DNA of 64,000 bases from Spirochaetes bacterium GWE1_32_154 (GTDB lineage Bacteria; Spirochaetota; GWE2-31-10): assembly GCA_001829315.1 (NCBI GenBank), contig MIAY01000001.1, positions 1 through 64,000 on the forward strand. The letters are read 5' to 3'. Of the stretch, positions 1 to 64,000 are shown one piece after another (positions within the stretch are counted from its first letter, which is position 1; each line of letters begins with the position of its first letter). Made by a program: the position numbers and the translations under genes. A model generated the notes under the pieces. That model was given only the letters and a program-made list of their open reading frames with translations, was not told where the DNA came from and did no database searches.

Positions 1-465
1 TTTAAAGTCTGTTATCTTCTTGTATGGAAATGTGAATTTATATTCAAACTCTTCAAACTTAAATTGATAGACGTTGTTAATATTTTTATTACTGCCGTCG
101 GTCAAAAGTGCAACGCTCAGTATATCATGATTATACCGGTCTTTGATTCTTGTATAATAGTGAAGCATTCTTTCTGCAAAGTCTTTTTTGCGTGTTCCCT
201 GAACTTCGATGTGAATAAAGAGAATACTTTTTTTACCGTTTTTAAGGATGACTGCTATTAATTTGTCAGCAACTTTATGGGTATGATATGATTTAGAAAA
301 TATCTTCTGAAGCTCTTTGTCTTTATGTTCAACCGGCTTTGTGAAATCAATTCGATTATACAATGCCGGGAAGTAGAAATCAAAGAAATCGGCAGTGAAT
401 GCTTCGATTAAACTTTTCCAGGCTTCATCATATTCACTTCGTGGTGTTGTTTTGTGGTTTTGCAC
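1..465 (-). CDS. Rpn/PD-(D/E)XK nuclease-type transposase-like protein, partial (C-terminus beyond window)
   Basis: Minus-strand reading frame open from a GTG at 465 to the window edge (155 codons), so the C-terminus is missing. GTG is chosen because GGAG lies six to nine bases upstream. The protein begins VQNHKTTPRSEYDEAWKSLI and contains a KVADKLIAV segment, then FIHIEVQGTRKKDFAERMLHYY. A conserved Asp, a hydrophobic strand ending in E-x-Q, and F..RM..YY are the pattern of Rpn-family recombination-promoting nucleases (PD-(D/E)XK fold). Members are multicopy in many genomes and are thought to be DNA endonucleases; this role is inferred. The plus-strand frame over the same bases is only a shadow. 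Confidence 0.72.
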   Translation of the reverse strand, partial: MQNHKTTPRSEYDEAWKSLIEAFTADFFDFYFPALYNRIDFTKPVEHKDKELQKIFSKSYHTHKVADKLIAVILKNGKKSILFIHIEVQGTRKKDFAERMLHYYTRIKDRYNHDILSVALLTDGSNKNINNVYQFKFEEFEYKFTFPYKKITDFK

Positions 466-658
466 ATTGTACTCCGTTTTTATCTCTACTTCTATTAAAG
501 TGAAAAACGTGTAAAATCTGCGGGGATTAATGAAAATTTATCTGTTTTCTTATCTCGCCCTCTCCGCGAACTCACAAACTCCGCGTGAAACACTCCTGAA
601 AAAAAAGGTTGAAAACCTCATGCTATCTCTTATCTGCGTTTATCAAGCAAAAAGGGAT

Positions 659-1438
659 TTAAAAATATCCTACAGAAATAAAACTGTCTTTACCATATTT
701 TGAAACCTTCACTTTTCCAAGAATACTCTCAGCTTTCTTTTTATCGTCATAAGGTCCTATTCTCAGTCTATAGTATGTTTTCCCGTCTTTAACAAAACTT
801 TTTGTATATGCAAGATATCCGGCATTTTTATAATAATTTGAAACTTCTTCAGCGGATTTTTGCGTAGAATATGAACCGACTTGAATAATAAACTTTTCAG
901 TTTGAACTTTTTTTGCCGTTGTCTGTTGAGGCACGACTTTCGTTACTACTGCAGCCGGTTTTTTTTCAGTTACCGGTTTGACCTGAGTTATGACCGTTGT
1001 TTTAACATCCGGTTTTTTTACGTCCTCTTTATCAACCAGATTTGAACTATAAATTACTTTATCCGATTCAACGGTTATAGTTGGTTTTTTATCGACATTT
1101 TCTAAAGAAGTTTCTTTAACCGGTTCAGAAATAATCGTCGTTTCAGGCACAGCTGTTTCAGGAACAATGTCAATTATGTCTTTGGTTTCAGAATCAGATA
1201 ATAATTCATGATAATCATATTCTGTTCCGGTAATATCATTCAATAATGCATATTCACTATCACTTATATCATCTTTAGCACTTGTTGATTTATTAAATGT
1301 AAACGCAATGACTATGATTACAACAGCTATCATTACAACAAATAGTATGAATATAATAAAAATTCTCTCCGGCGTTAAATTAAGTGAATAAAACTGTTTT
1401 TTTTCACCCTCATTTCCATTTTGTTTCATATCTGACAT
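659..1438 (-). CDS. SPOR-domain membrane protein
   Basis: A 259-residue bitopic protein: short charged N-terminus (1-25), one transmembrane helix at about 26-49, a long Thr/Val/Pro/Lys-rich linker (about 50-175), and a C-terminal SPOR domain (about 180-259, starting FIIQVGSYSTQKSAEEV and including YRLRIGPYDDKKKAE). SPOR domains bind denuded peptidoglycan glycan strands, commonly at division sites, so a periplasmic wall-binding role is likely. An AGGAG stands seven bases before the ATG. The start overlaps the end of coaE by 13 bases, so it is the last gene of the fliS-flgN-polA-coaE unit. Confidence 0.88.
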   Translation of the reverse strand: MSDMKQNGNEGEKKQFYSLNLTPERIFIIFILFVVMIAVVIIVIAFTFNKSTSAKDDISDSEYALLNDITGTEYDYHELLSDSETKDIIDIVPETAVPETTIISEPVKETSLENVDKKPTITVESDKVIYSSNLVDKEDVKKPDVKTTVITQVKPVTEKKPAAVVTKVVPQQTTAKKVQTEKFIIQVGSYSTQKSAEEVSNYYKNAGYLAYTKSFVKDGKTYYRLRIGPYDDKKKAESILGKVKVSKYGKDSFISVGYF

Positions 1439-2028
1439 GTATGTACTCCTGATTTGATTATTAGTTTTTTTATAGTGCTCTGTAATGTGGCAAGGCTGCC
1501 ACTATTATTGATATAATAAATATCGTCATTATTTTTATTCTCATTAAGAAAATGCTTCAATTTCTGACTTTTAAGAATCGCAACAATTTGCTTGAGAGAT
1601 CGACCATCCCTTCGTATTCCGCGATATACAATTTTATACCAGGGCGATTTTACAACAAATATTCTATCACAGTATATATTCAGCTTCATATCAAAAAGTA
1701 ACGCAGCGCTAATTACTGAATGTTTTGGTTTATTTGTCTCAATACGTTGCAGTGTTTTACTTACCATTACCGGATGAACTATTTTGTTTAATAAAGAAAG
1801 TTTTTCTTTTTCTGAAAAAACGATAGACCCGAGTTTTTTCCTGTCAATCTTCTGATCAGCAGTTACTATTTCATGGCCAAAATTGTATTGTAATTCTTTT
1901 GAACACTCTTCAAGAGCTTCATGCCCGAGCTTGTCAATATCGATTAAAGCAAAATCGTATTCATCACAAAGAATTGTATCGACAGTCGATTTTCCACTGC
2001 AATAATAACCCGTCAAACCTATTACCAT
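1426..2028 (-). CDS. coaE: Dephospho-CoA kinase
   Basis: 200 residues, the usual CoaE length. It phosphorylates dephospho-CoA in the last step of coenzyme A synthesis. The N-terminal P-loop reads GLTGYYCSGKST; a following D-x-D (FALIDIDKLGHEAL) and the segment VIHPVMV-like KIVHPVMVSKTL match the family. The ATG shares its A with the polA stop (TAATG), so translation is coupled to polA. The pairing of polA with coaE and a SPOR protein suits a housekeeping operon. Confidence 0.93.
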   Translation of the reverse strand: MVIGLTGYYCSGKSTVDTILCDEYDFALIDIDKLGHEALEECSKELQYNFGHEIVTADQKIDRKKLGSIVFSEKEKLSLLNKIVHPVMVSKTLQRIETNKPKHSVISAALLFDMKLNIYCDRIFVVKSPWYKIVYRGIRRDGRSLKQIVAILKSQKLKHFLNENKNNDDIYYINNSGSLATLQSTIKKLIIKSGVHTCQI

Positions 2029-4757
2029 TAATGAAGATCTCCCCAGGTATTACCATGTTCAATTGAAGTTTTCAGTTTTAAACTAAATCCAAAATCATTT
2101 TCCATGCATTGCTTTATAATTTCCGTCACCTGTGCTAACTCATTTTCCGGTGCATCGAATATTAATTCATCGTGAACCTGTAAAATCAGCTTTGTTTTAC
2201 AATGTGACTTCTTAAGTGAAGCGTAAATCTTAATCATTGCAAGTTTTATTAAATCCGCAGCAGTTCCCTGAATAACGGTATTAACCGCCATTCGTTCTGC
2301 ATTTGCTTTAATCATTTTATTTTTATCATTAATCTCCGGGATGGTTCTAATTCTTCCCCAGAATGTTTCAGCATATCCTTTTTCATGGCATTTAGTTTTC
2401 AGTTCTTCAATGAATTTTTCAACACCTTTGAAATTCTCAAAATACTTCTTAATAAAATCATTTGCAGCGACCCTTGAAACATTAATATCCTCAGCGAGAC
2501 TGAAACCTGATTGTCCATATAAAATACCAAAATTAACCGTTTTTGCAATATTTCGTTCTTCTTTGGTTATTTCATTCATATATTTATTAAAAAGAATCGA
2601 TGCGGTTCGTGCGTGAATATCGACATTATTTGAAATCGCCTCTGTCATAATTACATCTTTGGAAAATTCGGCAAGTAAAAATATTTCAATCTGAGAATAA
2701 TCGGCACTTATTAAAATATTTCCTTTGGATGGTATAAATGATTTTCTGATTTCTCTACCGACTTTATTTCTAATTGGAATATTTTGTAAATTGGGGTCTT
2801 TACATGACATTCTACCGGTTTGAGTTCCGGTTTGCAAATACGTTGTATGTATTTTACCGGTTTTTGCATTCACTAATTTCGGTAGTGGATCTGAGTAGGT
2901 TGATTTGATTTTTGAATATGTTCTATATTCAAGTAACAACTTAGGAAACGGATGCATTAATGCAAGTTTATTGAGTACATCAACATCTGTTGATGGCCCT
3001 GTTTTGGTTTTTTTTAATACCGGTAAACCAAATTTATCAAATAAAATATCACGCAACTGTAATGGTGAATTGGGATTAAAGATTTCTCCGGTCATTTCAG
3101 ACATTTGCTGATATAATTTAGTTATTTCCTCATCCATTTTAGCTGATAAAATATGTAAATGGTTCTCATCAATTGATACTCCGGTAAATTCCATATCACA
3201 TAGTATTTCTATTAATGGCTGTTCAATAGTGATGTACAGCTTGTATGCTCTGGGATTACTTTTAAAATCATCATGTTGTTTCATAAATAATTTATATGTT
3301 ATAAGTGAATCCTGGCCGGCATAGGTAATTAACTTTTCAACCGGAATACCATTAAGATCTTTTGTTTTTGCTTCTTTCAGCAAATCTTCATACTTTATCA
3401 TGCTAATATCAAAATATTTCTCGCCAAGGTTTTTTAAACCAAGTGAAGTATTGCCCGAATCTATGCAGTATTCGGCAAGCATTGTATCATAAACATTGGT
3501 AACTGTTTTTATCCCGTACACTCTGAGAAATTTAATATCAAACTTAACATTATGTCCGATTTTAATAATCGTTTCATCAGCAAAAACCGGCATCAGACTG
3601 TCAATTATTTCAGGTACTTTTCCGGCATTATCAGAAAAATTAAATGGTATAACAAAAGTTTTTTCATCAGGAAGCGTCACACTCATACATATTATTTCAT
3701 CGTTGAAAAAGTCAAAACCTGTAGTTTCAAGATCAAATGAAAACGCCTTGTGTTTTTTAATCAGATCACACAGTGAGTTACATTTTATTATAGTATCAAC
3801 AAAAATAAAAGCTGAACTATCGACGTTTGAGGTGGGTATAACCGGTGTTTCATTTTCAATGGTTTTACTGCCGAATCGTGTCATATTGTAATTTTTAATT
3901 TCTTCTATTAAAGAGTTCATGCCGTCATCTTTTAATATCGAAATTGCATTATCAATAGTAAACGGTTTAACGGTTAATTCATTTTCATTAATATCAAGTT
4001 CTATGTCACATTTTATTGCGGTAAGTCGCTTACTTAAATATGCCAAATCTCTATTTTCAGCAATTTTCTTCTTTACTCCGGCAGGGGTAATAGCGTCAAT
4101 ATTATTATAAATGTTATCAAGTGTTCCCCATTCTTTAAGTAGCGCGGTTGCTGATTTATCACCAATTCCCGGAACTCCCGGAATATTATCGGATGAATCA
4201 CCGGTTAATGCTAAATAATCAGCAACCTGTTCCGGATAAATACCCATTTCTTCAAATATTCTGTCCCGGTCATAAAAAATATTATTTTGTGATTTAGGGT
4301 CGGGTCTGCATAGCGTTGCATTATTTTTAACAAGCTGTCGAAGGTCTTTATCAGAAGAGAAAATAATAACTTCCGAATCAGATTGTTTTGAGAAAACTTC
4401 TGTTAATGTTCCAATTATATCATCTGCTTCAAACCCGCTTTTGAAAAAGTGGGGTATCGAAAACTTATCAATCAGATCAATTATTTTTACTATTTGGGAT
4501 TTTAAATCGTCAGGTGTTTCACTACGATTTGCCTTATACTGCGGGTAAATTTCATTTCTAAAACATTCACCTTTACCTTCCAGTGCGATAAGGATTTCAT
4601 CGGGTTTTTGTGTTTTCAAAATTGACAGAATGCTCTTAAAAAAACCAAAAACGGCAGAGATGTTCTCGCCGTTTTTATTGGTTAAAGGTCGTGATATAAA
4701 AGCATAATACGATCTGAATATTATGCCGAAAGCATCAACAAGAAGTACTTTTTTCAT
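2028..4757 (-). CDS. polA: DNA polymerase I
   Basis: 909 residues, full length, with three domains. 5'-3' exonuclease is at about 1-290 (FSSDKDLRQLV, GDSSDNIPGVPGIGDKSA). The 3'-5' proofreading domain (about 315-490) keeps its acidic residues: FDLETTGFDFF, GHNVKFDIKFL and YAGQDSLITY. The polymerase domain (about 530-909) has motif A (DYSQIEIFLLAEFS), motif B (KTVNFGILYGQSG) and motif C (QVHDELIFD). Retained proofreading residues are notable, because many bacterial PolA proteins have lost them. The start overlaps the end of the flgN-like gene (ATGA) and the stop overlaps coaE, so this is one transcription unit with flagellar chaperones. Confidence 0.97.
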   Translation of the reverse strand: MKKVLLVDAFGIIFRSYYAFISRPLTNKNGENISAVFGFFKSILSILKTQKPDEILIALEGKGECFRNEIYPQYKANRSETPDDLKSQIVKIIDLIDKFSIPHFFKSGFEADDIIGTLTEVFSKQSDSEVIIFSSDKDLRQLVKNNATLCRPDPKSQNNIFYDRDRIFEEMGIYPEQVADYLALTGDSSDNIPGVPGIGDKSATALLKEWGTLDNIYNNIDAITPAGVKKKIAENRDLAYLSKRLTAIKCDIELDINENELTVKPFTIDNAISILKDDGMNSLIEEIKNYNMTRFGSKTIENETPVIPTSNVDSSAFIFVDTIIKCNSLCDLIKKHKAFSFDLETTGFDFFNDEIICMSVTLPDEKTFVIPFNFSDNAGKVPEIIDSLMPVFADETIIKIGHNVKFDIKFLRVYGIKTVTNVYDTMLAEYCIDSGNTSLGLKNLGEKYFDISMIKYEDLLKEAKTKDLNGIPVEKLITYAGQDSLITYKLFMKQHDDFKSNPRAYKLYITIEQPLIEILCDMEFTGVSIDENHLHILSAKMDEEITKLYQQMSEMTGEIFNPNSPLQLRDILFDKFGLPVLKKTKTGPSTDVDVLNKLALMHPFPKLLLEYRTYSKIKSTYSDPLPKLVNAKTGKIHTTYLQTGTQTGRMSCKDPNLQNIPIRNKVGREIRKSFIPSKGNILISADYSQIEIFLLAEFSKDVIMTEAISNNVDIHARTASILFNKYMNEITKEERNIAKTVNFGILYGQSGFSLAEDINVSRVAANDFIKKYFENFKGVEKFIEELKTKCHEKGYAETFWGRIRTIPEINDKNKMIKANAERMAVNTVIQGTAADLIKLAMIKIYASLKKSHCKTKLILQVHDELIFDAPENELAQVTEIIKQCMENDFGFSLKLKTSIEHGNTWGDLH

Positions 4758-5188
4758 CCGTTAATATCCAGCATTCGTGACCCGGCTGTTGCGTAAGTAG
4801 TGTTTGTATAACCGGTTCGTGATCTGACCGTTTTGATATTGGATTTCAGGTTTTCCAATACAATCTGTAAGTTATCTCTGTTCACTAATGATTTCTCAGA
4901 AACATCTTTTGATAATTTATCAATTGTTGCTTTTAAACCCGATAAAGTCATATCCTTTTTTAAAGGAGAAGTTGTATACATAGCCTCTAAAGGCTCAAGA
5001 ATAACTTTCAGTTGAGATAAATCATTAATAATATCTTTTTCAATTCCGATATGAAATGTTAATTTATCCGGATCCTGAACTTTTATGTCACCATTTTCCG
5101 CTTCAAGTATTGTTAAATACTTTTCCAGTTTGTCTTTTTGTTCCAGAAGATTTTCCCGTATTTTTTTAGCGATTTTTTCAGGTTGCAA
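4754..5188 (-). CDS. FlgN-like flagellar export chaperone
   Basis: About 144 residues from a TTG at 5188. That TTG is preferred to the longer frame opening at 5215 because GGAGGT lies seven bases upstream of it. It overlaps the end of fliS by 11 bases, and its own stop overlaps the polA ATG. The sequence is helical and charged (IAKKIRENLLEQKDKLEKYL, later LSGLKATIDKLSKDVSEK), as in FlgN-type chaperones that carry hook-associated proteins to the export gate. The assignment rests on helical character and position after fliS; no diagnostic motif is seen. Confidence 0.62.
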   Translation of the reverse strand: MQPEKIAKKIRENLLEQKDKLEKYLTILEAENGDIKVQDPDKLTFHIGIEKDIINDLSQLKVILEPLEAMYTTSPLKKDMTLSGLKATIDKLSKDVSEKSLVNRDNLQIVLENLKSNIKTVRSRTGYTNTTYATAGSRMLDING

Positions 5189-5621
5189 TGTTAATACCTC
5201 CCGCACCGGAACCAACTGCTTGCTTTGGATCTTGTGCTACTGTTTTTGCGGCTTGAAACCAGGCCTCTCGTAATTCAATGAGATGATTTTTAACTTCAGT
5301 TAAGGGTTTGCTGTCTTTTTGAATATTACCTTCAATCAGTTTATTATTCATATACATATAAATACTGAATAATCTTTGTGAGATATCACCCGCATCCATA
5401 TTGAGTGAACTCATAAGTTCTGTAATAATATCCTGAGTTCTGATTATGTTTTTATGAATAGTTTCTATATCTTCACCGGTCACTTTTTTTCTATCCATAA
5501 GCTCGATTGCTCGTGATATAAACTTAATTGCTCCGTCATACAGCATTACAATCAATTTGCCCTGGTCTGCAGTTTCAATTTGATTCTTCTTATACTGCTG
5601 ATAAGGATTATTAATAGACAA
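5178..5621 (-). CDS. fliS: Flagellin export chaperone FliS
   Basis: About 147 residues. The likely start is the TTG at 5621, because a GGAGGG motif sits about seven bases upstream; the frame also opens at a TTG at 5636. Family features are NPYQQYKKNQIETADQGKLI near the N-terminus, then LIVMLYDGAIKFI and the C-terminal LIELREAWFQAA. FliS binds the C-terminus of flagellin in the cytoplasm and prevents early assembly. It is first in the unit running fliS, flgN-like, polA, coaE, SPOR. In a spirochaete the clients would be periplasmic flagellins. Confidence 0.92.
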   Translation of the reverse strand: MSINNPYQQYKKNQIETADQGKLIVMLYDGAIKFISRAIELMDRKKVTGEDIETIHKNIIRTQDIITELMSSLNMDAGDISQRLFSIYMYMNNKLIEGNIQKDSKPLTEVKNHLIELREAWFQAAKTVAQDPKQAVGSGAGGINIAT

Positions 5622-5665
5622 TTTACTACCCTCCAATAATTACATCATCACTATTTTATTATTTC

Positions 5666-5692
5666 GGCTTAATACTAAAAAGTATTAGGCTG
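5666..5692 (-). terminator. Possible terminator after metW
   Basis: An imperfect inverted repeat (AATACT ... AGTATT core, extended by GGC/GCC pairs with a mismatch) lies between the metW stop and the fliS start. On the minus strand it is followed by an A/T-rich stretch without a long T run. It may separate metXW from the fliS-polA unit. Confidence 0.35.
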
Positions 5693-5694
5693 AT

Positions 5695-6303
5695 TTATTT
5701 ATTTTTTCTTATTTTAAAAACCGCAATATCTGCCATAATATTTGGCAGAAATTTAATTTTTGTATGCTGACCCTTATCGCTTTTAAAGTATGCCTGTGTA
5801 ATAATGTCAATATCATTTTCATTACAAAAATCAATGAAATCCTTAATCGTCAGTAATTTAATATTTGGTGTATTATACCATTTATTCGGTAAATCAGAAG
5901 TAATCGGCATTTTCCCTTTCATTAGAAATTGCCAACGTATCGATTTACTTCCAAAATTTGGAAAACTTAATATAGCTTCTTTCCCAACGCGTAAAATTTC
6001 AAGTATTAATTTCTCAGGATGATACACCTGCTGAAGCGTTTGAGTCAGAATCACCATATCATACGAGGAATCGGGAAAATCAAGTGGTAAATTATCAAGA
6101 TTCCAGTGTATAACAGATATTCCTTTTTCAATACATTTAATAATCTCTTCAGTATTAAAATCAATTCCATGACCGACTACATTTTTATTATCTATCAGAA
6201 ACTTTAAAAGGGTTCCGTCTCCGCATCCTAAATCGAGTACTTTACTGTCTTCTTTAATTTCATTGAGTATTATATTATTAATTTCTTCTTTAGGAAGTTT
6301 CAT
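5695..6303 (-). CDS. metW: MetW-like SAM-dependent methyltransferase
   Basis: 202 residues. The SAM-binding motif I is SKVLDLGCGDGTLLKFL (about residues 18-34), followed by the MetW-typical segments DFPDSSYDMVILTQTLQQVY and AILSFPNFGSKSIRWQFLMKG. MetW is encoded directly after metX in many bacteria and is thought to assist homoserine acylation in methionine synthesis; its biochemical role is not settled. Here its ATG touches the metX stop, so the two are co-translated. Confidence 0.93.
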   Translation of the reverse strand: MKLPKEEINNIILNEIKEDSKVLDLGCGDGTLLKFLIDNKNVVGHGIDFNTEEIIKCIEKGISVIHWNLDNLPLDFPDSSYDMVILTQTLQQVYHPEKLILEILRVGKEAILSFPNFGSKSIRWQFLMKGKMPITSDLPNKWYNTPNIKLLTIKDFIDFCNENDIDIITQAYFKSDKGQHTKIKFLPNIMADIAVFKIRKNK

Positions 6304-7445
6304 CAGATCCTCCTGACATTTTTAATAAAACTTGAAACAATAGACTCTAATTCATTGTTTTCAAGTAAAAACGCATCATGACCATACGGTGAGTCAAGGT
6401 TAACATACGTAACTTCTTTACCCAGCTCCATCATTGCTTTTACCATAACCCAACTATCTGCAGGGGTAAAATGCCAATCTGAATTAAACGAAATAAAAAG
6501 AGATTTTCCTTTAACATTTTTTAAAACATCGGTTAAAGGAATTGCAGCATTATTTGTTGCATCGTAAATATCCATTGTTTTTGTTAAATACAGATAACTG
6601 TTTGCATCAAATCGTTCAACAAATTTCTTTCCCTGATATCGTAAATAACTTTCTATTGCAAACATAGGACCAAAATTTGCATAAGGATATTCTCCTGCCT
6701 TCGTTTCATTTTGAAAGTTTCTTCCAAATTTTTCTTCTATACTGTGACTTGATAAATACGTTATATGGGCTAACATTCTTGCTATAGTTAAGCCGTTATC
6801 GGGATGTTTTGACTCGTAATAATCGCCACCATTATAGTTGGGGTCAGCAAGTATAGCATTTCGACCGACTTCATAAAAAGCAATTATTTGTGATGAAGTC
6901 TTATACGAAGCAGCAATTACAATAAACGAATCAGATGCATCAGGAAATGAAGACATCCATTCAATTACAGACATACCGCCCAGCGAACCGCCAATGACAG
7001 TTTTTAATGTATGAATTCCAAGATGATCCACCAGTTTTTTCTGAACCTTTACCATATCTTTTATAGTAATAAGAGGAAATGACTGCCCGTATTGTTTACC
7101 TGTTTCAGGATTGATCGAAGAGGGGCCTGTTGTTCCCATACATCCGCCAAAAGCATTTGAACTGATAACAAAGTATTTATCAGTATCTATAGCTTTGCCT
7201 TTACCGACAAGTTTATCCCACCATCCCGGTGTTACCGTATCATTATCTTCTGCAGAAGTTACATGAGAATCACCGGTAAGTGCATGAATAATAAAAACCG
7301 CATTATCTTTTTCGGCATTAAGTGTACCAAATGTTTCATACGCAACAGTTATCGGACCGAATAACGTTCCATCTTCAAGTTTAAAATCTTTTTTTTCAGT
7401 AAGATTAAAATATTTTATATTCTGATACGGAATAGTAATTGACAA
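6303..7445 (-). CDS. metX: Homoserine O-acyltransferase
   Basis: 380 residues, alpha/beta-hydrolase fold. It acylates homoserine, usually with acetyl-CoA, opening methionine synthesis. The catalytic triad is visible: nucleophile Ser in GGSLGGMSVIEW, Asp in FNSDWHFTPADS and His in SPYGHDAFLLE. The start is a TTG at 7445, supported by GGAGGTGG seven or more bases upstream and by the normal family N-terminus. Acetyl versus succinyl donor cannot be decided from sequence alone. A 50-bp dispersed repeat lies just upstream; no SAM or T-box riboswitch was seen. Confidence 0.93.
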   Translation of the reverse strand: MSITIPYQNIKYFNLTEKKDFKLEDGTLFGPITVAYETFGTLNAEKDNAVFIIHALTGDSHVTSAEDNDTVTPGWWDKLVGKGKAIDTDKYFVISSNAFGGCMGTTGPSSINPETGKQYGQSFPLITIKDMVKVQKKLVDHLGIHTLKTVIGGSLGGMSVIEWMSSFPDASDSFIVIAASYKTSSQIIAFYEVGRNAILADPNYNGGDYYESKHPDNGLTIARMLAHITYLSSHSIEEKFGRNFQNETKAGEYPYANFGPMFAIESYLRYQGKKFVERFDANSYLYLTKTMDIYDATNNAAIPLTDVLKNVKGKSLFISFNSDWHFTPADSWVMVKAMMELGKEVTYVNLDSPYGHDAFLLENNELESIVSSFIKNVRRI

Positions 7446-7517
7446 CTAATCCACCTCCGCATGTACAACCGATACTATAGGTATAATCGAATTTCTCATT
7501 TTTGTAAATTATATACT

Positions 7518-7567
7518 GAGCCTCTTGCAAAAAAACTTTTATTTTCTCGAATTTTTGCAAAAGCCAA
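7518..7567 (+). repeat. Dispersed palindromic element, short form (copy A)
   Basis: A 50-bp element starting GAGCCTCTTGCAAAAA and ending TTTTTGCAAAAGCC. It is flanked by TACT on both sides (7514-7517 and 7568-7571), consistent with a 4-bp target duplication. It is related to the copies at 13571, 17877, 48099 and 55611. It lies between the EamA gene and metX and would form a hairpin in the metX leader. Confidence 0.7.
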
Positions 7568-7613
7568 TACTGTAACGTTTTTACATTGAAAAAGAATACC
7601 CGACAACAAACTA

Positions 7614-8480
7614 TCAATTTGCTTGTTTATTTTTCTTAATTTTATACGAAATATAAACCAGAATACTTGATATAATAATTAATACTCCACCGGTCATTGA
7701 TAAATAATCAGGAATTTCATTCCAGAAAATATAACCGATTATAAGCGAAAAAATAATCAGCGTGTAACTGTAAATTGACACATCAGATGTCTTTGAATAT
7801 TTATATGAGTATGTCAGCGTTATTTGACCGATTGCTGCAAATACACCTGTTAACAACAATGAAACAAAAATGGGAATACCGGGATTACTGTATGTAAAAA
7901 TCATTATCGGCAATGATAAAATTACTGAAGAAAATGAAAAGTAAAACACGACAACAAAAGGATCTTCTTTATTCGTTAGATTTAGAACCATTGCATACGA
8001 AAAACCTGCAACAACAGCGCCGAGTAAACCCGCAAAAGCCGGTATTGTCTCTAAAGAAAACTGAGGCTTAATAACAAATATTCCGCCTATTAAACCAAGA
8101 ATTAATGCAGGCATTTGTATACGGGGAATTTTTTCTTTTAATAGTAAAACAGCGAATAAAGTCGTAAAAAAAGGTGATAATTTGTTAATTATTGTTGCAT
8201 CTGCAAGTAACAACTGATTAACCGAGTAAAAATAAAGAGTTACACCAATAAAACCCGACAACCCCCGCAGGGTTAATCGCATACGATTTTCAGCATGTCC
8301 AAATGGATTTTTTCTTCTATATAATAATACAATCAAAGCAACAATAACAACGATGCTATCACGCATAAAAACTTTTTGAAACAATGGTATGTCACCGGCA
8401 TATTTAACACTTGCACCCATACATGCCAATGAAAGTGATGAAACGATCATCAAAAAAATCGATAACGGTTTTTTAATCAT
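7614..8480 (-). CDS. EamA/DMT-family permease
   Basis: 288 residues with about ten hydrophobic helices arranged as two EamA repeats (roughly 1-140 and 145-285). The first repeat includes KVFMRDSIVVIVALIVLL and the second ends SLIIGYIFWNEIPDYLSMTGG, both typical of drug/metabolite transporters. Substrate cannot be predicted. The ATG follows the stop of the FlK-like thioesterase gene by one base, so the pair is co-transcribed. Confidence 0.87.
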   Translation of the reverse strand: MIKKPLSIFLMIVSSLSLACMGASVKYAGDIPLFQKVFMRDSIVVIVALIVLLYRRKNPFGHAENRMRLTLRGLSGFIGVTLYFYSVNQLLLADATIINKLSPFFTTLFAVLLLKEKIPRIQMPALILGLIGGIFVIKPQFSLETIPAFAGLLGAVVAGFSYAMVLNLTNKEDPFVVVFYFSFSSVILSLPIMIFTYSNPGIPIFVSLLLTGVFAAIGQITLTYSYKYSKTSDVSIYSYTLIIFSLIIGYIFWNEIPDYLSMTGGVLIIISSILVYISYKIKKNKQAN

Positions 8481-8481
8481 A

Positions 8482-8859
8482 TTAAGAATTTAATTTACTT
8501 AGAAATCTTTCTGTATCAACAATAAAACGTGTATGTTCTGCCTTACCGATAAGTGTATCACCTTCAAATACTTCAATATAAAACATCAATTTTTTATCGT
8601 GTACTTCTTTAAGAGTTGAAACGCATTTTATTTTTTTCCCTTTCAGTGTCGCTTTTAAATGGTCTGTTTTCACATGGACCCCGACTGTTGTCTGACCACT
8701 CTCCAGGTTCTGCTCTACACACTTCCATGAAGCGAGCTCCATCAAGGCTATCATCGATGGTGTTGAAAAGACCCGAAGTGTTCCTGACTTCATATTGATT
8801 GCCAGTTCCGATTCTTCTACCACTTTCTCTTCTATCCATTGTAAACCTTCCTTCATCAT
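8482..8859 (-). CDS. FlK-like hotdog-fold acyl-CoA thioesterase
   Basis: 125 residues, a single hotdog domain. The fluoroacetyl-CoA thioesterase (FlK) pattern is present: STPSMIALME places a Thr and a Glu eight residues apart, followed by TTVGVHVKTDHLKAT with a conserved His, and by HTRFIVDTERF near the C-terminus. In FlK these Thr, Glu and His residues are catalytic. Bacterial relatives probably hydrolyse small acyl-CoAs in the cytoplasm; the substrate is unknown. An AGAGG precedes the ATG. It is first in a pair with the EamA permease. Confidence 0.82.
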   Translation of the reverse strand: MMKEGLQWIEEKVVEESELAINMKSGTLRVFSTPSMIALMELASWKCVEQNLESGQTTVGVHVKTDHLKATLKGKKIKCVSTLKEVHDKKLMFYIEVFEGDTLIGKAEHTRFIVDTERFLSKLNS

Positions 8860-8996
8860 ATGAGCCTCTGTTATTGAGATAATATGTAAACATATTTAAT
8901 ATAACAAATATTTGAATAACAATAAACTAATATTTTGTAAATGTCAGTAACTTTTGGATAGAGCATTTCTTAATTATGTTATTTTCATGCGTTCTA

Positions 8997-9024
8997 TTGA
9001 CTTAAAAGTATAATAAATTATAAT
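8997..9024 (+). promoter_or_regulatory. Sigma-70-type promoter for the pfkB-malQ unit
   Basis: TTGACT (8997-9002), a 16-base spacer, then a perfect TATAAT (9019-9024). The predicted transcript start near 9031 leaves a leader of only about ten bases containing the ACGGAG ribosome-binding site. Confidence 0.62.
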
Positions 9025-9041
9025 GGTAAACGGAGCTTATT

Positions 9042-9947
9042 ATGAAAAAAATACTTGTATCAGGAATTATAAATATAGAAACGTCACTTAAAGTTGATTC
9101 TTTTCACCTTAACGATATAAAAGTAGTGTATCCTTTCTTTGGCATTTCATCAAGGGTTTCCGGTTCCGGTATGAATATTGCAAAAGCGATCAGTACATTG
9201 GGCGCTAAACCATTATTATTTTCACTGGTTGGTAAAGATAACAGTACAGGAACGGTGTACGAGGAAATGCATAAATACAATATTTCAACTAAATATATTA
9301 ATGAAACATTAAATGAAACACCTCAATCAGTTATTCTTTATGATAATGACGGTAATTCACAAAAACATATTGACCTTAAAGATATTCAGGAGAAAGATTA
9401 TTCAACAACTGAAATTAAATCAATTATTAAAACATGTAGCATATCAGCATTGTGTAATATCAATTTTTCACGATCATTTCTCAAAATAGCAAAAGAATAC
9501 ACCTTAATTGCAACTGATATACACGCATTATCATCAATTGATGATGAATATAATAAAGAATTTATGGAATATGCTGATATTTTATTTCTCAGCCGGGAAA
9601 ATTTATCGATTAATCCATACGATTTTATCAAAGAACTTTCTGCAAAGTTTAAGGCAAAAATTATTGTAATCGGTATGGGAAAAGAAGGTGCAATTTTATA
9701 CTACAGAAATGATAATTTTATTAATTTATTTCCCGCTGTTACAACACGCCCCATAGTAAATGTAGCTGGAGCGGGAGATGCATTGTTTGCTTCTTTTTTA
9801 TTTTTTTACAACAAAACACATGACCCGTATCTTTCATTAAATAACGCAATTATTTTTGCATCATATAAAATTGGAACAAATTCACCGGCAGACGGTTTTT
9901 TAAGTGAAAAAGACCTTTCCGTTTTGCCGTATACCATTTTAAAATAA
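9042..9947 (+). CDS. PfkB-family carbohydrate kinase
   Basis: 301 residues. The C-terminal PfkB signature NVAGAGDALFASFLFFY holds the catalytic Asp and anion hole (GAGD), and SGSGMNIAKAISTLGAKPLL near residues 38-58 is the N-terminal substrate-side signature. The family phosphorylates sugars or nucleosides such as ribose, fructose or adenosine; the substrate is not predictable. ACGGAG precedes the ATG. malQ follows 18 bases later, hinting at carbohydrate use. Confidence 0.88.
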   Translation: MKKILVSGIINIETSLKVDSFHLNDIKVVYPFFGISSRVSGSGMNIAKAISTLGAKPLLFSLVGKDNSTGTVYEEMHKYNISTKYINETLNETPQSVILYDNDGNSQKHIDLKDIQEKDYSTTEIKSIIKTCSISALCNINFSRSFLKIAKEYTLIATDIHALSSIDDEYNKEFMEYADILFLSRENLSINPYDFIKELSAKFKAKIIVIGMGKEGAILYYRNDNFINLFPAVTTRPIVNVAGAGDALFASFLFFYNKTHDPYLSLNNAIIFASYKIGTNSPADGFLSEKDLSVLPYTILK

Positions 9948-9965
9948 CAGTCTCCTGGAGGATTT

Positions 9966-11456
9966 ATGAATTATCAAAGAAAAAGTGGCATTTTACTTCA
10001 CCCTACTTCTTTACCCGGTAAATACGGTATAGGAACACTCGGTGTTGAAGCATATAAATTTATTGATTTCCTTATACTATCCGGTCAGAAAATCTGGCAA
10101 ACATGCCCCTTAGGACCAACAGGATACGGCGATTCTCCATACCAGTGTTTTTCAGCGTATGCCGGAAATCCGTTATTAATCGATTTAGACATTCTGATCG
10201 AAGATGGGTTTCTCAAAGAATCTGACGTAAATACCGTCAAATGGAATGAGGATGCAGTAGAATACGGGCCGTTGATTGAATGGAAATACCCGATATTACA
10301 AAAAGCATTTACAAATTTCAATACCATAGATAAGAAATCGTTATCGTATGAAAAATTCAACCGGTTTTGTTTAGAAAATAATGTCTGGTTAGATGATTAT
10401 GCATTATTTATGTCATTAAAAGATTATTTTAACGGTAAACAATGGACTCTCTGGCCTGCAGATATAAAAATGCGTAATCCTGAAGCGGTTAAAAAATATA
10501 CCAAAGACCTGGAGTCCGGTATACATTTTCACAAATATCTTCAATTCGAATTCTTTACTCAATGGAAAAAATTAAAATCGTATGCTAATAATAATTCAAT
10601 TTCAATAATCGGTGACATACCTTTGTATGTTGCATTCGACTCATGTGACGCATGGGCTTCATCACATTACTTTCAATTTGATGAATCACTAAAGCCGACA
10701 CAAGTTGCCGGCGTTCCTCCTGATTATTTCAGTGCTACCGGTCAATTATGGGGAAACCCGCTTTATAACTGGGATCAAATGATTGAAACCGGTTTTGAAT
10801 GGTGGATTAAGCGGATAAAATCAAATCTTCAAATTTCCGATATTGTTCGTTTTGATCACTTCAGAGGTTTATGTGCATACTGGGCTGTACCGTATGGCGA
10901 CAAGACAGCTATTAATGGAGAATGGGTAAAAGCACCCGGTGATGCGTTATTTACAGCAGTTGAAAAAGCATTAGGAAAAATCCCGCTTATTGCTGAAGAT
11001 CTTGGGGTTATTACTCCTGACGTTGTTGCATTAAGAGAAAAATTTGATTTACCGGGTATGAAAATATTGCAATTTGCATTTGATTCTGAGGAATCAAGCA
11101 GTAAAAACTTTATACCTCATGTGTATGATAAAAATTGCGTTGTTTACACAGGAACCCATGATAATGATACGGTTATCGGATGGTATAACAATGCAAAACC
11201 CATAGATAAAGAATATGCAACTTCATACCTTGGCATTAAAGACTCAGTTTCATTCCCTTTTATTAAAGGAGCATGGGCTTCAACAGCAGTTATGGCAATT
11301 GCGACGATGCAGGATGTTCTTTCTCTCGGTTCAGAGGCAAGAATGAATACTCCGGGTGTAGCAGGTGGTAACTGGCAGTGGCGTTATAAATCAGAAAGAA
11401 TTACAAGTGAAATTACTATTAAACTTAAAGAAATAACAGCTCTCTATGGCAGATAA
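9966..11456 (+). CDS. malQ: 4-alpha-glucanotransferase (amylomaltase)
   Basis: 496 residues, typical of GH77. It transfers maltosyl or longer glucan units during maltodextrin and glycogen metabolism in the cytoplasm. Seen are the N-terminal SGILLHPTSLPGKYGIGTLG, the nucleophile region DIVRFDHFRGLCAYW, the acid/base LIAEDLGVITPDV, and YTGTHDNDTVIGWY with the third carboxylate. A strong GGAGG precedes the ATG. It is likely co-transcribed with the PfkB kinase and possibly with the downstream cyclase. Confidence 0.96.
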   Translation: MNYQRKSGILLHPTSLPGKYGIGTLGVEAYKFIDFLILSGQKIWQTCPLGPTGYGDSPYQCFSAYAGNPLLIDLDILIEDGFLKESDVNTVKWNEDAVEYGPLIEWKYPILQKAFTNFNTIDKKSLSYEKFNRFCLENNVWLDDYALFMSLKDYFNGKQWTLWPADIKMRNPEAVKKYTKDLESGIHFHKYLQFEFFTQWKKLKSYANNNSISIIGDIPLYVAFDSCDAWASSHYFQFDESLKPTQVAGVPPDYFSATGQLWGNPLYNWDQMIETGFEWWIKRIKSNLQISDIVRFDHFRGLCAYWAVPYGDKTAINGEWVKAPGDALFTAVEKALGKIPLIAEDLGVITPDVVALREKFDLPGMKILQFAFDSEESSSKNFIPHVYDKNCVVYTGTHDNDTVIGWYNNAKPIDKEYATSYLGIKDSVSFPFIKGAWASTAVMAIATMQDVLSLGSEARMNTPGVAGGNWQWRYKSERITSEITIKLKEITALYGR

Positions 11457-11483
11457 AAACAGTTTGAAATAATGAGGTTTACT

Positions 11484-12530
11484 ATGGCATTAAAAATTGA
11501 AGAGGATATTACAGTTTTAGTCATTGATGATTCTACTGACATAATAGTATTAATCAAAGCAATTTTAGACAACGAATTAATTCATACAATTTGTGCATCC
11601 TCTGCAAAGGAAGCATGGCCGTTATTAAATAAAAATATTGATGTTATCGTATTAGATCTTATGATGCCCGAAGTTTCAGGAAGAGATTTTCTTATAGAGT
11701 TTCGTAAACTTGAGGAATACTCAAACGTCCGTGTTATTGTATTAACAGCAGAGTCTAATGACGATCAGGAAATTGCAAGACTTTTTGAAGCCGGCGCAAA
11801 TGATTATATAAAAAAACCTTTTTTCCCGGCGGAATTCATATCAAGAGTTAAAAACCATGCAAATCACATGCATTTAACAAAAGCATTAAAAAACTATAAT
11901 ATGAAGCTGAAAAAGAAAAATGCTCAGCTTCTTGAAGTAGTAAAAAGAGAGGAGTTTTTAAATAAACGAATACTTGACAGAACTTTTAAACTAAAAAAAG
12001 CATATTCAAAAATTGAAAAATTAAATGAACAATTAAAATATACTTCCACGCGTGATAAACTGACCGCAACCTACAATAGGGGTGCAATTCTAACATTTCT
12101 GCAAAATGATATTCAAAGAGTAAAGCGATTAAACACACCATTGACATTAATTATGCTTGATTTTGATTTCTTTAAAAAAGTAAATGATACCTACGGTCAT
12201 CGTGCAGGAGACCAGGTTTTACAGTCCTTATCAATGGTATTAAAAAAAAGTATACGTGAAATTGATTTAATTGGCAGATACGGCGGAGAAGAATTTATCA
12301 TTATATTACCGGATACAACATTAGATCATTCTCTTATTTTATGTGAAAGACTAATACATGTTGCTCGTGTGAATAAAATTGATATTGTTAAAACAGTAAT
12401 TACACAAACAATCAGCATGGGCGTAACACAATATATTAATGAAGAAACAATTGACCAGTTTATTGAACGGGCAGATACTGCATTGTATCAAGCTAAAGAA
12501 TCAGGTCGTGACCGATACATAACAATATAA
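11484..12530 (+). CDS. Response regulator-diguanylate cyclase (REC-GGDEF)
   Basis: About 348 residues, from the ATG at 11484, which has GAGG six bases upstream; the frame also opens at 11472. An N-terminal receiver domain (about 5-125) has VIDDS, phospho-acceptor Asp in IDVIVLDLMMPEVSG and the KP pair (YIKKPFFP). A helical linker (about 135-190) precedes a GGDEF domain (about 195-348) with an active GGEEF motif. The RxxD inhibitory site (REID) stands five residues before GGEEF, so feedback inhibition by c-di-GMP is likely. The output is cytoplasmic c-di-GMP controlled by an unidentified kinase. Confidence 0.94.
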   Translation: MALKIEEDITVLVIDDSTDIIVLIKAILDNELIHTICASSAKEAWPLLNKNIDVIVLDLMMPEVSGRDFLIEFRKLEEYSNVRVIVLTAESNDDQEIARLFEAGANDYIKKPFFPAEFISRVKNHANHMHLTKALKNYNMKLKKKNAQLLEVVKREEFLNKRILDRTFKLKKAYSKIEKLNEQLKYTSTRDKLTATYNRGAILTFLQNDIQRVKRLNTPLTLIMLDFDFFKKVNDTYGHRAGDQVLQSLSMVLKKSIREIDLIGRYGGEEFIIILPDTTLDHSLILCERLIHVARVNKIDIVKTVITQTISMGVTQYINEETIDQFIERADTALYQAKESGRDRYITI

Positions 12531-12540
12531 ACCTTCACCT

Positions 12541-12870
12541 TCATTTGTTGCTTTTAAAACTATCATCCTGTAATCTTTTTCCGATAGTTCTATAAATTTC
12601 TTCTTTTTCTCGCTTTCCAATTCCCCATATTCCTAAGACTTCAATTTTTTCAGGAGTAATCATTCTATAAACTATTCTAAATTTTCTGCTGTGAGCATAT
12701 ATTTTATAAAAACCAGTAAGGTCAATATTAAATTTATGCCCAAGCCTTTCTCCCAAAAATGGATTATCCTTTAATTCTTCTATTTTCGTATTTATACTTT
12801 TTTTTACGCTTCCATCTAACTCTTTATAATCTTTTGTAGCTTCAGGAATAAAAACTATTTTGTATTCCAT
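12541..12870 (-). CDS. RelE/ParE-family toxin
   Basis: 109 residues with the RelE-fold pattern: MEYKIVFIPEATKDYKELD at the N-terminus, then NPFLGERLGHKF, GFYKIYAHSRKFRIVYRM and VLGIWGIGKREKEEIY. RelE toxins are usually ribosome-dependent mRNA interferases. Three bases separate it from the upstream Phd-like antitoxin gene, the usual antitoxin-first order. AAGGAA lies upstream of the ATG. No disruption is visible, so the pair looks intact. Confidence 0.87.
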   Translation of the reverse strand: MEYKIVFIPEATKDYKELDGSVKKSINTKIEELKDNPFLGERLGHKFNIDLTGFYKIYAHSRKFRIVYRMITPEKIEVLGIWGIGKREKEEIYRTIGKRLQDDSFKSNK

Positions 12871-12873
12871 CTT

Positions 12874-13143
12874 CTATTCCTTAATTCTTTCCCATTCTAT
12901 TGCATTATTAGTTTCATAACTTTTAACCCGGCTGTTTATCATGTTATTAATTTCATAATACTCAAACATCTCTTCTAAATTAATTAAATATTCATATTCA
13001 GAAAAAGGAACTATAACTGCTTCCATATTATTATTTTTTAGAATAAATACAGGTTCACCTGTTTCTGATAATTCTCTTACGGTTTGTGTTAGTTCCTTTT
13101 GTAGTCGTGTAATAGGCATAATTCGATCAGTTTCTACCAACAT
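12874..13143 (-). CDS. Phd/YefM-family antitoxin
   Basis: 89 residues from the ATG at 13143, chosen because GAGGAG stands upstream; the frame opens earlier at 13191. The N-terminal DNA-binding region reads RIMPITRLQKELTQTVREL, then GEPVFILKNNNMEAVIVPFS and EYEYLINLEEM, the Phd/YefM signature. The C-terminal tail (KSYETNNAIEWERIKE) is the likely toxin-neutralising segment. It probably represses its own operon together with the RelE-type toxin. Confidence 0.86.
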   Translation of the reverse strand: MLVETDRIMPITRLQKELTQTVRELSETGEPVFILKNNNMEAVIVPFSEYEYLINLEEMFEYYEINNMINSRVKSYETNNAIEWERIKE

Positions 13144-13205
13144 ATTGTTTACTCCTCGTATATATATTATAATATAACACAAGAGACACATTTAAGATGT
13201 TTTTT

Positions 13206-13778
13206 TTAATTTTCTTCTAACCTTAAATCAAATGCCTTTTTACTTTCACCATCAAAACCTAATTTTTCATAAAATGTATGTGCGCGTTCTCTTTTCATTC
13301 CACTTTGTAATATTACTTTGTAGCAGTTTTCATTTTTTGATAATTCTATTGCTTTTCTAATTATATTTTTTCCAATACCTTTTCCTCTGTAATTCTCATC
13401 TGTTATGACATTTTCAATAAAACCTATTGACCTGCAATTGTTAGTAATATTTGGTATTATAACTAAATAACATGAGCCAATTATTTTTCCATTATCCTCT
13501 GCAACAAGATATTTTATCATTTCTGTTTTCATGCTTTTTTCTATTATTTTTTTCGCATTATTTATATCGAGAGCTTCATGCAAAAATCCCTTATTTATCT
13601 CGAATTTTTGCATGAAGCTACCTTAAACGCAATTTTATTGCGTAACGACGGACGCACAATCAAGTACTCTTGATTTTTGAAAGAGCCACTCAATATTTAT
13701 ATTATTTAAATCAAGTTGTTTGTACAAATCAATCAATTGAGTTAAATCATCTGCTATTAATTCTCTAATAATTATCAC
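13206..13778 (-). pseudogene. GNAT acetyltransferase gene split by a 119-bp inverted-repeat element
   Basis: Two parts of one GNAT gene flank the element at 13571-13689. The 5' part starts at a GTG at 13778 (AAAGGA upstream) and encodes IIIRELIADDLTQLIDLYKQ, a typical GNAT N-terminus. It then runs into two in-frame TAA codons inside the element. The 3' part encodes IIEKSMKTEMIKYLVAEDNG, the acetyl-CoA-binding GFIENVITDENYRGKGIGKN, and YKVILQSGMKRERAHTFYEK. Removing the element and one copy of the 4-bp repeat joins the parts in frame as ...NINIDINNAKK.... An ATG inside the element (13613) with AAGG upstream could restart translation of a 135-residue fragment lacking the normal N-terminus. Confidence 0.85.
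13571..13689 (+). mobile_element. Palindromic non-autonomous element, long form (copy B)
   Basis: 119 bp, the same length as copy D. The ends are inverted repeats around a CATGCAAAAATC / GATTTTTGAAAGAGCCAC core. Inside are a 50-bp hairpin module (13571-13619), a small stem ACGCAAT/ATTGCGT, and a third stem AATCAAG/CTTGATT. Flanks are TCGA (13567-13570) and TCAA (13690-13693), a nearly perfect 4-bp duplication. It encodes nothing of useful size, so any movement would depend on a transposase elsewhere. Confidence 0.82.
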
Positions 13779-13841
13779 ATTTTTCCTTTAAATTTGTTTA
13801 ATTTCTGCGCGAAGCGTCTATTCCAACTATTATTATACAAA

Positions 13842-14768
13842 TTATCCGGCAAAAAGTAGTGAGATAAGTGGAATGGTAAAAACTGATAGTAGTGTTGAAA
13901 TAAAAACACCCTGAGCAGCGATTTCACTTGAACCGCCAAATTCTTCTGCAAGAATCGGAGTGCTCGCAGCAGCCGGCATTGCCCCGATCATAACAATTAC
14001 ACCAAGTAACATTTTGTCTGATATAAAATATTTCAAACTAAAAAAAAGAATGAGTGGAATAATAATAAGCCTAAGAATTGAAATAACATAGATTCGCCAG
14101 TTCATAAAAATATGATGAAGCTTCCCTTTTCGTAACATTGCACCAATCAAAAACATTGAGAGTGGAATAGTTGTTTCTCCAAGTAATTTAAGTGGTTCAC
14201 CAATAAATACGGGAAGTTTTATTGATGCTGCAAAAAAAATAAAACCAATCACAACTGCAAAAACACCAGGATTTAAGATATGTTCTTTAGCGAGTCTGAA
14301 ACCATTGTCAGTATTTTTTACGAGAAGATATACACCTAAGGTAAAGGTTAATAAGTTAAAAGGTAAGTTATAAATAGATGCATAAAACAATGCTTCATTA
14401 CCGAAAATTGCACTTAAAATGGGAAAACCCATAAAACCAACATTGGAAAACATAATAATAAATTGAAAAACACCTTTCTCTGCATGTCGCGGTTTCAGTA
14501 TAAAAGGCATAAGAAGTGCAAATATAAAACAACAACCGTAAACACTAAATGAAATAATCAGTAACTGAATACTTTGAGTAAATAACTCAGGTGAAAATTC
14601 TTTTTGAAGTGATGAAATAATTAATGCCGGAAGTGTGATTTTAATTAAAATACTATTCAAACCTTTCGTGACATCGTCAGAAAAAACATTAAGATGCCTG
14701 GCAACATACCCGACTAGAATTAATATGAATAACACTAAAACTTTCATTAAGACAACATTTGCATCCAT
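13842..14768 (-). CDS. AEC-family (auxin efflux carrier-type) transporter
   Basis: 308 residues with about ten transmembrane helices. Typical segments are LILVGYVARHLNVFSDDVTK near the N-terminus, LPALIISSLQ, VGFMGFPILSAIFGNEALFY (the conserved GFMG/P half-helix), PLSMFLIGAMLRKG, and MIGAMPAAASTPILAEEFGG. Bacterial AEC proteins carry organic acids such as malate or malonate across the inner membrane; the substrate here is unknown. No strong ribosome-binding site precedes the ATG. Confidence 0.89.
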   Translation of the reverse strand: MDANVVLMKVLVLFILILVGYVARHLNVFSDDVTKGLNSILIKITLPALIISSLQKEFSPELFTQSIQLLIISFSVYGCCFIFALLMPFILKPRHAEKGVFQFIIMFSNVGFMGFPILSAIFGNEALFYASIYNLPFNLLTFTLGVYLLVKNTDNGFRLAKEHILNPGVFAVVIGFIFFAASIKLPVFIGEPLKLLGETTIPLSMFLIGAMLRKGKLHHIFMNWRIYVISILRLIIIPLILFFSLKYFISDKMLLGVIVMIGAMPAAASTPILAEEFGGSSEIAAQGVFISTLLSVFTIPLISLLFAG

Positions 14769-14816
14769 AATTTCTATATACTATTTTTTTGTCTAAAAAG
14801 TAAGTAAATTATCTAT

Positions 14817-17800
14817 TTATTTCACGAGATTCTTACCCGAGCAAAAGTAGGTTCTCATTAAACCTTTACCTTTAACATTTATTTCTCCCCGGTCTTCAAA
14901 AATATAATCTTCTTTTAATACAAGATATACCGCTTCTGAAACGTGAATTTCTCCCGGAGTTCCAAACTGCTCCATTCTGCTTGCAACATTTACCGAATCG
15001 CCCCATAAATCATAAATAAATTTCCTGGTTCCAATAACACCTGCGACAAGAGATCCTGTGTTTATTCCAATTCGCATTTGAAAGTCTGTCCCGATTTTTT
15101 CGTTAACTTCAAAAATTTTTTCTTTCATTTTGAAAGCAAACTGCATCATTTTTTCTGTATGATTCACTATTTTTTCGGGTACCCCGGCAACAGCCATATA
15201 TGCATCACCAATTGTTTTAATTTTTTCTATTCCGTATTCTTCTGTTAACAAATCGAATTCAGAAAATAGTGAGTTTATATAATATAAAAGAGTTGTAGGC
15301 GGAGTATTTGCTGCTAAATGAGAGAAATTAACAACATCTGCAAAGAGAATAGTAGCGCTATCAAATTTATCTACAATTGTTGTTTCACCAGCTTTCAATC
15401 TTTTTGCAATAGCAACCGGTAAAATATTAAGTAAAAGAGATTCAGATTTTTCCTTTTCGGATGAAAGGTCTTCTGTTCTTATTTTAACGATTTTTTCCAA
15501 CTCCAATTGTCTCAATTGCAGATTTTTAACCCTAACACTATAGATAAAAAAAGCAAGAAATGTGATTAAAACAATAAGAATGATGTAAAAAGAAATCCGC
15601 TGATAAAAATATGGTTTTTGAATAATCACGATACTTTCAGCATCATCACTCCAAATTCCATCATTATTTGCAGCCAGGACTTTGAAAACATATTTTGCCG
15701 GCGGTAAATTTGTATAGGTAGCATTTCTCGATGTTGAAGCGGGTGAAAAATCTTTATCAAATCCATCGAGTTTATACTTAAAAACAACTCTTTCAGGTAC
15801 AGTAAAACTTAACCCTGAATAATCAAATTCAATTCTTTTAATATTCGGATTAACGACAATCTGTTTTTCTATATCAGTTTTTTTATCATCTAATTTAATT
15901 GAATTTATTTTAACAAGTGGCGGATAAATATTCATTGGAATATTGTCAGGTGCTATCACAGCAACACCATTCAATGTAGGAAACCAGAGATTGCCTTTTT
16001 TATCAAGCATACCCCGCGCAACAGATGTCAGTCCGCCCGGCAAACCGTCATTTTTATCATATTCAATGACATCTATTTTTTTAATCGCATTTTTTGCATA
16101 TGAATTCATATCAAATTTTTTAGCATACGACACACTTCTTGTAGACGTCATCCAGAATTTCCCATGATTATCTTCAACAATTTGAAATATCGAATCACTT
16201 TTTAAACCGCTGCCTGCATTATAATTTACAAACGTATTTCCGTCATAACGACTAATACCTGTGCCGGTATTAATCCACATTATTCCTTCTTTATCTTTCA
16301 TAATTTTAAAAATAACATTGCCGGCTAATCCATTTTCAGTTTTTAGGTAACTGATTTTATTTCTTTCTTTATTGAATATATTAATCCCTCCACCATCAGT
16401 ACCGACATACAGAATATTATTTTCATCTTCATAGATACACATAATATAATCATTTGATAACCCATGATCTCTCGTATACTGTTTAATTGTTCCATCAGGA
16501 CTCAGAGTATTTAAGCCATTAGTTGTACCAATCCATATTATACCATTGTGATCGATGAGAGAAGTTCTTGTTCTTTCTCCGGTTAAACCATTTTTAATGG
16601 TATAAGAATCAATTGTATTTCCATCAAAAATGACAAAACCTTTCGATGAATAAGTACTTAATAGAATTTTATTTTTATGAACTAATATTTCACGAATTCT
16701 GATTTTTTCAAAATATTTTGTCAGTTGATTCTCAATAAATTTTCCATCTTGAAAACACGAGAGCCCTGAATCGGTTCCTATCCAAATTCTTTCGTTATTA
16801 TCCTGAGCAACGCTATTTACAGTCGGATGTACCAGACCATCTTTTAGTCCGAAACTTTTGAATTTACTTTTTGACAGTTTCTCGATACCGCCTCGTGTTG
16901 TTGCAATCCATATGTTTGATTCTCTATCTTCAATAATCTTTTCTACAAGATTATTGCTTAATCCATCTTCTTCATTGTATGTTGTAAATGTATTTTCTTC
17001 CTTTATAATTACACCGCTATCAGTTGCAACCCATAATCGTCCTGAATTATCCCTCATTATATTATTTACTTTGTCTGCATTAAAACCATTATTTTTATTA
17101 AAAATAGTTGTTTTACCATCTGAATAATAATGAAGGCCACTCTCTTTCGTTCCAAGCCAGTATCCGCCGACTGCATCAGTAAGCATTACTGTGTAAACAA
17201 AATCTGCAGAAATTGTTGTTGATTTTACAAACCGGTCTCCTGAATAATTAAATAACCCGGGTTTTGGTGTTGCAACCCACATCGTTCCTGCATTATCACA
17301 AAAAATAAATTCGATTAATTCATCATTACTAAAAGCGACACTTGATAACGGTTTTTCAATTTTACCATCTTTAATGTAACAAACTCCGCGTGTCGTACCA
17401 ATCCATATTCCTCCATTTTTATCTTCACATATCGATCTGATTGAATTGTCCGGCAATCCATCTTTTATAGTAAAAACAGTAGTTGTATGCTTTTGCATAA
17501 GAATAACCCCGTCACCATTTGTACCAATCCATAAATTACCTGTTTTATCCTCTAAAAGAATTCGAGCAGAAACACTTTGGAATTCAGGTACTGTATATTT
17601 ATTAATGAGATTAAACTTAACACCATCAAATTTAATTAAACCGTCATACGTACCTATTAAAATAAAACCGAATTTATCCTGAATAATATCGATTACCGTA
17701 TCAGAAACAAGCCCCTGATTTGATGTCCACTTTGTTTTTATAAGCCCTGACAATGCATTTTCTGCAAATAGAGAAATTACAGTAAAGTATAATATAAATA

Positions 17801-17819
17801 GTATAATTTTTTTATTCAT
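14817..17819 (-). CDS. Periplasmic two-component-type propeller fused to an adenylate cyclase
   Basis: 1000 residues. A signal sequence (1-22) leads into many repeats such as GNLWIGTNGDGV and GGIWIGTTRGVC, the Reg_prop blades of a large periplasmic beta-propeller (about 25-620). A Y_Y_Y domain (about 670-735, FKYKLDGFDKDFSPA) and one transmembrane helix (about 743-765) follow. A helical linker then leads to a class III cyclase (about 818-1000). Metal-binding Asp residues are in ILFADVVNFS and TIGDAYMAV. Lys in EKIKTIGDA and Asp in IYDLWGDSVNVASR specify ATP, so cAMP is the likely product. This architecture usually carries a histidine kinase, which makes the cyclase output unusual. GGAG precedes the ATG. 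Confidence 0.93.
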   Translation of the reverse strand: MNKKIILFILYFTVISLFAENALSGLIKTKWTSNQGLVSDTVIDIIQDKFGFILIGTYDGLIKFDGVKFNLINKYTVPEFQSVSARILLEDKTGNLWIGTNGDGVILMQKHTTTVFTIKDGLPDNSIRSICEDKNGGIWIGTTRGVCYIKDGKIEKPLSSVAFSNDELIEFIFCDNAGTMWVATPKPGLFNYSGDRFVKSTTISADFVYTVMLTDAVGGYWLGTKESGLHYYSDGKTTIFNKNNGFNADKVNNIMRDNSGRLWVATDSGVIIKEENTFTTYNEEDGLSNNLVEKIIEDRESNIWIATTRGGIEKLSKSKFKSFGLKDGLVHPTVNSVAQDNNERIWIGTDSGLSCFQDGKFIENQLTKYFEKIRIREILVHKNKILLSTYSSKGFVIFDGNTIDSYTIKNGLTGERTRTSLIDHNGIIWIGTTNGLNTLSPDGTIKQYTRDHGLSNDYIMCIYEDENNILYVGTDGGGINIFNKERNKISYLKTENGLAGNVIFKIMKDKEGIMWINTGTGISRYDGNTFVNYNAGSGLKSDSIFQIVEDNHGKFWMTSTRSVSYAKKFDMNSYAKNAIKKIDVIEYDKNDGLPGGLTSVARGMLDKKGNLWFPTLNGVAVIAPDNIPMNIYPPLVKINSIKLDDKKTDIEKQIVVNPNIKRIEFDYSGLSFTVPERVVFKYKLDGFDKDFSPASTSRNATYTNLPPAKYVFKVLAANNDGIWSDDAESIVIIQKPYFYQRISFYIILIVLITFLAFFIYSVRVKNLQLRQLELEKIVKIRTEDLSSEKEKSESLLLNILPVAIAKRLKAGETTIVDKFDSATILFADVVNFSHLAANTPPTTLLYYINSLFSEFDLLTEEYGIEKIKTIGDAYMAVAGVPEKIVNHTEKMMQFAFKMKEKIFEVNEKIGTDFQMRIGINTGSLVAGVIGTRKFIYDLWGDSVNVASRMEQFGTPGEIHVSEAVYLVLKEDYIFEDRGEINVKGKGLMRTYFCSGKNLVK

Positions 17820-17876
17820 TTAAAAATCTCCATGTTTAACTTTTCACATTATATTATAAAATTAAATTAAATTAAA

Positions 17877-17926
17877 GAAGCTCATGCAAAAATTCGAAAT
17901 ACAAAGAGTATTTTTGCATGAGGCTC
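17877..17926 (-). repeat. Dispersed palindromic element, short form (copy C)
   Basis: A 50-bp hairpin element in the opposite orientation to the other copies, with GCTCATGCAAAAA pairing with TTTTTGCATGAGGC. It is flanked by TAAA on both sides (17873-17876 and 17927-17930), a perfect 4-bp duplication. It lies in the divergent space between the cyclase gene and eno, just upstream of the eno promoter. Confidence 0.75.
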
Positions 17927-17953
17927 TAAATACATTGTTCTTTTTAAAATTAA

Positions 17954-19327
<1,374 letters not shown>

Positions 19328-19339
19328 TGAATTAAAATA

Positions 19340-19366
19340 AGTAGCGGTCACAAACGACCGCTACTC
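19340..19366 (+). terminator. Intrinsic terminator after eno
   Basis: A GC-rich perfect stem (AGTAGCGGTC / GACCGCTACT, loop of about seven bases) twelve bases after the eno stop, followed by a short, weak T-rich stretch (CTTATATTC). Confidence 0.72.
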
Positions 19367-19389
19367 TTATATTCAGGGTAATTCAATAA

Positions 19390-19830
19390 ATGAGTAATAT
19401 TAAGAACAGACACTATATAAAAATTATCTTCTTATTTATTTTAATTCTCAATAGCATATCTATTTTTTCCTGCAAACGTACTCGAATACCGGAAAAAATA
19501 GAGACGATACAATTGAAAATGACACAACCACCAAAAGAATTAAGCTTATGGGGTGTAACAAAATATTCTGACTTAAAATTAAGGGAAGAGTTATCTGATG
19601 AATCATCTGTTTTACGATATTTAACTCATGGTTCCTTAGTTGAAATAATCAAAAGAAATGACTCTATTACTTTATTTGATGGAAAAAGAGATTACTGGTA
19701 TTATGTTAAATCTGATAGTTTAACAGGCTGGATATTTGGTGCTTATATAGATATATTCAATGATATCATAAGTGCAGAAAGAAAATGCGAACAAATTCTA
19801 TTCAATACTTACGAAAAACCACTGGAATAG
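19390..19830 (+). CDS. SH3-domain lipoprotein, function unknown
   Basis: 146 residues with a hydrophobic signal peptide ending ISIFSC, a lipobox with the modified Cys at position 28. The mature part has one bacterial SH3-type domain (about 50-125): LWGVTKYSDLKLREELSDES, LTHGSLVEIIKRND and the closing WYYVKSDSLTGWIFGAYIDI. Such domains often bind cell-wall peptides or other proteins. It lies between eno and topA and is read in the same direction, but the eno terminator separates it from eno. Confidence 0.78.
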   Translation: MSNIKNRHYIKIIFLFILILNSISIFSCKRTRIPEKIETIQLKMTQPPKELSLWGVTKYSDLKLREELSDESSVLRYLTHGSLVEIIKRNDSITLFDGKRDYWYYVKSDSLTGWIFGAYIDIFNDIISAERKCEQILFNTYEKPLE

Positions 19831-19924
19831 TTACAATAATTAAATTTTTATATGATTTTCTTGTAATTATGATAATTTTGATTATATTTAATAAAATGTA
19901 TACCTAATGATTACGGAGAAAACA

Positions 19925-22060
19925 ATGCCGGTTGCCAAAAGCACAAAAAAGACAATAAAAAAAACTGATAAGAGCATTCTCGTAATAGTCGAGTCGCCAG
20001 CAAAAGCTAAAACAATAAACAAATATCTTGGTAAAGATTATAAAGTTACCGCATCAATGGGTCATATTATTGATTTACCAAAATCAAGAATTGGAGTAAA
20101 TGTTGATGATAATTTTGAACCCGAGTACATTACAGTACGTGGCAAAGGTAAAATATTAAATGACTTAAAAAAATTTGCGGCTAATTCTAAGTCGATACTT
20201 CTGGCAAGTGATAACGACCGTGAAGGAGAAGCAATTGCATTTCACATCGGTGATGCTCTAAAAAAGAAATATCCCGAACTTCCTATAAAAAGAATTGTAT
20301 TTAATGAAATAACAAAAAATGCAATTGTTGATTCTATAAAAGATGCAAAAGAAATTGATATTAACAAAGTTGAAGCCCAAAAGACAAGAAGAATTCTTGA
20401 CCGGCTGGTTGGTTATAAAATCTCTCCTATTTTATGGGAAAAAGTGAAAAATGGCTTATCAGCAGGAAGAGTTCAGTCATTAACCTTAAAAGCAATATGT
20501 GAAAGGGAAGATGAAATCGAGAAATTTATTCCGGTTGAATACTGGTCTGTCGATGCATTACTTAATAAAGATAAAAAAGATTTTGTTGCTGAATTATCAA
20601 AAATCGATAACAACAAACCTGAAATTACCAATGAGAAATCAGTTACTATCATACGAAAAGATTTATTAAACGGTGAATTTGTCGTATCAAATATTCAAAC
20701 AACAACAAAAAGTATTAGTCCCCTACCGCCATTTATTACATCAAAACTGCAACAGGCTGCTGCAAACAGATTTAGTTTCACTTCAAAGAAAACAATGAGC
20801 ATAGCTCAACAATTATATGAAGGTATTGATATTGGCACTGACACAATCGGTCTTATTACATACATGAGAACAGACTCAGTCAGAATATCAGACTCTGCGT
20901 TACAGGAAGTACGTGAATACATCGGTAAAGAATGGGCAGATTGTCTTCCTGAACAGGTAAATTTATATTCAAAAAAAACCGGTGCACAGGATGCTCATGA
21001 GGCTATTCGACCAACAGCAGTTATGAGAACACCTGAGTTGTTGAAAAAATATCTAACTGCCGATCAATATAAAATTTATGCGATTATCTGGGAACGATTT
21101 GTCTCCTCTCAAATGACGAATGCTGAGTATTTATCAAAAACAGTGTCAATTACTTCCGGAAAATACACTTTTAAGGTAACTAAATCCGATATGACAAATA
21201 GAGGTTACAACGCCAGTTTAAACCTTTTGAAATCAAAAGATACTGCTAAAGTTGTGAAACTACCGGAGTTTAAAGAAGGTGACATTCTCAATTTCAAAGA
21301 ATTAATAACAGAACAGCATTTTACACAACCGCCTCCGCGATATACTGATGCATCAATTATCAAATTTCTTGAAGAAAATGGTATAGGACGACCTTCAACC
21401 TATGCACCAATAATATCAACACTATTAGACCGGTATTATGTAGTCAGAAAAGCAAAACAGATTGAACCGACAGTTCTTGGTAAACTTGTTAATAATATCA
21501 TTGTTACATCATTTCCTGATATTGTTAATATTGATTTTACAGCAAAATTAGAGTCTGACCTCGATGAAATAGCAAACGGTAACGCGCATAGAGTTGAATT
21601 ACTTAAAACATTTTATGATCCATTCAGCAAACATCTTGAGGAAGCCCAAAATAATTTAGAAGTTCATAAAAAAGTTTTTGATGAGGAAACGGACGAGGTT
21701 TGTGACAAATGCGGTTCAAAAATGCTTAAAAAACTAGGGCGATATGGTTTTTTTCTTGCCTGTTCAAATTTCCCCGCATGTAGAAACGCAAAAACGATTC
21801 CACTTGCAGATTGCCCTGTCGACGGATGTAACGGTAAAATAATTGCAAGAAAAAAAGGCGCACGGGGAAAAGAATTTTATGGCTGTACCAATTATCCTGA
21901 ATGTCAATTTATAAGCTGGAATAAACCAACTGACATTAAATGCCCAAAATGCGGGAAATTTCTTGTTGAAAAACATGATAAAGAACACGGAAACTTTAAA
22001 CAATGTGTTGATGAAAAGTGCGATTATAAATTGCTTGAGGAATCATCAGGTAATGATTAA
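19925..22060 (+). CDS. topA: DNA topoisomerase I
   Basis: 711 residues from the ATG at 19925, which has ACGGAG six bases upstream; an earlier in-frame ATG at 19907 lacks such a site. It relaxes negative supercoils. The Toprim domain opens VIVESPAKAKTINKYLGKDY and includes LASDNDREGEAIAFHIGDAL. The catalytic Tyr is in GLITYMRTDSVR (near residue 305). Three C-terminal zinc ribbons (about 570-711) show CDKCGSKM...CSNFPAC, CPVDGC...CTNYPEC and CPKCGK...CVDEKC. xerC overlaps its end, the start of a conserved topA-xerC-hslVU order. Confidence 0.97.
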   Translation: MPVAKSTKKTIKKTDKSILVIVESPAKAKTINKYLGKDYKVTASMGHIIDLPKSRIGVNVDDNFEPEYITVRGKGKILNDLKKFAANSKSILLASDNDREGEAIAFHIGDALKKKYPELPIKRIVFNEITKNAIVDSIKDAKEIDINKVEAQKTRRILDRLVGYKISPILWEKVKNGLSAGRVQSLTLKAICEREDEIEKFIPVEYWSVDALLNKDKKDFVAELSKIDNNKPEITNEKSVTIIRKDLLNGEFVVSNIQTTTKSISPLPPFITSKLQQAAANRFSFTSKKTMSIAQQLYEGIDIGTDTIGLITYMRTDSVRISDSALQEVREYIGKEWADCLPEQVNLYSKKTGAQDAHEAIRPTAVMRTPELLKKYLTADQYKIYAIIWERFVSSQMTNAEYLSKTVSITSGKYTFKVTKSDMTNRGYNASLNLLKSKDTAKVVKLPEFKEGDILNFKELITEQHFTQPPPRYTDASIIKFLEENGIGRPSTYAPIISTLLDRYYVVRKAKQIEPTVLGKLVNNIIVTSFPDIVNIDFTAKLESDLDEIANGNAHRVELLKTFYDPFSKHLEEAQNNLEVHKKVFDEETDEVCDKCGSKMLKKLGRYGFFLACSNFPACRNAKTIPLADCPVDGCNGKIIARKKGARGKEFYGCTNYPECQFISWNKPTDIKCPKCGKFLVEKHDKEHGNFKQCVDEKCDYKLLEESSGND

Positions 22061-22931
22061 TGATTTGGATGAATATATTTCTTTCTTACATTCTCAAAAA
22101 GGTTTGTCTGAAAAAACAGTCATTGCATACAAACAGGATATTGAAAGATTTTACCACTATTTAGAGAGTGAAAATCTTTCAATTGATAGCATAAAAAGAC
22201 ATCATTTCAGAGGGTTTCTCGCTGAATTAAATCGTATCAGACTTGAGAAATCATCAATAAACCGTATATTGTCAAGCCTCAAAAGTTACATAAAATTCAG
22301 GATGAGAAAAGGAAATATTGACTCTTCTGATATTCTTGAAGTTGAATCATTAAAAAAAAAAGAGTATTTACCTGAATTTTTATTTGATAAAGAAATTCTT
22401 GCATTACTTGAAATCACTCCAGATACTAAATATGATTACCGTGATATTTTAATACTTGAAATTTTATTATCAACAGGTGTTCGAGTCTCAGAACTGGTTT
22501 CAATTAATATCAGTGATATAACATTTAAAAACCGTGAAATTCGTGTTAAAGGTAAAGGAAATAAAGAACGGATCGTTCTTTATGGTGAAAAATGTGAAAC
22601 TGCATTAAAAAATTATTTACTAATACGAGGTCAGTTTAATTCAGAGCCAAATGATCGTGCATTGTTTCTCAATCATCGCGGGACACGGTTAACTGACCGG
22701 GCTATAAGAACAATAGTTGAAAAAAGAATGAACGATACAGCAATAATTAAAAAAATATCACCACATTCACTGCGACATTCTTTTGCTACATCACTGCTAA
22801 AAAATGGGGCTGATATAAAAAGTGTACAGACACTACTTGGACACGCAAGCATTACGAGTACACAAATATATACACACATGACTTTAGAAGAATTAAAAAA
22901 TGTTTATACGGAATATCATCCCCATGCTTAA
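22053..22931 (+). CDS. xerC: Tyrosine recombinase XerC/XerD type
   Basis: About 292 residues from the ATG at 22053, overlapping the end of topA by eight bases. The N-terminal SAM-like core-binding domain starts LDEYISFLHSQKGLSEKTVI. The catalytic domain has Arg in STGVRVSELVSIN, the HSLRHSFATSLL box, and LGHASITSTQIYTH with the nucleophilic Tyr. Such enzymes resolve chromosome dimers at dif. The synteny (topA-xerC-hslV-hslU, like codV in Bacillus) favours a housekeeping XerC over an integrase. XerC versus XerD cannot be separated by reading alone. Confidence 0.9.
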   Translation: MINDLDEYISFLHSQKGLSEKTVIAYKQDIERFYHYLESENLSIDSIKRHHFRGFLAELNRIRLEKSSINRILSSLKSYIKFRMRKGNIDSSDILEVESLKKKEYLPEFLFDKEILALLEITPDTKYDYRDILILEILLSTGVRVSELVSINISDITFKNREIRVKGKGNKERIVLYGEKCETALKNYLLIRGQFNSEPNDRALFLNHRGTRLTDRAIRTIVEKRMNDTAIIKKISPHSLRHSFATSLLKNGADIKSVQTLLGHASITSTQIYTHMTLEELKNVYTEYHPHA

Positions 22932-23011
22932 AAATATGTTTACTATTTTAAACTTTTTTATTACATTGAATAACTGAATTTACTTCAAAATTTACTTATA
23001 AAGGAATATAT

Positions 23012-23554
23012 ATGTCAGAGAAAAGATGGAGATCAACCACTGTTTTAGCGGTTAGAAAAAACGGTGAAGTTACAATGGCTGCCGACGGACAAGTTACACT
23101 TGGAAGCACCATTATGAAAAGCAATGCGAAAAAAATACGAAGAATATTCGATGATAAAATACTAATCGGTTTTGCCGGCAGTACCGCTGATGCTTTTAAT
23201 TTATTTGATAAATTTGAAGAAAAAGTCAATGAATATAGAGGTGATATTGTCAGGGCTTCTGTTGAATTAGCTAAAGATTGGAGAACTGATAAAATACTAA
23301 GAAAACTGGAAGCAATGCTTATTATTGCTGATAAAAATACCACACTTATTGTTTCAGGTAGCGGTGATGTCGTTGAACCTGATTTTGATGTAGCAGCGAT
23401 TGGAAGCGGTGGAAATTTTGCATTATCTGCTGCTAGAGCATATCTTGATGATTCACGTTATTCAGCACATGAAATTGCAGAGAAATCATTGAAAATTGCA
23501 GCTGATGTTTGTATATATACTAATAATTCTATAACTATCGAGGATATAAAATGA
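23012..23554 (+). CDS. hslV: ATP-dependent protease subunit HslV
   Basis: 180 residues. HslV forms the double-hexamer proteolytic core of HslUV (ClpQY). The N-terminus is MSEKRWRS followed by [20 protein letters not shown], giving the catalytic N-terminal Thr after a short propeptide. Also seen are [20 protein letters not shown] and [27 protein letters not shown] precedes the ATG, and the stop overlaps hslU (ATGA). Confidence 0.96.
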
Positions 23555-24903
23555 ATCTTATAGGTAATGACGGATTAGATTTAACGCCAAAAAACATTGT
23601 TTCTGAACTTGATAAATATATTATAGGACAACATGATGCAAAAAAAGCTGTTGCTATTGCATTACGAAACAGATATAGAAGAAAACTTGTTCCTGATGAT
23701 ATTAAAGATGAGATTTCACCTAAAAATATTATCATGATCGGACCAACAGGTGTTGGAAAAACTGAAATAGCGAGACGGCTTGCAAAACTCTGCGGAGCTC
23801 CTTTTGTGAAAGTTGAAGCAACAAAGTATACTGAAGTCGGCTATGTCGGAAGAGATGTGGAAAGTATTGTTCGGGATTTAATGAATGTTGGTGTTAATCT
23901 TATTAAAAAAGAAATGCGTGAATCTGTAGTTCTTGAAGCCGAAAAGAAAACAGAAGAAATATTACTTGGTGTTATTTTACCGGGTGTAAATGATAAAGAA
24001 AACATAATGAGTGAGGAATTAAAGACAAAAGAAAAATTCCGTGAAATGTTAAGGGAAGGTAAGTTAGATGATAGAATTATTGAGATTACCGTAACAAGTA
24101 CATCATCTCCTGCTGTTGAAATGTTTTCAGGTGCAGGTTTTGAAGGAATGGGGATAAATTTATCTGATCTTGGCGGAATGTTTGGTGGTACACCTAAACA
24201 AAAAAAGAAAAGAGTAACGGTAAAACAGGCAAAAAAAATAATTTTAGATCAGGAAATTGAGAAACTTCTTGATATGGATAAAGTAACAGACCTTGCCGTT
24301 GAAAGAGTTGAAAATGATGGAATTATATTTATTGATGAAATAGATAAAATCGCAGTCAAATCAAAATCAGCCAGCGGTGCTGAAGTTTCAAGAGAAGGTG
24401 TCCAAAGGGATTTATTACCAATTGTTGAAGGCTCACAAGTAAATACAAAATATGGTCCGGTAAATACTGATCATATACTTTTTATTGCATCCGGTGCATT
24501 CCACATGAGTAAACCGTCTGACTTAATCCCCGAAATGCAAGGTAGATTTCCTATACGGGTTGAATTGAATAGTTTAACAAAAGAGGATTTCATTCAAATA
24601 TTAACGATTCCTAAAAACGCATTGATTTTGCAGTATAAAGAATTATTAAAAACCGAAGGGGTAAATCTTGAGATTACCGAAGATGCTATTATTGAAATAG
24701 CAGAATATGCATACAATGTTAACACTGATATGGAAAATATCGGGGCAAGACGACTTCATACTATATTAGAAAAGTTACTTGAGGAAATCAGCTATAATGC
24801 ACCTGAAATGAAAGGTGAAAATGTTACCGTAAATGGAGAAACAGTTAAAACATCACTTAAAAAGATCGTTGAAAATCACGATCTTTCAAAATATATTCTT
24901 TAG
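23551..24903 (+). CDS. hslU: HslU ATPase/unfoldase
   Basis: 450 residues. HslU is the AAA+ hexamer that unfolds substrates for HslV. Walker A is [19 protein letters not shown], the pore loop [17 protein letters not shown], Walker [16 protein letters not shown], and the arginine-finger region [17 protein letters not shown]-like [15 protein letters not shown]. An I domain lies at about 110-250. The tail LSKYIL is the C-terminal segment expected to dock into HslV. Translation is coupled to hslV through the ATGA overlap. Confidence 0.97.
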
Positions 24904-24918
24904 AAACGCTTCAAATTA

Positions 24919-24958
24919 AAAAAGCACTTTTATATTTTACTATAAAAGTGCTTTTTTT
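24919..24958. terminator. Bidirectional terminator between hslU and pfp
   Basis: A stem of AAAAAGCACTTTTATA with TATAAAAGTGCTTTTT around an eight-base loop, with a T-run on the plus strand (CTTTTTTTAT) and A-run on the other side. It serves two convergent genes. Confidence 0.85.
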
Positions 24959-24959
24959 A

Positions 24960-26621
24960 TTATTTACCTGCTTGTTCTAATATCAACGTTTTTGTTGGAG
25001 CATCACATACTTCAGTCGGTCCGTAATATTGAATTGAACCAGGGAACACATATGATGTTTTAATTGCCCAATCATTTCTATGTTTTACATAAAATTTATA
25101 TGGAGCACCACTTAATTCAACAAGTGCTTTCTTAATAACAGGTTTTTTCTCACCATGTCTTTGTTCAAGATTAAACATCATCGATGTTGGAATTCCGCCG
25201 GCAATCCAGCTCGTTGCCGGTTTTGCACAATGTTTAACTGATGACATATAACCTGTTAATCCACTTGCAATTAACAGGAATGCAATGTACCCTAATGAAT
25301 AACAATAATCAGCATCAAAATTTGACGGAGCTGCACATCTTCCTTCATAACCGAAGAAATGATTTAAACCGGCAAATTTACCTTTGTACTTACCTTCTTT
25401 TTTTAGAACGTCCAATCGGGCTGCAACCATATCGATAAGTAATTTTTCAGTTTCAATTCGTGATACCTGAACATTACCATGAGGGTCTCTATCCATACAA
25501 AGTTGAGCTTGAATTGATGCAGGCAATGATTTAAAAGCATCGGATGATACTTTTGAAAGATTCTTTGCAATCCATGCTGATTGTTCTGAAGTTGCAATTT
25601 TTGCAAATTCATCAGCTTTATGAGCTAATAAGTCATTCAATTCTGCAATTAGAATTTTCATTTCAGGAATAAATTCTATTAAACCTTCCGGAACTAAAAT
25701 AACACCAAAGTTGTCACCATTAGCAGCTCTTTTTACAACAATATCAACAATTTCTTCAACCACTGTTACCATTGTTTTTTGTTCTTTTTCAACTTCTTCA
25801 GAAATAATCGCCCAATTTGGCTGTGTTTGTAATGCACATTCAAGACCGATATGCGATGCAGATCGTCCCATTAATTTTATGAAGTGATAGTATTTTTTAG
25901 CTGAATTGGCATCTCTTTGAATATTACCAATAAGTTCTGAATACACTTTTGTTGCAGTATCAAAACCGAATGATGTTTCAATATGCTCGTTTTTCAAGTC
26001 ACCATCAATTGTCTTTGGACAACCGATAACTTGAATTGTTTCACCTTTAGATTTGTAGTAATCTGCAAGTAAAGCAGCATTTGTATTTGAATCATCTCCA
26101 CCGATTATGATAATAGCAGAAATATTTTTATCTTTACAAACTTTAAGTGATTTATCAAATTGCTCAACAGTTTCCAATTTCGTTCTGCCAGATCCGATAA
26201 TATCAAAACCACCGGTGTTTCTATATTGATCGATTAAATCTTTAGTGATTTCAATCATGTTTCCGTCAATAATTCCTGCAGGACCACCAAGAAAACCATA
26301 TAATTTAGAGTCTTTATTTCCATTTTTCAAACCGTCAAATACACCGGCAATAACATTATGTCCACCGGGAGCCTGGCCACCGGATAAAATAACGCCGACA
26401 TTGATCTTATCTCCGGCTTTTGGGTTTGAACCTTTTTCAAAAGTCGCAATAGGCATTCCATAAGTACTTTTTAGCATTTTTTTTAATTCATCTTTGTCAC
26501 TGATAGCTTCAGTTGGAGCACCAAGTTTCAATGCAATTTCAGTAACCTTACCCTTAACTGCTTCAGGTAATTTAGGCTGGTACAAGTATCGTGCTTTTTG
26601 TAAAGCTGAAATATCACTCAT
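24960..26621 (-). CDS. pfp: Diphosphate-fructose-6-phosphate 1-phosphotransferase
   Basis: 553 residues, the long PPi-dependent class found in spirochaetes, plants and chlamydiae. It phosphorylates fructose 6-phosphate with pyrophosphate, reversibly, in glycolysis. Seen are [20 protein letters not shown], the PPi-specific [12 protein letters not shown] (Asp where ATP enzymes have Gly), [11 protein letters not shown] with the second PPi determinant, and [20 protein letters not shown] precedes the ATG. With eno nearby it fits glycolysis as the main energy route. Confidence 0.95.
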
Positions 26622-26727
26622 TTTATTCTCCTGTCAAATAGAAAATTCATAATCTAAAATCGCCGCTATAGTAGAAAAAATTATTTTTTTAGTCAATAGA
26701 GCATTATATAAAAAATATCTTTTATCT

Positions 26728-27297
26728 TTATTTTTTTGTAAAAAAAAGTAATGAATTGATGCCGTAGTTTCTCCGGTCAATTAAATGAAGACTTCCGATT
26801 TCCGCTGCAATTTCATCTTTGCTTGTAGCGTGGATAACAATTATTCCGTCATCTTTTAAAATGTTTTTTTTGTCAATTAATGAAACAATTTCTTCCTTGT
26901 TTGACATTTTAAACGGGGGATCAGCCATAATAAAATCGTATTGTTTAGTTGATCTTTTAATGTAATTAAACGCATCTGATATAATTAAATTAAAACATTC
27001 GTTAAGACCAAATTTATCAAGATTAGCTTGTAATATACCTTTTTTACCGAAATCGCCTTCAATAATATCAGCTTTTGCAACCATACCTCTTGAATATCCT
27101 TCAATTGCAATAGAAGCTGAGCCTGAAAAAAGATCAAGCATTTCCATTTCTTTTCTACCGTATAGAATGTTAAATAAAGCCTGCTTACACATTGAAGTCA
27201 TAGGTCGAATCTCACCGGGAGGACACTCTAAAACCCTTCCTTTCATTGAACCTGATGCGACTCTTATTTTAAGTTTAGTATTTTTGTTAATTGCCAA
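26728..27297 (-). CDS. rsmD: 16S rRNA (guanine966-N2)-methyltransferase RsmD
   Basis: 189 residues from a TTG, supported by AGAGGTAA seven bases upstream. RsmD methylates G966 of 16S rRNA in the 30S subunit. The sequence shows KIRVASGSMKGRVLECPPG, RPMTSMCKQALFNIL, the SAM site MLDLFSGSASIAIEGYSRG and the catalytic motif DFIMADPPFKM. It sits near rsmA, another 16S rRNA methyltransferase gene. Confidence 0.93.
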   Translation of the reverse strand: MAINKNTKLKIRVASGSMKGRVLECPPGEIRPMTSMCKQALFNILYGRKEMEMLDLFSGSASIAIEGYSRGMVAKADIIEGDFGKKGILQANLDKFGLNECFNLIISDAFNYIKRSTKQYDFIMADPPFKMSNKEEIVSLIDKKNILKDDGIIVIHATSKDEIAAEIGSLHLIDRRNYGINSLLFFTKK

Positions 27298-27368
27298 TTA
27301 GTTACCTCTATGTATTTTATTAAAGGTAACATACCATAACAGATAATAAATAGTAAAGATGTTTTACC

Positions 27369-27926
27369 TTATCGTTTCATTTTTTCTTCGAGTTTGTTGT
27401 AATAATCATTTTTTAAAATTGAATATAAATAAAGATCTTTGAATGTATCATTGTAATATACCGCCTGTCTCATTAAGCCTTCCTGAATTGCTCCGATTTC
27501 ATTGAGTAATTTCATTGAACGCTGATCATCCGTTTCAATTCGCACTTCGATACGGTTTAAATTTAATTTTCTAAAAGCATAATCAAGAATTAATCGAACC
27601 GTCATAATGGTATAACTGTTATTCCAGAATTTTTTACCGGTTGAATATCCGATACGTGCAACCCTATTTTTTGAATCAATATCTTTTATCACTGCGACAC
27701 CAACTAAATCATCGAGAGAATGCCTGAATATACCCCAGGTATATTTTTCTTCCTGATTATACATTTCCATTGAATCACCAATATAATCTTTGATCCATTT
27801 ATCATTTAAAGGATATGGAATTGATAAATACCGGCACATCTCCGGATCATTAAATAATGATTTAAAACTCGAAACATATTTTAATGTCAATTTCTTTAAA
27901 TATATAATTTTATTAGAGAGATACAT
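27369..27926 (-). CDS. GNAT acetyltransferase, RimJ/RimL-like
   Basis: 185 residues. Family features are IIYLKKLTLKYVSSFKSLFN at the N-terminus, a beta-bulge VGVAVIKDIDSKNRVARIGY and the acetyl-CoA region GKKFWNNSYTIMTVRLILDY, then ALEALGFEEG-like RSMKLLNEIGAIQEGLMRQA. Such enzymes acetylate protein N-termini or small amines; the substrate is not predictable. AAGGA precedes the ATG. The domain appears complete. Confidence 0.86.
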   Translation of the reverse strand: MYLSNKIIYLKKLTLKYVSSFKSLFNDPEMCRYLSIPYPLNDKWIKDYIGDSMEMYNQEEKYTWGIFRHSLDDLVGVAVIKDIDSKNRVARIGYSTGKKFWNNSYTIMTVRLILDYAFRKLNLNRIEVRIETDDQRSMKLLNEIGAIQEGLMRQAVYYNDTFKDLYLYSILKNDYYNKLEEKMKR

Positions 27927-27996
27927 GTAAGAAAATCCTTCAATGAGATATGATGTACTATTATCTTTTCGGCGGGAAACAGACGAATATAAACTT

Positions 27997-28881
27997 TTAT
28001 TTTTGAGATTTTACAAACTCGAAAATATTATCGGTTAATTCACAAATTTGGGGAATGGACAATATTTCGCCTCGATCATTAGGAGAAATACCTGATTTTT
28101 CTAATAAAGCAACGAGATCAACCTGTTCTAAATCTTTAAGAAACGGAGAGTTCATCAAATTGTTTCTTAATTGTTTTCTCCGGTTAATAAACAGTGACCG
28201 GGAAACTTTAAAAAATAACGTTTTATCTTTAACAGGATATTTATCTTTTACTATGGTAAAACGAACTACTGATGAATCAACATTGGGCCTTGGATGAAAA
28301 GAAGACGGTGAAATCTTTGCAACAATCTTGGGATCACTATGAAAATTACAGAAAATAGTTAAACTTCCGTATTTTTTTGTGCCCGGAGGACTAATTATTC
28401 TTTCTGCGACTTCTTTTTGCATCATAAATGCTGCTTTTGAAATATTTAAATCACTAGTGAATATTTTTTCAAGTATTGGCGTTGTTATATAGTATGGTAA
28501 ATTACCGGTAATAATTAAATTATCATCAGGGCCGACATATTGTTTCATTGCATCTTCAAATGTTTTAAGAAAATCTCCTTCAATCAGATTAAAATTATCA
28601 TACCCCGCAAATAATGTTTTAATATGTTTAATGTAAGCTCTGTCAATCTCAAAACCGACTAAACGTTTACATCCAGACTCAATAAGTCTGTTTGTAAGGC
28701 TTCCGAGACCACAACCTATTTCAAAAACGACATCATTCTCTTTAATTTCAAGACTCTTGACAATTGTATCGCAAACACCTGAATTGATGAGGAAATTCTG
28801 TCCGAATTTTTTATTAATACTAAGATGATTTTCTTCGATAAAATTTAATATTTCTTTTACACTATAATACTTGAATTCCAT
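27997..28881 (-). CDS. rsmA: 16S rRNA dimethyladenosine transferase RsmA/KsgA
   Basis: 294 residues, somewhat long for the family. It dimethylates A1518 and A1519 of 16S rRNA. Seen are NKKFGQNFLINSGVCDTIV, the SAM site VVFEIGCGLGSLTNRLIES, the catalytic TGNLPYYITTPILEKIF and VAERIISPPGTKKYGSLTI. The C-terminal helical domain (RRKQLRNNL) is present. No strong ribosome-binding site precedes the ATG. It is divergent from the MurC-like gene. Confidence 0.96.
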   Translation of the reverse strand: MEFKYYSVKEILNFIEENHLSINKKFGQNFLINSGVCDTIVKSLEIKENDVVFEIGCGLGSLTNRLIESGCKRLVGFEIDRAYIKHIKTLFAGYDNFNLIEGDFLKTFEDAMKQYVGPDDNLIITGNLPYYITTPILEKIFTSDLNISKAAFMMQKEVAERIISPPGTKKYGSLTIFCNFHSDPKIVAKISPSSFHPRPNVDSSVVRFTIVKDKYPVKDKTLFFKVSRSLFINRRKQLRNNLMNSPFLKDLEQVDLVALLEKSGISPNDRGEILSIPQICELTDNIFEFVKSQK

Positions 28882-28962
28882 TGCTAAAAAATATATTATT
28901 TACCGATTTTATGCAAGCTGTTTAACGGTAAAATTAATGCTTATTACAACAAAAGGGTCACA

Positions 28963-30411
28963 ATGGATTACAAAAATATATATATTATAGGAATTGGCGG
29001 ATGTGCCAGCTCTGCTATCGGAGAATTTTTAAACAACCAAGGGCTGATAGTATCCGGTTCAGATATGTCTGAAAAAAAAGAACTTCACGATTTAATAAAA
29101 AAAGGCATAACCGTTCATTTCGGGCATAAAAAAGAAAATCTATATACCAACGGAAAACCTGATATTGTTTTATACACTCCGGCAATTATTGCCTTAAACC
29201 CTAATAACCCTGAACTGCTTGAAGCAAAAGCACAGGGAATTAAAACAGAAAGCTGGGAAGAATTTATCGGTGATTTCTTAAAAAAACAAGGTAATATTGG
29301 CATAACAGTTTCAGGAAGTGAGGGAAAAGGGACAACTGCCGGTATATTAACTGCGATTCTTGCAGGGACACAATTTGATCCTCTTTCAATTCTTGGTGCA
29401 AAAATAAAGAACATTAAAGACTCAAATGATTCAAATATTTATATCGGAGAAGGAAAAACATATATTTTAGAAGGGGATGAGTATAATAGAAATTTTCTTC
29501 ATTATCATCCTGATATCAATGTCATGATCAATTTTGATTATGAACATCCCGAAACATACAAAAACTTTGATGAATATTCACAAGCCTTTGCTGATTTTTT
29601 TAACGAAATGTCGGGAAAGAAAAAGCTTATATTGAGAGCTACAGAAAAAATAGTCAATTTTGTGAATACTTATACATTTTCTAATATTACGTGGTTTGGC
29701 TATCCTGAGGAAATCAGAAAATCTACAATCTCAGGTGAGATTTACATCATTGAAAATCACCGGGTTACAGAAAAAGGTAATACATTTACATTACGAAAAA
29801 CTGATTCAAGTTTTCAAGCAGATTTCATGATTCCCGCATTACCCGGTTATATTGCATTAAATGGAACCGGTGCAATAATCGCAGCGTTGGAGGTTGGCAT
29901 GACAGCAGACGTCATTAATAAAAACCTGCAAAATTTTAAAGGTATGGTCAGACGATTTGACTTATACAAAACAAATGAAAATGGCGTCTTCATCACTGAT
30001 TACGGTCATTCCCCCGGTGCTGTGGGGTATATTCTTAAAGAAATCAGAGAATTGTTTCCAGATAAAAAAGTACATTTAATTTTCCAGCCACATCTTTTCT
30101 CCCGGACATATAACTTTTTTAATGAATTTGTTGACGAATTAGCCAAAGCTGATACAATTTCGATCCTTGATATTTATCCGGCAAGAGAAAACATTGCACA
30201 CTGGTCAACAAAAGTTAATTCTCAAATGTTAACAGATCAGGTTTTATTGCGTAATCCAAATGTTACGTTTGCGGGTCAGGCAAAAGATATTGTGAAAAAT
30301 ATGGAAAACGTAATTGATGCAAATGAAGTTACCTGTTTTATCGGTGCAGGAGATATGGACCAGTATTATGAAGGTTTATTACATAAATTTGGTTGCAAAC
30401 CGTGGTTTTAA
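28963..30411 (+). CDS. MurC-like Mur ligase with an unusual P-loop
   Basis: 482 residues with the MurC/Mpl plan: NAD-like N-terminal fold (YIIGIGGCASSAIGEFLNNQ), central ATPase, and C-terminal DYGHSPGAVGYILKEIRELF, HLIFQPHLFSRTYNFFNEF and LDIYPARE, all close to MurC, which adds L-Ala to UDP-MurNAc. The Asp-Glu pair in EGDEYNRNFLHYHPD also fits. The P-loop, however, is GSEGKGTTAG, where Mur ligases normally have G-x-x-G-K-T/S-T; a Gly after the Lys resembles folylpolyglutamate synthase (GKGS). Whether it is the main MurC or a recycling or divergent ligase is open. AAAGGG precedes the ATG. Confidence 0.78.
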   Translation: MDYKNIYIIGIGGCASSAIGEFLNNQGLIVSGSDMSEKKELHDLIKKGITVHFGHKKENLYTNGKPDIVLYTPAIIALNPNNPELLEAKAQGIKTESWEEFIGDFLKKQGNIGITVSGSEGKGTTAGILTAILAGTQFDPLSILGAKIKNIKDSNDSNIYIGEGKTYILEGDEYNRNFLHYHPDINVMINFDYEHPETYKNFDEYSQAFADFFNEMSGKKKLILRATEKIVNFVNTYTFSNITWFGYPEEIRKSTISGEIYIIENHRVTEKGNTFTLRKTDSSFQADFMIPALPGYIALNGTGAIIAALEVGMTADVINKNLQNFKGMVRRFDLYKTNENGVFITDYGHSPGAVGYILKEIRELFPDKKVHLIFQPHLFSRTYNFFNEFVDELAKADTISILDIYPARENIAHWSTKVNSQMLTDQVLLRNPNVTFAGQAKDIVKNMENVIDANEVTCFIGAGDMDQYYEGLLHKFGCKPWF

Positions 30412-30437
30412 GTATTGACTATCTATTGTAGTACCAA

Positions 30438-31418
30438 TTAGTTTTTATCTTCAATTGTTATAATAAGTGTACGTGGCACAACTGTCACAACATTAACATC
30501 AGCAGGAACTTCAATATTGAAATCACGATAATTATATTCACCGGGTATATTAGCATTTGAAACATCAATGCTGACATAAATATTATTTTCTGTTATTGCC
30601 GACATAATCGTTTCAGAACCTGATAATGTTATGTTAAGCGGTAAATTTTCAATTGAATAATCGAATTTCTGATTTAAATTATTTACAGTAACTTTCTTGA
30701 CTTTAAATGTTTTCGTTTCTGTTTTTCGTGCAATTGCATAAAACACCGAAATATCAGCCGGACCAACAACTTTGATTTTATTGGAATTATTATTTAATTT
30801 AACAATTCTTTCAAAACTTTCTGAAGCTTCTGAAATATCTATTTTTTCTGTGTCAATAGAAGTAATTGATTCAATAACAGACTCAGGCCCTTGAACTCTA
30901 ACTTCAGATGGATTAACTTTTCGTTCTTTAATCATATAACCTGATTTTACATTACCAAATGTCGGAACAGATATAGGAATATTTTTTTGCTTAATACTTT
31001 CGATGGTAACAGAAAGAATCTCAGGTGAAACCTCGATACCGCTAAAAAATGATTTCATAATTTTCGGGTATGTCCATTGTAGTTTTACCAGGTATGTACC
31101 TTTTCCTTTACTTTCATATTCACTAAGATCCAATACAATATTAAAATCATCTTCAGAAACCCGTTCAATAATCCTTTTTTTGTCTTTTATAACAAACCGG
31201 ACACTATCAGGTAAATTGTTAGAAATAACAAAATCACCTTTCATACCTTTAATATTTATTTTTTTTGTAAATGATTTTTCAGATAGTTGGGAAAAAGAAA
31301 CAAGAACATACATAATCACAGCAAGTATAAAACAGGTTATTTTAATATTAATATCTGTTAGAATACGATTTCTGATATTGTCATAAAACTTTTTTTTATC
31401 TTTAAAATCAAATTTCAT
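30438..31418 (-). CDS. cdaR: YbbR-domain protein, CdaR-like
   Basis: About 326 residues from the ATG at 31418, which overlaps the end of cdaA by 11 bases; the same frame opens earlier at 31454. One N-terminal helix (INIKITCFILAVIMYVLVSF) anchors it, followed by about three YbbR repeats. The second begins IPISVPTFGNVKSGYMIKER with VRVQGPESVIESITSIDTE, which is the YbbR consensus. CdaR binds and modulates the membrane diadenylate cyclase CdaA. The overlap with cdaA supports that role. Confidence 0.87.
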   Translation of the reverse strand: MKFDFKDKKKFYDNIRNRILTDINIKITCFILAVIMYVLVSFSQLSEKSFTKKINIKGMKGDFVISNNLPDSVRFVIKDKKRIIERVSEDDFNIVLDLSEYESKGKGTYLVKLQWTYPKIMKSFFSGIEVSPEILSVTIESIKQKNIPISVPTFGNVKSGYMIKERKVNPSEVRVQGPESVIESITSIDTEKIDISEASESFERIVKLNNNSNKIKVVGPADISVFYAIARKTETKTFKVKKVTVNNLNQKFDYSIENLPLNITLSGSETIMSAITENNIYVSIDVSNANIPGEYNYRDFNIEVPADVNVVTVVPRTLIITIEDKN

Positions 31419-32211
31419 CTTCAGTATTCTCCAAATCGTCCTCATTATAGCCAAGTAATTTCACGAGTTCTTTTTTTAACAAATCAATAGTATAATTAGT
31501 ATATAACTTTCCATCACTCGCTATTGTTATTTTACCTGTCTCTTCAGAGACAACAACAACAACAGCATCTGTTTCTTCTGCCAGACCCAATGCGGCACGA
31601 TGTCGTGTACCGAATTTCGGGTCAATATCTGATGAGTCACTTAGTGGTAAATAACAGCCGGCGGCAACAATTAAATTATTCTTAATAATAACAGCCCCGT
31701 CATGCAGTGGTGTTTTATCAAAAAAAATTGTCATTAATAATTGAGTTGAAATCTTTGAGTCAATTTTTGTACCGCTTTCAATATAATTCTTAAGACCTAT
31801 TTCCCTTTCAAATACAATTAATGCCCCTCGCGAAATAAGATGGAAATTATTTACTGCTTTTATTATTTCAACTAAATCTTCAGGGTTTTTCTTAATAATT
31901 TTACTTACCCAGTTTGATTGTCCGAGTTTTGTTAAAACTCTACGCAATTCGGGTTGGAATAAAATGATTATTGCTATGACAGCGACTCCGGCAATCTGAT
32001 CAAGAAGCCAGGAGAATGTTTCAAGTTGTAATATTTTTGATAAAACATACAAGACCAGGAAAAAAAGTAACCCGCGGACTACTTGTACAGCACGGGTTTG
32101 TGCTAATATCTGATAAAACTTAAAGAAAATATATGTAATAATAACAATGTCAATAACAGCCAGTAAAATATTACCGGCAATGATTGCAGGATGAAGATTC
32201 ATCCATATCAT
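31408..32211 (-). CDS. cdaA: Diadenylate cyclase CdaA
   Basis: 267 residues from the ATG at 32211, which has GAGGAAGG upstream; the frame opens at 32226. Three transmembrane helices (about 10-85) precede a DAC domain (about 95-240). Catalytic motifs are DKTPLHDGAVIIKN (DGA) and FGTRHRAALGLAE (RHR). It condenses two ATP into c-di-AMP, a second messenger for potassium, osmotic and cell-wall control in several phyla, including spirochaetes. The downstream YbbR gene overlaps its end. Confidence 0.95.
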   Translation of the reverse strand: MIWMNLHPAIIAGNILLAVIDIVIITYIFFKFYQILAQTRAVQVVRGLLFFLVLYVLSKILQLETFSWLLDQIAGVAVIAIIILFQPELRRVLTKLGQSNWVSKIIKKNPEDLVEIIKAVNNFHLISRGALIVFEREIGLKNYIESGTKIDSKISTQLLMTIFFDKTPLHDGAVIIKNNLIVAAGCYLPLSDSSDIDPKFGTRHRAALGLAEETDAVVVVVSEETGKITIASDGKLYTNYTIDLLKKELVKLLGYNEDDLENTEDEI

Positions 32212-32279
32212 GTTGACCTTCCTCAATCTAAAGAATAATCGTTTTTATAAAACTACATATTATTTAACAATAATGCAAG

Positions 32280-33503
32280 CTAATAAATATTTTTTTTATC
32301 TTCTTCTGTTTTTGGATGAACCATTTCAATTATATTTTTCATAACATCAACCTGTTCCGAGCTATGCATTCTAACAATGTTTGCACCATTAATAATGGCA
32401 ATCGTATTAGCAACAATGGTACTGATTAAAGTCTTTTTTAACCTTCCGGCTAAAGCACCTGACAAATAACTTCGTCTTGACATACCAACAAGAATTGGAA
32501 GTTTCAAATGTTTAAGACTTGATAATTGTCTCAGTAATAAGAAATTATCACGATCTTTCCTGCCAAAACCGATACCCGGATCAATCATAATTTTATCTTT
32601 TGATACACCGTTGCTGATAGCAATATTTACATTTGCCTGAAGTTCTCTGATAACTTCAGAAATTGATTCTAATGGCTTAGCAAGTTTTTCACTTAACGGA
32701 TTATACATAATAATTAAAGGAATACCTTTTTTTGCTACCAGTTTAATCAGGTCTAAATTATATCGAATAGGAATTATGTCATTTATTATATCTGCACCTG
32801 AATCAATCGCTGCTTTTGCCATATTAAACTTAACAGCATCGATACTTAATACAACATCGGGATAATGTTTCTTAATCTGATAAATAATTCTGGAAATACT
32901 ATCAATATCTTCTGTTGTCGGTTCATCAACTAATGAATTTCCGCTTGAATGTTCACCGCTTAATTCAATCATATCTACACCGGACTCAATATAACGATCA
33001 ATTTTAGTCATTATCATTTTATCAGAAATATTAGTACCAAATAAATGCTTTTTATAATCAATCATTCCCGAAATGTACGTGTTATGATTAAAATCAAAAG
33101 TTTTTTTGTTTATTACAAGAAGACCGGTTCTGTCATCAACACTTTTTTCAATTTCCCGTGCAATTTCTTCTAAACCAAACTGTTTTGATGCTATTTTCTT
33201 TGCAAGGAATATAATATTTCTTTTTGATGAAGATATTATCATATCTGTGGTTCGTGCAGTATATGAATATGCTTCTTTGGAAATAGCAGCTTCACCACCA
33301 ATTTTATTAATTTGTTGCTTAATTGTATTTGCAACCCTTGTATCAACCTGTTCTAATTTCACATGAATAAAATTCATATTCGGAATTAACATGTCAAACG
33401 CTCTTTTATCTGCATTTATATTAGTAAGTTCCCTTTTAATGTCATAAATATTTTCGAGATTTAAAACATGTGCATTGTATTCCGCTTTCAACTCGGCTAT
33501 CAT
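32280..33503 (-). CDS. folP: Divergent dihydropteroate synthase-like protein
   Basis: 407 residues from the ATG at 33503, five bases after GGAGG; the frame opens upstream at a GTG. An N-terminal domain of about 120 residues (IHVKLEQVDTRVANTIKQQI, GGEAAISKEAYSY) is like that of long Firmicutes DHPS proteins. The TIM barrel (about 140-400) keeps SGADIINDIIPIRYN, IMIDPGIGFGRKDRDNFLL and LPILVGMSRRSYLSG. But the loop-1 motif normally NVTPDSFSDGG reads IDYKKHLFGTN, the DxGGEST motif reads IELSGEHSSG, and the terminal R-x-H-D reads RMHS. Linkage to folM-like and folB genes supports folate, yet altered active-site loops leave activity open. Confidence 0.78.
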   Translation of the reverse strand: MIAELKAEYNAHVLNLENIYDIKRELTNINADKRAFDMLIPNMNFIHVKLEQVDTRVANTIKQQINKIGGEAAISKEAYSYTARTTDMIISSSKRNIIFLAKKIASKQFGLEEIAREIEKSVDDRTGLLVINKKTFDFNHNTYISGMIDYKKHLFGTNISDKMIMTKIDRYIESGVDMIELSGEHSSGNSLVDEPTTEDIDSISRIIYQIKKHYPDVVLSIDAVKFNMAKAAIDSGADIINDIIPIRYNLDLIKLVAKKGIPLIIMYNPLSEKLAKPLESISEVIRELQANVNIAISNGVSKDKIMIDPGIGFGRKDRDNFLLLRQLSSLKHLKLPILVGMSRRSYLSGALAGRLKKTLISTIVANTIAIINGANIVRMHSSEQVDVMKNIIEMVHPKTEEDKKNIY

Positions 33504-33557
33504 CAAATCCTCCACAAAGATCACAATTACAACTTTTTTACAAAATTACAAACTGAT

Positions 33558-33585
33558 TAAATACAACATTATTTATCTTTGTCAA
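33558..33585 (-). promoter_or_regulatory. Possible promoter of the folP-cdaA-cdaR unit
   Basis: On the minus strand TTGACA (33585-33580), a 16-base spacer, then TATTTA (33563-33558). It lies in the divergent space between folP and the FolM-like gene. Confidence 0.45.
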
Positions 33586-33693
33586 GTTTTATTCAACAAA
33601 CTGATTATTATAAGCAGTTATTTTTTGAAATTCGTTTATTTTTTATCAAATAAAAGATATAGTTTAATATCAAAAAACTGGAGTATCGTAATA

Positions 33694-34413
33694 ATGTCAA
33701 CTGCAATCATTACAGGCGGAGGAAAACGAGTAGGTCAATCTATTTCATTATTTCTTGCCACCCTCGGTTATAATATAATTATCACGTACAAAGATTCGTT
33801 ATCAGAAGCAGAAAAAACTAAAATTGAAGTTGAAAAGTCAGGTCGAAAATGTCATCTTATCAAATGTGATTTATCCGATATTTCTGATGTCAGAACTTTA
33901 ATAGAATATTCATATTCAATTGAAAATGACGTTTCTCTTTTAATTAACAATGCGTCAGTATTTAATAAAAATGATCTTAAAGATACTACTGATAATCAGC
34001 TTTTAGAAAATTATTATGTCAATTTTTTTTCACCATACATTTTAACAAGAGATTTTGCGAATGTCATACAAAAAGGTACTATTATTAATATAATTGATTC
34101 CAAGGCGGAGAAAAATGGCTTTAAATATTCGGCATACACATTGAGTAAAAAATCTCTCTTTGATTTAACCTATCAGTCTGCCGTTGAATTGGGACCTGAC
34201 ATAAGGGTAAACGGTATTGCTCCGGGTTTTGTGTTAGCACCTGAAAATGATGATGCAGATTATTTTGCCCGTTTATCAGAAAATAATCCTTTACACAAAT
34301 CATGCAGTTTGGATGATATAAACAATTCAATTAAGTATATACTTACAAATACTTTTGTAACCGGACAAATTATGTATTTAGACGGTGGAAAACACCTCGT
34401 TACGGGGGAATAA
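33694..34413 (+). CDS. FolM/PTR1-like short-chain dehydrogenase
   Basis: 239 residues from the ATG at 33694 (GGAG ten bases upstream); a longer frame from 33475 lacks coding character and covers the promoter region. The N-terminal nucleotide site AIITGGGKRVGQSISLFLAT with an Arg after the glycines is typical of NADPH-dependent pteridine reductases. The active-site pair YSAYTLSKKSLF (YxxxK) is present, and the usual Ser is replaced by IDSKAEKNG, as in FolM-type enzymes. FolM reduces dihydromonapterin or dihydrofolate. The stop is fused to the folB start (TAATG), which supports a pterin role. Confidence 0.8.
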   Translation: MSTAIITGGGKRVGQSISLFLATLGYNIIITYKDSLSEAEKTKIEVEKSGRKCHLIKCDLSDISDVRTLIEYSYSIENDVSLLINNASVFNKNDLKDTTDNQLLENYYVNFFSPYILTRDFANVIQKGTIINIIDSKAEKNGFKYSAYTLSKKSLFDLTYQSAVELGPDIRVNGIAPGFVLAPENDDADYFARLSENNPLHKSCSLDDINNSIKYILTNTFVTGQIMYLDGGKHLVTGE

Positions 34414-34763
34414 TGGCTATTATTAAAATAAAAAATTTAAAAGTCAAAACGATTATAGGTATTTTCAACCATGAACGGGAAGCAAGTCAGGATTTGATAC
34501 TGAATATTAAAATTGCATTTAACTCAACAATTGCTTCACAAACAGACAATATTCAAGATACTATTGATTATCAATTGTTAAAACGAACTATAATCAACTC
34601 TGTTGAGAAATCAAATTTTAATTTATTAGAAAAATTAGTGGAATATATACTGGATATTATAATGTCGTATACTCTTGTAACTTCAGCTACAGTGGAAATT
34701 GACAAACCGGATGCTTTACGATTTGTTGATTCGGTATCAATAACATCGAGTCGTAAAAGATGA
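34413..34763 (+). CDS. folB: Dihydroneopterin aldolase
   Basis: 116 residues. Start is coupled to the FolM-like gene by TAATG with GGGGG upstream. The family opening IKNLKVKTIIGIFNHEREAS contains the conserved Gly and Glu; DYQLLKRTIINSVEKSNFNL and LLEKLVEYILDIIM follow, and ATVEIDKPDALRFVDSVSIT closes the tunnel fold. It cleaves dihydroneopterin to 6-hydroxymethyl-dihydropterin in folate synthesis. It may also epimerise to the monapterin form used with FolM. Confidence 0.9.
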   Translation: MAIIKIKNLKVKTIIGIFNHEREASQDLILNIKIAFNSTIASQTDNIQDTIDYQLLKRTIINSVEKSNFNLLEKLVEYILDIIMSYTLVTSATVEIDKPDALRFVDSVSITSSRKR

Positions 34764-34803
34764 TTGAAATACACATAAATCCTTTAATATAAATAAGATA
34801 CAC

Positions 34804-34832
34804 TTGACTTTAATGGAATTTTTGAATATAGT
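34804..34832 (+). promoter_or_regulatory. Sigma-70-type promoter of gyrB
   Basis: TTGACT (34804-34809), a 17-base spacer and TATAGT (34827-34832). It leaves a leader of about 88 bases before gyrB in which no riboswitch-like fold was recognised. Confidence 0.65.
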
Positions 34833-34887
34833 GGAAATGTTATTTTATCATGCGAAATATACTTTAAACTATCGATAACTCATGTAA

Positions 34888-36849
<1,962 letters not shown>

Positions 36850-36865
36850 ATAATGACTACCTCTA

Positions 36866-36904
36866 AAATAAGTCATAGCTCTACATTACGGCTATGACTT
36901 ATTT
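36866..36904. terminator. Bidirectional terminator between gyrB and the LuxR-type regulator
   Basis: Stem AAATAAGTCATAGC / GCTATGACTTATTT around an eleven-base loop. On the minus strand it is followed by a T-rich stretch. The flanking genes converge. Confidence 0.7.
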
Positions 36905-36915
36905 CAACAAAATAC

Positions 36916-38196
36916 TCATAATACTCTACAGGTATTGTTAATTGATTCTACAAATTCTTTTCTACTGGAAACATACGATTTTTTGTATATATTTTTGATA
37001 TGTGAATTAACAGTATTATATGAAATATTTAATTCAAAAGCAATTTCTTTATATGAAACCCCTTGAATTAAATATTCAATAATATCCTGTTCTCTTTTCG
37101 TGAAAGATTCAAACGAGACTTTAAAATCTTTTATTATTATAATACATCCTACAAAATCATTAAATCTATCTTTGATTTGATTGACATCAACCTCGTAAAT
37201 GAGTGCAACCGGATATTTATCTGTATTAAGATTGCATTTTAATCCTGTCAGATTTTTTCCTTCATGTATAGCAATATTAATTTCATTCCGGAAATCAGGA
37301 AATAACGAATAGATACTTGTTCCAATTTCAAAAATATTACCCGATTCAATATAATTGGTTTTAATAATTACCCCTTGATCATCTGTTACAATAAACGAAA
37401 GAGAAAAATCATTATTTATAACGTCAAATATTTTGTTGATTTGGTAAATATTTAAAAAACCATAGTTTTTAATTATATAGTATAAAGCAATGCAAAAAAT
37501 ACAAATAAGATACGGGGTTAATGAAATAAATTTTGGGAAAAATAATGATATTAAAAACTGAACGAAATAACCATAGCCAAATGTTATTATATAAAATATT
37601 TTTAAAATAAAAATCGATTTCCTTTTCTTATTATCAAGAATAATTTTTGAAAATGAATGTAAAAGATGAATTGAAAAAATATATGTAGAAATAAATAATA
37701 ATATAATTGATTTAAATATATATGAAGCAGTATTAATAATTATATGATATTTACTCGACTCTTTAACCCATTTATTAAGAATTGGATCAAAACCGATTAT
37801 TGCCAATATGTAAAAAACGACTGTTACTATATAAATAATGATAATAAATATGAAATCATTCTTGTTATTTTTATACATTAGTGATTGAAATAAATGAGCA
37901 AAAGATGCCGGTAAAAAAATAACCGAAATGGATTGAAATCTATATAAAAATAACGCCGGCACACTGTTTTTTTCCAAGTCAGGAAATACCAGCAAATGCA
38001 GCGATATTATTCTTATAGAAAATAAAAAACAGATTCCAAGAAAAACCCAATGAAAAGTTTCTTTCTTTTCCATTAAAAAAATCTTAATGACACACAAACT
38101 ACATACAAATAAAGTAAAAATTGTTGTGACGACATTTAAAAACAAACTAAATGACATTTCATCCATAATAAAATTTATATTATATTTAAAAGTCAT
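36916..38196 (-). CDS. Membrane-bound LuxR-type regulator with PAS-like domain
   Basis: 426 residues. About seven hydrophobic helices fill residues 12-235. A PAS-like domain follows (about 245-345, LSFIVTDDQGVIIKTNYIES). A LuxR/GerE helix-turn-helix (about 362-420) reads FTKREQDIIEYLIQGVSYKE, then IAFELNISYNTVNSHIKNIY. This arrangement of membrane sensor plus DNA-binding output is uncommon. The first ATG is embedded in a 23-bp palindrome and lacks a ribosome-binding site; ATGs at 38166 and 38157 are possible alternatives. Divergent genes encode lipoproteins and a secreted protein, a plausible regulon. Confidence 0.84.
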   Translation of the reverse strand: MTFKYNINFIMDEMSFSLFLNVVTTIFTLFVCSLCVIKIFLMEKKETFHWVFLGICFLFSIRIISLHLLVFPDLEKNSVPALFLYRFQSISVIFLPASFAHLFQSLMYKNNKNDFIFIIIIYIVTVVFYILAIIGFDPILNKWVKESSKYHIIINTASYIFKSIILLFISTYIFSIHLLHSFSKIILDNKKRKSIFILKIFYIITFGYGYFVQFLISLFFPKFISLTPYLICIFCIALYYIIKNYGFLNIYQINKIFDVINNDFSLSFIVTDDQGVIIKTNYIESGNIFEIGTSIYSLFPDFRNEINIAIHEGKNLTGLKCNLNTDKYPVALIYEVDVNQIKDRFNDFVGCIIIIKDFKVSFESFTKREQDIIEYLIQGVSYKEIAFELNISYNTVNSHIKNIYKKSYVSSRKEFVESINNTCRVL

Positions 38197-38216
38197 TGTA
38201 AAGTAACTTTACAATG
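38194..38216. promoter_or_regulatory. Perfect 23-bp palindrome at the start of the LuxR-type gene
   Basis: CATTGTAAAGT, a central A, then ACTTTACAATG: perfect 11-bp arms. It includes the first ATG of the regulator gene on the minus strand. It could be an operator for autoregulation or a hairpin occluding translation. Confidence 0.7.
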
Positions 38217-38280
38217 CTTTTTTTGATATAAAATCACTATAAAATCACTATATTTACCTGTAGATTATTATTCAATAAAC

Positions 38281-38343
38281 AAGTTAGTATTGATGCTATT
38301 ACAAAATTAGTAATAATTTATGTAATAGCATCAATACTAACTT
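38281..38343. repeat. Perfect 23-bp inverted repeat upstream of the lipoprotein genes
   Basis: Arms at 38281-38303 and 38321-38343 (AAGTTAGTATTGATGCTATTACA and its complement, given by position; key core AGTATTGATGCT) around a 17-base loop. It stands just before the AAAAGGGGG ribosome-binding site of the lipoprotein gene at 38364. Direct repeats of AAAATCACTAT occur nearby at 38230-38251. The function is unknown; a structured leader or terminator-like attenuator is possible. Confidence 0.8.
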
Positions 38344-38363
38344 ATTTTTCAAAAGGGGGAAAA

Positions 38364-38837
38364 ATGAAACATTATCTAATGTTACTATTTATGGTCATTT
38401 TAATTACAGGTTGCTCAATGGGAAACACTGCCAAGGGTGAGGCAGTAAATAATACAAACAATGTAAAAACAGTTACCATACGAAGTGGTAGCGCAGTTAC
38501 CAAATATAAAGTAAACAATGAAAATCTTATTGTTAAAAGTACATACGAAAATACGTATGGTGCGATAAATACCAGAACCTATTCATACGATGACAATAAG
38601 GAATTAAATACGATTGAAAAAAACAATTCTATCACCGGAACAGAACTTATTACTATTTCTTCCGTAAAAAATAGAAGTACTAACAAAGTAACTCAAAAAG
38701 TAAAAACAATGCCCGGCTCCCGTGGAGAAACCAAAACCCTCATCGTTGACTATTATTATGATGACAACGGGAAAGTTATTGGAATGGTACAAAAGGATTC
38801 TAATGGAAATATAATCGCCAAAGGCATAAATAATTGA
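38364..38837 (+). CDS. Small lipoprotein, unknown function
   Basis: 157 residues with a lipoprotein signal ending LITGCSMG (Cys17). The mature chain repeats Thr/Asn/Lys-rich short strands and aromatic steps such as NTRTYSYDDNKELNTIEKN and VDYYYDDNGKVIGMVQKDSN. These resemble YD/Rhs-type beta repeats also seen in the lipoprotein at 40851. A strong GGGGG precedes the ATG. It is first of three surface-protein genes read from the hairpin-bearing leader. Confidence 0.75.
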   Translation: MKHYLMLLFMVILITGCSMGNTAKGEAVNNTNNVKTVTIRSGSAVTKYKVNNENLIVKSTYENTYGAINTRTYSYDDNKELNTIEKNNSITGTELITISSVKNRSTNKVTQKVKTMPGSRGETKTLIVDYYYDDNGKVIGMVQKDSNGNIIAKGINN

Positions 38838-38845
38838 GGTACACA

Positions 38846-40768
38846 ATGTTAAAACAAAATAAATTCAGTATAGTTCTGATATTCACATTTTTCGTATCAT
38901 TTTTCACCTATTCAAATACCGGTCTTCACAATACAATAATTGACTTTAATAATAGTGTTATTGATTTCAGTGAAACAGGTCTTATGGATAATGTCAGAAG
39001 TGGTGAACTTACCCAAATCACTCCACTTGATTTAGAAATTGGAAGTATATTTATAGATGTTGACGGTGTCGCAAAAAAAGTTGTCAACATAACGCAGTCA
39101 GGAAATGAGATTTACATTGATACCGTTAAACCTGAACTTAGAGAAGTTTTTGAATTCTATGATATACCGGAACAAACTGTTACATTAACGATAGGCGATC
39201 ATCTTCTTATGGATAATGCTCCATTTGACTCAAGTTTAATACCTGATAGCAGAGCTAAAGGTACAATGTCTCTTGAATTTGAAAAGAAACTCGGTGATGA
39301 TAATGCTTCGGTAACTTTAGGTGCAGAAGCAAGTTTAACTGTTGAGGTCAGCGTTGGAGCAAGACTTCCTTACACGATGCTTGACACGAAAGGAACATGG
39401 AAATTCTGGAAATGGAAAATTAAATATTACCAGGGTTTTGCGAAAGGTGATATTGAATATGATCTCAGTTTAAAAGGGAAAATAATTGCTGAAGCTACAA
39501 TGAGTAAAGAATTAAATATTCCAATTTTTGCACTTACGACCGGTCCCGGAATAGATGTCGGTGCAGGGTTTTTCTCGAATTCATCAATTACAGGTTCTAT
39601 AACATTAACCGATGAATTAGAATTCACACTCAAGGGAAATGCCGGTGCAAAATGTAATCTTGACGGGTTTTTAATCTACTGCTATCCTACAAATATCGAG
39701 GCGTATGGAGACACAGAATTCCTGGTAAAAAACACACTGACACTTGAAGCTCAAGTAGAGTTAAAGCAAAAAATGTATCTTGGTACCTGGGTAAAAATCT
39801 TTGGTTTTGCAATAGTTGAAGCAGATGCCGGCGGTGGCCCGTACCTCGATTTTAATGCCATGATAACAGGATGGTTACAATATTCAACCAAAACGAAATT
39901 TTCATCTAACTGGTCATATAGCGGCTCAGGTGAAATTGGTGTTTTTGCTGAAATAAATGCCAGTGTTTTTGACGGTAAATGGGGTGGTGAGATTTGGGCT
40001 AAGAAGTTTCCTATTTATACCATTTCCGGGGAAGGCGGCGGAAAAACTACCAGCGTTCAATTTGATGGTGATGGGGCTACAACACCATGTGTTCCAGAGT
40101 CCATAAATCTCTCACCTTCAGAAACAAATATTGAATCATTGCCAATCGCCCCTATCAGAAATGGTTACATATTTGAGGGATGGTTTACAGAAAAAAAAGG
40201 AGAAAGCGAACCGTTTACTGAAGAGACTCAGGTAACAAGCGATACTATTGTATATGCAAAATGGGTTGCTGATGCTACTAACAATCTCGCATTAAAAAAA
40301 GAAGTAAAGGTATCATCAACAACGGATGCACCTGTAACTGGCACAACACTTGCATTTCCAGAATCTCTAACAAACGGTCTAAAGTCAATATTTGATCAAT
40401 GGTTAAGTAAGACATCATCAAGTGAAGAATGGATTGTTATTGATTTAGAAGAGCCGACAGATTTTAGAACTATTAAACTTTTCTTTATAGATACTGCTTA
40501 TAATTACAAGGCTGAATGGTCAACTGATTCAACTACATGGAATTTAATACCAAGTGATTGTCTTCTTTTTACAGAAACAAAAGAAGAATATATTCGTGTA
40601 CTTGGCGGTGGGGGAAGTAAATACTTTGATGTTATTTCACATACAATTTCACTTCCTGCTCCAGTTACCGGAAGATATATAAAAATTTCAGCCCAGAACA
40701 TTCTTGGTCTCGGTGAAGTAGAAGTATATAATGGCTTGTCATCGAACGGTTCTGGAGGAGGAGGTTAG
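38846..40768 (+). CDS. Secreted protein with InlB-type repeat and discoidin-like domain
   Basis: About 640 residues from the ATG at 38846 (GAGG six bases upstream; frame opens at a TTG at 38834). A signal peptide (to about residue 26) precedes a beta-rich region (about 100-395) with alternating acidic/hydrophobic strands. A Listeria-Bacteroides (InlB B) repeat at about 400-470 has NGYIFEGWFTEKKGESEPF and IVYAKWVAD. The C-terminal 160 residues resemble an F5/8 type C (discoidin) domain: EEWIVIDLEEPTDFRTIKL and GRYIKISAQNILGLGEVEVY. Both are carbohydrate- or surface-binding modules, so adhesion or polymer binding is likely. It ends in a Gly/Ser tail. Confidence 0.78.
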   Translation: MLKQNKFSIVLIFTFFVSFFTYSNTGLHNTIIDFNNSVIDFSETGLMDNVRSGELTQITPLDLEIGSIFIDVDGVAKKVVNITQSGNEIYIDTVKPELREVFEFYDIPEQTVTLTIGDHLLMDNAPFDSSLIPDSRAKGTMSLEFEKKLGDDNASVTLGAEASLTVEVSVGARLPYTMLDTKGTWKFWKWKIKYYQGFAKGDIEYDLSLKGKIIAEATMSKELNIPIFALTTGPGIDVGAGFFSNSSITGSITLTDELEFTLKGNAGAKCNLDGFLIYCYPTNIEAYGDTEFLVKNTLTLEAQVELKQKMYLGTWVKIFGFAIVEADAGGGPYLDFNAMITGWLQYSTKTKFSSNWSYSGSGEIGVFAEINASVFDGKWGGEIWAKKFPIYTISGEGGGKTTSVQFDGDGATTPCVPESINLSPSETNIESLPIAPIRNGYIFEGWFTEKKGESEPFTEETQVTSDTIVYAKWVADATNNLALKKEVKVSSTTDAPVTGTTLAFPESLTNGLKSIFDQWLSKTSSSEEWIVIDLEEPTDFRTIKLFFIDTAYNYKAEWSTDSTTWNLIPSDCLLFTETKEEYIRVLGGGGSKYFDVISHTISLPAPVTGRYIKISAQNILGLGEVEVYNGLSSNGSGGGG

Positions 40769-40821
40769 GCAACCATCTTGAGAAATCTATGAGAAAGAAG
40801 TCTATAATGATTAGTCAGCAA

Positions 40822-40836
40822 AACACACACACACAC
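40822..40836 (+). repeat. (AC)n microsatellite in a lipoprotein leader
   Basis: An uninterrupted run of seven AC units (15 bases) lies just before AAAGGAATAAA and the ATG of the lipoprotein at 40851. Slippage could change leader spacing. Confidence 0.8.
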
Positions 40837-40850
40837 ATAAAAGGAATAAA

Positions 40851-41948
40851 ATGATAAAAAAACAACTATTTTTACTATGCACATCATTGTTATTCATACT
40901 AATGATGACTTCATGTACACCAGAACAGGTAACAGCACCGACAACTACTGAGGCACTTAAAGTGGTCGTTCCTCCAGAACCTGTTTACACAAGAATATTT
41001 GATACAAAATATGTAGAAGAGCGTAATACTGATAACAAAGTTATCCGTTCATGGAATTATAATACAAAACAGGAAGTTGTCGAGTATAGTGAATATTTCT
41101 ATGACGAATTAAACAGAAATAATCTGATTAAATCATATTCTTCAGAAGCAACATCAGATGCAACTTTTCAAGGTAAATTTGTATATACTTTTGACGGCTC
41201 AACAACAAATATTATAAAAAGCGAACTGATTGACAAATCGGATAGTACTATTCAATCATATAGTGCAACATATAATAGTAAGGGTAAATATCTTACCTTT
41301 ATATTAACTGACTCAGAGAATAATGTATTAGAGAACAGGGTTGCCGTCTATAATTCAACAGAAGAATATTTTCTTACAGAAACATATTATTCTGATGTAA
41401 CGAAAGATGTGATAGTAGAAAAAATCACCCGAAGCTATGATGGAACTATAGCAAGTCGACATATTCAGGATGAAGTACTTACTATAACCCCGGTTGATCC
41501 AAAGGATCCGTCGTCAGATGCTATGGATGTTAAATTTTTTGAGAGTACAATAATCCGTAAATACTCATGGTCACCAAATCCGGTAAACAAATCATTTTAT
41601 TTACGCCAGAATTTTACCGGAGGCGGCGAACTTCTTGAAATGACTCAAAACATATTTGATACTAATGGAAATATAAAATTACAATCCACATTATCTACCG
41701 GAAAACTGCAATCATATATTACCTATTCGTATGATAATGATTTCTTAACTGATGAATCATATTATGATAAATATGATACAATTACGACCCAGTTTACTAC
41801 TAAATTATATAAGGTTAAAGATCAGAATTATTATGAGAAAGTAACATATTCGTACGGATATGTTACACCGGCTGTACGAAGTACAACCGCTTCATTGATG
41901 TTGAATGCTAACAGATTAAAAGCTCCAACACCAAATCATTTATACTAA
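40851..41948 (+). CDS. Lipoprotein with YD-like repeats, unknown function
   Basis: 365 residues with a lipoprotein signal ending LMMTSC (Cys22). The mature chain has recurrent Y-x-Y/N-x-x-G units such as VYTFDGSTTNIIKSELIDKS, AVYNSTEEYFLTETYYSD and SYITYSYDNDFLTDESYYDK, resembling beta-strand repeats of the Rhs/YD type. No enzyme motif is seen. AAAGGA precedes the ATG. It follows the discoidin-domain protein and ends at a strong terminator, so the three genes from 38364 may form one surface-protein operon. Confidence 0.76.
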   Translation: MIKKQLFLLCTSLLFILMMTSCTPEQVTAPTTTEALKVVVPPEPVYTRIFDTKYVEERNTDNKVIRSWNYNTKQEVVEYSEYFYDELNRNNLIKSYSSEATSDATFQGKFVYTFDGSTTNIIKSELIDKSDSTIQSYSATYNSKGKYLTFILTDSENNVLENRVAVYNSTEEYFLTETYYSDVTKDVIVEKITRSYDGTIASRHIQDEVLTITPVDPKDPSSDAMDVKFFESTIIRKYSWSPNPVNKSFYLRQNFTGGGELLEMTQNIFDTNGNIKLQSTLSTGKLQSYITYSYDNDFLTDESYYDKYDTITTQFTTKLYKVKDQNYYEKVTYSYGYVTPAVRSTTASLMLNANRLKAPTPNHLY

Positions 41949-41956
41949 AAAAATTT

Positions 41957-41993
41957 CCTTCAAAGATACCAATTGTATTGGTATCTTTGAAGG
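41957..41993. terminator. Bidirectional terminator
   Basis: A perfect 16-bp stem (CCTTCAAAGATACCAA with its complement) and a five-base loop. GTTTTAG follows on the plus strand and a T-run on the minus strand. It separates converging lipoprotein genes. Confidence 0.88.
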
Positions 41994-42006
41994 GTTTTAG
42001 TCATTG

Positions 42007-42870
42007 CTATTTTTTTATAAAACTGAGTGATCCGAGTTTTTTTGTCCAGAAATACACGAAATTATAGTCACTGAACATTATCGGAAAAGCCTCCTCAAAG
42101 TCTTTACGCATAACGCCGGTATTTCTTAATGGTTTGAGATGCTGCGGAAAAACCGTTTCAGTATACCGTATATTCCATGCTGTGTCTTCTGTGATGATAT
42201 ATCCCGGGCTACCCGGAACGGGCTTGAATTCATTATTTTTTAATACCGGATGCATCGTCAGTTCCGGCATGAGAATATCTTTGATCTTTTTCTGATATGA
42301 TTCATCATACCGGTCAAACATCCATGAATGACTGAAATAGTCAGGCAGTTTACCGGTTTGTTTCAGGAATTCGTTAACAGAGCGTATACGTTCAAGTTGC
42401 CATTCCAATTGCAAAACAGCTTTACTGCCGGTTATCAGATTGCTCGAATATCTGATTTTTGCTTTTTTAACCTCAGAAAATTCCGGTATATCACCTGCTT
42501 CAATCCGGTAAATCCCGTTACTCTCAGTTACACGAATTATTCCGTATATTTCACTCGTTCCACTAATCCAACCGGTTCCGGTGTGAGACCATATACTGCA
42601 TTCATTCAGAACAATCTGCATGGTTTTCTCATCAGGATTACTCACTGTTCCCCGGAGTGTGAATGCACTGATGTACGGCGAAGTCAATTCTGCCGTAATG
42701 GTTCCATCTTTGGCTGATAAAATTTTTAAAGTTGCCTCAGGTGATGCATAATTAACTGCAGCCTTTAAGCGCGAGTCCGCGGTTAATTGTGTCTGTACCG
42801 TTTTACATGAAAAAAATAGTGTTCCAAGCAGTAAAAAGACAATTGTATATACATAATGTGAATGTTTCAT
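42007..42870 (-). CDS. Lipoprotein next to a TonB-type receptor, unknown function
   Basis: 287 residues with a lipoprotein signal ending LFFSCKTV (Cys22). The body contains beta-rich segments (GTITAELTSPYISAFTLRGT, GTGWISGTSEIYGIIRVTES) and a helical part (QLEWQLERIRSVNEFLKQTG). No named domain is recognised. It begins nine bases after the TonB-type receptor stop, so both are probably one operon, and it may act with the receptor at the outer membrane. AGGAG precedes the ATG. Confidence 0.78.
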   Translation of the reverse strand: MKHSHYVYTIVFLLLGTLFFSCKTVQTQLTADSRLKAAVNYASPEATLKILSAKDGTITAELTSPYISAFTLRGTVSNPDEKTMQIVLNECSIWSHTGTGWISGTSEIYGIIRVTESNGIYRIEAGDIPEFSEVKKAKIRYSSNLITGSKAVLQLEWQLERIRSVNEFLKQTGKLPDYFSHSWMFDRYDESYQKKIKDILMPELTMHPVLKNNEFKPVPGSPGYIITEDTAWNIRYTETVFPQHLKPLRNTGVMRKDFEEAFPIMFSDYNFVYFWTKKLGSLSFIKK

Positions 42871-42879
42871 TGTTTTCTC

Positions 42880-45432
42880 CTAATACCGTATCACGACACC
42901 GAATGTCGGATAGAGATAGTTGTAATTCTCGGTCATGGGTATTGCAGATCCGTTAAACGAATTTGACAAATATTTGCCTGTTTCAGGCTGATAGAAAAAA
43001 CCGGTTATGTTATCTGCAGCAACATAAAATTCAATTTCTGTTCTGTTTTCAGGCACAACAAATTTAAATGATGCTTTAAGCCCCACCGGGATGCTGATAT
43101 TAGTCCTGAGTTCATCGTCATAACTGTATTCATATTCATATCGCTGACCATTCTGACCATCATAGACAGCAGGGGACGGACCGGCTTTTTTCAGAGCGGG
43201 TTTTGGAATGCCCGTTGCAATTGTCATATTAGGCGATAGCGTAAAAAAATACACCGGTTTTATATCAAGCACCATATTGAATGTGTGAAAACGATGATAT
43301 GACGGATAAAACCACTCACCCACTGGGGCTCCTCTTGAGGTAAACATCACTTCTGTATTATCAAGTTCATTTCTGTCTATTCCCGGGTTTATAAACCGGG
43401 CATAGATAAATGAATATGATACTCTACCCTGCAAATAACGACCTGCTTCACGTTCTATTGAAATATCAAACCCTGCAGCATGACCGTAACCGTCATAGTG
43501 ACGTTTATGAATCTGTTTATAATCACGAGTCATAGTGACATTTTCATAATATTTATCAAAATAATATTTATAATACCCTTCGGCAATAAGCTTAATATTA
43601 AACGGAAGTACCATGCTAATTCCACCGGTAACATTAAACATTTTTTCGGGGGTCAGCTCATTAATTCCCGGCGCGTTGTCCTTCTGATAAACAAAGTCTG
43701 CTGTTTTCGAGTATAAACCGCACCCGATTGTAAAAGTGAATTTTTGCAAATATTCAGTATCTTTAAAAGGGCTGTATGATATAAATAATCGCGGATTGGG
43801 AAACGGATAGGTTAGACTGAGTGCATTATCAACGCTGAATGCATAATAATCGAGTCTGACGCCTGTTTTAATTTCAAGCACATTCGGTAGCGGATTAAAA
43901 GTAAAATTAAGAAATGCAGATGGTATGAAACCATTGATACCAGACGCAGGTGCATCAAAAGTAATACTTGATTGAATTATTGAATATTCAGGAACAGACT
44001 CTGAACCTGCCGTAACCTCGCCGGTCATCTGATACTTATTAAACTTTGTTGAAAGCTGAATATTTTTGTTATCATAAATAAAACCGGTACCCAATGTCAT
44101 TGTGACTGCAGGGTGAAAAATAAAGTCTGAACTGAAATTTGTCTGAAATGAATGGATTGTTTCATCATACTTTCCTGAAGCATCTTCTGAAACAGTAAAA
44201 AGACCAGATGAGGGTTGGGTAAATGACGGATTCTTTTCACTGAGTTCTGATTCAAACCGGACATTTCCTGATCCCGATTCTTCCCAAATCGAATTTTTAA
44301 CATACACCTCATATCCTGCTAAAGCTTTGATCAATATTGTATCAACAGGCATTGCATTCATTCCTGCCATAATTATACCGTGATGATTGATATCACCGAA
44401 ACCGGTTCGCATATTCATAAAAATTACCGGGTCAGTCTGGCTGTCAGTTTCAGGATTTGATGATTTGTAGGTGAAATAGTTTTCGATACCATCCCCCCCG
44501 TAGAAACCGTTAACAAATAGTTCAAACCGCTCGGATGGTTTATAGTACCATTTAATCATACTGTCTCTAATATAGGGCGCAACCGGAACTTCGGCACCGG
44601 ACGCTTTTAGAATATTGCCATAGGTTAATTCAAGCCAGCTTATTCGCGCACCGAACATAAGCCCCGAGTGTTTTCCGAGCGGAACTTCAAAGTACGTTTC
44701 AATAGATGACATGGCAAAATCAACATAAAATTTAAACCCTTCATCGGGAACAATCGTGTTTACCTGCATCAGCCCCGACATTGACATCCCGTAGTCAGCG
44801 GGAAAAATCCCGTTATAGAATTTGATTGATTTCACAAGATTCGGGTTGAATATCGTATGACTTTTACCCCAGTAGTATGGATTACGGATAATAAAACCAT
44901 CCCAGAGTGCCGCCATCTCAAGACTGTCTCCGCCACGGACTGAGATTTCACTAAAAAAAGAACCGGTATAACTGATACCAGGTAATGATTTCACCGAATT
45001 AATAACATCCTGATAGTTACCGCGTTTACCCATCGTGTCAATTTCACGTTTACTGACAATGTGAGAAACTGCCGCTTCCTGTTTTACTTCCTCTTTCGTT
45101 TGAACAATAACAAGCTCTTCTCCCTGATAAACCCCTTCAAGCACCAGATCAAACCGTTTTGTCGATTCTTCGGTGGTTACCATGACCCGCCGTGGCTGAT
45201 ACCCGGGTGAAACCAGAGTAAGCCGGACTGCAGACAAATCAGCCGGTATATCAATTGCAGCGTTACCTTCTGCATCGGTGTTATAGACACTGCCGTCATG
45301 GATCGCCGTTATTCTCACCCCTTCGAGTGGCATATCAAGCTCTTTGTCATAGATAGTGACCGTTATAACTGCGGTATAGATATAGAATGTCTGACAGAGT
45401 AGAGCAATGAACAGATAGACTTTTTTTTTCAT
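42880..45432 (-). CDS. TonB-dependent outer-membrane receptor
   Basis: 850 residues. A signal peptide is followed by a carboxypeptidase-regulatory-like domain (about 22-112, IYDKELDMPLEGVRITAIHD), a TonB-box-like GEELVIVQTK, and a plug (about 125-235) with GNYQDVINSVKSLPGISYTG and ISVRGGDSLEMAALWDGFI. The rest is a beta-barrel with alternating strands and ends in an aromatic residue (VVIRY). It should import a ligand across the outer membrane using TonB energy. AGGA precedes the ATG. Base composition looks more GC-rich than the flanks. No SusD-like partner is present; only the lipoprotein at 42007. Confidence 0.92.
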   Translation of the reverse strand: MKKKVYLFIALLCQTFYIYTAVITVTIYDKELDMPLEGVRITAIHDGSVYNTDAEGNAAIDIPADLSAVRLTLVSPGYQPRRVMVTTEESTKRFDLVLEGVYQGEELVIVQTKEEVKQEAAVSHIVSKREIDTMGKRGNYQDVINSVKSLPGISYTGSFFSEISVRGGDSLEMAALWDGFIIRNPYYWGKSHTIFNPNLVKSIKFYNGIFPADYGMSMSGLMQVNTIVPDEGFKFYVDFAMSSIETYFEVPLGKHSGLMFGARISWLELTYGNILKASGAEVPVAPYIRDSMIKWYYKPSERFELFVNGFYGGDGIENYFTYKSSNPETDSQTDPVIFMNMRTGFGDINHHGIIMAGMNAMPVDTILIKALAGYEVYVKNSIWEESGSGNVRFESELSEKNPSFTQPSSGLFTVSEDASGKYDETIHSFQTNFSSDFIFHPAVTMTLGTGFIYDNKNIQLSTKFNKYQMTGEVTAGSESVPEYSIIQSSITFDAPASGINGFIPSAFLNFTFNPLPNVLEIKTGVRLDYYAFSVDNALSLTYPFPNPRLFISYSPFKDTEYLQKFTFTIGCGLYSKTADFVYQKDNAPGINELTPEKMFNVTGGISMVLPFNIKLIAEGYYKYYFDKYYENVTMTRDYKQIHKRHYDGYGHAAGFDISIEREAGRYLQGRVSYSFIYARFINPGIDRNELDNTEVMFTSRGAPVGEWFYPSYHRFHTFNMVLDIKPVYFFTLSPNMTIATGIPKPALKKAGPSPAVYDGQNGQRYEYEYSYDDELRTNISIPVGLKASFKFVVPENRTEIEFYVAADNITGFFYQPETGKYLSNSFNGSAIPMTENYNYLYPTFGVVIRY

Positions 45433-45650
45433 TCTTCACTTCCTCAATAATATTTTTCACAAATGAAAAGCAATTTTTATGCCATGTAAATAAACAGTAA
45501 AAATCATCAATAATATGTATGGTTGTATCTTCATGTCGCTTTATACGAAGTATTGTCGCTCAAATGGCGACGGTGTATTTTAATAATATGAATGGCAGGA
45601 AAAATTGCAGTTTAATTTTTAATTATAAAAGTCTATATCATAAGCATATC

Positions 45651-45764
45651 TATACTTTTATTAATACACGCTGTTATTTCTTCTAATACTTTTATGTCTT
45701 TTGTTTCCTGTGAAAAAATTATGCCCACTTTGATTGTATCATAATAAACAACAAGCCCTTTCAT
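45651..45764 (-). pseudogene. HipA N-terminal fragment
   Basis: A 37-codon frame starting with ATG at 45764, which overlaps the stop of the HipB-like fragment (TAATG) after a GGAGCGC site. It begins MKGLVVYYDTIKVGIIFSQE, similar to the N-terminus of HipA-type kinases, and ends at an early TAG. The kinase body is absent, so only a remnant is left. Confidence 0.5.
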
Positions 45765-45904
45765 TAGCGCTCCTTTACAAAAAGATCAAACCCGAGAGCG
45801 TTTAAAATCGAAAAAACTTTATTAATATGTAATGTTGGTTTACCGTTTTCAAGTTCGGAAATAAACCTTGTGCCTGTACCGCACATACCGGCTAATGTAT
45901 CAAA
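45764..45904 (-). pseudogene. HipB-type antitoxin fragment (N-terminus missing)
   Basis: An open stretch of 46 codons with no start codon. It reads FDTLAGMCGTGTRFISELEN and then KPTLHINKVFSILNALGFDL, the C-terminal half of a HipB HTH (helix-turn-helix with F-I-S-x-L-E-x-G-K-P). It directly follows the stop of the phosphatase gene at 45929. The first half of the HTH has been lost, so the locus is dead. Confidence 0.75.
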
Positions 45905-45928
45905 TAGAAATAGTTTTTTAAAGACTGC

Positions 45929-48034
45929 CTAAAGTAAATCTGCCACAAGAATTGCTATATCATCATCTGCATACGATCGCTCACCTTTAAATTCTGTAAT
46001 ATCAGCGAATATTTGATCAATAAACTTTTCTGCATTTATTCCGGCAAGCGATTTAATCTGATCAATAAAGCGCGGAGTATCATACAACTTACCATCAACA
46101 TTTCGTGCCTCAATAATACCATCAGTATACAATACAATACGATCTTTTTTCTTCAAACCAATTGTCTTTGCACCAAATTGCATATCTTTTACAACGCCGA
46201 CAATCGGCCCGTTATTAGGTAACACTTCTAACTGTTTTGAATCATGTAAAACATATATATCGGTATGACCAGCATTTGAATACTGTAAAGTCATTGTATC
46301 AGTATCTATTATACCAAAAAATGCAGTAAAGTAATCACCACTGCCTTGTATTGCATTACAAAGTTCATTATTCACAATAAAAAGTATATCGGAAACATTG
46401 GTATGTTTTTGTATGTTTGAATAAAATGATATTTTTGCCATTGTTGTTATAAGAGCAGCCGGAACACCGTGTCCGCATACATCCAAAATCAATATGCCAA
46501 TTCTATTGTCCGGCAATGCGTATACATCATACAAATCGCCACCTAACGCATCCATCGGCTTATACATACCAGAAAAAGTAATTTTATCGTTAACGGGATA
46601 CACAACCGGGATTAAAGACATTTGTATTTTTTGAGCAATTAAAAGTTCATGTTTATTTTCATCATACGCATTCTGCAATTCTTTAACTGCTTCATTTAAT
46701 TGGCGGGTTCGTTCTGAAACAAGATCTTCCAGGTTTTCACTATATTCATTAATAGTTTGTGCCATAAAATTAAATGAAGTACCAAGATCGGTGAATTCGC
46801 CAAAAAAACCATCTGTTTTTATATGAGTTGTATAATTTCCGGACGAAATTCCCCGCGCTCCTTCTGAGAGTGACTTAATCGGATTGTTAATGCGAAGACT
46901 TAGATAATTACTGATAAAAATAATAAAACCGCATACAATGAAACTTATGATTATTATACCTAATAAGATTGTAAAGACCGGTTTGTAAATCTGCACCATC
47001 GGATGAAAATAAACAAGTTTAATTCCGGACTCAGGAGCAAGCCAGGCAATACATAAATATTTAACACCACCATAGCTAACTTCATGAATCTTACGGGTAT
47101 CAGAATCAAGTTCCTCATTAATATTTTCAATTATTGTACGAACCGGGCTTTCCTTAAGGATTTCAGGATTGGTATTTAACCTTTTATAGTCAAAAATACT
47201 CATTTCTTCTTCTTTAACGTACGAAATATCACCATTTTGAATATATGTTTTCCTTTCGTCATCATATTCATAATAATCGTCATTACTCGGATGGTTATAT
47301 GAAAGAATATTATCATGTGAATCAAGTGCATATAAAGTTCCCTGATGTATACTTCGTACTCCGCGATAAATATTAGGAATAAAGTCGCCATTAGCAACAA
47401 GAACCATATATTTACTGCATTCATCCTTTCCCGGCTGAAAATAAGGATAGACAAAGACTGATAACTTTTCTGCATCATATCCCTGAAGTATACCTTTTGC
47501 CGGTTTCCCAAAACCGGTGCGTGCCTTTTCTGCAGATTCTGAAATTTTCTGAACAAAAGGCTCTTCTCTTAGTTTTGTGAAGTCAATATAAAAATCACTA
47601 TAATTAAAACTATGCATTACATAGTCCAATGAGCGAAACACAGATTTTTTATCATACTCCACGATATAAAAGGCACCTTTAAATTTGGTCATTGAAAGAC
47701 GGTAAATAGATTGTGGTGACGGGTTTGTAGGTGTTTCCTTTAATGTATCAAGATACCCCCGTTCTTCTGCAGCGGTTTTAAATTGCGGTTCATTTATAAT
47801 ATTCTGAAATGTATTCATCTGACTGATATCGCTAAAGTGAGTAGCGTGAACGGAATAATTAAAATCAATATTCGTAGCAATCTGGGTCATTATAGTCTGA
47901 TAAAACTGATGACTCTGGTTTTTTAATCTATCAAAAAGACTGAATGCGGTAAACCCGACAATAAGTAGAATCGGTATAATTGCAATCGGTAATATAGTGA
48001 AAAGCACCCTGCTTCGCATTGTAAGTTTTTTCAA
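45929..48034 (-). CDS. SpoIIE-type (PP2C) serine phosphatase with sensor and HAMP
   Basis: 701 residues from a TTG at 48034, with AAGGAA upstream. A transmembrane helix (about 13-33), a large periplasmic sensor (about 34-338), a second helix (about 340-366), HAMP (about 367-420), coiled coil, and a PP2C SpoIIE domain (about 470-700). Metal-binding motifs are ALGGDLYDVYA, ILDVCGHGVPAALIT and DDDIAILVADLL, and DGIIEARN. Such proteins dephosphorylate anti-sigma-factor antagonists in response to external signals. The partner is not in this window. It is downstream of the hybrid kinase gene on the same strand, separated by a 119-bp element. Confidence 0.93.
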   Translation of the reverse strand: MKKLTMRSRVLFTILPIAIIPILLIVGFTAFSLFDRLKNQSHQFYQTIMTQIATNIDFNYSVHATHFSDISQMNTFQNIINEPQFKTAAEERGYLDTLKETPTNPSPQSIYRLSMTKFKGAFYIVEYDKKSVFRSLDYVMHSFNYSDFYIDFTKLREEPFVQKISESAEKARTGFGKPAKGILQGYDAEKLSVFVYPYFQPGKDECSKYMVLVANGDFIPNIYRGVRSIHQGTLYALDSHDNILSYNHPSNDDYYEYDDERKTYIQNGDISYVKEEEMSIFDYKRLNTNPEILKESPVRTIIENINEELDSDTRKIHEVSYGGVKYLCIAWLAPESGIKLVYFHPMVQIYKPVFTILLGIIIISFIVCGFIIFISNYLSLRINNPIKSLSEGARGISSGNYTTHIKTDGFFGEFTDLGTSFNFMAQTINEYSENLEDLVSERTRQLNEAVKELQNAYDENKHELLIAQKIQMSLIPVVYPVNDKITFSGMYKPMDALGGDLYDVYALPDNRIGILILDVCGHGVPAALITTMAKISFYSNIQKHTNVSDILFIVNNELCNAIQGSGDYFTAFFGIIDTDTMTLQYSNAGHTDIYVLHDSKQLEVLPNNGPIVGVVKDMQFGAKTIGLKKKDRIVLYTDGIIEARNVDGKLYDTPRFIDQIKSLAGINAEKFIDQIFADITEFKGERSYADDDIAILVADLL

Positions 48035-48098
48035 TGTAAATTCCTTAGTTAAATCATGATGAACCAGTCATCAAAGAATAATCTTTTTAATAATGTAT

Positions 48099-48217
48099 GA
48101 GCTTCTTGCAAAAATCCCTTATTTATCTCGAATTTTTGCATGAAGCTACCTTAAACGCAATTTTTCTGCGTAACGGCGGATGCACAATCAAGTACTCTTG
48201 ATTTTTGCAAGAGCCAC
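48099..48217 (+). mobile_element. Palindromic non-autonomous element, long form (copy D)
   Basis: 119 bp, the same size as copy B and nearly identical. The ends (GAGCTTCTTGCAAAAATC and GATTTTTGCAAGAGCCAC) are inverted repeats. It is flanked by GTAT on both sides (48095-48098 and 48218-48221), a perfect 4-bp duplication. Internal stems (ACGCA/TGCGT and AATCAAG/CTTGATT) are conserved. It lies between the phosphatase and hybrid-kinase genes. Confidence 0.85.
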
Positions 48218-48265
48218 GTATATTTACTATATAAAATGTTTTATTAAAAGATATTTTAGTATTAT

Positions 48266-50968
48266 TTATTTAACTAATACTTTTCTTAAAACATCAACAA
48301 GATCATAAAGGCTGTAAGGTTTATTAAGAAATCCGGCAATCCCTGCATTTATCAACTGTTCAGCTCTCTGATCCTGTTTGTATCCTGACGATAGAATTAC
48401 CTTAATATCAGGATTTATTTCTTTTAAAGTTGTAAATAAGTCAATAGCCGTCATACCCGGCATAAGTAAATCCATTATTACTGCACTTATTTCTCTATAT
48501 TTTTCTTTATACATTTTGATCGCATCTTCACCGTTTCCGACAGCCAATGGTACACATCCAGCTATTTTAACCATTTGACTCGCAACATTAATAACATCAA
48601 TTTCATCATCAACTATCATAATAGTCTCATTTTTTCCTGTTACTACAAGCATTTTATCCGGATCTTCTATAATCAAATCAGGACTGGTAATTGCCGGAAG
48701 TAATATTGTAAATGTTGCTCCATCACCAGGTTGTGAGAAAACACGAATATAACCGCCATGAGATTCTATGATACGATACACCATCGCAAGCCCAAGCCCG
48801 GTTCCTACCCCTTTGTCTTTCGTTGTAAAAAACGGCATAAAAATTTTAGATGCAATTTCATCTGACATACCTATCCCGGTATCACTTATTATTAACTTAT
48901 AAAAATGAATAGTATGAGGTACCTGCAAGATATCATATATTTTATCATTTTCTTCCAAATCTCTAAGCTCGATTAATAATTCACCACCCCATTGTTCACC
49001 TTTAGGTCTCATGACAGTCATCGCATGAACTGAATTAATACACAAGTTGAGTATTGCCTGCTCTAATTGTATCGAATCACCCTGAATAAACGCCTGATTG
49101 ATAAATGTTTCAAAATGTATATTAACAGATTTATCCAATGATCTATCAGCAAAGTTTAAAACATTAGTGATAAAAGAATTAAGCTCTAAAGCTTTAAATT
49201 CTTTTTCATTCTTTCTGGAAAAGGTGAGTAATTGTTTAATTACACCGGCGGCTCTTTTTCCGGCCTGATTCATAAGTGATATATGTTCACTAAGATCATT
49301 AAGTTGAATATTTTCATTTTTTGATATCCGGAATTCAAGTATTGAAAGAGTACCTATGATACCGGCAAGTATGTTGTTGAAGTCATGTGCAATTCCCCCT
49401 GCAAGATTGCCAATTGTTTCCATTTTCTGAGCCTGAATCAGTAAACTCTCCTGCTCTTCGAGAACCGTAGTGTCTTCTGCTCTAATTACACCACCGCTTA
49501 TACCATTAGTTACAAGCGGGTATACTGTAATTTTAAAAAATCTCTTCTTCCCTTGAATATCAAGAGTTTTTTTGGGAAAAACCTCTTCTTTAAAAATTTC
49601 AGGTATCTTATTTAATGTATGTATCTGAGAAAGAAGTTCAGGAAATACAGAGTTTAGAATCGTTCCAACTGCTTCATCCTCAGATATCCCGGTTAGATTC
49701 TCAGCCATAGAATTCCAAAGCATTATTCTACCATCAGAATCAACACAAATTAAAAGCGATGGCATTGAATTAATTATGTTTGCTAGAAGTTTTTTTATGC
49801 TTTTTAGTTCTTTTTCTTTTAGTGAACTTATTTCTACCTCTTCATGAAGCCTCTCAATTGTTTTTTCAAGCTGTCGGCTCATATTATTAAAAGCAAGGGC
49901 AAGATGCCCTATTTCATCATCACTGTAAATCGGCATCTCCTCATCAAACAAACCTTCCTCTATCCGGCTTACTATTTTCTCCATAGATACTATAGGGTGT
50001 ACAATCTTTCTGGATAGAAATAATGATGCTGCAAAGGCAATTATAAATGATATAAATGTAATCAGAAAAAGAATACTGATTACAGCCGTCTGTACTTCAT
50101 AAAAAGCAGCAATATTAATTCCTGATCCAACCTGAAAAACTCCATATTCGGAATCAGAAAATTTTTGAAATGTAAAAATATATCTTGTAGAATTTAATTG
50201 TAATTCATTGAACAAATTCTCTGAAATAATTTCATGTACTTCTGTCGCGAAAGATCCTGAGTTGTCTCTGAAAAAAATTATATTATTATGTGAGAATACT
50301 AACTCTGATTTAGTATATGACCGAATTTTCTCAACTAATGAATCGCTTTGATTTGAACTCCCTATACAATAGCCGGCGACAATATAACACAAGAATTCGC
50401 CATCATATGAAGTTATTTTTTTTATGGATATTAAAGATATAAGTTCTCCCATCCTATGATGCTTCACTCCGAGTATTGAACATGTTTGTTGGGAGAGTGC
50501 GGTTATAAATGAAATTGTTGGATTGTTATTATCAATCATAGTAATTTCTTTATTAAATAACCCGGCAGAACCGTTTTTGAGCATTTTGCCACTTTCATCA
50601 AGTAATAAAATAAATGATAATTTTCTCTCATCAACTTTCTTTTCAATAAACTCATAGAGAGGTTGAGTAAGTTTTAGTTCCAGATTAATAATAACAGAGT
50701 TTTCTGCTGATATTTCCTCAACAGCATCTTTGACGGCTTCTATTTTTTGCTCTAAAAGCAGATAAGCACTTGTCGTTTTATCAGAAAGACCGGTTTCAAT
50801 ATTTTTATTGCTATAATTAACCATATAGATATAGTTCAGCAATGCAAACAGTAAAAGAGGAATCATGGCAGAAAGCAATAATGCCAGAAGTAATTTGGAT
50901 TTGATATTTAATCTTTTGATTTTGAAACTATATTTCTTTCCGGATTTCTGCTTATTACTCATGTACAT
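48266..50968 (-). CDS. Hybrid sensor histidine kinase with receiver domain
   Basis: 900 residues. Transmembrane helices at about 25-47 and 288-312 flank a periplasmic sensor region. HAMP (about 313-365), a PAS domain (about 395-505, LICVDSDGRIMLWNSMAENL), a HisKA domain with phospho-acceptor His in GGIAHDFNNILAGIIG, a HATPase with LCINSVHAM, SDTGIGM and GVGTGLGLAMVYRI, and a receiver (about 780-900) with Asp in VIMDLLMPGM. The start overlaps the aminotransferase end by ten bases and AAGGA precedes it, so it is the last gene of a five-gene operon. Confidence 0.94.
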   Translation of the reverse strand: MYMSNKQKSGKKYSFKIKRLNIKSKLLLALLLSAMIPLLLFALLNYIYMVNYSNKNIETGLSDKTTSAYLLLEQKIEAVKDAVEEISAENSVIINLELKLTQPLYEFIEKKVDERKLSFILLLDESGKMLKNGSAGLFNKEITMIDNNNPTISFITALSQQTCSILGVKHHRMGELISLISIKKITSYDGEFLCYIVAGYCIGSSNQSDSLVEKIRSYTKSELVFSHNNIIFFRDNSGSFATEVHEIISENLFNELQLNSTRYIFTFQKFSDSEYGVFQVGSGINIAAFYEVQTAVISILFLITFISFIIAFAASLFLSRKIVHPIVSMEKIVSRIEEGLFDEEMPIYSDDEIGHLALAFNNMSRQLEKTIERLHEEVEISSLKEKELKSIKKLLANIINSMPSLLICVDSDGRIMLWNSMAENLTGISEDEAVGTILNSVFPELLSQIHTLNKIPEIFKEEVFPKKTLDIQGKKRFFKITVYPLVTNGISGGVIRAEDTTVLEEQESLLIQAQKMETIGNLAGGIAHDFNNILAGIIGTLSILEFRISKNENIQLNDLSEHISLMNQAGKRAAGVIKQLLTFSRKNEKEFKALELNSFITNVLNFADRSLDKSVNIHFETFINQAFIQGDSIQLEQAILNLCINSVHAMTVMRPKGEQWGGELLIELRDLEENDKIYDILQVPHTIHFYKLIISDTGIGMSDEIASKIFMPFFTTKDKGVGTGLGLAMVYRIIESHGGYIRVFSQPGDGATFTILLPAITSPDLIIEDPDKMLVVTGKNETIMIVDDEIDVINVASQMVKIAGCVPLAVGNGEDAIKMYKEKYREISAVIMDLLMPGMTAIDLFTTLKEINPDIKVILSSGYKQDQRAEQLINAGIAGFLNKPYSLYDLVDVLRKVLVK

Positions 50969-52149
50969 TTAATTCCTTGCAAAAAATAATTATTATCTTC
51001 ATCATTACCTACAGTAATTCTAATATAACTTTTAAGTTCATCATTTTCTCCTGGCACTTTGGAAGTAATAATGCCTTTTTTTTCAAGATGGCTCATTAAC
51101 TCATTAGAAGTCATTGAATTATGTTTAACCATCAATATATTAGTATCTGATTTTATAAATGATATTGTATTAATTTTTTCAAGTTCTGTTACGAATTTTT
51201 CTTTTCTTACCCGGTTTTTAAACCTTACTTCCTCAAGATGACTCAGATTATTCAGTGCCATTTCAGCGATATCAAATGAAAATTGTGTTATTGGAAAATT
51301 TGTACTATGAATTCTCATGGCTTTGAATATATCAAGATCAGACATTAAGGCATACCCGATCCGCAAATTTGCGAGACCATAGGCTTTAGAAAATGTTCTT
51401 AGAACAATTAAATTATTATAGTCATGAAGAAGAGATGATGCAGAGTTCACTTTATTTTGCGGATCAGTATATTCACCATAAGCTTCATCTATTATAACAA
51501 ATGCATAATGTTCTGTCGCTATTTTCACAATATTGGATATCATATCTTTGCTGATTACTTTACCTGTAGGATTATTAGGATTAGCTATCCAAATTAATTT
51601 GGGGTGAAGTTTATCAAGAATTTCTTTATATTCATTGAATGTGTCAATTGTCCAGCTAAAATCCTGATTTTCATGAAGAGGCAAATATATTGGAATTGCT
51701 CCCATTCTCTTAGAGTATTCTTCAAAAAGAAAAAATGTTGGTGAAGTAACCAGTACTCTGTCATTTAATTCAAGGAATGTTGATGCAACCATACTGATCA
51801 TTTGCTCAAGCCCCGCAGAAAAAAGAACCCATTCAGCTGACACTTCATGTAAATTACCTATTTTTTTTCGTAGATTACGGCATACAAATTCAGGATATTT
51901 CTTTATATAATCTGATATATCATTATTTTTGAGTATTCTTTCAATAATACTACTAATTCCAGTATAACATCCGTCATTATTTTGTCCCATATCAAAACGG
52001 TATATTCGATCAAGTTTATATTTATTTTTAATATCTTCTATGTATTCCTTAATGTAAAATTCTTTATTTATATAACCATCAACTTTTTCATACAAAGCTC
52101 TTTGAGTACCAAGATTAAAAAAAGTATGGGTTCTGATATTATTATTCAT
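50959..52149 (-). CDS. HisC-like PLP aminotransferase
   Basis: 396 residues, fold-type I. Signature segments are LIWIANPNNPTGKVISKDMI, IIDEAYGEYTDP, and TFSKAYGLANLRIGYALMSD with the PLP Schiff-base Lys. C-terminal IRITVGNDEDNN binds the substrate carboxylate. It resembles histidinol-phosphate aminotransferase, but no his genes are near; it lies in an operon with an unknown protein, a binding lipoprotein, a DUF2332-like protein and a sensor kinase. Its substrate is therefore probably not histidinol phosphate. GGAG precedes the ATG, and ATGA overlaps the 449-aa gene. Confidence 0.88.
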   Translation of the reverse strand: MNNNIRTHTFFNLGTQRALYEKVDGYINKEFYIKEYIEDIKNKYKLDRIYRFDMGQNNDGCYTGISSIIERILKNNDISDYIKKYPEFVCRNLRKKIGNLHEVSAEWVLFSAGLEQMISMVASTFLELNDRVLVTSPTFFLFEEYSKRMGAIPIYLPLHENQDFSWTIDTFNEYKEILDKLHPKLIWIANPNNPTGKVISKDMISNIVKIATEHYAFVIIDEAYGEYTDPQNKVNSASSLLHDYNNLIVLRTFSKAYGLANLRIGYALMSDLDIFKAMRIHSTNFPITQFSFDIAEMALNNLSHLEEVRFKNRVRKEKFVTELEKINTISFIKSDTNILMVKHNSMTSNELMSHLEKKGIITSKVPGENDELKSYIRITVGNDEDNNYFLQGIKCT

Positions 52150-53495
52150 GTTATGTTCTCCAGCATAGATTCCACGCCACCTCTTACCATATTGCCGATG
52201 CTTTGTGAATTAACTGAGAATAAATCTCTATTTGTAAGTCCACCTTTTAAATTCCCGTTAAATATACCATTTTTAGAATTAAAGTGCCAAAGCATATCAA
52301 TACTACTATTATATTGCAACGGGATCATTCCACATATTAGAGCGTCGGTTTTTTTCCGCCGCAAACGTTGCACCATTTCAGGTCTATCAATTCTTTCAAA
52401 TACTCGTATATATGCCTGTTTCATGTGTGTTAAATATTCAATTTGATTAAATCCGCCAAAACAAGTAATATCCTCAAGAAATGTCACTATATAAAAGCTA
52501 AGAAATAATGTAGGAAAAATAGTTTTTGTTCTAATCGCATTTATTATATTCTCTGCTGTCATTTCAATAATTATATCTTTTCCAGAAAGAGCATTATCCA
52601 TTACCTCCAGTCTTTGAAGCTTTTTATTATCGCTTACTCCCCAAAAGAAATATGACCCGAATTCATCCCCCCAACAACCATTAATATTATGGAACTCTTC
52701 TATAAAAATGTCTCGAGTCTGTTTGTCTAAAAGAATTAATGACAACAAGCTCGATTCTTTTTGTAATTCATTTATCATAATTTCTCTGACGAGACTGGTT
52801 GTTTCTAAATAAATTAAACCAGGAATACTATCTCTAATATTCTCATCAAAAAAGAATTTCCATAAATCAAAATTTAATAAAGTAATTTGTTCAGAAAAAG
52901 TTGAACATAAATTATAAACACTGTCTTCCGGTAAAAGATGATCAAATAAATAATATAGAAATGATATTTCTTCTTTCGATAATTCAATATTTTTATCATA
53001 ACTTACAATTATTTCATTGAATCTGGTGTGTTTTATTTTATTCGTAAAAAGACCAACCGGTTGTTCTCCATATTTTGCAGGGAAGAAATTAAATTTTGCA
53101 TTTTTAAAATAAAACCCCCTTGGATAAGATTGATTGTTGAGTGGAATATTTCCGGTTGATAATACCACAGAATATGGCATAGAACAAAATCTCATAACTT
53201 CTGATAAAATTATATTTGAATTATACAATAACTTATAATGCAACAACCCATGATGATCTGCTGTCGATATTAAAGGAACACTTCTGAGTTGTTGGTTCAA
53301 TAAACCGGTATTAATACGGTCTTTTAATATTTCCCCGGCTTTTCTCGTAATTGCAGAACTTAGAATACCTTCTGATTCAAAGCAGTTGATATCTGATAAC
53401 ACACTTTTCGAATATTCTGCAAGCGATTTCTTACTGTTGTACCAATCCTTCATCATAGGTCGCTGTCTAAAAAGTAAATCCAGTTTATTATTCAT
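52146..53495 (-). CDS. Protein of unknown function (449 aa) in a sensor/aminotransferase operon
   Basis: 449 residues, not recognised. No signal peptide or transmembrane helix is evident, so it is probably cytoplasmic. Noticeable short motifs are LISTADHHGLLHYKLLYN (about 75-93), SVVLSTGNIPLNNQSYPRGF (about 110-130), NINGCWGDEFGSYFFWG, and DITCFGGFNQIEYLTHMKQA near residue 345. The His pair in ADHHG and the Gly-rich FGGFNQ suggest an enzyme-like active site, which is inference. It starts three bases after the ABC-lipoprotein stop and ends overlapping the aminotransferase ATG, so it is firmly in the operon. Confidence 0.85.
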   Translation of the reverse strand: MNNKLDLLFRQRPMMKDWYNSKKSLAEYSKSVLSDINCFESEGILSSAITRKAGEILKDRINTGLLNQQLRSVPLISTADHHGLLHYKLLYNSNIILSEVMRFCSMPYSVVLSTGNIPLNNQSYPRGFYFKNAKFNFFPAKYGEQPVGLFTNKIKHTRFNEIIVSYDKNIELSKEEISFLYYLFDHLLPEDSVYNLCSTFSEQITLLNFDLWKFFFDENIRDSIPGLIYLETTSLVREIMINELQKESSLLSLILLDKQTRDIFIEEFHNINGCWGDEFGSYFFWGVSDNKKLQRLEVMDNALSGKDIIIEMTAENIINAIRTKTIFPTLFLSFYIVTFLEDITCFGGFNQIEYLTHMKQAYIRVFERIDRPEMVQRLRRKKTDALICGMIPLQYNSSIDMLWHFNSKNGIFNGNLKGGLTNRDLFSVNSQSIGNMVRGGVESMLENIT

Positions 53496-53498
53496 TAA

Positions 53499-54581
53499 TT
53501 ACTTCACTCCGGCATAATTACCTTCATAGTCAGTGTAAACACGGTATGATGCACTCAGTAAATTTTCAGGAATAGTTAGACCAAGAAAATCACTTCTTTT
53601 TTTATTAAATAATAAATTGTATTTTCTCGGATAATCCCATGACATTAAAGCTGTATCTTTACCATCAATAAGGACCGCCTTCCCTTTTTCTGCAAGTTGT
53701 ACACCAATATCTGACCAAATAGTCGTAACTCCTGCCAGGTTACCATTCTCAACTGTTGTTTCATCATACGAAATTAATGGAATCGAATGTTGTCTCAGCC
53801 ATTCTGCTTCAATTTTATCATCTGCCGGTGAACCATCTCTTTTTACAAAAGCAGAAATTCCAACCATAAGAAAATATTCCCCGGATTTAGCGTTTAATGT
53901 ATCATACTTTTTAAAAAAATCCAGAATACTTTCCTGATCAGGGGCTTTATAAAATTCCACAAATTCAATTCCTTCTTCCTCACATGATTTTACAAGCTCT
54001 TTCTTAAGCATATCATTAACCAGTGTCATAATATCCCATGAGTAAAAGGCAAGTTTCTTTACATTTGGATTTAACATTTTCATAAGTCGTATCGGAGAAT
54101 TCATTTGAAGAAATATCCCTACACCAGTTATGTTACCGCCCGGTTGAGAAAGGCTCTCAATAATTCCTGCTTCTACCGGTACCGGATTCATTGAAATGAT
54201 TTTCACACCAAAGTCAGTTAATTTTTTTGAGACATTTAAATCTGCGAAACTATCGGGGAAATTTAAAGTAAAAATAAGATCCGGAAGTGCCGCTTTGATG
54301 TCAGTAACAATTGATTCTGCCTTAGCAGGATCAAGCTCTGTATCATAGACTGTATATTTCGCTTCTACTCCTGATTCTGCAAGAAGTCTGTCGAATTCAG
54401 TTACAATACCTTCTTTTGCTCTGATTGACCATTCATCAATAGTGTCTGTGACTATCACTATTTGATAAACTGATTTAATCTTTGGAGACTCTGTTGCTAC
54501 ATCCTTACTTCCGTTGGTAAAGGAATCTTTTTTACAACTGATAATTAATAAAAAAATAAAAAAATACACTATAGGTTTCAT
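53499..54581 (-). CDS. ABC-transporter substrate-binding lipoprotein (ABC_sub_bind type)
   Basis: 360 residues with a lipoprotein signal ending LLIISCKK (Cys16). The mature part resembles PF04392 proteins: TVYDTELDPAKAESIVTDIK, LPDLIFTLNFPDSFADLNVS, GIIESLSQPGGNITGVGIFL and TTVENGNLAGVTTIWSDIGV. Some members bind tryptophan, tyrosine or other amino acids. No permease or ATPase genes are near, which suggests a sensory role with the hybrid kinase rather than transport. AAAAGGAG precedes the ATG. Confidence 0.85.
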   Translation of the reverse strand: MKPIVYFFIFLLIISCKKDSFTNGSKDVATESPKIKSVYQIVIVTDTIDEWSIRAKEGIVTEFDRLLAESGVEAKYTVYDTELDPAKAESIVTDIKAALPDLIFTLNFPDSFADLNVSKKLTDFGVKIISMNPVPVEAGIIESLSQPGGNITGVGIFLQMNSPIRLMKMLNPNVKKLAFYSWDIMTLVNDMLKKELVKSCEEEGIEFVEFYKAPDQESILDFFKKYDTLNAKSGEYFLMVGISAFVKRDGSPADDKIEAEWLRQHSIPLISYDETTVENGNLAGVTTIWSDIGVQLAEKGKAVLIDGKDTALMSWDYPRKYNLLFNKKRSDFLGLTIPENLLSASYRVYTDYEGNYAGVK

Positions 54582-54625
54582 AGTAATCTCCTTTTCGTTC
54601 TAAAATAATAGAACATTTAATTTAG

Positions 54626-55540
54626 TTACAAAAATTCCCAATTCTCACATCTATCACTATCCAATTTAACATATGCAATGCCGTCTTTTCTGATAAAATA
54701 TGCATCATCATGACCCGCTGACGCTATCCTAACCATCTGATCAAGCCAAACTCCATCATATTTTAAGCAGAAAGAATTAATGACCGATTCGAGTTCATCA
54801 TTCTGCGATTTACTCAACTGATATGTCATAAAGGATGTTAAAATTATAGGAGTAACTTTTAAGCAGTCAATTTTGTTTTCAGCAATAATATCCTCAAGAT
54901 CGAAAGCAGATCCTTTAAGAAGTAGAAAATTTTCAGTATTTCTGTAATCTTCTATAAACTGTTTCAATCTAATAAGATGTTGATCATCAGGAGTACAAGC
55001 AAGAAGCCATTTTTCATCAGGAGGATCGAGCTCAATACCAAGATATGAAGAAATACTTAACCAGGAAACAGGAAATTGCTGCTTATCTGTAAAATAGTTA
55101 TTAGTTTTAGTGATTATATCAGGCATATTTAATAATAACTTGCCAATCAACCCATAAGACGCTCCAAGTTCAATAACAAAAACATCTTTTAATGGCTTTT
55201 GTAAACTTATCATTTCCATAACCGGTAAGCCACGCTCAGGGAAATTAGCTTGCACTTTTTTTGTACAACATAAGCGAATAAGTTCATCATAATTTCCTGA
55301 TAGAAAAGGCTTAATTTCAAGTGATTTTCCAAAACCGGAAGCGATAGTATAATCGTTTGATATGTATCGAAGAGATGCAAGAAAAACAAGAACAGATTCC
55401 GAAGCAGTCTTTCCTGATAAGTGCATTACTGACACTAGAAAACTAATTACATCATCAGATAGAAGCTCGTTCCTTAAAAAATCATTCCACAAAAAACTAT
55501 TGTTTCCAATATAATCTCTCAATAAAGAAGAATCAGTCAT
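54626..55540 (-). CDS. DUF2332-like putative methyltransferase-fold protein
   Basis: 304 residues. The centre reads VFVIELGASYGLIGKLLLN, similar to the ELGASAGLN motif of DUF2332, and later segments LGIELDPPDEKWLLACTPDD, LLLKGSAFDLEDIIAEN and TPIILTSFMTYQLSKSQNDE also fit. The pattern suggests a SAM-methyltransferase-like fold of unknown function. It is the first gene of the five-gene operon, 44 bases before the lipoprotein gene. Confidence 0.72.
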   Translation of the reverse strand: MTDSSLLRDYIGNNSFLWNDFLRNELLSDDVISFLVSVMHLSGKTASESVLVFLASLRYISNDYTIASGFGKSLEIKPFLSGNYDELIRLCCTKKVQANFPERGLPVMEMISLQKPLKDVFVIELGASYGLIGKLLLNMPDIITKTNNYFTDKQQFPVSWLSISSYLGIELDPPDEKWLLACTPDDQHLIRLKQFIEDYRNTENFLLLKGSAFDLEDIIAENKIDCLKVTPIILTSFMTYQLSKSQNDELESVINSFCLKYDGVWLDQMVRIASAGHDDAYFIRKDGIAYVKLDSDRCENWEFL

Positions 55541-55608
55541 AATAAATACCCCATTTTATCCCGTTAATTAAATTATAGTATATTAGCTGTTAAAATAAAA
55601 GAACAATA

Positions 55609-55950
55609 ATGAGCTTCTTGCAAAAATACTTTTTTTATCTCGAATTTTTGCAAAAGCCTCTGCAAATTATATTTCTTGAAGAAGTCAAAAATGAATTGGC
55701 TGATACAGTAAATTATGATAATAATCAGAATAACGGATTAGAATACGAATTTGCTGTTGAAGTAAAAATAACTATAGATAGAATCATTCAGTACCCGGAT
55801 GCTTGATTTGGTCTTTCAAAAAGAACAAAAAGATGCAGATGTAACAGGTTTCCTTACGTAATTATTTATTATAAAGATGGTGATATTATCGTAATTATCG
55901 CTGTCATGCACCTCAAAAGAAAACCAGAATATTGGGAAAATCAGCTCTAA
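55609..55950 (+). pseudogene. ParE-family toxin remnant with an internal stop
   Basis: An in-frame stretch reads through the 50-bp element, then IIFLEEVKNELADTVNYDNN and EYEFAVEVKITIDRIIQYPD, then A and a TGA, then in the same frame NRFPYVIIYYKDGDIIVIIA and MHLKRKPEYWENQL. The order and residues match ParE (F-LEEVKNELADTV-Y and RFPY...V-HLKR-PEYW). The TGA at 55804-55806 replaces what is normally a Trp codon (PDAW), a single-base nonsense change. The N-terminus has been replaced by the element, which supplies a new ATG. No ParD gene is next to it. Confidence 0.82.
55611..55660 (+). repeat. Dispersed palindromic element, short form (copy E)
   Basis: A 50-bp element (GAGCTTCTTGCAAAAATAC ... 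GAATTTTTGCAAAAGCCTC) at the start codon of the ParE-like pseudogene. No target duplication is evident, which may reflect decay. Joining bases 55601-55608 to 55661 onward gives ATGCAAATTATATTTC, an ordinary ParE-type start. Confidence 0.72.
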
Positions 55951-55980
55951 TTATTTAATTACGATAAAAAAAGGGGCAGT

Positions 55981-56067
55981 TTGAAAGCGTTACATTATTT
56001 ACTGGAAAAAGGTTTAGCTGAAAATTTGTCAGATGAATTGAGTTACTATTCTAAGGAAGCAAAATGA
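55981..56067 (+). CDS. Possible 28-residue peptide upstream of the epimerase gene
   Basis: A TTG at 55981 with AGGGG upstream opens a 28-codon frame (starting LKALHYLLEKGLAENLSDEL) that ends at TGA overlapping the ATG of the epimerase gene (ATGA). It is in the same frame as the ParE remnant. It could be a translational-coupling leader or the tail of a degraded gene. No known family is recognised. Confidence 0.35.
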   Translation: MKALHYLLEKGLAENLSDELSYYSKEAK

Positions 56068-56969
56068 GAAAAATATTGGTCACCGGTGGAACTGTTTTTG
56101 TCAGTAAGTATGTTGCAGAATATTTTGCTAAAAAAGGAGATGATGTATATGTTATGAATAGAAATAACCATCTTCAGCCGGAAAATACCACTTTAATTAA
56201 CTGCGACAGATTGAATATTGGAGGTAGGTTGAAAGAATATTCTTTTGATGCGGTTCTTGATATTACAGCGTATACAAAAACTGACATTCAGTCTCTCACC
56301 GATTCCCTTGATGAAATAAAAGACTATATTTTTCTGAGTTCAAGTGCGGTTTATCCTGAAACAATATCACAGCCATTTAATGAAAAACAACCGGTTGGAA
56401 AGAATATGTATTGGGGTGACTACGGAGTAAATAAAATTGAAGCTGAAGCGTTTTTAATCTCAGAAGTTCCACAGGCGTATATTTTAAGACCGCCTTATTT
56501 ATACGGACCTATGAATAATGTGTACCGGGAAGCATTTATTTTTGAATGTGCTGAAAATGACAGGCCTTTTTATGTTCCTGAAAATGGAAACATGAAATTA
56601 CAGTTTTTTTATATTGAAGATTTATGTAAATTTATAGAAATTATACTTGAAAAACATCCAAAACAACATATTTTCAACACAGCAAATACAGAAAGTTTAA
56701 CTATTTCAGAATGGGTTACATTATGTTACGGGATTGCCGGAAAAGAAGTGCAGATCATTAATGTAATGAATGAATTAAACCAGAGAAATTATTTCTGTTT
56801 CTATGATTATGAATATAAACTCGATTCCGCACAACAAAATATCCTGATGCCGGACACTCAATCGATGGAAGACGGTTTAAAACATTCTTATCTATGGTAT
56901 AAAAAACATCGTCATGAAATCAATAGAAGACCATACATTGAGTATATAGACAGCCGGTTTAGGCAATAG
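56064..56969 (+). CDS. NAD-dependent epimerase/dehydratase-family protein
   Basis: 301 residues. The Rossmann start RKILVTGGTVFVSKYVAEYF has GGTVFVS where the standard motif is GxxGxxG. It continues with YIFLSSSAVYPETISQPFNE (active-site Ser) and DYGVNKIEAEAFL (YxxxK with the catalytic Tyr and Lys), then AYILRPPYLYGPMNNVYREA. These are extended short-chain dehydrogenase features that act on nucleotide sugars or related substrates; the substrate is unknown. AAGGAAG precedes the ATG. It stands alone between the ParE remnant and the histidine kinase. Confidence 0.86.
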   Translation: MRKILVTGGTVFVSKYVAEYFAKKGDDVYVMNRNNHLQPENTTLINCDRLNIGGRLKEYSFDAVLDITAYTKTDIQSLTDSLDEIKDYIFLSSSAVYPETISQPFNEKQPVGKNMYWGDYGVNKIEAEAFLISEVPQAYILRPPYLYGPMNNVYREAFIFECAENDRPFYVPENGNMKLQFFYIEDLCKFIEIILEKHPKQHIFNTANTESLTISEWVTLCYGIAGKEVQIINVMNELNQRNYFCFYDYEYKLDSAQQNILMPDTQSMEDGLKHSYLWYKKHRHEINRRPYIEYIDSRFRQ

Positions 56970-57021
56970 AAATAATTTACATTTACAATCAGAGTAATTC
57001 TATAACCTGAAATATTAACAA

Positions 57022-58812
57022 TCACTTCTGATCAGATGAAGAGCGGGATAAACGAACGATTACTGTTGTTCCTTTATCGTCACCTGTTACATAACTTATA
57101 TCACCTCGATGAGCTTTAGCAATCAGCAATGCGGTATAATTTCCAAGACCTGTTCCACCTGATTTTCCTGTCGTATATTTTTCAAAGAAAATATCACGTA
57201 TCGATTCCGGCACTACTGCGTCATTATGTATTGTTATAACAATTATTCCCTGATAATCTTCCATATCAACATCAATTTCACCGGAAATTGTTACAATACT
57301 TCCAGTCGATGCTGATTCAACAGCATTTTTTACAAGATTAAGAAACATATTCTCAAGAAGAAGCATCTCGCCGTACATTATAAATGATTCTGATTTTTCT
57401 TTTAATACATCATATTGTACAGTTATTTCTTTCTGCTTTATCATATTTTCAAGTGAAATTTTAACATGCAAAATAAGCAGATACAGTGATACTTTTTCTT
57501 TGATAACATTATAATTACCTCGTTCAAGTTTAATCAGAGTAAGGGAGCTGTTTATAATCTCATTCATTTTCTGTGATTCCCCATGAATTATAGAGAATGC
57601 ATCACGAACATCTTTATTAGAATATTCAACGGCATCCTTATAAAACTCCGCATAGCCGGTTATTGCATACAAATGATTTTTAAGATCATGTCTGATTATA
57701 CGCTCAGTATCCTCCTGTATTTTTTTCTGCTGAAGCATATCAGTAATGTCGGTGAAAACTTGAATATATCCTTTTGTTTCATTACTTTTTTCGAGTATGG
57801 GATAATAATGTACATCAAACTGTTTTTGACAGGTAGCACATTTTATAACTTCACGCTGATTCATTAATGGTGTTCCATCCATTCCTCGTATTGGGCAATT
57901 AACACATGGGATTATTCTATTTTGTAATGCTTCATAACATGTAGTTTTCCCCGGTATAACCGGTCGGCTGAAAAAACTACTCATATATATATTGTAGCGC
58001 ACAATTCTGTATTGATCATCAATAACAAGTATACCATTTTGTATATTATCAAAGATCGTTTCGATTGTATACAAACCATTTATAATTGAAACATCATGAT
58101 TATTTTCAAGAGAATATAAATTAACATAAAAAAATTTATACCTGGTAATTATATAAAACGTTATTAACGGAATAACTATAGCCGTAAATGCCCCGATAGA
58201 AGGTATACGTATCTTTAATGCAGGTAAAAGTATATTAAGTCCCATGATGAAAAAATACATAATAATATTTGAAATAATCAGCCAGATATAGCCGGCACGT
58301 ATGTCTTTTCTTTTTGTCTTAAAAATTCCCACGGTGAGCAATACAATCCCGATGATTGATGAAAACATCGAATACAACGGTATAAAGCGTATACCTGGTG
58401 CTGTTACATCAATAATTTCAACGGTTCCGAGCGGTGTCATCATAAAATCTTTTACAAGAAAAACTCCGGTGAACTGCTGATAAAACATCCAGACAGGGAA
58501 TAACGCTAAAATAAAAATAATCCAATACTGTTTTTTTAAAAACTCATTCTGAGTCATATATACATAAAAAAACAATCTGACAAACTGCGCAGGTATCCAT
58601 CCGAAAGCTGCAACACTATACCAGAACCATATTACCTGCTTGTTTGTTTCAGGATATATAAAGACATACCCCAAACTCCACAGTGCAAAACAGAACATAT
58701 ATAATGCAAATAAAATTGTTGTCGGTGACTTATAACTTATTTTAAGTACTGTATATATGGCAAATACACATACAAAAAAAGTGATCATTGATGCAAATGA
58801 AAAATAATTCAT
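57022..58812 (-). CDS. 7TM sensor histidine kinase with PAS domain
   Basis: 596 residues. About seven helices occupy residues 1-225, as in the HisKA_7TM input domain. A PAS domain (about 245-350) contains a Cys cluster (TTCYEALQNRIIPCVNCPIRG and IKCATCQKQFD), possibly metal- or redox-sensing. The kinase core has phospho-acceptor His in IIRHDLKNHLYAITGY and a HATPase with NLVKNAVESA, GKSGGTGLGNYTALLIAK and GDDKGTTVIV. No receiver domain is fused and no regulator is adjacent. GAGG precedes the ATG. Confidence 0.9.
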   Translation of the reverse strand: MNYFSFASMITFFVCVFAIYTVLKISYKSPTTILFALYMFCFALWSLGYVFIYPETNKQVIWFWYSVAAFGWIPAQFVRLFFYVYMTQNEFLKKQYWIIFILALFPVWMFYQQFTGVFLVKDFMMTPLGTVEIIDVTAPGIRFIPLYSMFSSIIGIVLLTVGIFKTKRKDIRAGYIWLIISNIIMYFFIMGLNILLPALKIRIPSIGAFTAIVIPLITFYIITRYKFFYVNLYSLENNHDVSIINGLYTIETIFDNIQNGILVIDDQYRIVRYNIYMSSFFSRPVIPGKTTCYEALQNRIIPCVNCPIRGMDGTPLMNQREVIKCATCQKQFDVHYYPILEKSNETKGYIQVFTDITDMLQQKKIQEDTERIIRHDLKNHLYAITGYAEFYKDAVEYSNKDVRDAFSIIHGESQKMNEIINSSLTLIKLERGNYNVIKEKVSLYLLILHVKISLENMIKQKEITVQYDVLKEKSESFIMYGEMLLLENMFLNLVKNAVESASTGSIVTISGEIDVDMEDYQGIIVITIHNDAVVPESIRDIFFEKYTTGKSGGTGLGNYTALLIAKAHRGDISYVTGDDKGTTVIVRLSRSSSDQK

Positions 58813-58907
58813 ATATCAACCTCTACAATTACTATACTATATTTAGTTATATTTTAAATATAGTAAATTAAAAATTTTGACTTTTTGTATTTATTTAAAT
58901 AATTCAT

Positions 58908-59288
58908 CTATCTGACAAGGATTAATAACTCTGACACCATCTGATCGTGTGTATGGAAAATGTGTCCGGCATATACAATAAAGAAAACCGGCTTGAGAAC
59001 TCCTGCTTTCTTAACAGATATACCAGTATCTCTGGCAAGATCACTTTTATTAAGAAGATTTCCTGATCTTACTGCAAGCAGTCTTATAAATCGCTCAAAG
59101 TCTCTCAAACTACCTGCATTAAGTATCTGCCTTACAGCTCTTTCAAAATACGTTGAAAGGTAGGATAATAAAAAGTCTTGTTCAGGAAGATCCTGTCTTT
59201 TCCATAGTTCAGGAAATAATCCTCTTGCTATATATTTGTTCCAATCAGAAAGTGCTATTTCAAAATTAAAGTACGATATTATTTCTCT
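58908..59288 (-). pseudogene. AAA+ ATPase (DUF4143 type) remnant
   Basis: An open stretch of 127 codons without a proper start. It reads WNKYIARGLFPELWKRQDLP, FLLSYLSTYFERAVRQILNA and LRDFERFIRLLAVRSGNLLN, then KSDLARDTGISV, all typical of DUF4143 ATPases. After ISV the expected P-T-A-K-R-W-L...HTH continuation and following strand are missing; the frame jumps to VFFIVYAGHIFHTHDQMV, which is like the C-terminal end. The N-terminal ATPase core is absent as well. This is a decayed gene with an internal deletion. Confidence 0.78.
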
Positions 59289-59356
59289 TTATTTAGTTAA
59301 ACCTTTTTGTAAAAAGTGGTATCTAAATATGTAATAACTTAGAAAAAAGGTTGATT

Positions 59357-60088
59357 TTGAAAAATATACTATACTCACTTTATGGCTGGCTGCTTCTTGT
59401 AATTATTGCACTTATTTTATTGATGATATTACCATGCGTTTTCATACTGCGGCTTTTTTTTAATTCCGTGTTTGAGAAAACGTTGTCATTAGCAAGCCGT
59501 ATTTTCTTATTTTTATTTTTCCCCCTTACCATAAATGTATCTGGTGTTATTTCACCACCTGAAAAGGGAACAAAAAGAATGTATGTAGTTTCACATGGTT
59601 CCCGCCTTGACGGTGTACTATTAAGTTTGCTTCCGGGAAGAATATTTTATTTAATGAAAGATAAAGATGCGGCTATACCTGTTTTCGGATGGATAATTAA
59701 ATGGGCAGGGCATGTGCTTCTGCCAAAAAATACATCACTGCATAATTCTGATGGCATTATTGATACCTGCAGACATGTTTTTGAAAAAGGCGGATCTTTC
59801 CTGATTTTTCCAGAAGGAACAAGAAGCCGTGACGGTCAAATAGGACGTTTTCATACAGGAGCTTTTATACTTGCTAAAATGTGCGGTGCTGATCTGTATC
59901 CGGTAATTTTTGATACCTATAAAGTATTACCGAGAGGAAAAATAATATTTCAGGATTTCAAAGTGAATATACATTTTCTTAAACCCGTATTACACTCTGA
60001 AATGAATAATAAAACACCTAAAGAATTAAGTACTGAAATAAAGAATGAAATGATTGGTGTTCTAAAAAATAAACGAAGTGTTAACTAA
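59357..60088 (+). CDS. PlsC-like 1-acylglycerol-3-phosphate acyltransferase
   Basis: About 243 residues from a TTG at 59357, chosen because AAAAAGG lies six bases upstream (the frame opens at 59351). One or two N-terminal membrane helices precede the LPLAT core. Seen are the catalytic HX4D motif (VVSHGSRLDGVLLSLLPG) and FLIFPEGTRSRDGQIGRFHT, the phosphate-binding box. It should transfer acyl chains to a glycerolipid or related acceptor at the inner membrane. It is followed 19 bases later by the GNAT-aminotransferase fusion and then by an exporter gene. Confidence 0.88.
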   Translation: MKNILYSLYGWLLLVIIALILLMILPCVFILRLFFNSVFEKTLSLASRIFLFLFFPLTINVSGVISPPEKGTKRMYVVSHGSRLDGVLLSLLPGRIFYLMKDKDAAIPVFGWIIKWAGHVLLPKNTSLHNSDGIIDTCRHVFEKGGSFLIFPEGTRSRDGQIGRFHTGAFILAKMCGADLYPVIFDTYKVLPRGKIIFQDFKVNIHFLKPVLHSEMNNKTPKELSTEIKNEMIGVLKNKRSVN

Positions 60089-60107
60089 TAAAAAATGGAG
60101 TCATAGT

Positions 60108-61805
60108 ATGGATAAAATTGTAATTAAAATTGCCGACGTGAATGAAAGAGACGGGATTTACAAATTAAGGCATACTATATATGCTGTTGAACTTGGTCAA
60201 CATAAAACAAATCCTGAAGAACAGCTAAAAGACAGTATTGACGACATTAATACCTATATTATTGCAAAAATAGATGATCAAATTGCAGGTTTTGTAAGCA
60301 TAACACCTCCGGGTGGCAGTTACGGACTTGATAAATACGTTTCAAGAGATGAGTTTCCATTCATTTATGACAATATGTATGAAGGAAGATTGTTTTCTGT
60401 TTTGAAACCATACAGAACAACGAATGTTGCATTATTATTATTTTTCGGAGTGTTACGATTTGTTGAGTCACGTAAAGGTGATAGAATAATGACTATTGGT
60501 AGAGAAGATCTTGTTGATTTTTATGAAAAAACCGGTCTGATAAACCTCAATAAATCGATCATATCCGGTGCGGTCGAATTTAAATTATTATATGCATTAG
60601 TAACAGATATCCGGAAAAAAATTGCCGTTTATGAGAATATACTGAAAAGGATAAAAAACAAGGTTGACTGGCAACTTGATTTCCCGATGATTGAAGAAAA
60701 AACCTGCTATCATGGTGGTGCTTTCTTTAATGCGTTAGGACACCGGTTTGAGACCCTTGAAAAAAGTGACTCGGTAATAAGTGCAGATGTTCTTGACGCG
60801 TGGTTCTCACCCGCTGATGAGGTTATACAAACACTAACAGAGTATCTCCCGTTTGCACTGAGAACATCACCTCCAACGTATGCTGAAGGGTTAGTCGAAG
60901 CAATAAGTGAATATCGGGGTGTTAATACAGATTGTATTCTAACAGGAGCCGGTTCATCTGCACTTATTTATCAGGTATTTCCTCACATCGTACATAAAAC
61001 TTCAAAGGTGCTTATAATTGAACCGTCGTATGGTGAATATGCTCATATACTTGAAGAAGTGATTGGTTGTCAGGTAACAAGAATGTATTTAAGTCGCCAG
61101 GATGGTTATGTTCTTAATATAGAAGAACTCGAAAAGAAATTAAAATTCGGCTTTGATCTTGTCGTATTAATAAACCCCAACAATCCGACAGGTATATATA
61201 CACAATCTGATTTACTACAAAAAGTTATGGATAATGCTCCTGCTCATACACTATTCTGGATTGATGAAACCTATATTGAATATGCAGGATTGTCATGTTC
61301 ACTTGAGAAATACGCAGCACAATCAGAAAACTGCATAGTATGTAAATCAATGTCAAAAGTTTACGCCCTTAGCGGAGTAAGATCGGGCTACATCGTTACC
61401 GGATCAAAACGAATACAGTATCTTAAGAAATTCTCTCCTCCCTGGGCTGTCAGTCTTCCGGCTCAAATAGCATCGGTTAAAGCACTTGAAAATCCCGAAT
61501 ACTACAGAAAAATGTATGATATGACAGCCGTGTTACGACAACAGTTACACGCTCAACTTGAGAATCTTGGTTTATTCGATATAACCACCGGGGTAATTAA
61601 TTCTATTTTATGCCACTGTAAACCGGGACTGATTCAAGCTGATACACTTGTTGAAGAAGCCAGAAAAAGTAATCTTTTTATACGGAATGTTATTTCCATG
61701 AATAAGGGCAGTCAGAAAAGCGTTGTCCGTATCAGTGTAAAGTCTCAGGAAATTAATGAACAAATTATTTCAATCTTAAAGAATATCGCCGGTAAAAGAG
61801 TATAA
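60108..61805 (+). CDS. GNAT acetyltransferase-PLP aminotransferase fusion protein
   Basis: 565 residues from the ATG at 60108 (TGGAG upstream). The N-terminal domain (about 1-150) reads DGIYKLRHTIYAVELGQHKT and AGFVSITPPGGSYGLDKYVS, an LuxI/GNAT-like arrangement (YxLRHxxYxxELGQH) seen in N-acyl-amino-acid-type synthases. A linker then leads to a HisC-like aminotransferase (about 205-565) with VVLINPNNPTGIYTQSDL, WIDETYIEYAG and VCKSMSKVYALSGVRSGYIV, which holds the PLP Lys. The fused activities suggest synthesis and further modification of an amino compound; the product is unknown. It sits between a PlsC-like acyltransferase and an RND exporter. Confidence 0.87.
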   Translation: MDKIVIKIADVNERDGIYKLRHTIYAVELGQHKTNPEEQLKDSIDDINTYIIAKIDDQIAGFVSITPPGGSYGLDKYVSRDEFPFIYDNMYEGRLFSVLKPYRTTNVALLLFFGVLRFVESRKGDRIMTIGREDLVDFYEKTGLINLNKSIISGAVEFKLLYALVTDIRKKIAVYENILKRIKNKVDWQLDFPMIEEKTCYHGGAFFNALGHRFETLEKSDSVISADVLDAWFSPADEVIQTLTEYLPFALRTSPPTYAEGLVEAISEYRGVNTDCILTGAGSSALIYQVFPHIVHKTSKVLIIEPSYGEYAHILEEVIGCQVTRMYLSRQDGYVLNIEELEKKLKFGFDLVVLINPNNPTGIYTQSDLLQKVMDNAPAHTLFWIDETYIEYAGLSCSLEKYAAQSENCIVCKSMSKVYALSGVRSGYIVTGSKRIQYLKKFSPPWAVSLPAQIASVKALENPEYYRKMYDMTAVLRQQLHAQLENLGLFDITTGVINSILCHCKPGLIQADTLVEEARKSNLFIRNVISMNKGSQKSVVRISVKSQEINEQIISILKNIAGKRV

Positions 61806-61837
61806 ACATTTCATAATGAGGTTATCAAAAATTAAAT

Positions 61838-64000
61838 ATGGATGCAAAAAATTGGTTACATTGTAAAAGCAAAGTCTTTTTTTGTATTATAATAGTAGTT
61901 ACTTTTGTATTATCACTTGGTATGATTAATCTTAAAACGGACACCGATCTCGTTGGACTTCTCCCTGATACCGATGCGATTAAAGACGAAATCAGACTGA
62001 TTAATCAACTTTCAGAAGAGTTTGATGATAGCCAGTTTTATTTTCTAACTGTTAAAGATGCATTTAATGTTAATAATCTGAAAATTCTCAATCAATTATG
62101 TAAAGATTTAGAAACACTTCCATTCGTAGAATCTACTATTAATCTGTTTAACTCGATGGTAATTAGAAAAACAGGTGATACATTCACTATAAATTCAAGA
62201 AAAATAAATCCTGATGTATTAACCGATGAAAGCATAAAAAATCTTGTATCTGAGCTGATTGATTTAAGAAGTTCACGTGGTGTTGTAATATCTGAAGACG
62301 GAAAGTCGGCTGGAATAGTTATCAGATTAAAAAATGACTTTACAATTTCACGGAAAATCATGCATCCTACAGTAGAGAAAATAAACCGATTTCTCTTTGG
62401 TGTTTCAGACAGTGAAATACAGGGTAATTCATTGTATTATACTGCTGTGATTGAAAAATTAATCTCACAGTATAGTGGAAAACTGGATATTAAGTTATCA
62501 GGAGTCCCGGTTTTTGAGGCAAAATCAGAAGAGTACATGAGTCGTGATATGGTGGTCCTTATACTACCGGCATTATTTATAATGATTATTGTATTTTTCT
62601 TTAACCGGCGTACTGTTCGTGCTGTTATATTACCGCTATTATCAATACTATTAAGTCTTGTCTGGACTATGGGGTTAATGGGTTGGCTCCGTTTGAAGCT
62701 CAGTATGATAGGAATACTCATACCGCCACTTATTATGACAATCGGAAGTTCTTATACATTACATTATATTCATTGTTACTACCGGAATATCGGTAATTTT
62801 ACAAATCAAAATGATGGAGTTGCTTTTGTAACAAAAAACATTATGCCTACGATAGTTTATGCGGGTTGTACAACTATGGCAGGGTTTGCATCATTCTTTT
62901 TTGCGGATATTAAATCGACAGTAACTATGGGGATATTTATATGTGTAAGTATACTGATAACTTTATTTTTTACCTTATTTGTAGTACCCGAAATACTTCT
63001 TTTACTTCCGATGCCACAAGCGATAACAGATCATAATAAGGCACAAAAAACCGGAAAAACAGTTAGTTCTCTAATACGTTTGACGCTTCGTCTAAAATAC
63101 ATCTGGATAGCATTGTATGTATTGATACTTTTTTTCTGTATAATTAATGTGCGCAATTTAAAAATAGAAACTTCAACAATTGATTTTTTCAAAAAGAACG
63201 ATCCGGTTCGTGAAAATCTGACAGCCATTCAAAAACTTTTTAACGGAGCTATGCAATTTAATATAACGTTACGCTCATTAAACGGAAGCAATTTCTTTAT
63301 GACCGAAGAAGGAATCCTCGCTGCTGAAAAGATTCAGAATTATATAGATTCTAATGTGTATATAGGTAATCACTCAACTATGGGATTCAGCATGAGTCCG
63401 ATAACGTTATTGTATGATATCAGAAAGGTCATGAACGGTGTTTCAGCATTACCAAATCCGGCTCATCAAAAGAGACTTCTGTTAATTATAAGTGCACTTG
63501 CAGGAAGCTCAAAAGATATACGTTCGATTATTAAACATGATGGCAGTGCAATTACGATACAAGTTAGGGTATGCAGTGATAACCCGGAAGTTGCATATCT
63601 TTTAAGCGAAGATGATTTATTAAGACTTGAGGACATCCTTATTACAGATCTCGGAAAAATAGCACAAGACGACGCACGGTATGGGGTTACAGTCTGGAGT
63701 GAACTGCTTTTAACTACGAGAATTACAGGGTATCTTATTAAGGATCAGATTAAATCACTCGTTATTACACTTTTATTTGTTTTTATAATAACCCTGATAC
63801 TTTTTAGGTCATTACAATACAGTCTGTTATCATTAATCCCCTTGTCATTTGCTGTAATGTCAAACTTTATGTTAATGAGTATTTTTAATATACCAATAGA
63901 TGCAATTACTGTTACTATCTCAGCAATCGCAATTGGTATAGGAATTGATGATGCGATACATTTTCTTATAGAATACAGACGTTGTTTACAATCTGCACCT
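61838..64000 (+). CDS. RND/MMPL-family exporter, partial (cut by window end)
   Basis: An open frame of 721 codons from ATG at 61838 to the window end, with no stop. It has an N-terminal transmembrane helix (VFFCIIIVVTFVLSLGMINL), a periplasmic loop (TDTDLVGLLPDTDAIKDEIR), a cluster of helices near residues 230-390 (VLILPALFIMIIVFFFNRRT), a second loop and another cluster near the end (ISAIAIGIGIDDAIHFLIEY). The GIGIDDAIHF motif is typical of RND/MMPL transporters, often moving lipids or hydrophobic compounds. The C-terminal part is missing. It follows the PlsC-like and fusion genes. Confidence 0.9.
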   Translation, partial: MDAKNWLHCKSKVFFCIIIVVTFVLSLGMINLKTDTDLVGLLPDTDAIKDEIRLINQLSEEFDDSQFYFLTVKDAFNVNNLKILNQLCKDLETLPFVESTINLFNSMVIRKTGDTFTINSRKINPDVLTDESIKNLVSELIDLRSSRGVVISEDGKSAGIVIRLKNDFTISRKIMHPTVEKINRFLFGVSDSEIQGNSLYYTAVIEKLISQYSGKLDIKLSGVPVFEAKSEEYMSRDMVVLILPALFIMIIVFFFNRRTVRAVILPLLSILLSLVWTMGLMGWLRLKLSMIGILIPPLIMTIGSSYTLHYIHCYYRNIGNFTNQNDGVAFVTKNIMPTIVYAGCTTMAGFASFFFADIKSTVTMGIFICVSILITLFFTLFVVPEILLLLPMPQAITDHNKAQKTGKTVSSLIRLTLRLKYIWIALYVLILFFCIINVRNLKIETSTIDFFKKNDPVRENLTAIQKLFNGAMQFNITLRSLNGSNFFMTEEGILAAEKIQNYIDSNVYIGNHSTMGFSMSPITLLYDIRKVMNGVSALPNPAHQKRLLLIISALAGSSKDIRSIIKHDGSAITIQVRVCSDNPEVAYLLSEDDLLRLEDILITDLGKIAQDDARYGVTVWSELLLTTRITGYLIKDQIKSLVITLLFVFIITLILFRSLQYSLLSLIPLSFAVMSNFMLMSIFNIPIDAITVTISAIAIGIGIDDAIHFLIEYRRCLQSAP

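Follow-up and report, generated by a model that had tools for sequence, protein, structure and literature searches.

We found that a GNAT acetyltransferase gene in the 64,000-nucleotide stretch of DNA analysed here (the window) was split by the insertion of a 119-bp MITE, and that a 97-98% identical duplicate of the gene elsewhere in the same genome retains the empty site, against which both the insertion and the 4-bp duplication of its target can be demonstrated. Such a before-and-after pair within one genome is unusually clean, and it pins down exactly where a MITE of the IS1182 type begins and ends and that its stagger is 4 bp. The element belongs to a family for which a covariance model, built from 20 copies, finds at least 150 copies in the genome, and both the origin of this family and its past movement can very probably be traced to an IS1182-family transposase of the ISUnCu17 type.

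The split GNAT gene and its empty site

The MITE copy occupies positions 13571 to 13689 (plus strand, located by blastn and the covariance model) and reads GAG...CAC, the family consensus being GAG...CTC. Its left terminal repeat, GAGCTTCATGCAAAAAT (13571-13587, plus strand), doubles as the 5' arm of the first hairpin of the element, and its right terminal repeat (13673-13689, minus strand) reads GTGGCTCTTTCAAAAAT in this copy and GAGGCTCTTGCAAAAAT in the consensus. As described in the initial annotation, which was made from the sequence alone, the element lies between TCGA (13567-13570) and TCAA (13690-13693). The GNAT gene is encoded on the minus strand, with its 5' part (VIIIRELIADDLTQLIDLYKQLDLNNIN) at 13694-13778 and its 3' part at 13206-13566. 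Its frame, VIIIRELIADDLTQLIDLYKQLDLNNINIE, runs into the element after DLNNINIE and then meets, inside the element, the two in-frame TAA codons that had been claimed; once the element is taken out, the rejoined gene reads NNINIDINNAKK and is recognised as a GNAT domain (Acetyltransf_1, E 2e-19), in agreement with the proposed restoration of the frame. An ORF of 135 aa (13613 to 13206, minus strand) covers the 3' part and has its ATG within the element, with AAGG seven bases upstream; translation of the truncated GNAT protein could begin from this start codon contributed by the element. A search of Rfam gave no family match within the window.

Searching with the joined protein, we found an unbroken duplicate of GNAT on another contig of the same genome (L031, C34:121215-121661). 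The two proteins are 97% identical; at the nucleotide level, identity is 98% for the 3' portion and 91% for the part of the 5' portion that aligns. Both alignments meet at one TCGA in the C34 copy, at which point the window has TCGA, the 119-bp element and TCAA, and the junction of the C34 copy reads NNINIDINNAKK. The 4-bp duplication proposed by the initial annotation is thus borne out, with TCGA as the original target, the left copy being unchanged and the right copy being TCGA with a later G-to-A change. The same annotation had predicted a NINID-like junction in an uninterrupted homologue, and the C34 copy is such a gene. Four homologues from the Treponema group, sharing 47-54% identity, are also uninterrupted at the junction, as are other, more distant ones; the homologues that align across it with no such insertion come from Treponema, Roseburia and a further genome of the order. 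Because homologues elsewhere are uninterrupted, the gene was originally unbroken and the copy in the window is the derived form. Two outcomes named beforehand as arguing against an insertion, namely a split shared by relatives and a homologue aligning to the element-derived sequence, did not occur among the homologues found.

The antitoxin-like gene next to GNAT in the window (compared stretch 12541-13205) is missing from the C34 region (L031, C34:119715-123064), as is part of the neighbouring RelE-like gene; homology between the window and C34 covers 12559-12737 and then jumps to 13205-13206. GNAT and toxin-antitoxin genes are typical integron cassettes. An integron attC site was therefore considered, but it is made unlikely by the position of the element inside a gene and by the accompanying target duplication.

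Copies, ends and target duplications of the family

By blastn, 40 full or near-full copies were scored among 239 candidates in the same genome, while the long-form covariance model found no copy in eight other genomes of the order. The sequence GAGnYTCTTGCAAAAAT forms a terminal inverted repeat present at both ends of the element; the full 17-base end has 211 perfect matches in the genome versus none in the reversed control, and its core, TTGCAAAAAT, occurs 466 times versus 16. Most copies are 117-121 bp long and some are 138-164 bp (96 copies), and they contain no transposase gene. Variants of 138-139 bp are present at L222-L226, L229, L156, L158, L232 and L238.

For 96 flanked copies, the boundaries of which were set by the model blind to the flanks, an exact 4-bp direct repeat was found in 63; when the flanks were shuffled 2000 times, the number of such copies averaged 2.3 and never exceeded 9. 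The repeat reaches 5 bp in a single copy. The remaining third lack a perfect duplication, as expected from decay, and this is also compatible with recombination. The target sites are AT-rich, with G rare just before the duplication and C rare just after it, a mirror-image preference. A short length without a transposase gene, inverted ends, a duplication of fixed length, many unrelated sites and an empty site together identify the element as a MITE. The initial claim that it moves by insertion with a short target duplication is proven for a past insertion by a transposase-type mechanism, the 4-bp duplication being family-wide.

The window contains further members of the family. A second full copy (48099-48217, plus strand), 95% identical to the first, is flanked by GTAT/GTAT. 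Of three short forms, one of about 50 bp with a single hairpin (7518-7567, plus strand) is flanked by the direct repeats TACT/TACT and one of 50 bp (17877-17926, minus strand) by TAAA/TAAA, and the third (55611-55660, plus strand) has no preserved duplication. A genome from a sister genus in the same taxonomic family (G001) has its own 88-98-bp MITE, with identical ends and a different core (L134, L150, L154, L157, L159 and L161), some copies of which have 4-bp repeats (TATT, TTAT).

Besides the window GNAT, further genes have frames that are lengthened when the element and one repeat are deleted. For example, a second GNAT gene, different in sequence, is split by copy L010 (C30:4104-4221) with the duplication ACTC, and frames are reopened in a ferric-reductase-like gene (AAAA), a methyltransferase gene (TGAT) and two genes judged from their sequence to encode histidine kinases (TCTA and AGAT). 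Pfam matches were obtained in the joined second GNAT, methyltransferase and ferric-reductase-like genes, and the domain matched extends across the junction in both the second GNAT and the ferric-reductase-like gene. The orientation of genes neighbouring the copies showed no clear bias, a crude comparison based on rough ORF calling giving 34 versus 20 for the two co-directional cases.

Traces of a probable IS1182-type mover

In a search of 296 genomes of the phylum, the end was matched 14 times in G001, 3 times in G008 and 4 times in G292. In the genome of the window itself, a DUF772 transposase domain is located near a perfect end on contig C40. This relic is the frameshifted N-terminus of an IS1182-type transposase, starting 106 bp inside the perfect GAGCCTCTTGCAAAAAT end (C40:1091), and by our reading it has been cut by an IS21-like element. 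Read through its frameshifts, it matches transposases of the IS1182 family, with ISUnCu17 as the best match; the transposases of ISUnCu17 and related elements share 42-45% identity with the fragment. ISUnCu17, from Aeromonas, has the ends GAGCCTCTTGCAAAA and GAGCTTCTTGCAAAA and the duplication ATGA/ATGA; an IS1182 element of Comamonas has the end GAGGCTCTTGCA and the duplication TGGT/TGGT; and the Acinetobacter IS copies examined have related ends and no clear duplication. In G008, which belongs to the same order, three contigs carry an IS start that shares with the relic both this end and the first residues MKSIADLLGD, and one aligned example is 80% identical to the C40 relic over 148 bp. In G292, the same end precedes a related transposase start.

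Apart from the C40 N-terminal relic, of which no further piece was found, the search revealed no intact IS1182 transposase in the assembly, and the PF13751 profile had no match in this genome. The PF01609 (DDE_Tnp_1) profile identified one transposase in the genome, L131 (C36:78935-79429), a single copy with an open frame that appears on reading to be IS982-like; it was rejected as the mover, being a different IS with no family ends in its surroundings. Since draft assemblies lose repeats, the absence of an intact transposase is provisional. An intact parent transposase in the same genome is usual for active MITEs, but it is not strictly defining. Of the features of an IS1182 derivative, the family has matching ends, shared with ISUnCu17 and the C40 relic, and the expected duplication length, while an intact parent was not found in the genome; the resemblance to the IS is limited to the ends, and the cores differ.

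With no intact IS1182 transposase found in the assembly, we infer the mover from the ends and the duplication length. The transposase would have recognised the ends GAGnYTCTTGCAAAAAT and, presumably acting in trans, would have cut the TCGA target in GNAT with a 4-bp stagger and joined the element to it. Gap repair would have produced a TCGA copy on either side of the element, of which the right one later changed to TCAA. The insertion split one of the two GNAT duplicates. The family may have spread through this genome in a burst, after which its mover was probably lost.

Mobilisation by a transposase of another family recognising the same ends is unlikely. It would fit the lack of an intact IS1182 transposase in the assembly, where the search covered some transposase families, but the ends, the duplication length, the relic with the same end in the genome itself and the same IS start within the order all point to IS1182. 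It is very unlikely that GNAT was split before it was duplicated and that the C34 copy arose by precise excision leaving one TCGA; the two histories yield the same sequence pair, but excision calls for an extra step, and with the homologues of other species uninterrupted at this position the unbroken form is ancestral either way. The small size, hairpin formation and high copy number of the element also recall REP/BIME or IS200/IS605-type hairpin repeats, which would be spread by a Y1 (HUH) transposase without target duplication. Such an origin is hardly credible, however, for an element with inverted ends of the IS1182 type and with the exact 4-bp signature of a staggered cut in 63 of 96 copies.

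Among the closest systems known, MITEPye1 of Paracoccus yeei, an IS1182-type MITE of 159 bp, has 18-bp ends like those of IS1182-family elements, 4-bp direct repeats, an intergenic location and a long stem-loop, and is present in 1-3 copies per chromosome along with IS1182 elements (PMC11578231). The spirochaete family shares the IS1182-type ends and the 4-bp direct repeats, but it differs in its copy number of at least 150, in its three-hairpin core and in that only a decayed IS1182 fragment was found beside it. Methanosarcina acetivorans has two described MITEs associated with ISMac2 (IS1182), of which one has a 4-bp repeat; it is 160 bp long with 14 copies, IR 26 and DR 4, and the borders are as a rule the only parts of such MITEs that are similar to the IS (PMC3852290). 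This MITE is likewise associated with IS1182 and has a 4-bp duplication, but its host is archaeal, its ends are longer and its copies far fewer. With ISUnCu17, the family shares near-identical terminal 14-15 bases and a 4-bp duplication, whereas ISUnCu17 and related IS of Aeromonas, Comamonas and Acinetobacter plasmids are about 1.44-1.48 kb long and carry a full transposase, and only their ends were seen to match the MITE.

Like Correia, ERIC, RUP/BOX and QMITE, the spirochaete elements are high-copy, hairpin-forming bacterial MITEs and mostly intergenic, but these other families differ from them in ends, duplication lengths and source elements. High copy numbers are known for both ERIC and Correia, with up to hundreds of copies of ERIC (PMC10969869). 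In the part of the literature covered, no MITE of this type was found in spirochaetes. IS1182-type MITEs with 4-bp duplications are thus already known, and the spirochaete family itself is new; less usual are its copy number, the apparent loss of its mover and its conserved fold. This large family, which no other genome of the order was found to contain, has apparently outlived its mover here and could be used to date a burst.

The three-hairpin fold

All copies have a common three-hairpin fold, the stability of which is far above that of shuffled sequences (z about -5 to -6). In the window copy, the inner arm of hairpin 1 (13604-13619, minus strand) pairs with the left terminal repeat, with which it covaries across the 96 copies; in hairpin 2 (ACGCAAT/ATTGCGT, 13627-13643), about half of the copies show two-sided changes at two positions; and hairpin 3 (the ATCAAGTACTCTTGAT region) lies at 13658-13675. 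Over the 96 copies, 94.3% of cells pair and 16 of 34 pairs show two-sided changes, in an alignment that was fitted to the structure and so favours it, and no shuffle or slide matches the observed pairing. Position 5 of the left end, which is T or C, has a mutual information of 0.85 with the inner arm and 0.00 with the right end. The left end thus changes together with the inner arm but independently of the right end, indicating that the left hairpin has been kept rather than end-to-end pairing, and this makes the retention of hairpins in bacterial MITEs a testable question.

One arm of an imperfect palindrome is known to template correction of the other during replication, and we give an even chance to such correction, acting with no selection, as the source of the paired changes; it is compatible with an IS1182 origin of the family. 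Hairpin 1 is a near-perfect palindrome, hairpin 2 has only two main states, and the paired changes are concentrated in a few subfamilies, all of which favour correction between arms. On the other hand, the states found in hairpins 1, 2 and 3 are freely combined, with all four combinations of hairpins 1 and 2 occurring, and wobble G-U cells number 62 as against 28 A-C cells on the given strand, a weak sign of RNA constraint in cells that are related by descent and not independent. Rather doubtful, by comparison, is selection on the fold, under which copies would be kept or spread through a structured RNA transcribed from one strand or through a single-stranded DNA form, and the left terminal repeat would serve as a hairpin arm beyond its role as a transposase site.

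Two long variants examined in detail, L011 and L025, carry close to the right end an additional AT-rich hairpin (AAAAAAAGTAC...CTTTTTTT), and from these variants the family seems to be modular.

Follow-up and report, generated by a model that had tools for sequence, protein, structure and literature searches.

The window analyzed, the whole 64,000-nucleotide stretch from Spirochaetes bacterium GWE1_32_154, carries five genes between positions 48266 and 55540, all on the minus strand. An earlier note had described them as a tight operon, and checking of the ORF positions returned the same coordinates, with junctions along the direction of transcription of +44, +3, -4 (ATGA type), and -10 bases. 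The features, in order of transcription, are the following.

54626..55540, minus strand: DUF2332/SAM-methyltransferase-like protein, 304 aa; first gene and an optional member; PF10094 E 8e-4, below the cut-off
53499..54581, minus strand: ABC_sub_bind (TrpX-like) solute-binding lipoprotein, 360 aa; PF04392 66.5 bits; lipobox-like LIISC-K
52146..53495, minus strand: very probable divergent BshC-superfamily protein, 449 aa, predicted amino-acid ligase; AlphaFold2 model, Foldseek, VIA, profile match, and motif correspondence
50959..52149, minus strand: HisC-like PLP aminotransferase, 396 aa; PF00155 158 bits, TIGR01141 229 bits; shares 4 bases with the 449-aa gene
48266..50968, minus strand: membrane hybrid histidine kinase, 900 aa; Pfam architecture TM-extracytoplasmic sensor-TM-HAMP-PAS-HisKA-HATPase-REC
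48194..48214, minus strand: weak terminator-like hairpin 3' of the last gene; consensus scan

Shine-Dalgarno-like sequences were seen ahead of several starts, including AAAAGGAGATTACT-ATG for the lipoprotein and CTGGAGAACATAAC-ATG for the aminotransferase. Promoter and terminator scans returned site counts no higher than in shuffled sequences, so the hairpin can be called suggestive at most. A divergent gene starts approximately 520 bases upstream of the operon, and on the downstream side the next gene, for a SpoIIE-type phosphatase, is 231 bases away; these boundaries make the five genes a natural unit. Neither the ORF list nor the domain search placed a permease or ATPase gene within the cluster.

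The first gene proved to be a loose member of this unit. Its protein scored 19.4 bits with PF10094 (DUF2332), for which the gathering cut-off is 25, and its ELGAS-GL and WL-A---PD---R---L segments, read by eye, are what we take to be DUF2332-like. No match to it was found in 60 related genomes besides its own, and it was missing at the homologous locus described below (L003, in genome G001). Because the gene was unmatched in G001 and the other relatives searched, the conserved unit consists of the remaining four genes. Homology of the methyltransferase-like protein with the rhizobial methyltransferase that accompanies other members of the 449-aa family was not detectable.

At L003, a locus from another genus of this spirochaete's family, genes for the lipoprotein, a homologue of the 449-aa protein, the aminotransferase, and the hybrid kinase keep the window's order and all lie on one strand. 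The locus is on contig 66 of G001, a contig that also appears as L005 ('Spirochaetes bacterium MAG.183'). Identities between the window and L003 were 38% for the lipoprotein, 39% for the 449-aa protein, 54% for the aminotransferase, and 37% for the kinase. At L003, the genes for the 449-aa protein and the aminotransferase again overlap by 4 bases, and the remaining junctions are looser. The L003 kinase occupies two reading frames, which reflects either a sequence error or a real frameshift. The flanks differ: in the window, the four-gene block is bordered by a DUF2332-like gene and a SpoIIE-type gene, whereas L003 has an EamA transporter gene upstream and chorismate synthase and shikimate kinase genes downstream on the same strand. 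With both profiles, the 449-aa family was found in 2 of 392 Spirochaetota genomes, and both hold the four-gene block. This count sets aside a weak match in genome G078 that lay inside an NAD-synthetase-like gene, disappeared with the larger profile, and was considered false.

Retention of order and strand despite different flanks shows that the four-gene linkage exceeds chance. The linkage that the earlier note had proposed for five genes, and that absence from other genomes would have contradicted, is thereby borne out for four and not for the DUF2332-like gene. The enzyme pair could still be an unrelated neighbor of the sensor pair, placed there by accident, and in favor of this the four-gene block was seen in only two genomes of one family. 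We consider it quite improbable, as order and strand were kept at about 38-54% identity between different flanks and the genes overlap in the window.

The aminotransferase scored 158 bits with PF00155 (Aminotran_1_2) and 228.9 bits with TIGR01141 (hisC), below the equivalog cut-off of 276.55; a genuine HisC is encoded elsewhere in the same genome (C1:270489-271508; 300.5 bits with TIGR01141). The PLP lysine, K255 in the motif TFSKAYGLANLRIGY, is invariant with the L003 orthologue, and the protein has a specific N-terminal part of about 60 residues. A pairing of this enzyme with the 449-aa family was also found in a second phylum. At locus L023 of the acidobacterial genome G510 (68% GC, from the phylum of the 'Acidobacteria' MAG mentioned below), the gene after a family member of 24% identity, on the same strand, encodes an aminotransferase that is 40% identical to that of the window over 391 residues, the specific N-terminal part included. 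The window, L003, and L023 aminotransferases grouped together with 100/100 support, separate from further HisC-like proteins encoded in these genomes; the genuine HisC at L049 fell outside this clade. The HisC entry from the window's own genome (L050) was in the wrong reading frame and was left out of the reading of the tree. The enzyme pair occurs at L023 without a binding protein, as accidental adjacency in the window would allow, but a CHASE8 hybrid kinase gene lies nearby on the other strand together with a TonB-dependent receptor gene, and a hybrid kinase near the enzyme pair argues against accident. At L006, a short contig binned with an 'Acidobacteria' MAG, the gene after the family member encodes a PLP enzyme of another kind, from the BioF/alpha-oxoamine-synthase group; the contig has 36% GC, so its assignment to an acidobacterial host is doubtful.

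The 449-aa protein had no match in Pfam, NCBIfam, PHROG, or PDB sequences, and an hmmsearch of PDB sequences with an 18-member family profile did not reach BshC. Structure prediction was more informative. An AlphaFold2 model built from five sequences had modest overall confidence (pLDDT 66.9, pTM 0.71; pLDDT below 50 in the motif loop), and its sole clear Foldseek match was BshC of Bacillus subtilis (4wbd; E 4.1e-5, probability 1.00). VIA aligned the model with 4wbd over 357 residues (Z 14.1, rmsd 4.7 A), and the second structural match was class-I LysRS (1irx, Z 10.2). The model of a Peregrinibacteria homologue, 27% identical to the 449-aa protein (pLDDT 54.5), likewise gave 4wbd first (E 0.011; Z 12.6, 294 residues, rmsd 5.0) and LysRS second, although the two models were built on the same five sequences and are not fully independent. 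When 18 family members were aligned by hhalign with 8 PF10079 BshC proteins from acidobacterial genomes, the score was 41.6 (P 3e-4), compared to a maximum of 24.2 for 200 column-shuffled BshC alignments, 16.2 for the reversed control, and about 0 for an aminotransferase. All 18 members were required, as the comparison with 3 or 5 was not significant (probability 0.1-0.2%). Within the aligned stretch, LLPT-AY-GG--E-AY of BshC falls on LPGVR-LGG--Q--Y of the family.

Together, the predicted-structure match and the profile score above those of shuffled alignments indicate a divergent BshC/class-I-synthetase-like protein, and we hold that the 449-aa protein very probably belongs to the BshC superfamily. 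It shares with BshC (YllA, 4wbd) the fold, significant profile similarity, and collinear N-terminal and GG--(E/Q)-Y motifs. It differs in length (449 residues compared to about 540), in having 11% identity in the structural alignment, and in its gene neighbors. It also lacks the TGQQ(A/V)GL motif: opposite the TGQQ-GL segment of BshC, aligned by eye, close members including the 449-aa protein have TADHHG and rhizobial members have TGPH. The sole residues invariant across the 18 family sequences were H81, L296, G347, and G348. PF10079 recognized neither the 449-aa protein nor any other protein of its genome, and we therefore regard it as a member of the superfamily and not as BshC.

Membership in this superfamily makes ATP-dependent amide formation the most likely chemistry, rather than an unspecified modification, and the balance of evidence leans toward an amino-acid ligase with amide-forming activity. 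BshC is itself the presumed cysteine ligase of bacillithiol synthesis; at the time of a 2015 review (PMC4360819), its activity was yet to be reconstituted in vitro, and this limits what can be drawn from homology. Class-I aminoacyl-tRNA-synthetase-like ligases such as MshC, cyclodipeptide synthases, and paralogous MetRS have been described in small peptide operons (Aravind et al. 2010, PMC2922099). In those operons, such folds stand beside PLP enzyme or GNAT genes, and analogous operons have ATP-grasp ligases in place of the class-I synthetase-like ones. YllA, LuxR, MFS, rhizobia, and aminotransferases did not appear in its main text as searched; the 449-aa family thus appears undescribed in that text.

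The 449-aa protein could alternatively be a cysteine ligase for a bacillithiol-like low-molecular-weight thiol, with the kinase reading the redox state. BshC is its closest known fold and its distant homologue, and the window's genome has no PF10079 BshC. Several findings nevertheless make thiol synthesis highly improbable: the TGQQ motif is replaced and PF10079 fails to recognize the protein; no glycosyltransferase or deacetylase gene accompanied a family member at any locus read, the partners being PLP enzymes, racemases, methyltransferases, and transporters; and the family coexists with PF10079 BshC matches in G510 and in the G392 bin.

The remaining two proteins of the block have the architecture of a sensor. 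The lipoprotein matched PF04392 (ABC_sub_bind), and its PDB relatives are 3lkv, 6hni, and 3lft. The kinase has HAMP-PAS-HisKA-HATPase_c-Response_reg domains by Pfam, and its L003 orthologue is 37% identical over the kinase part and 26% over the extracytoplasmic sensor. In the window and at L003, the binding protein gene adjoins that of an extracytoplasmic-sensor hybrid kinase, with no transporter genes. The earlier note had taken a lipoprotein without a permease beside a membrane kinase to suggest ligand sensing, and the arrangement matches that of LuxP-LuxQ and TorT-TorS: LuxP presents its ligand to LuxQ and TorT to TorS (PMC8534201), and these systems likewise place a periplasmic-type binding protein beside a hybrid kinase with no permease. 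The window departs from them in that its binding protein belongs to the ABC_sub_bind/TrpX family and is encoded together with a pair of biosynthetic enzymes. The likeness is one of gene layout, and contact between the lipoprotein and the kinase is putative. A PLP enzyme gene also lies beside a hybrid kinase gene in CqsA-CqsS quorum sensing; the PLP enzyme of the window is instead HisC-like, the sensor of its kinase is extracytoplasmic, and ligase-like and binding proteins are added, whereas the L006 homologue does have a PLP enzyme of the alpha-oxoamine-synthase type. The lipoprotein and kinase probably form a binding-protein/kinase sensor, although the lipoprotein could instead serve an unrelated transporter.

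What this sensor would detect allows more than one scenario. That it reads the operon's own product is rather unlikely. The pair may sense an external amino acid, perhaps an aromatic one, and switch on the enzyme pair, whose product would then not be a signal. Aromatic amino acids are often accepted by HisC-like enzymes, and this substrate habit is consistent with an aromatic cue, as are the presence of the tryptophan-binding TrpX family and of PDB 3lft/6hni among the lipoprotein's relatives and the chorismate synthase and shikimate kinase genes that follow on the same strand at L003. However, the TrpX model NF041285 gave the lipoprotein 57.7 bits (E 1e-15) against a cut-off of 390 bits, and aro genes are not linked to the block in the window. 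An environmental cue is therefore possible but is not the reading we prefer.

Members of the 449-aa family were also found in other settings. More than 100 rhizobial plasmid records contained remote members. The rhizobial loci read had the order LuxR, class I methyltransferase, family member, and usually GNAT, often adjoining tra genes or traI of conjugative plasmids, or in other cases AraC, MFS, and family member; the LuxR of the A. rubi cassette carries an autoinducer-binding domain. RcgA/RcgR, rhizobial conjugation proteins, were considered as names for the rhizobial cassette and rejected, as they are transmembrane and alpha/beta-hydrolase-like proteins (PMC9601222). A remote member on a Streptomyces plasmid lies in a cluster with methyltransferase, Orn/Arg-decarboxylase-like, SDR, amidinotransferase, ATP-grasp, MFS, and FemAB-like genes, and another in S. 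clavuligerus lies in a region with ATP-grasp, arginase, HypE, and HypF genes. On a Nitratidesulfovibrio vulgaris plasmid, the family member has as neighbors a PF04392 binding protein and a fusion of a sensor with MFS; the recurrence of such a binding protein is a further point against accidental adjacency in the window. In candidate-phylum genomes, family members stand apart from the other operon genes, and none was found in phages or viral contigs. The settings of the remote members are rich in ligases, transporters, and regulators, which is typical of small-molecule production.

A second operon of the window's genome (L046, contig 21 of G000) encodes an Orr-like racemase, a 303-aa protein, a PF04392 binding lipoprotein, a sensor-MFS fusion, a Ddl-type ATP-grasp ligase, and a HAMP-guanylate-cyclase. 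Like the window operon, it combines a PLP enzyme, an amino-acid ligase, a binding protein, and sensory proteins, but the parts are unrelated. Its binding protein is nearer to that of N. vulgaris than to that of the window, so the two operons are analogous and not clear duplicates. By BLASTP, the racemase and the 303-aa protein were unlike the Streptomyces decarboxylase-like and FemAB-like proteins.

We favor reading the operon as a biosynthesis-plus-sensing cassette for an amino-acid-derived amide, to which we give an even chance. The HisC-like aminotransferase would make or trim an amino acid or an amine. The 449-aa protein would activate a carboxylate with ATP and couple it to an amine, yielding an amino-acid-derived amide that may be dipeptide-like. 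Outside the inner membrane, the lipoprotein would bind a small ligand, the most economical candidates being the product and its precursors or analogues, and would deliver this ligand to the hybrid kinase's extracytoplasmic domain. The kinase would then pass phosphate to its own receiver domain and onward to partners. The suggestion of the earlier note that the enzymes make or modify an amino compound is plausible for the enzyme pair; the 449-aa protein it listed as unknown can now be placed as a divergent BshC-superfamily protein, and the methyltransferase-like gene it counted among the enzymes is optional. Weighing against the cassette are that only two genomes hold the four-gene block, that the L003 kinase is split, and that a fold reveals no catalytic activity. 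A bolder version, which we regard as unlikely, is a new class of cell-to-cell signaling circuit: the lipoprotein and kinase would detect a signal produced by the aminotransferase together with the 449-aa protein, acting as a BshC-superfamily amide ligase, and the wider family (LuxR-linked cassettes on rhizobial conjugative plasmids and Streptomyces clusters) would be a so far unrecognized group of non-ribosomal amide-forming enzymes.

Class-I-synthetase-like ligases in small operons (PMC2922099) and binding-protein/hybrid-kinase pairs are already known. In the open-access literature, we found no description of the 449-aa family or of this gene combination, and no relevant paper on BshC-like proteins in biosynthetic clusters. 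A family that is blank in current libraries has gained a fold and a superfamily, along with a chemistry that can be tested, and it is present on many rhizobial conjugative plasmids beside LuxR-type regulators. For the mechanism of BshC, a divergent, operon-linked relative with other partners provides a second way in. Should the sensor read the product, the operon would be a new small-molecule signaling circuit with synthesis and reception on one transcript. If the favored reading is true, this compact gene set would let a cell make a small amino-acid-derived molecule and sense it or a related compound.

The genome of Spirochaetes bacterium GWE1_32_154 holds another operon, on a separate contig:

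L046:1012-9818, contig 21 of the organism's own genome, second operon

Its genes encode an Orr-like racemase, a 303-aa protein, a binding lipoprotein, a sensor-MFS protein, a Ddl-type ATP-grasp ligase and a HAMP-guanylate cyclase. MFS transporter genes adjoin, with overlap, genes for PF04392 (ABC_sub_bind) binding proteins at L046:4135-7805 and at two other loci, L048:3172-6715 and L013:3109-7375. These three MFS proteins have a large N-terminal extension of about 390-590 residues, composed of TM plus Cache-like extracytoplasmic domains, and the arrangement was seen repeatedly in spirochaetes and Nitratidesulfovibrio. An MFS transporter linked to a binding protein would be unusual.

Also in this genome, L047:5100-7652 encodes a single protein in which a PF04392 domain is fused to a PAS-HisKA_2/HWE histidine kinase; it is the binding-protein/kinase pair condensed into one protein. 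Within the window, an adenylate/guanylate cyclase, in place of a kinase, is fused to a two-component-regulator propeller and a Y_Y_Y domain (14817-17819), and a 575-aa ORF (60078-61805) is a fusion whose C-terminal half carries a HisC-like aminotransferase domain.

Outside the spirochaete, a cassette of LuxR, SAM methyltransferase, BshC-superfamily protein and, usually, GNAT is conserved on Rhizobiaceae plasmids (L026, L027, L028, L029, L030, L031 and L045). It is often flanked by tra genes or adjoins traI, and its third gene, for the BshC-superfamily protein, is annotated as hypothetical at every one of these loci. On a Streptomyces clavuligerus plasmid, a member of the 449-aa protein's family closes a region (L044:4061-12834) that may be a biosynthetic cluster; its other genes include those for ATP-grasp, arginase, isochorismatase, DUF3865, HypE and HypF. 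In Roizmanbacteria (L024:5595-10018), a second, divergent member of this family neighbors genes for an enolase-superfamily (MR_MLE) enzyme and a peptidase S51. MR_MLE is the fold of dipeptide epimerases, and both kinds of enzyme can act on dipeptides.
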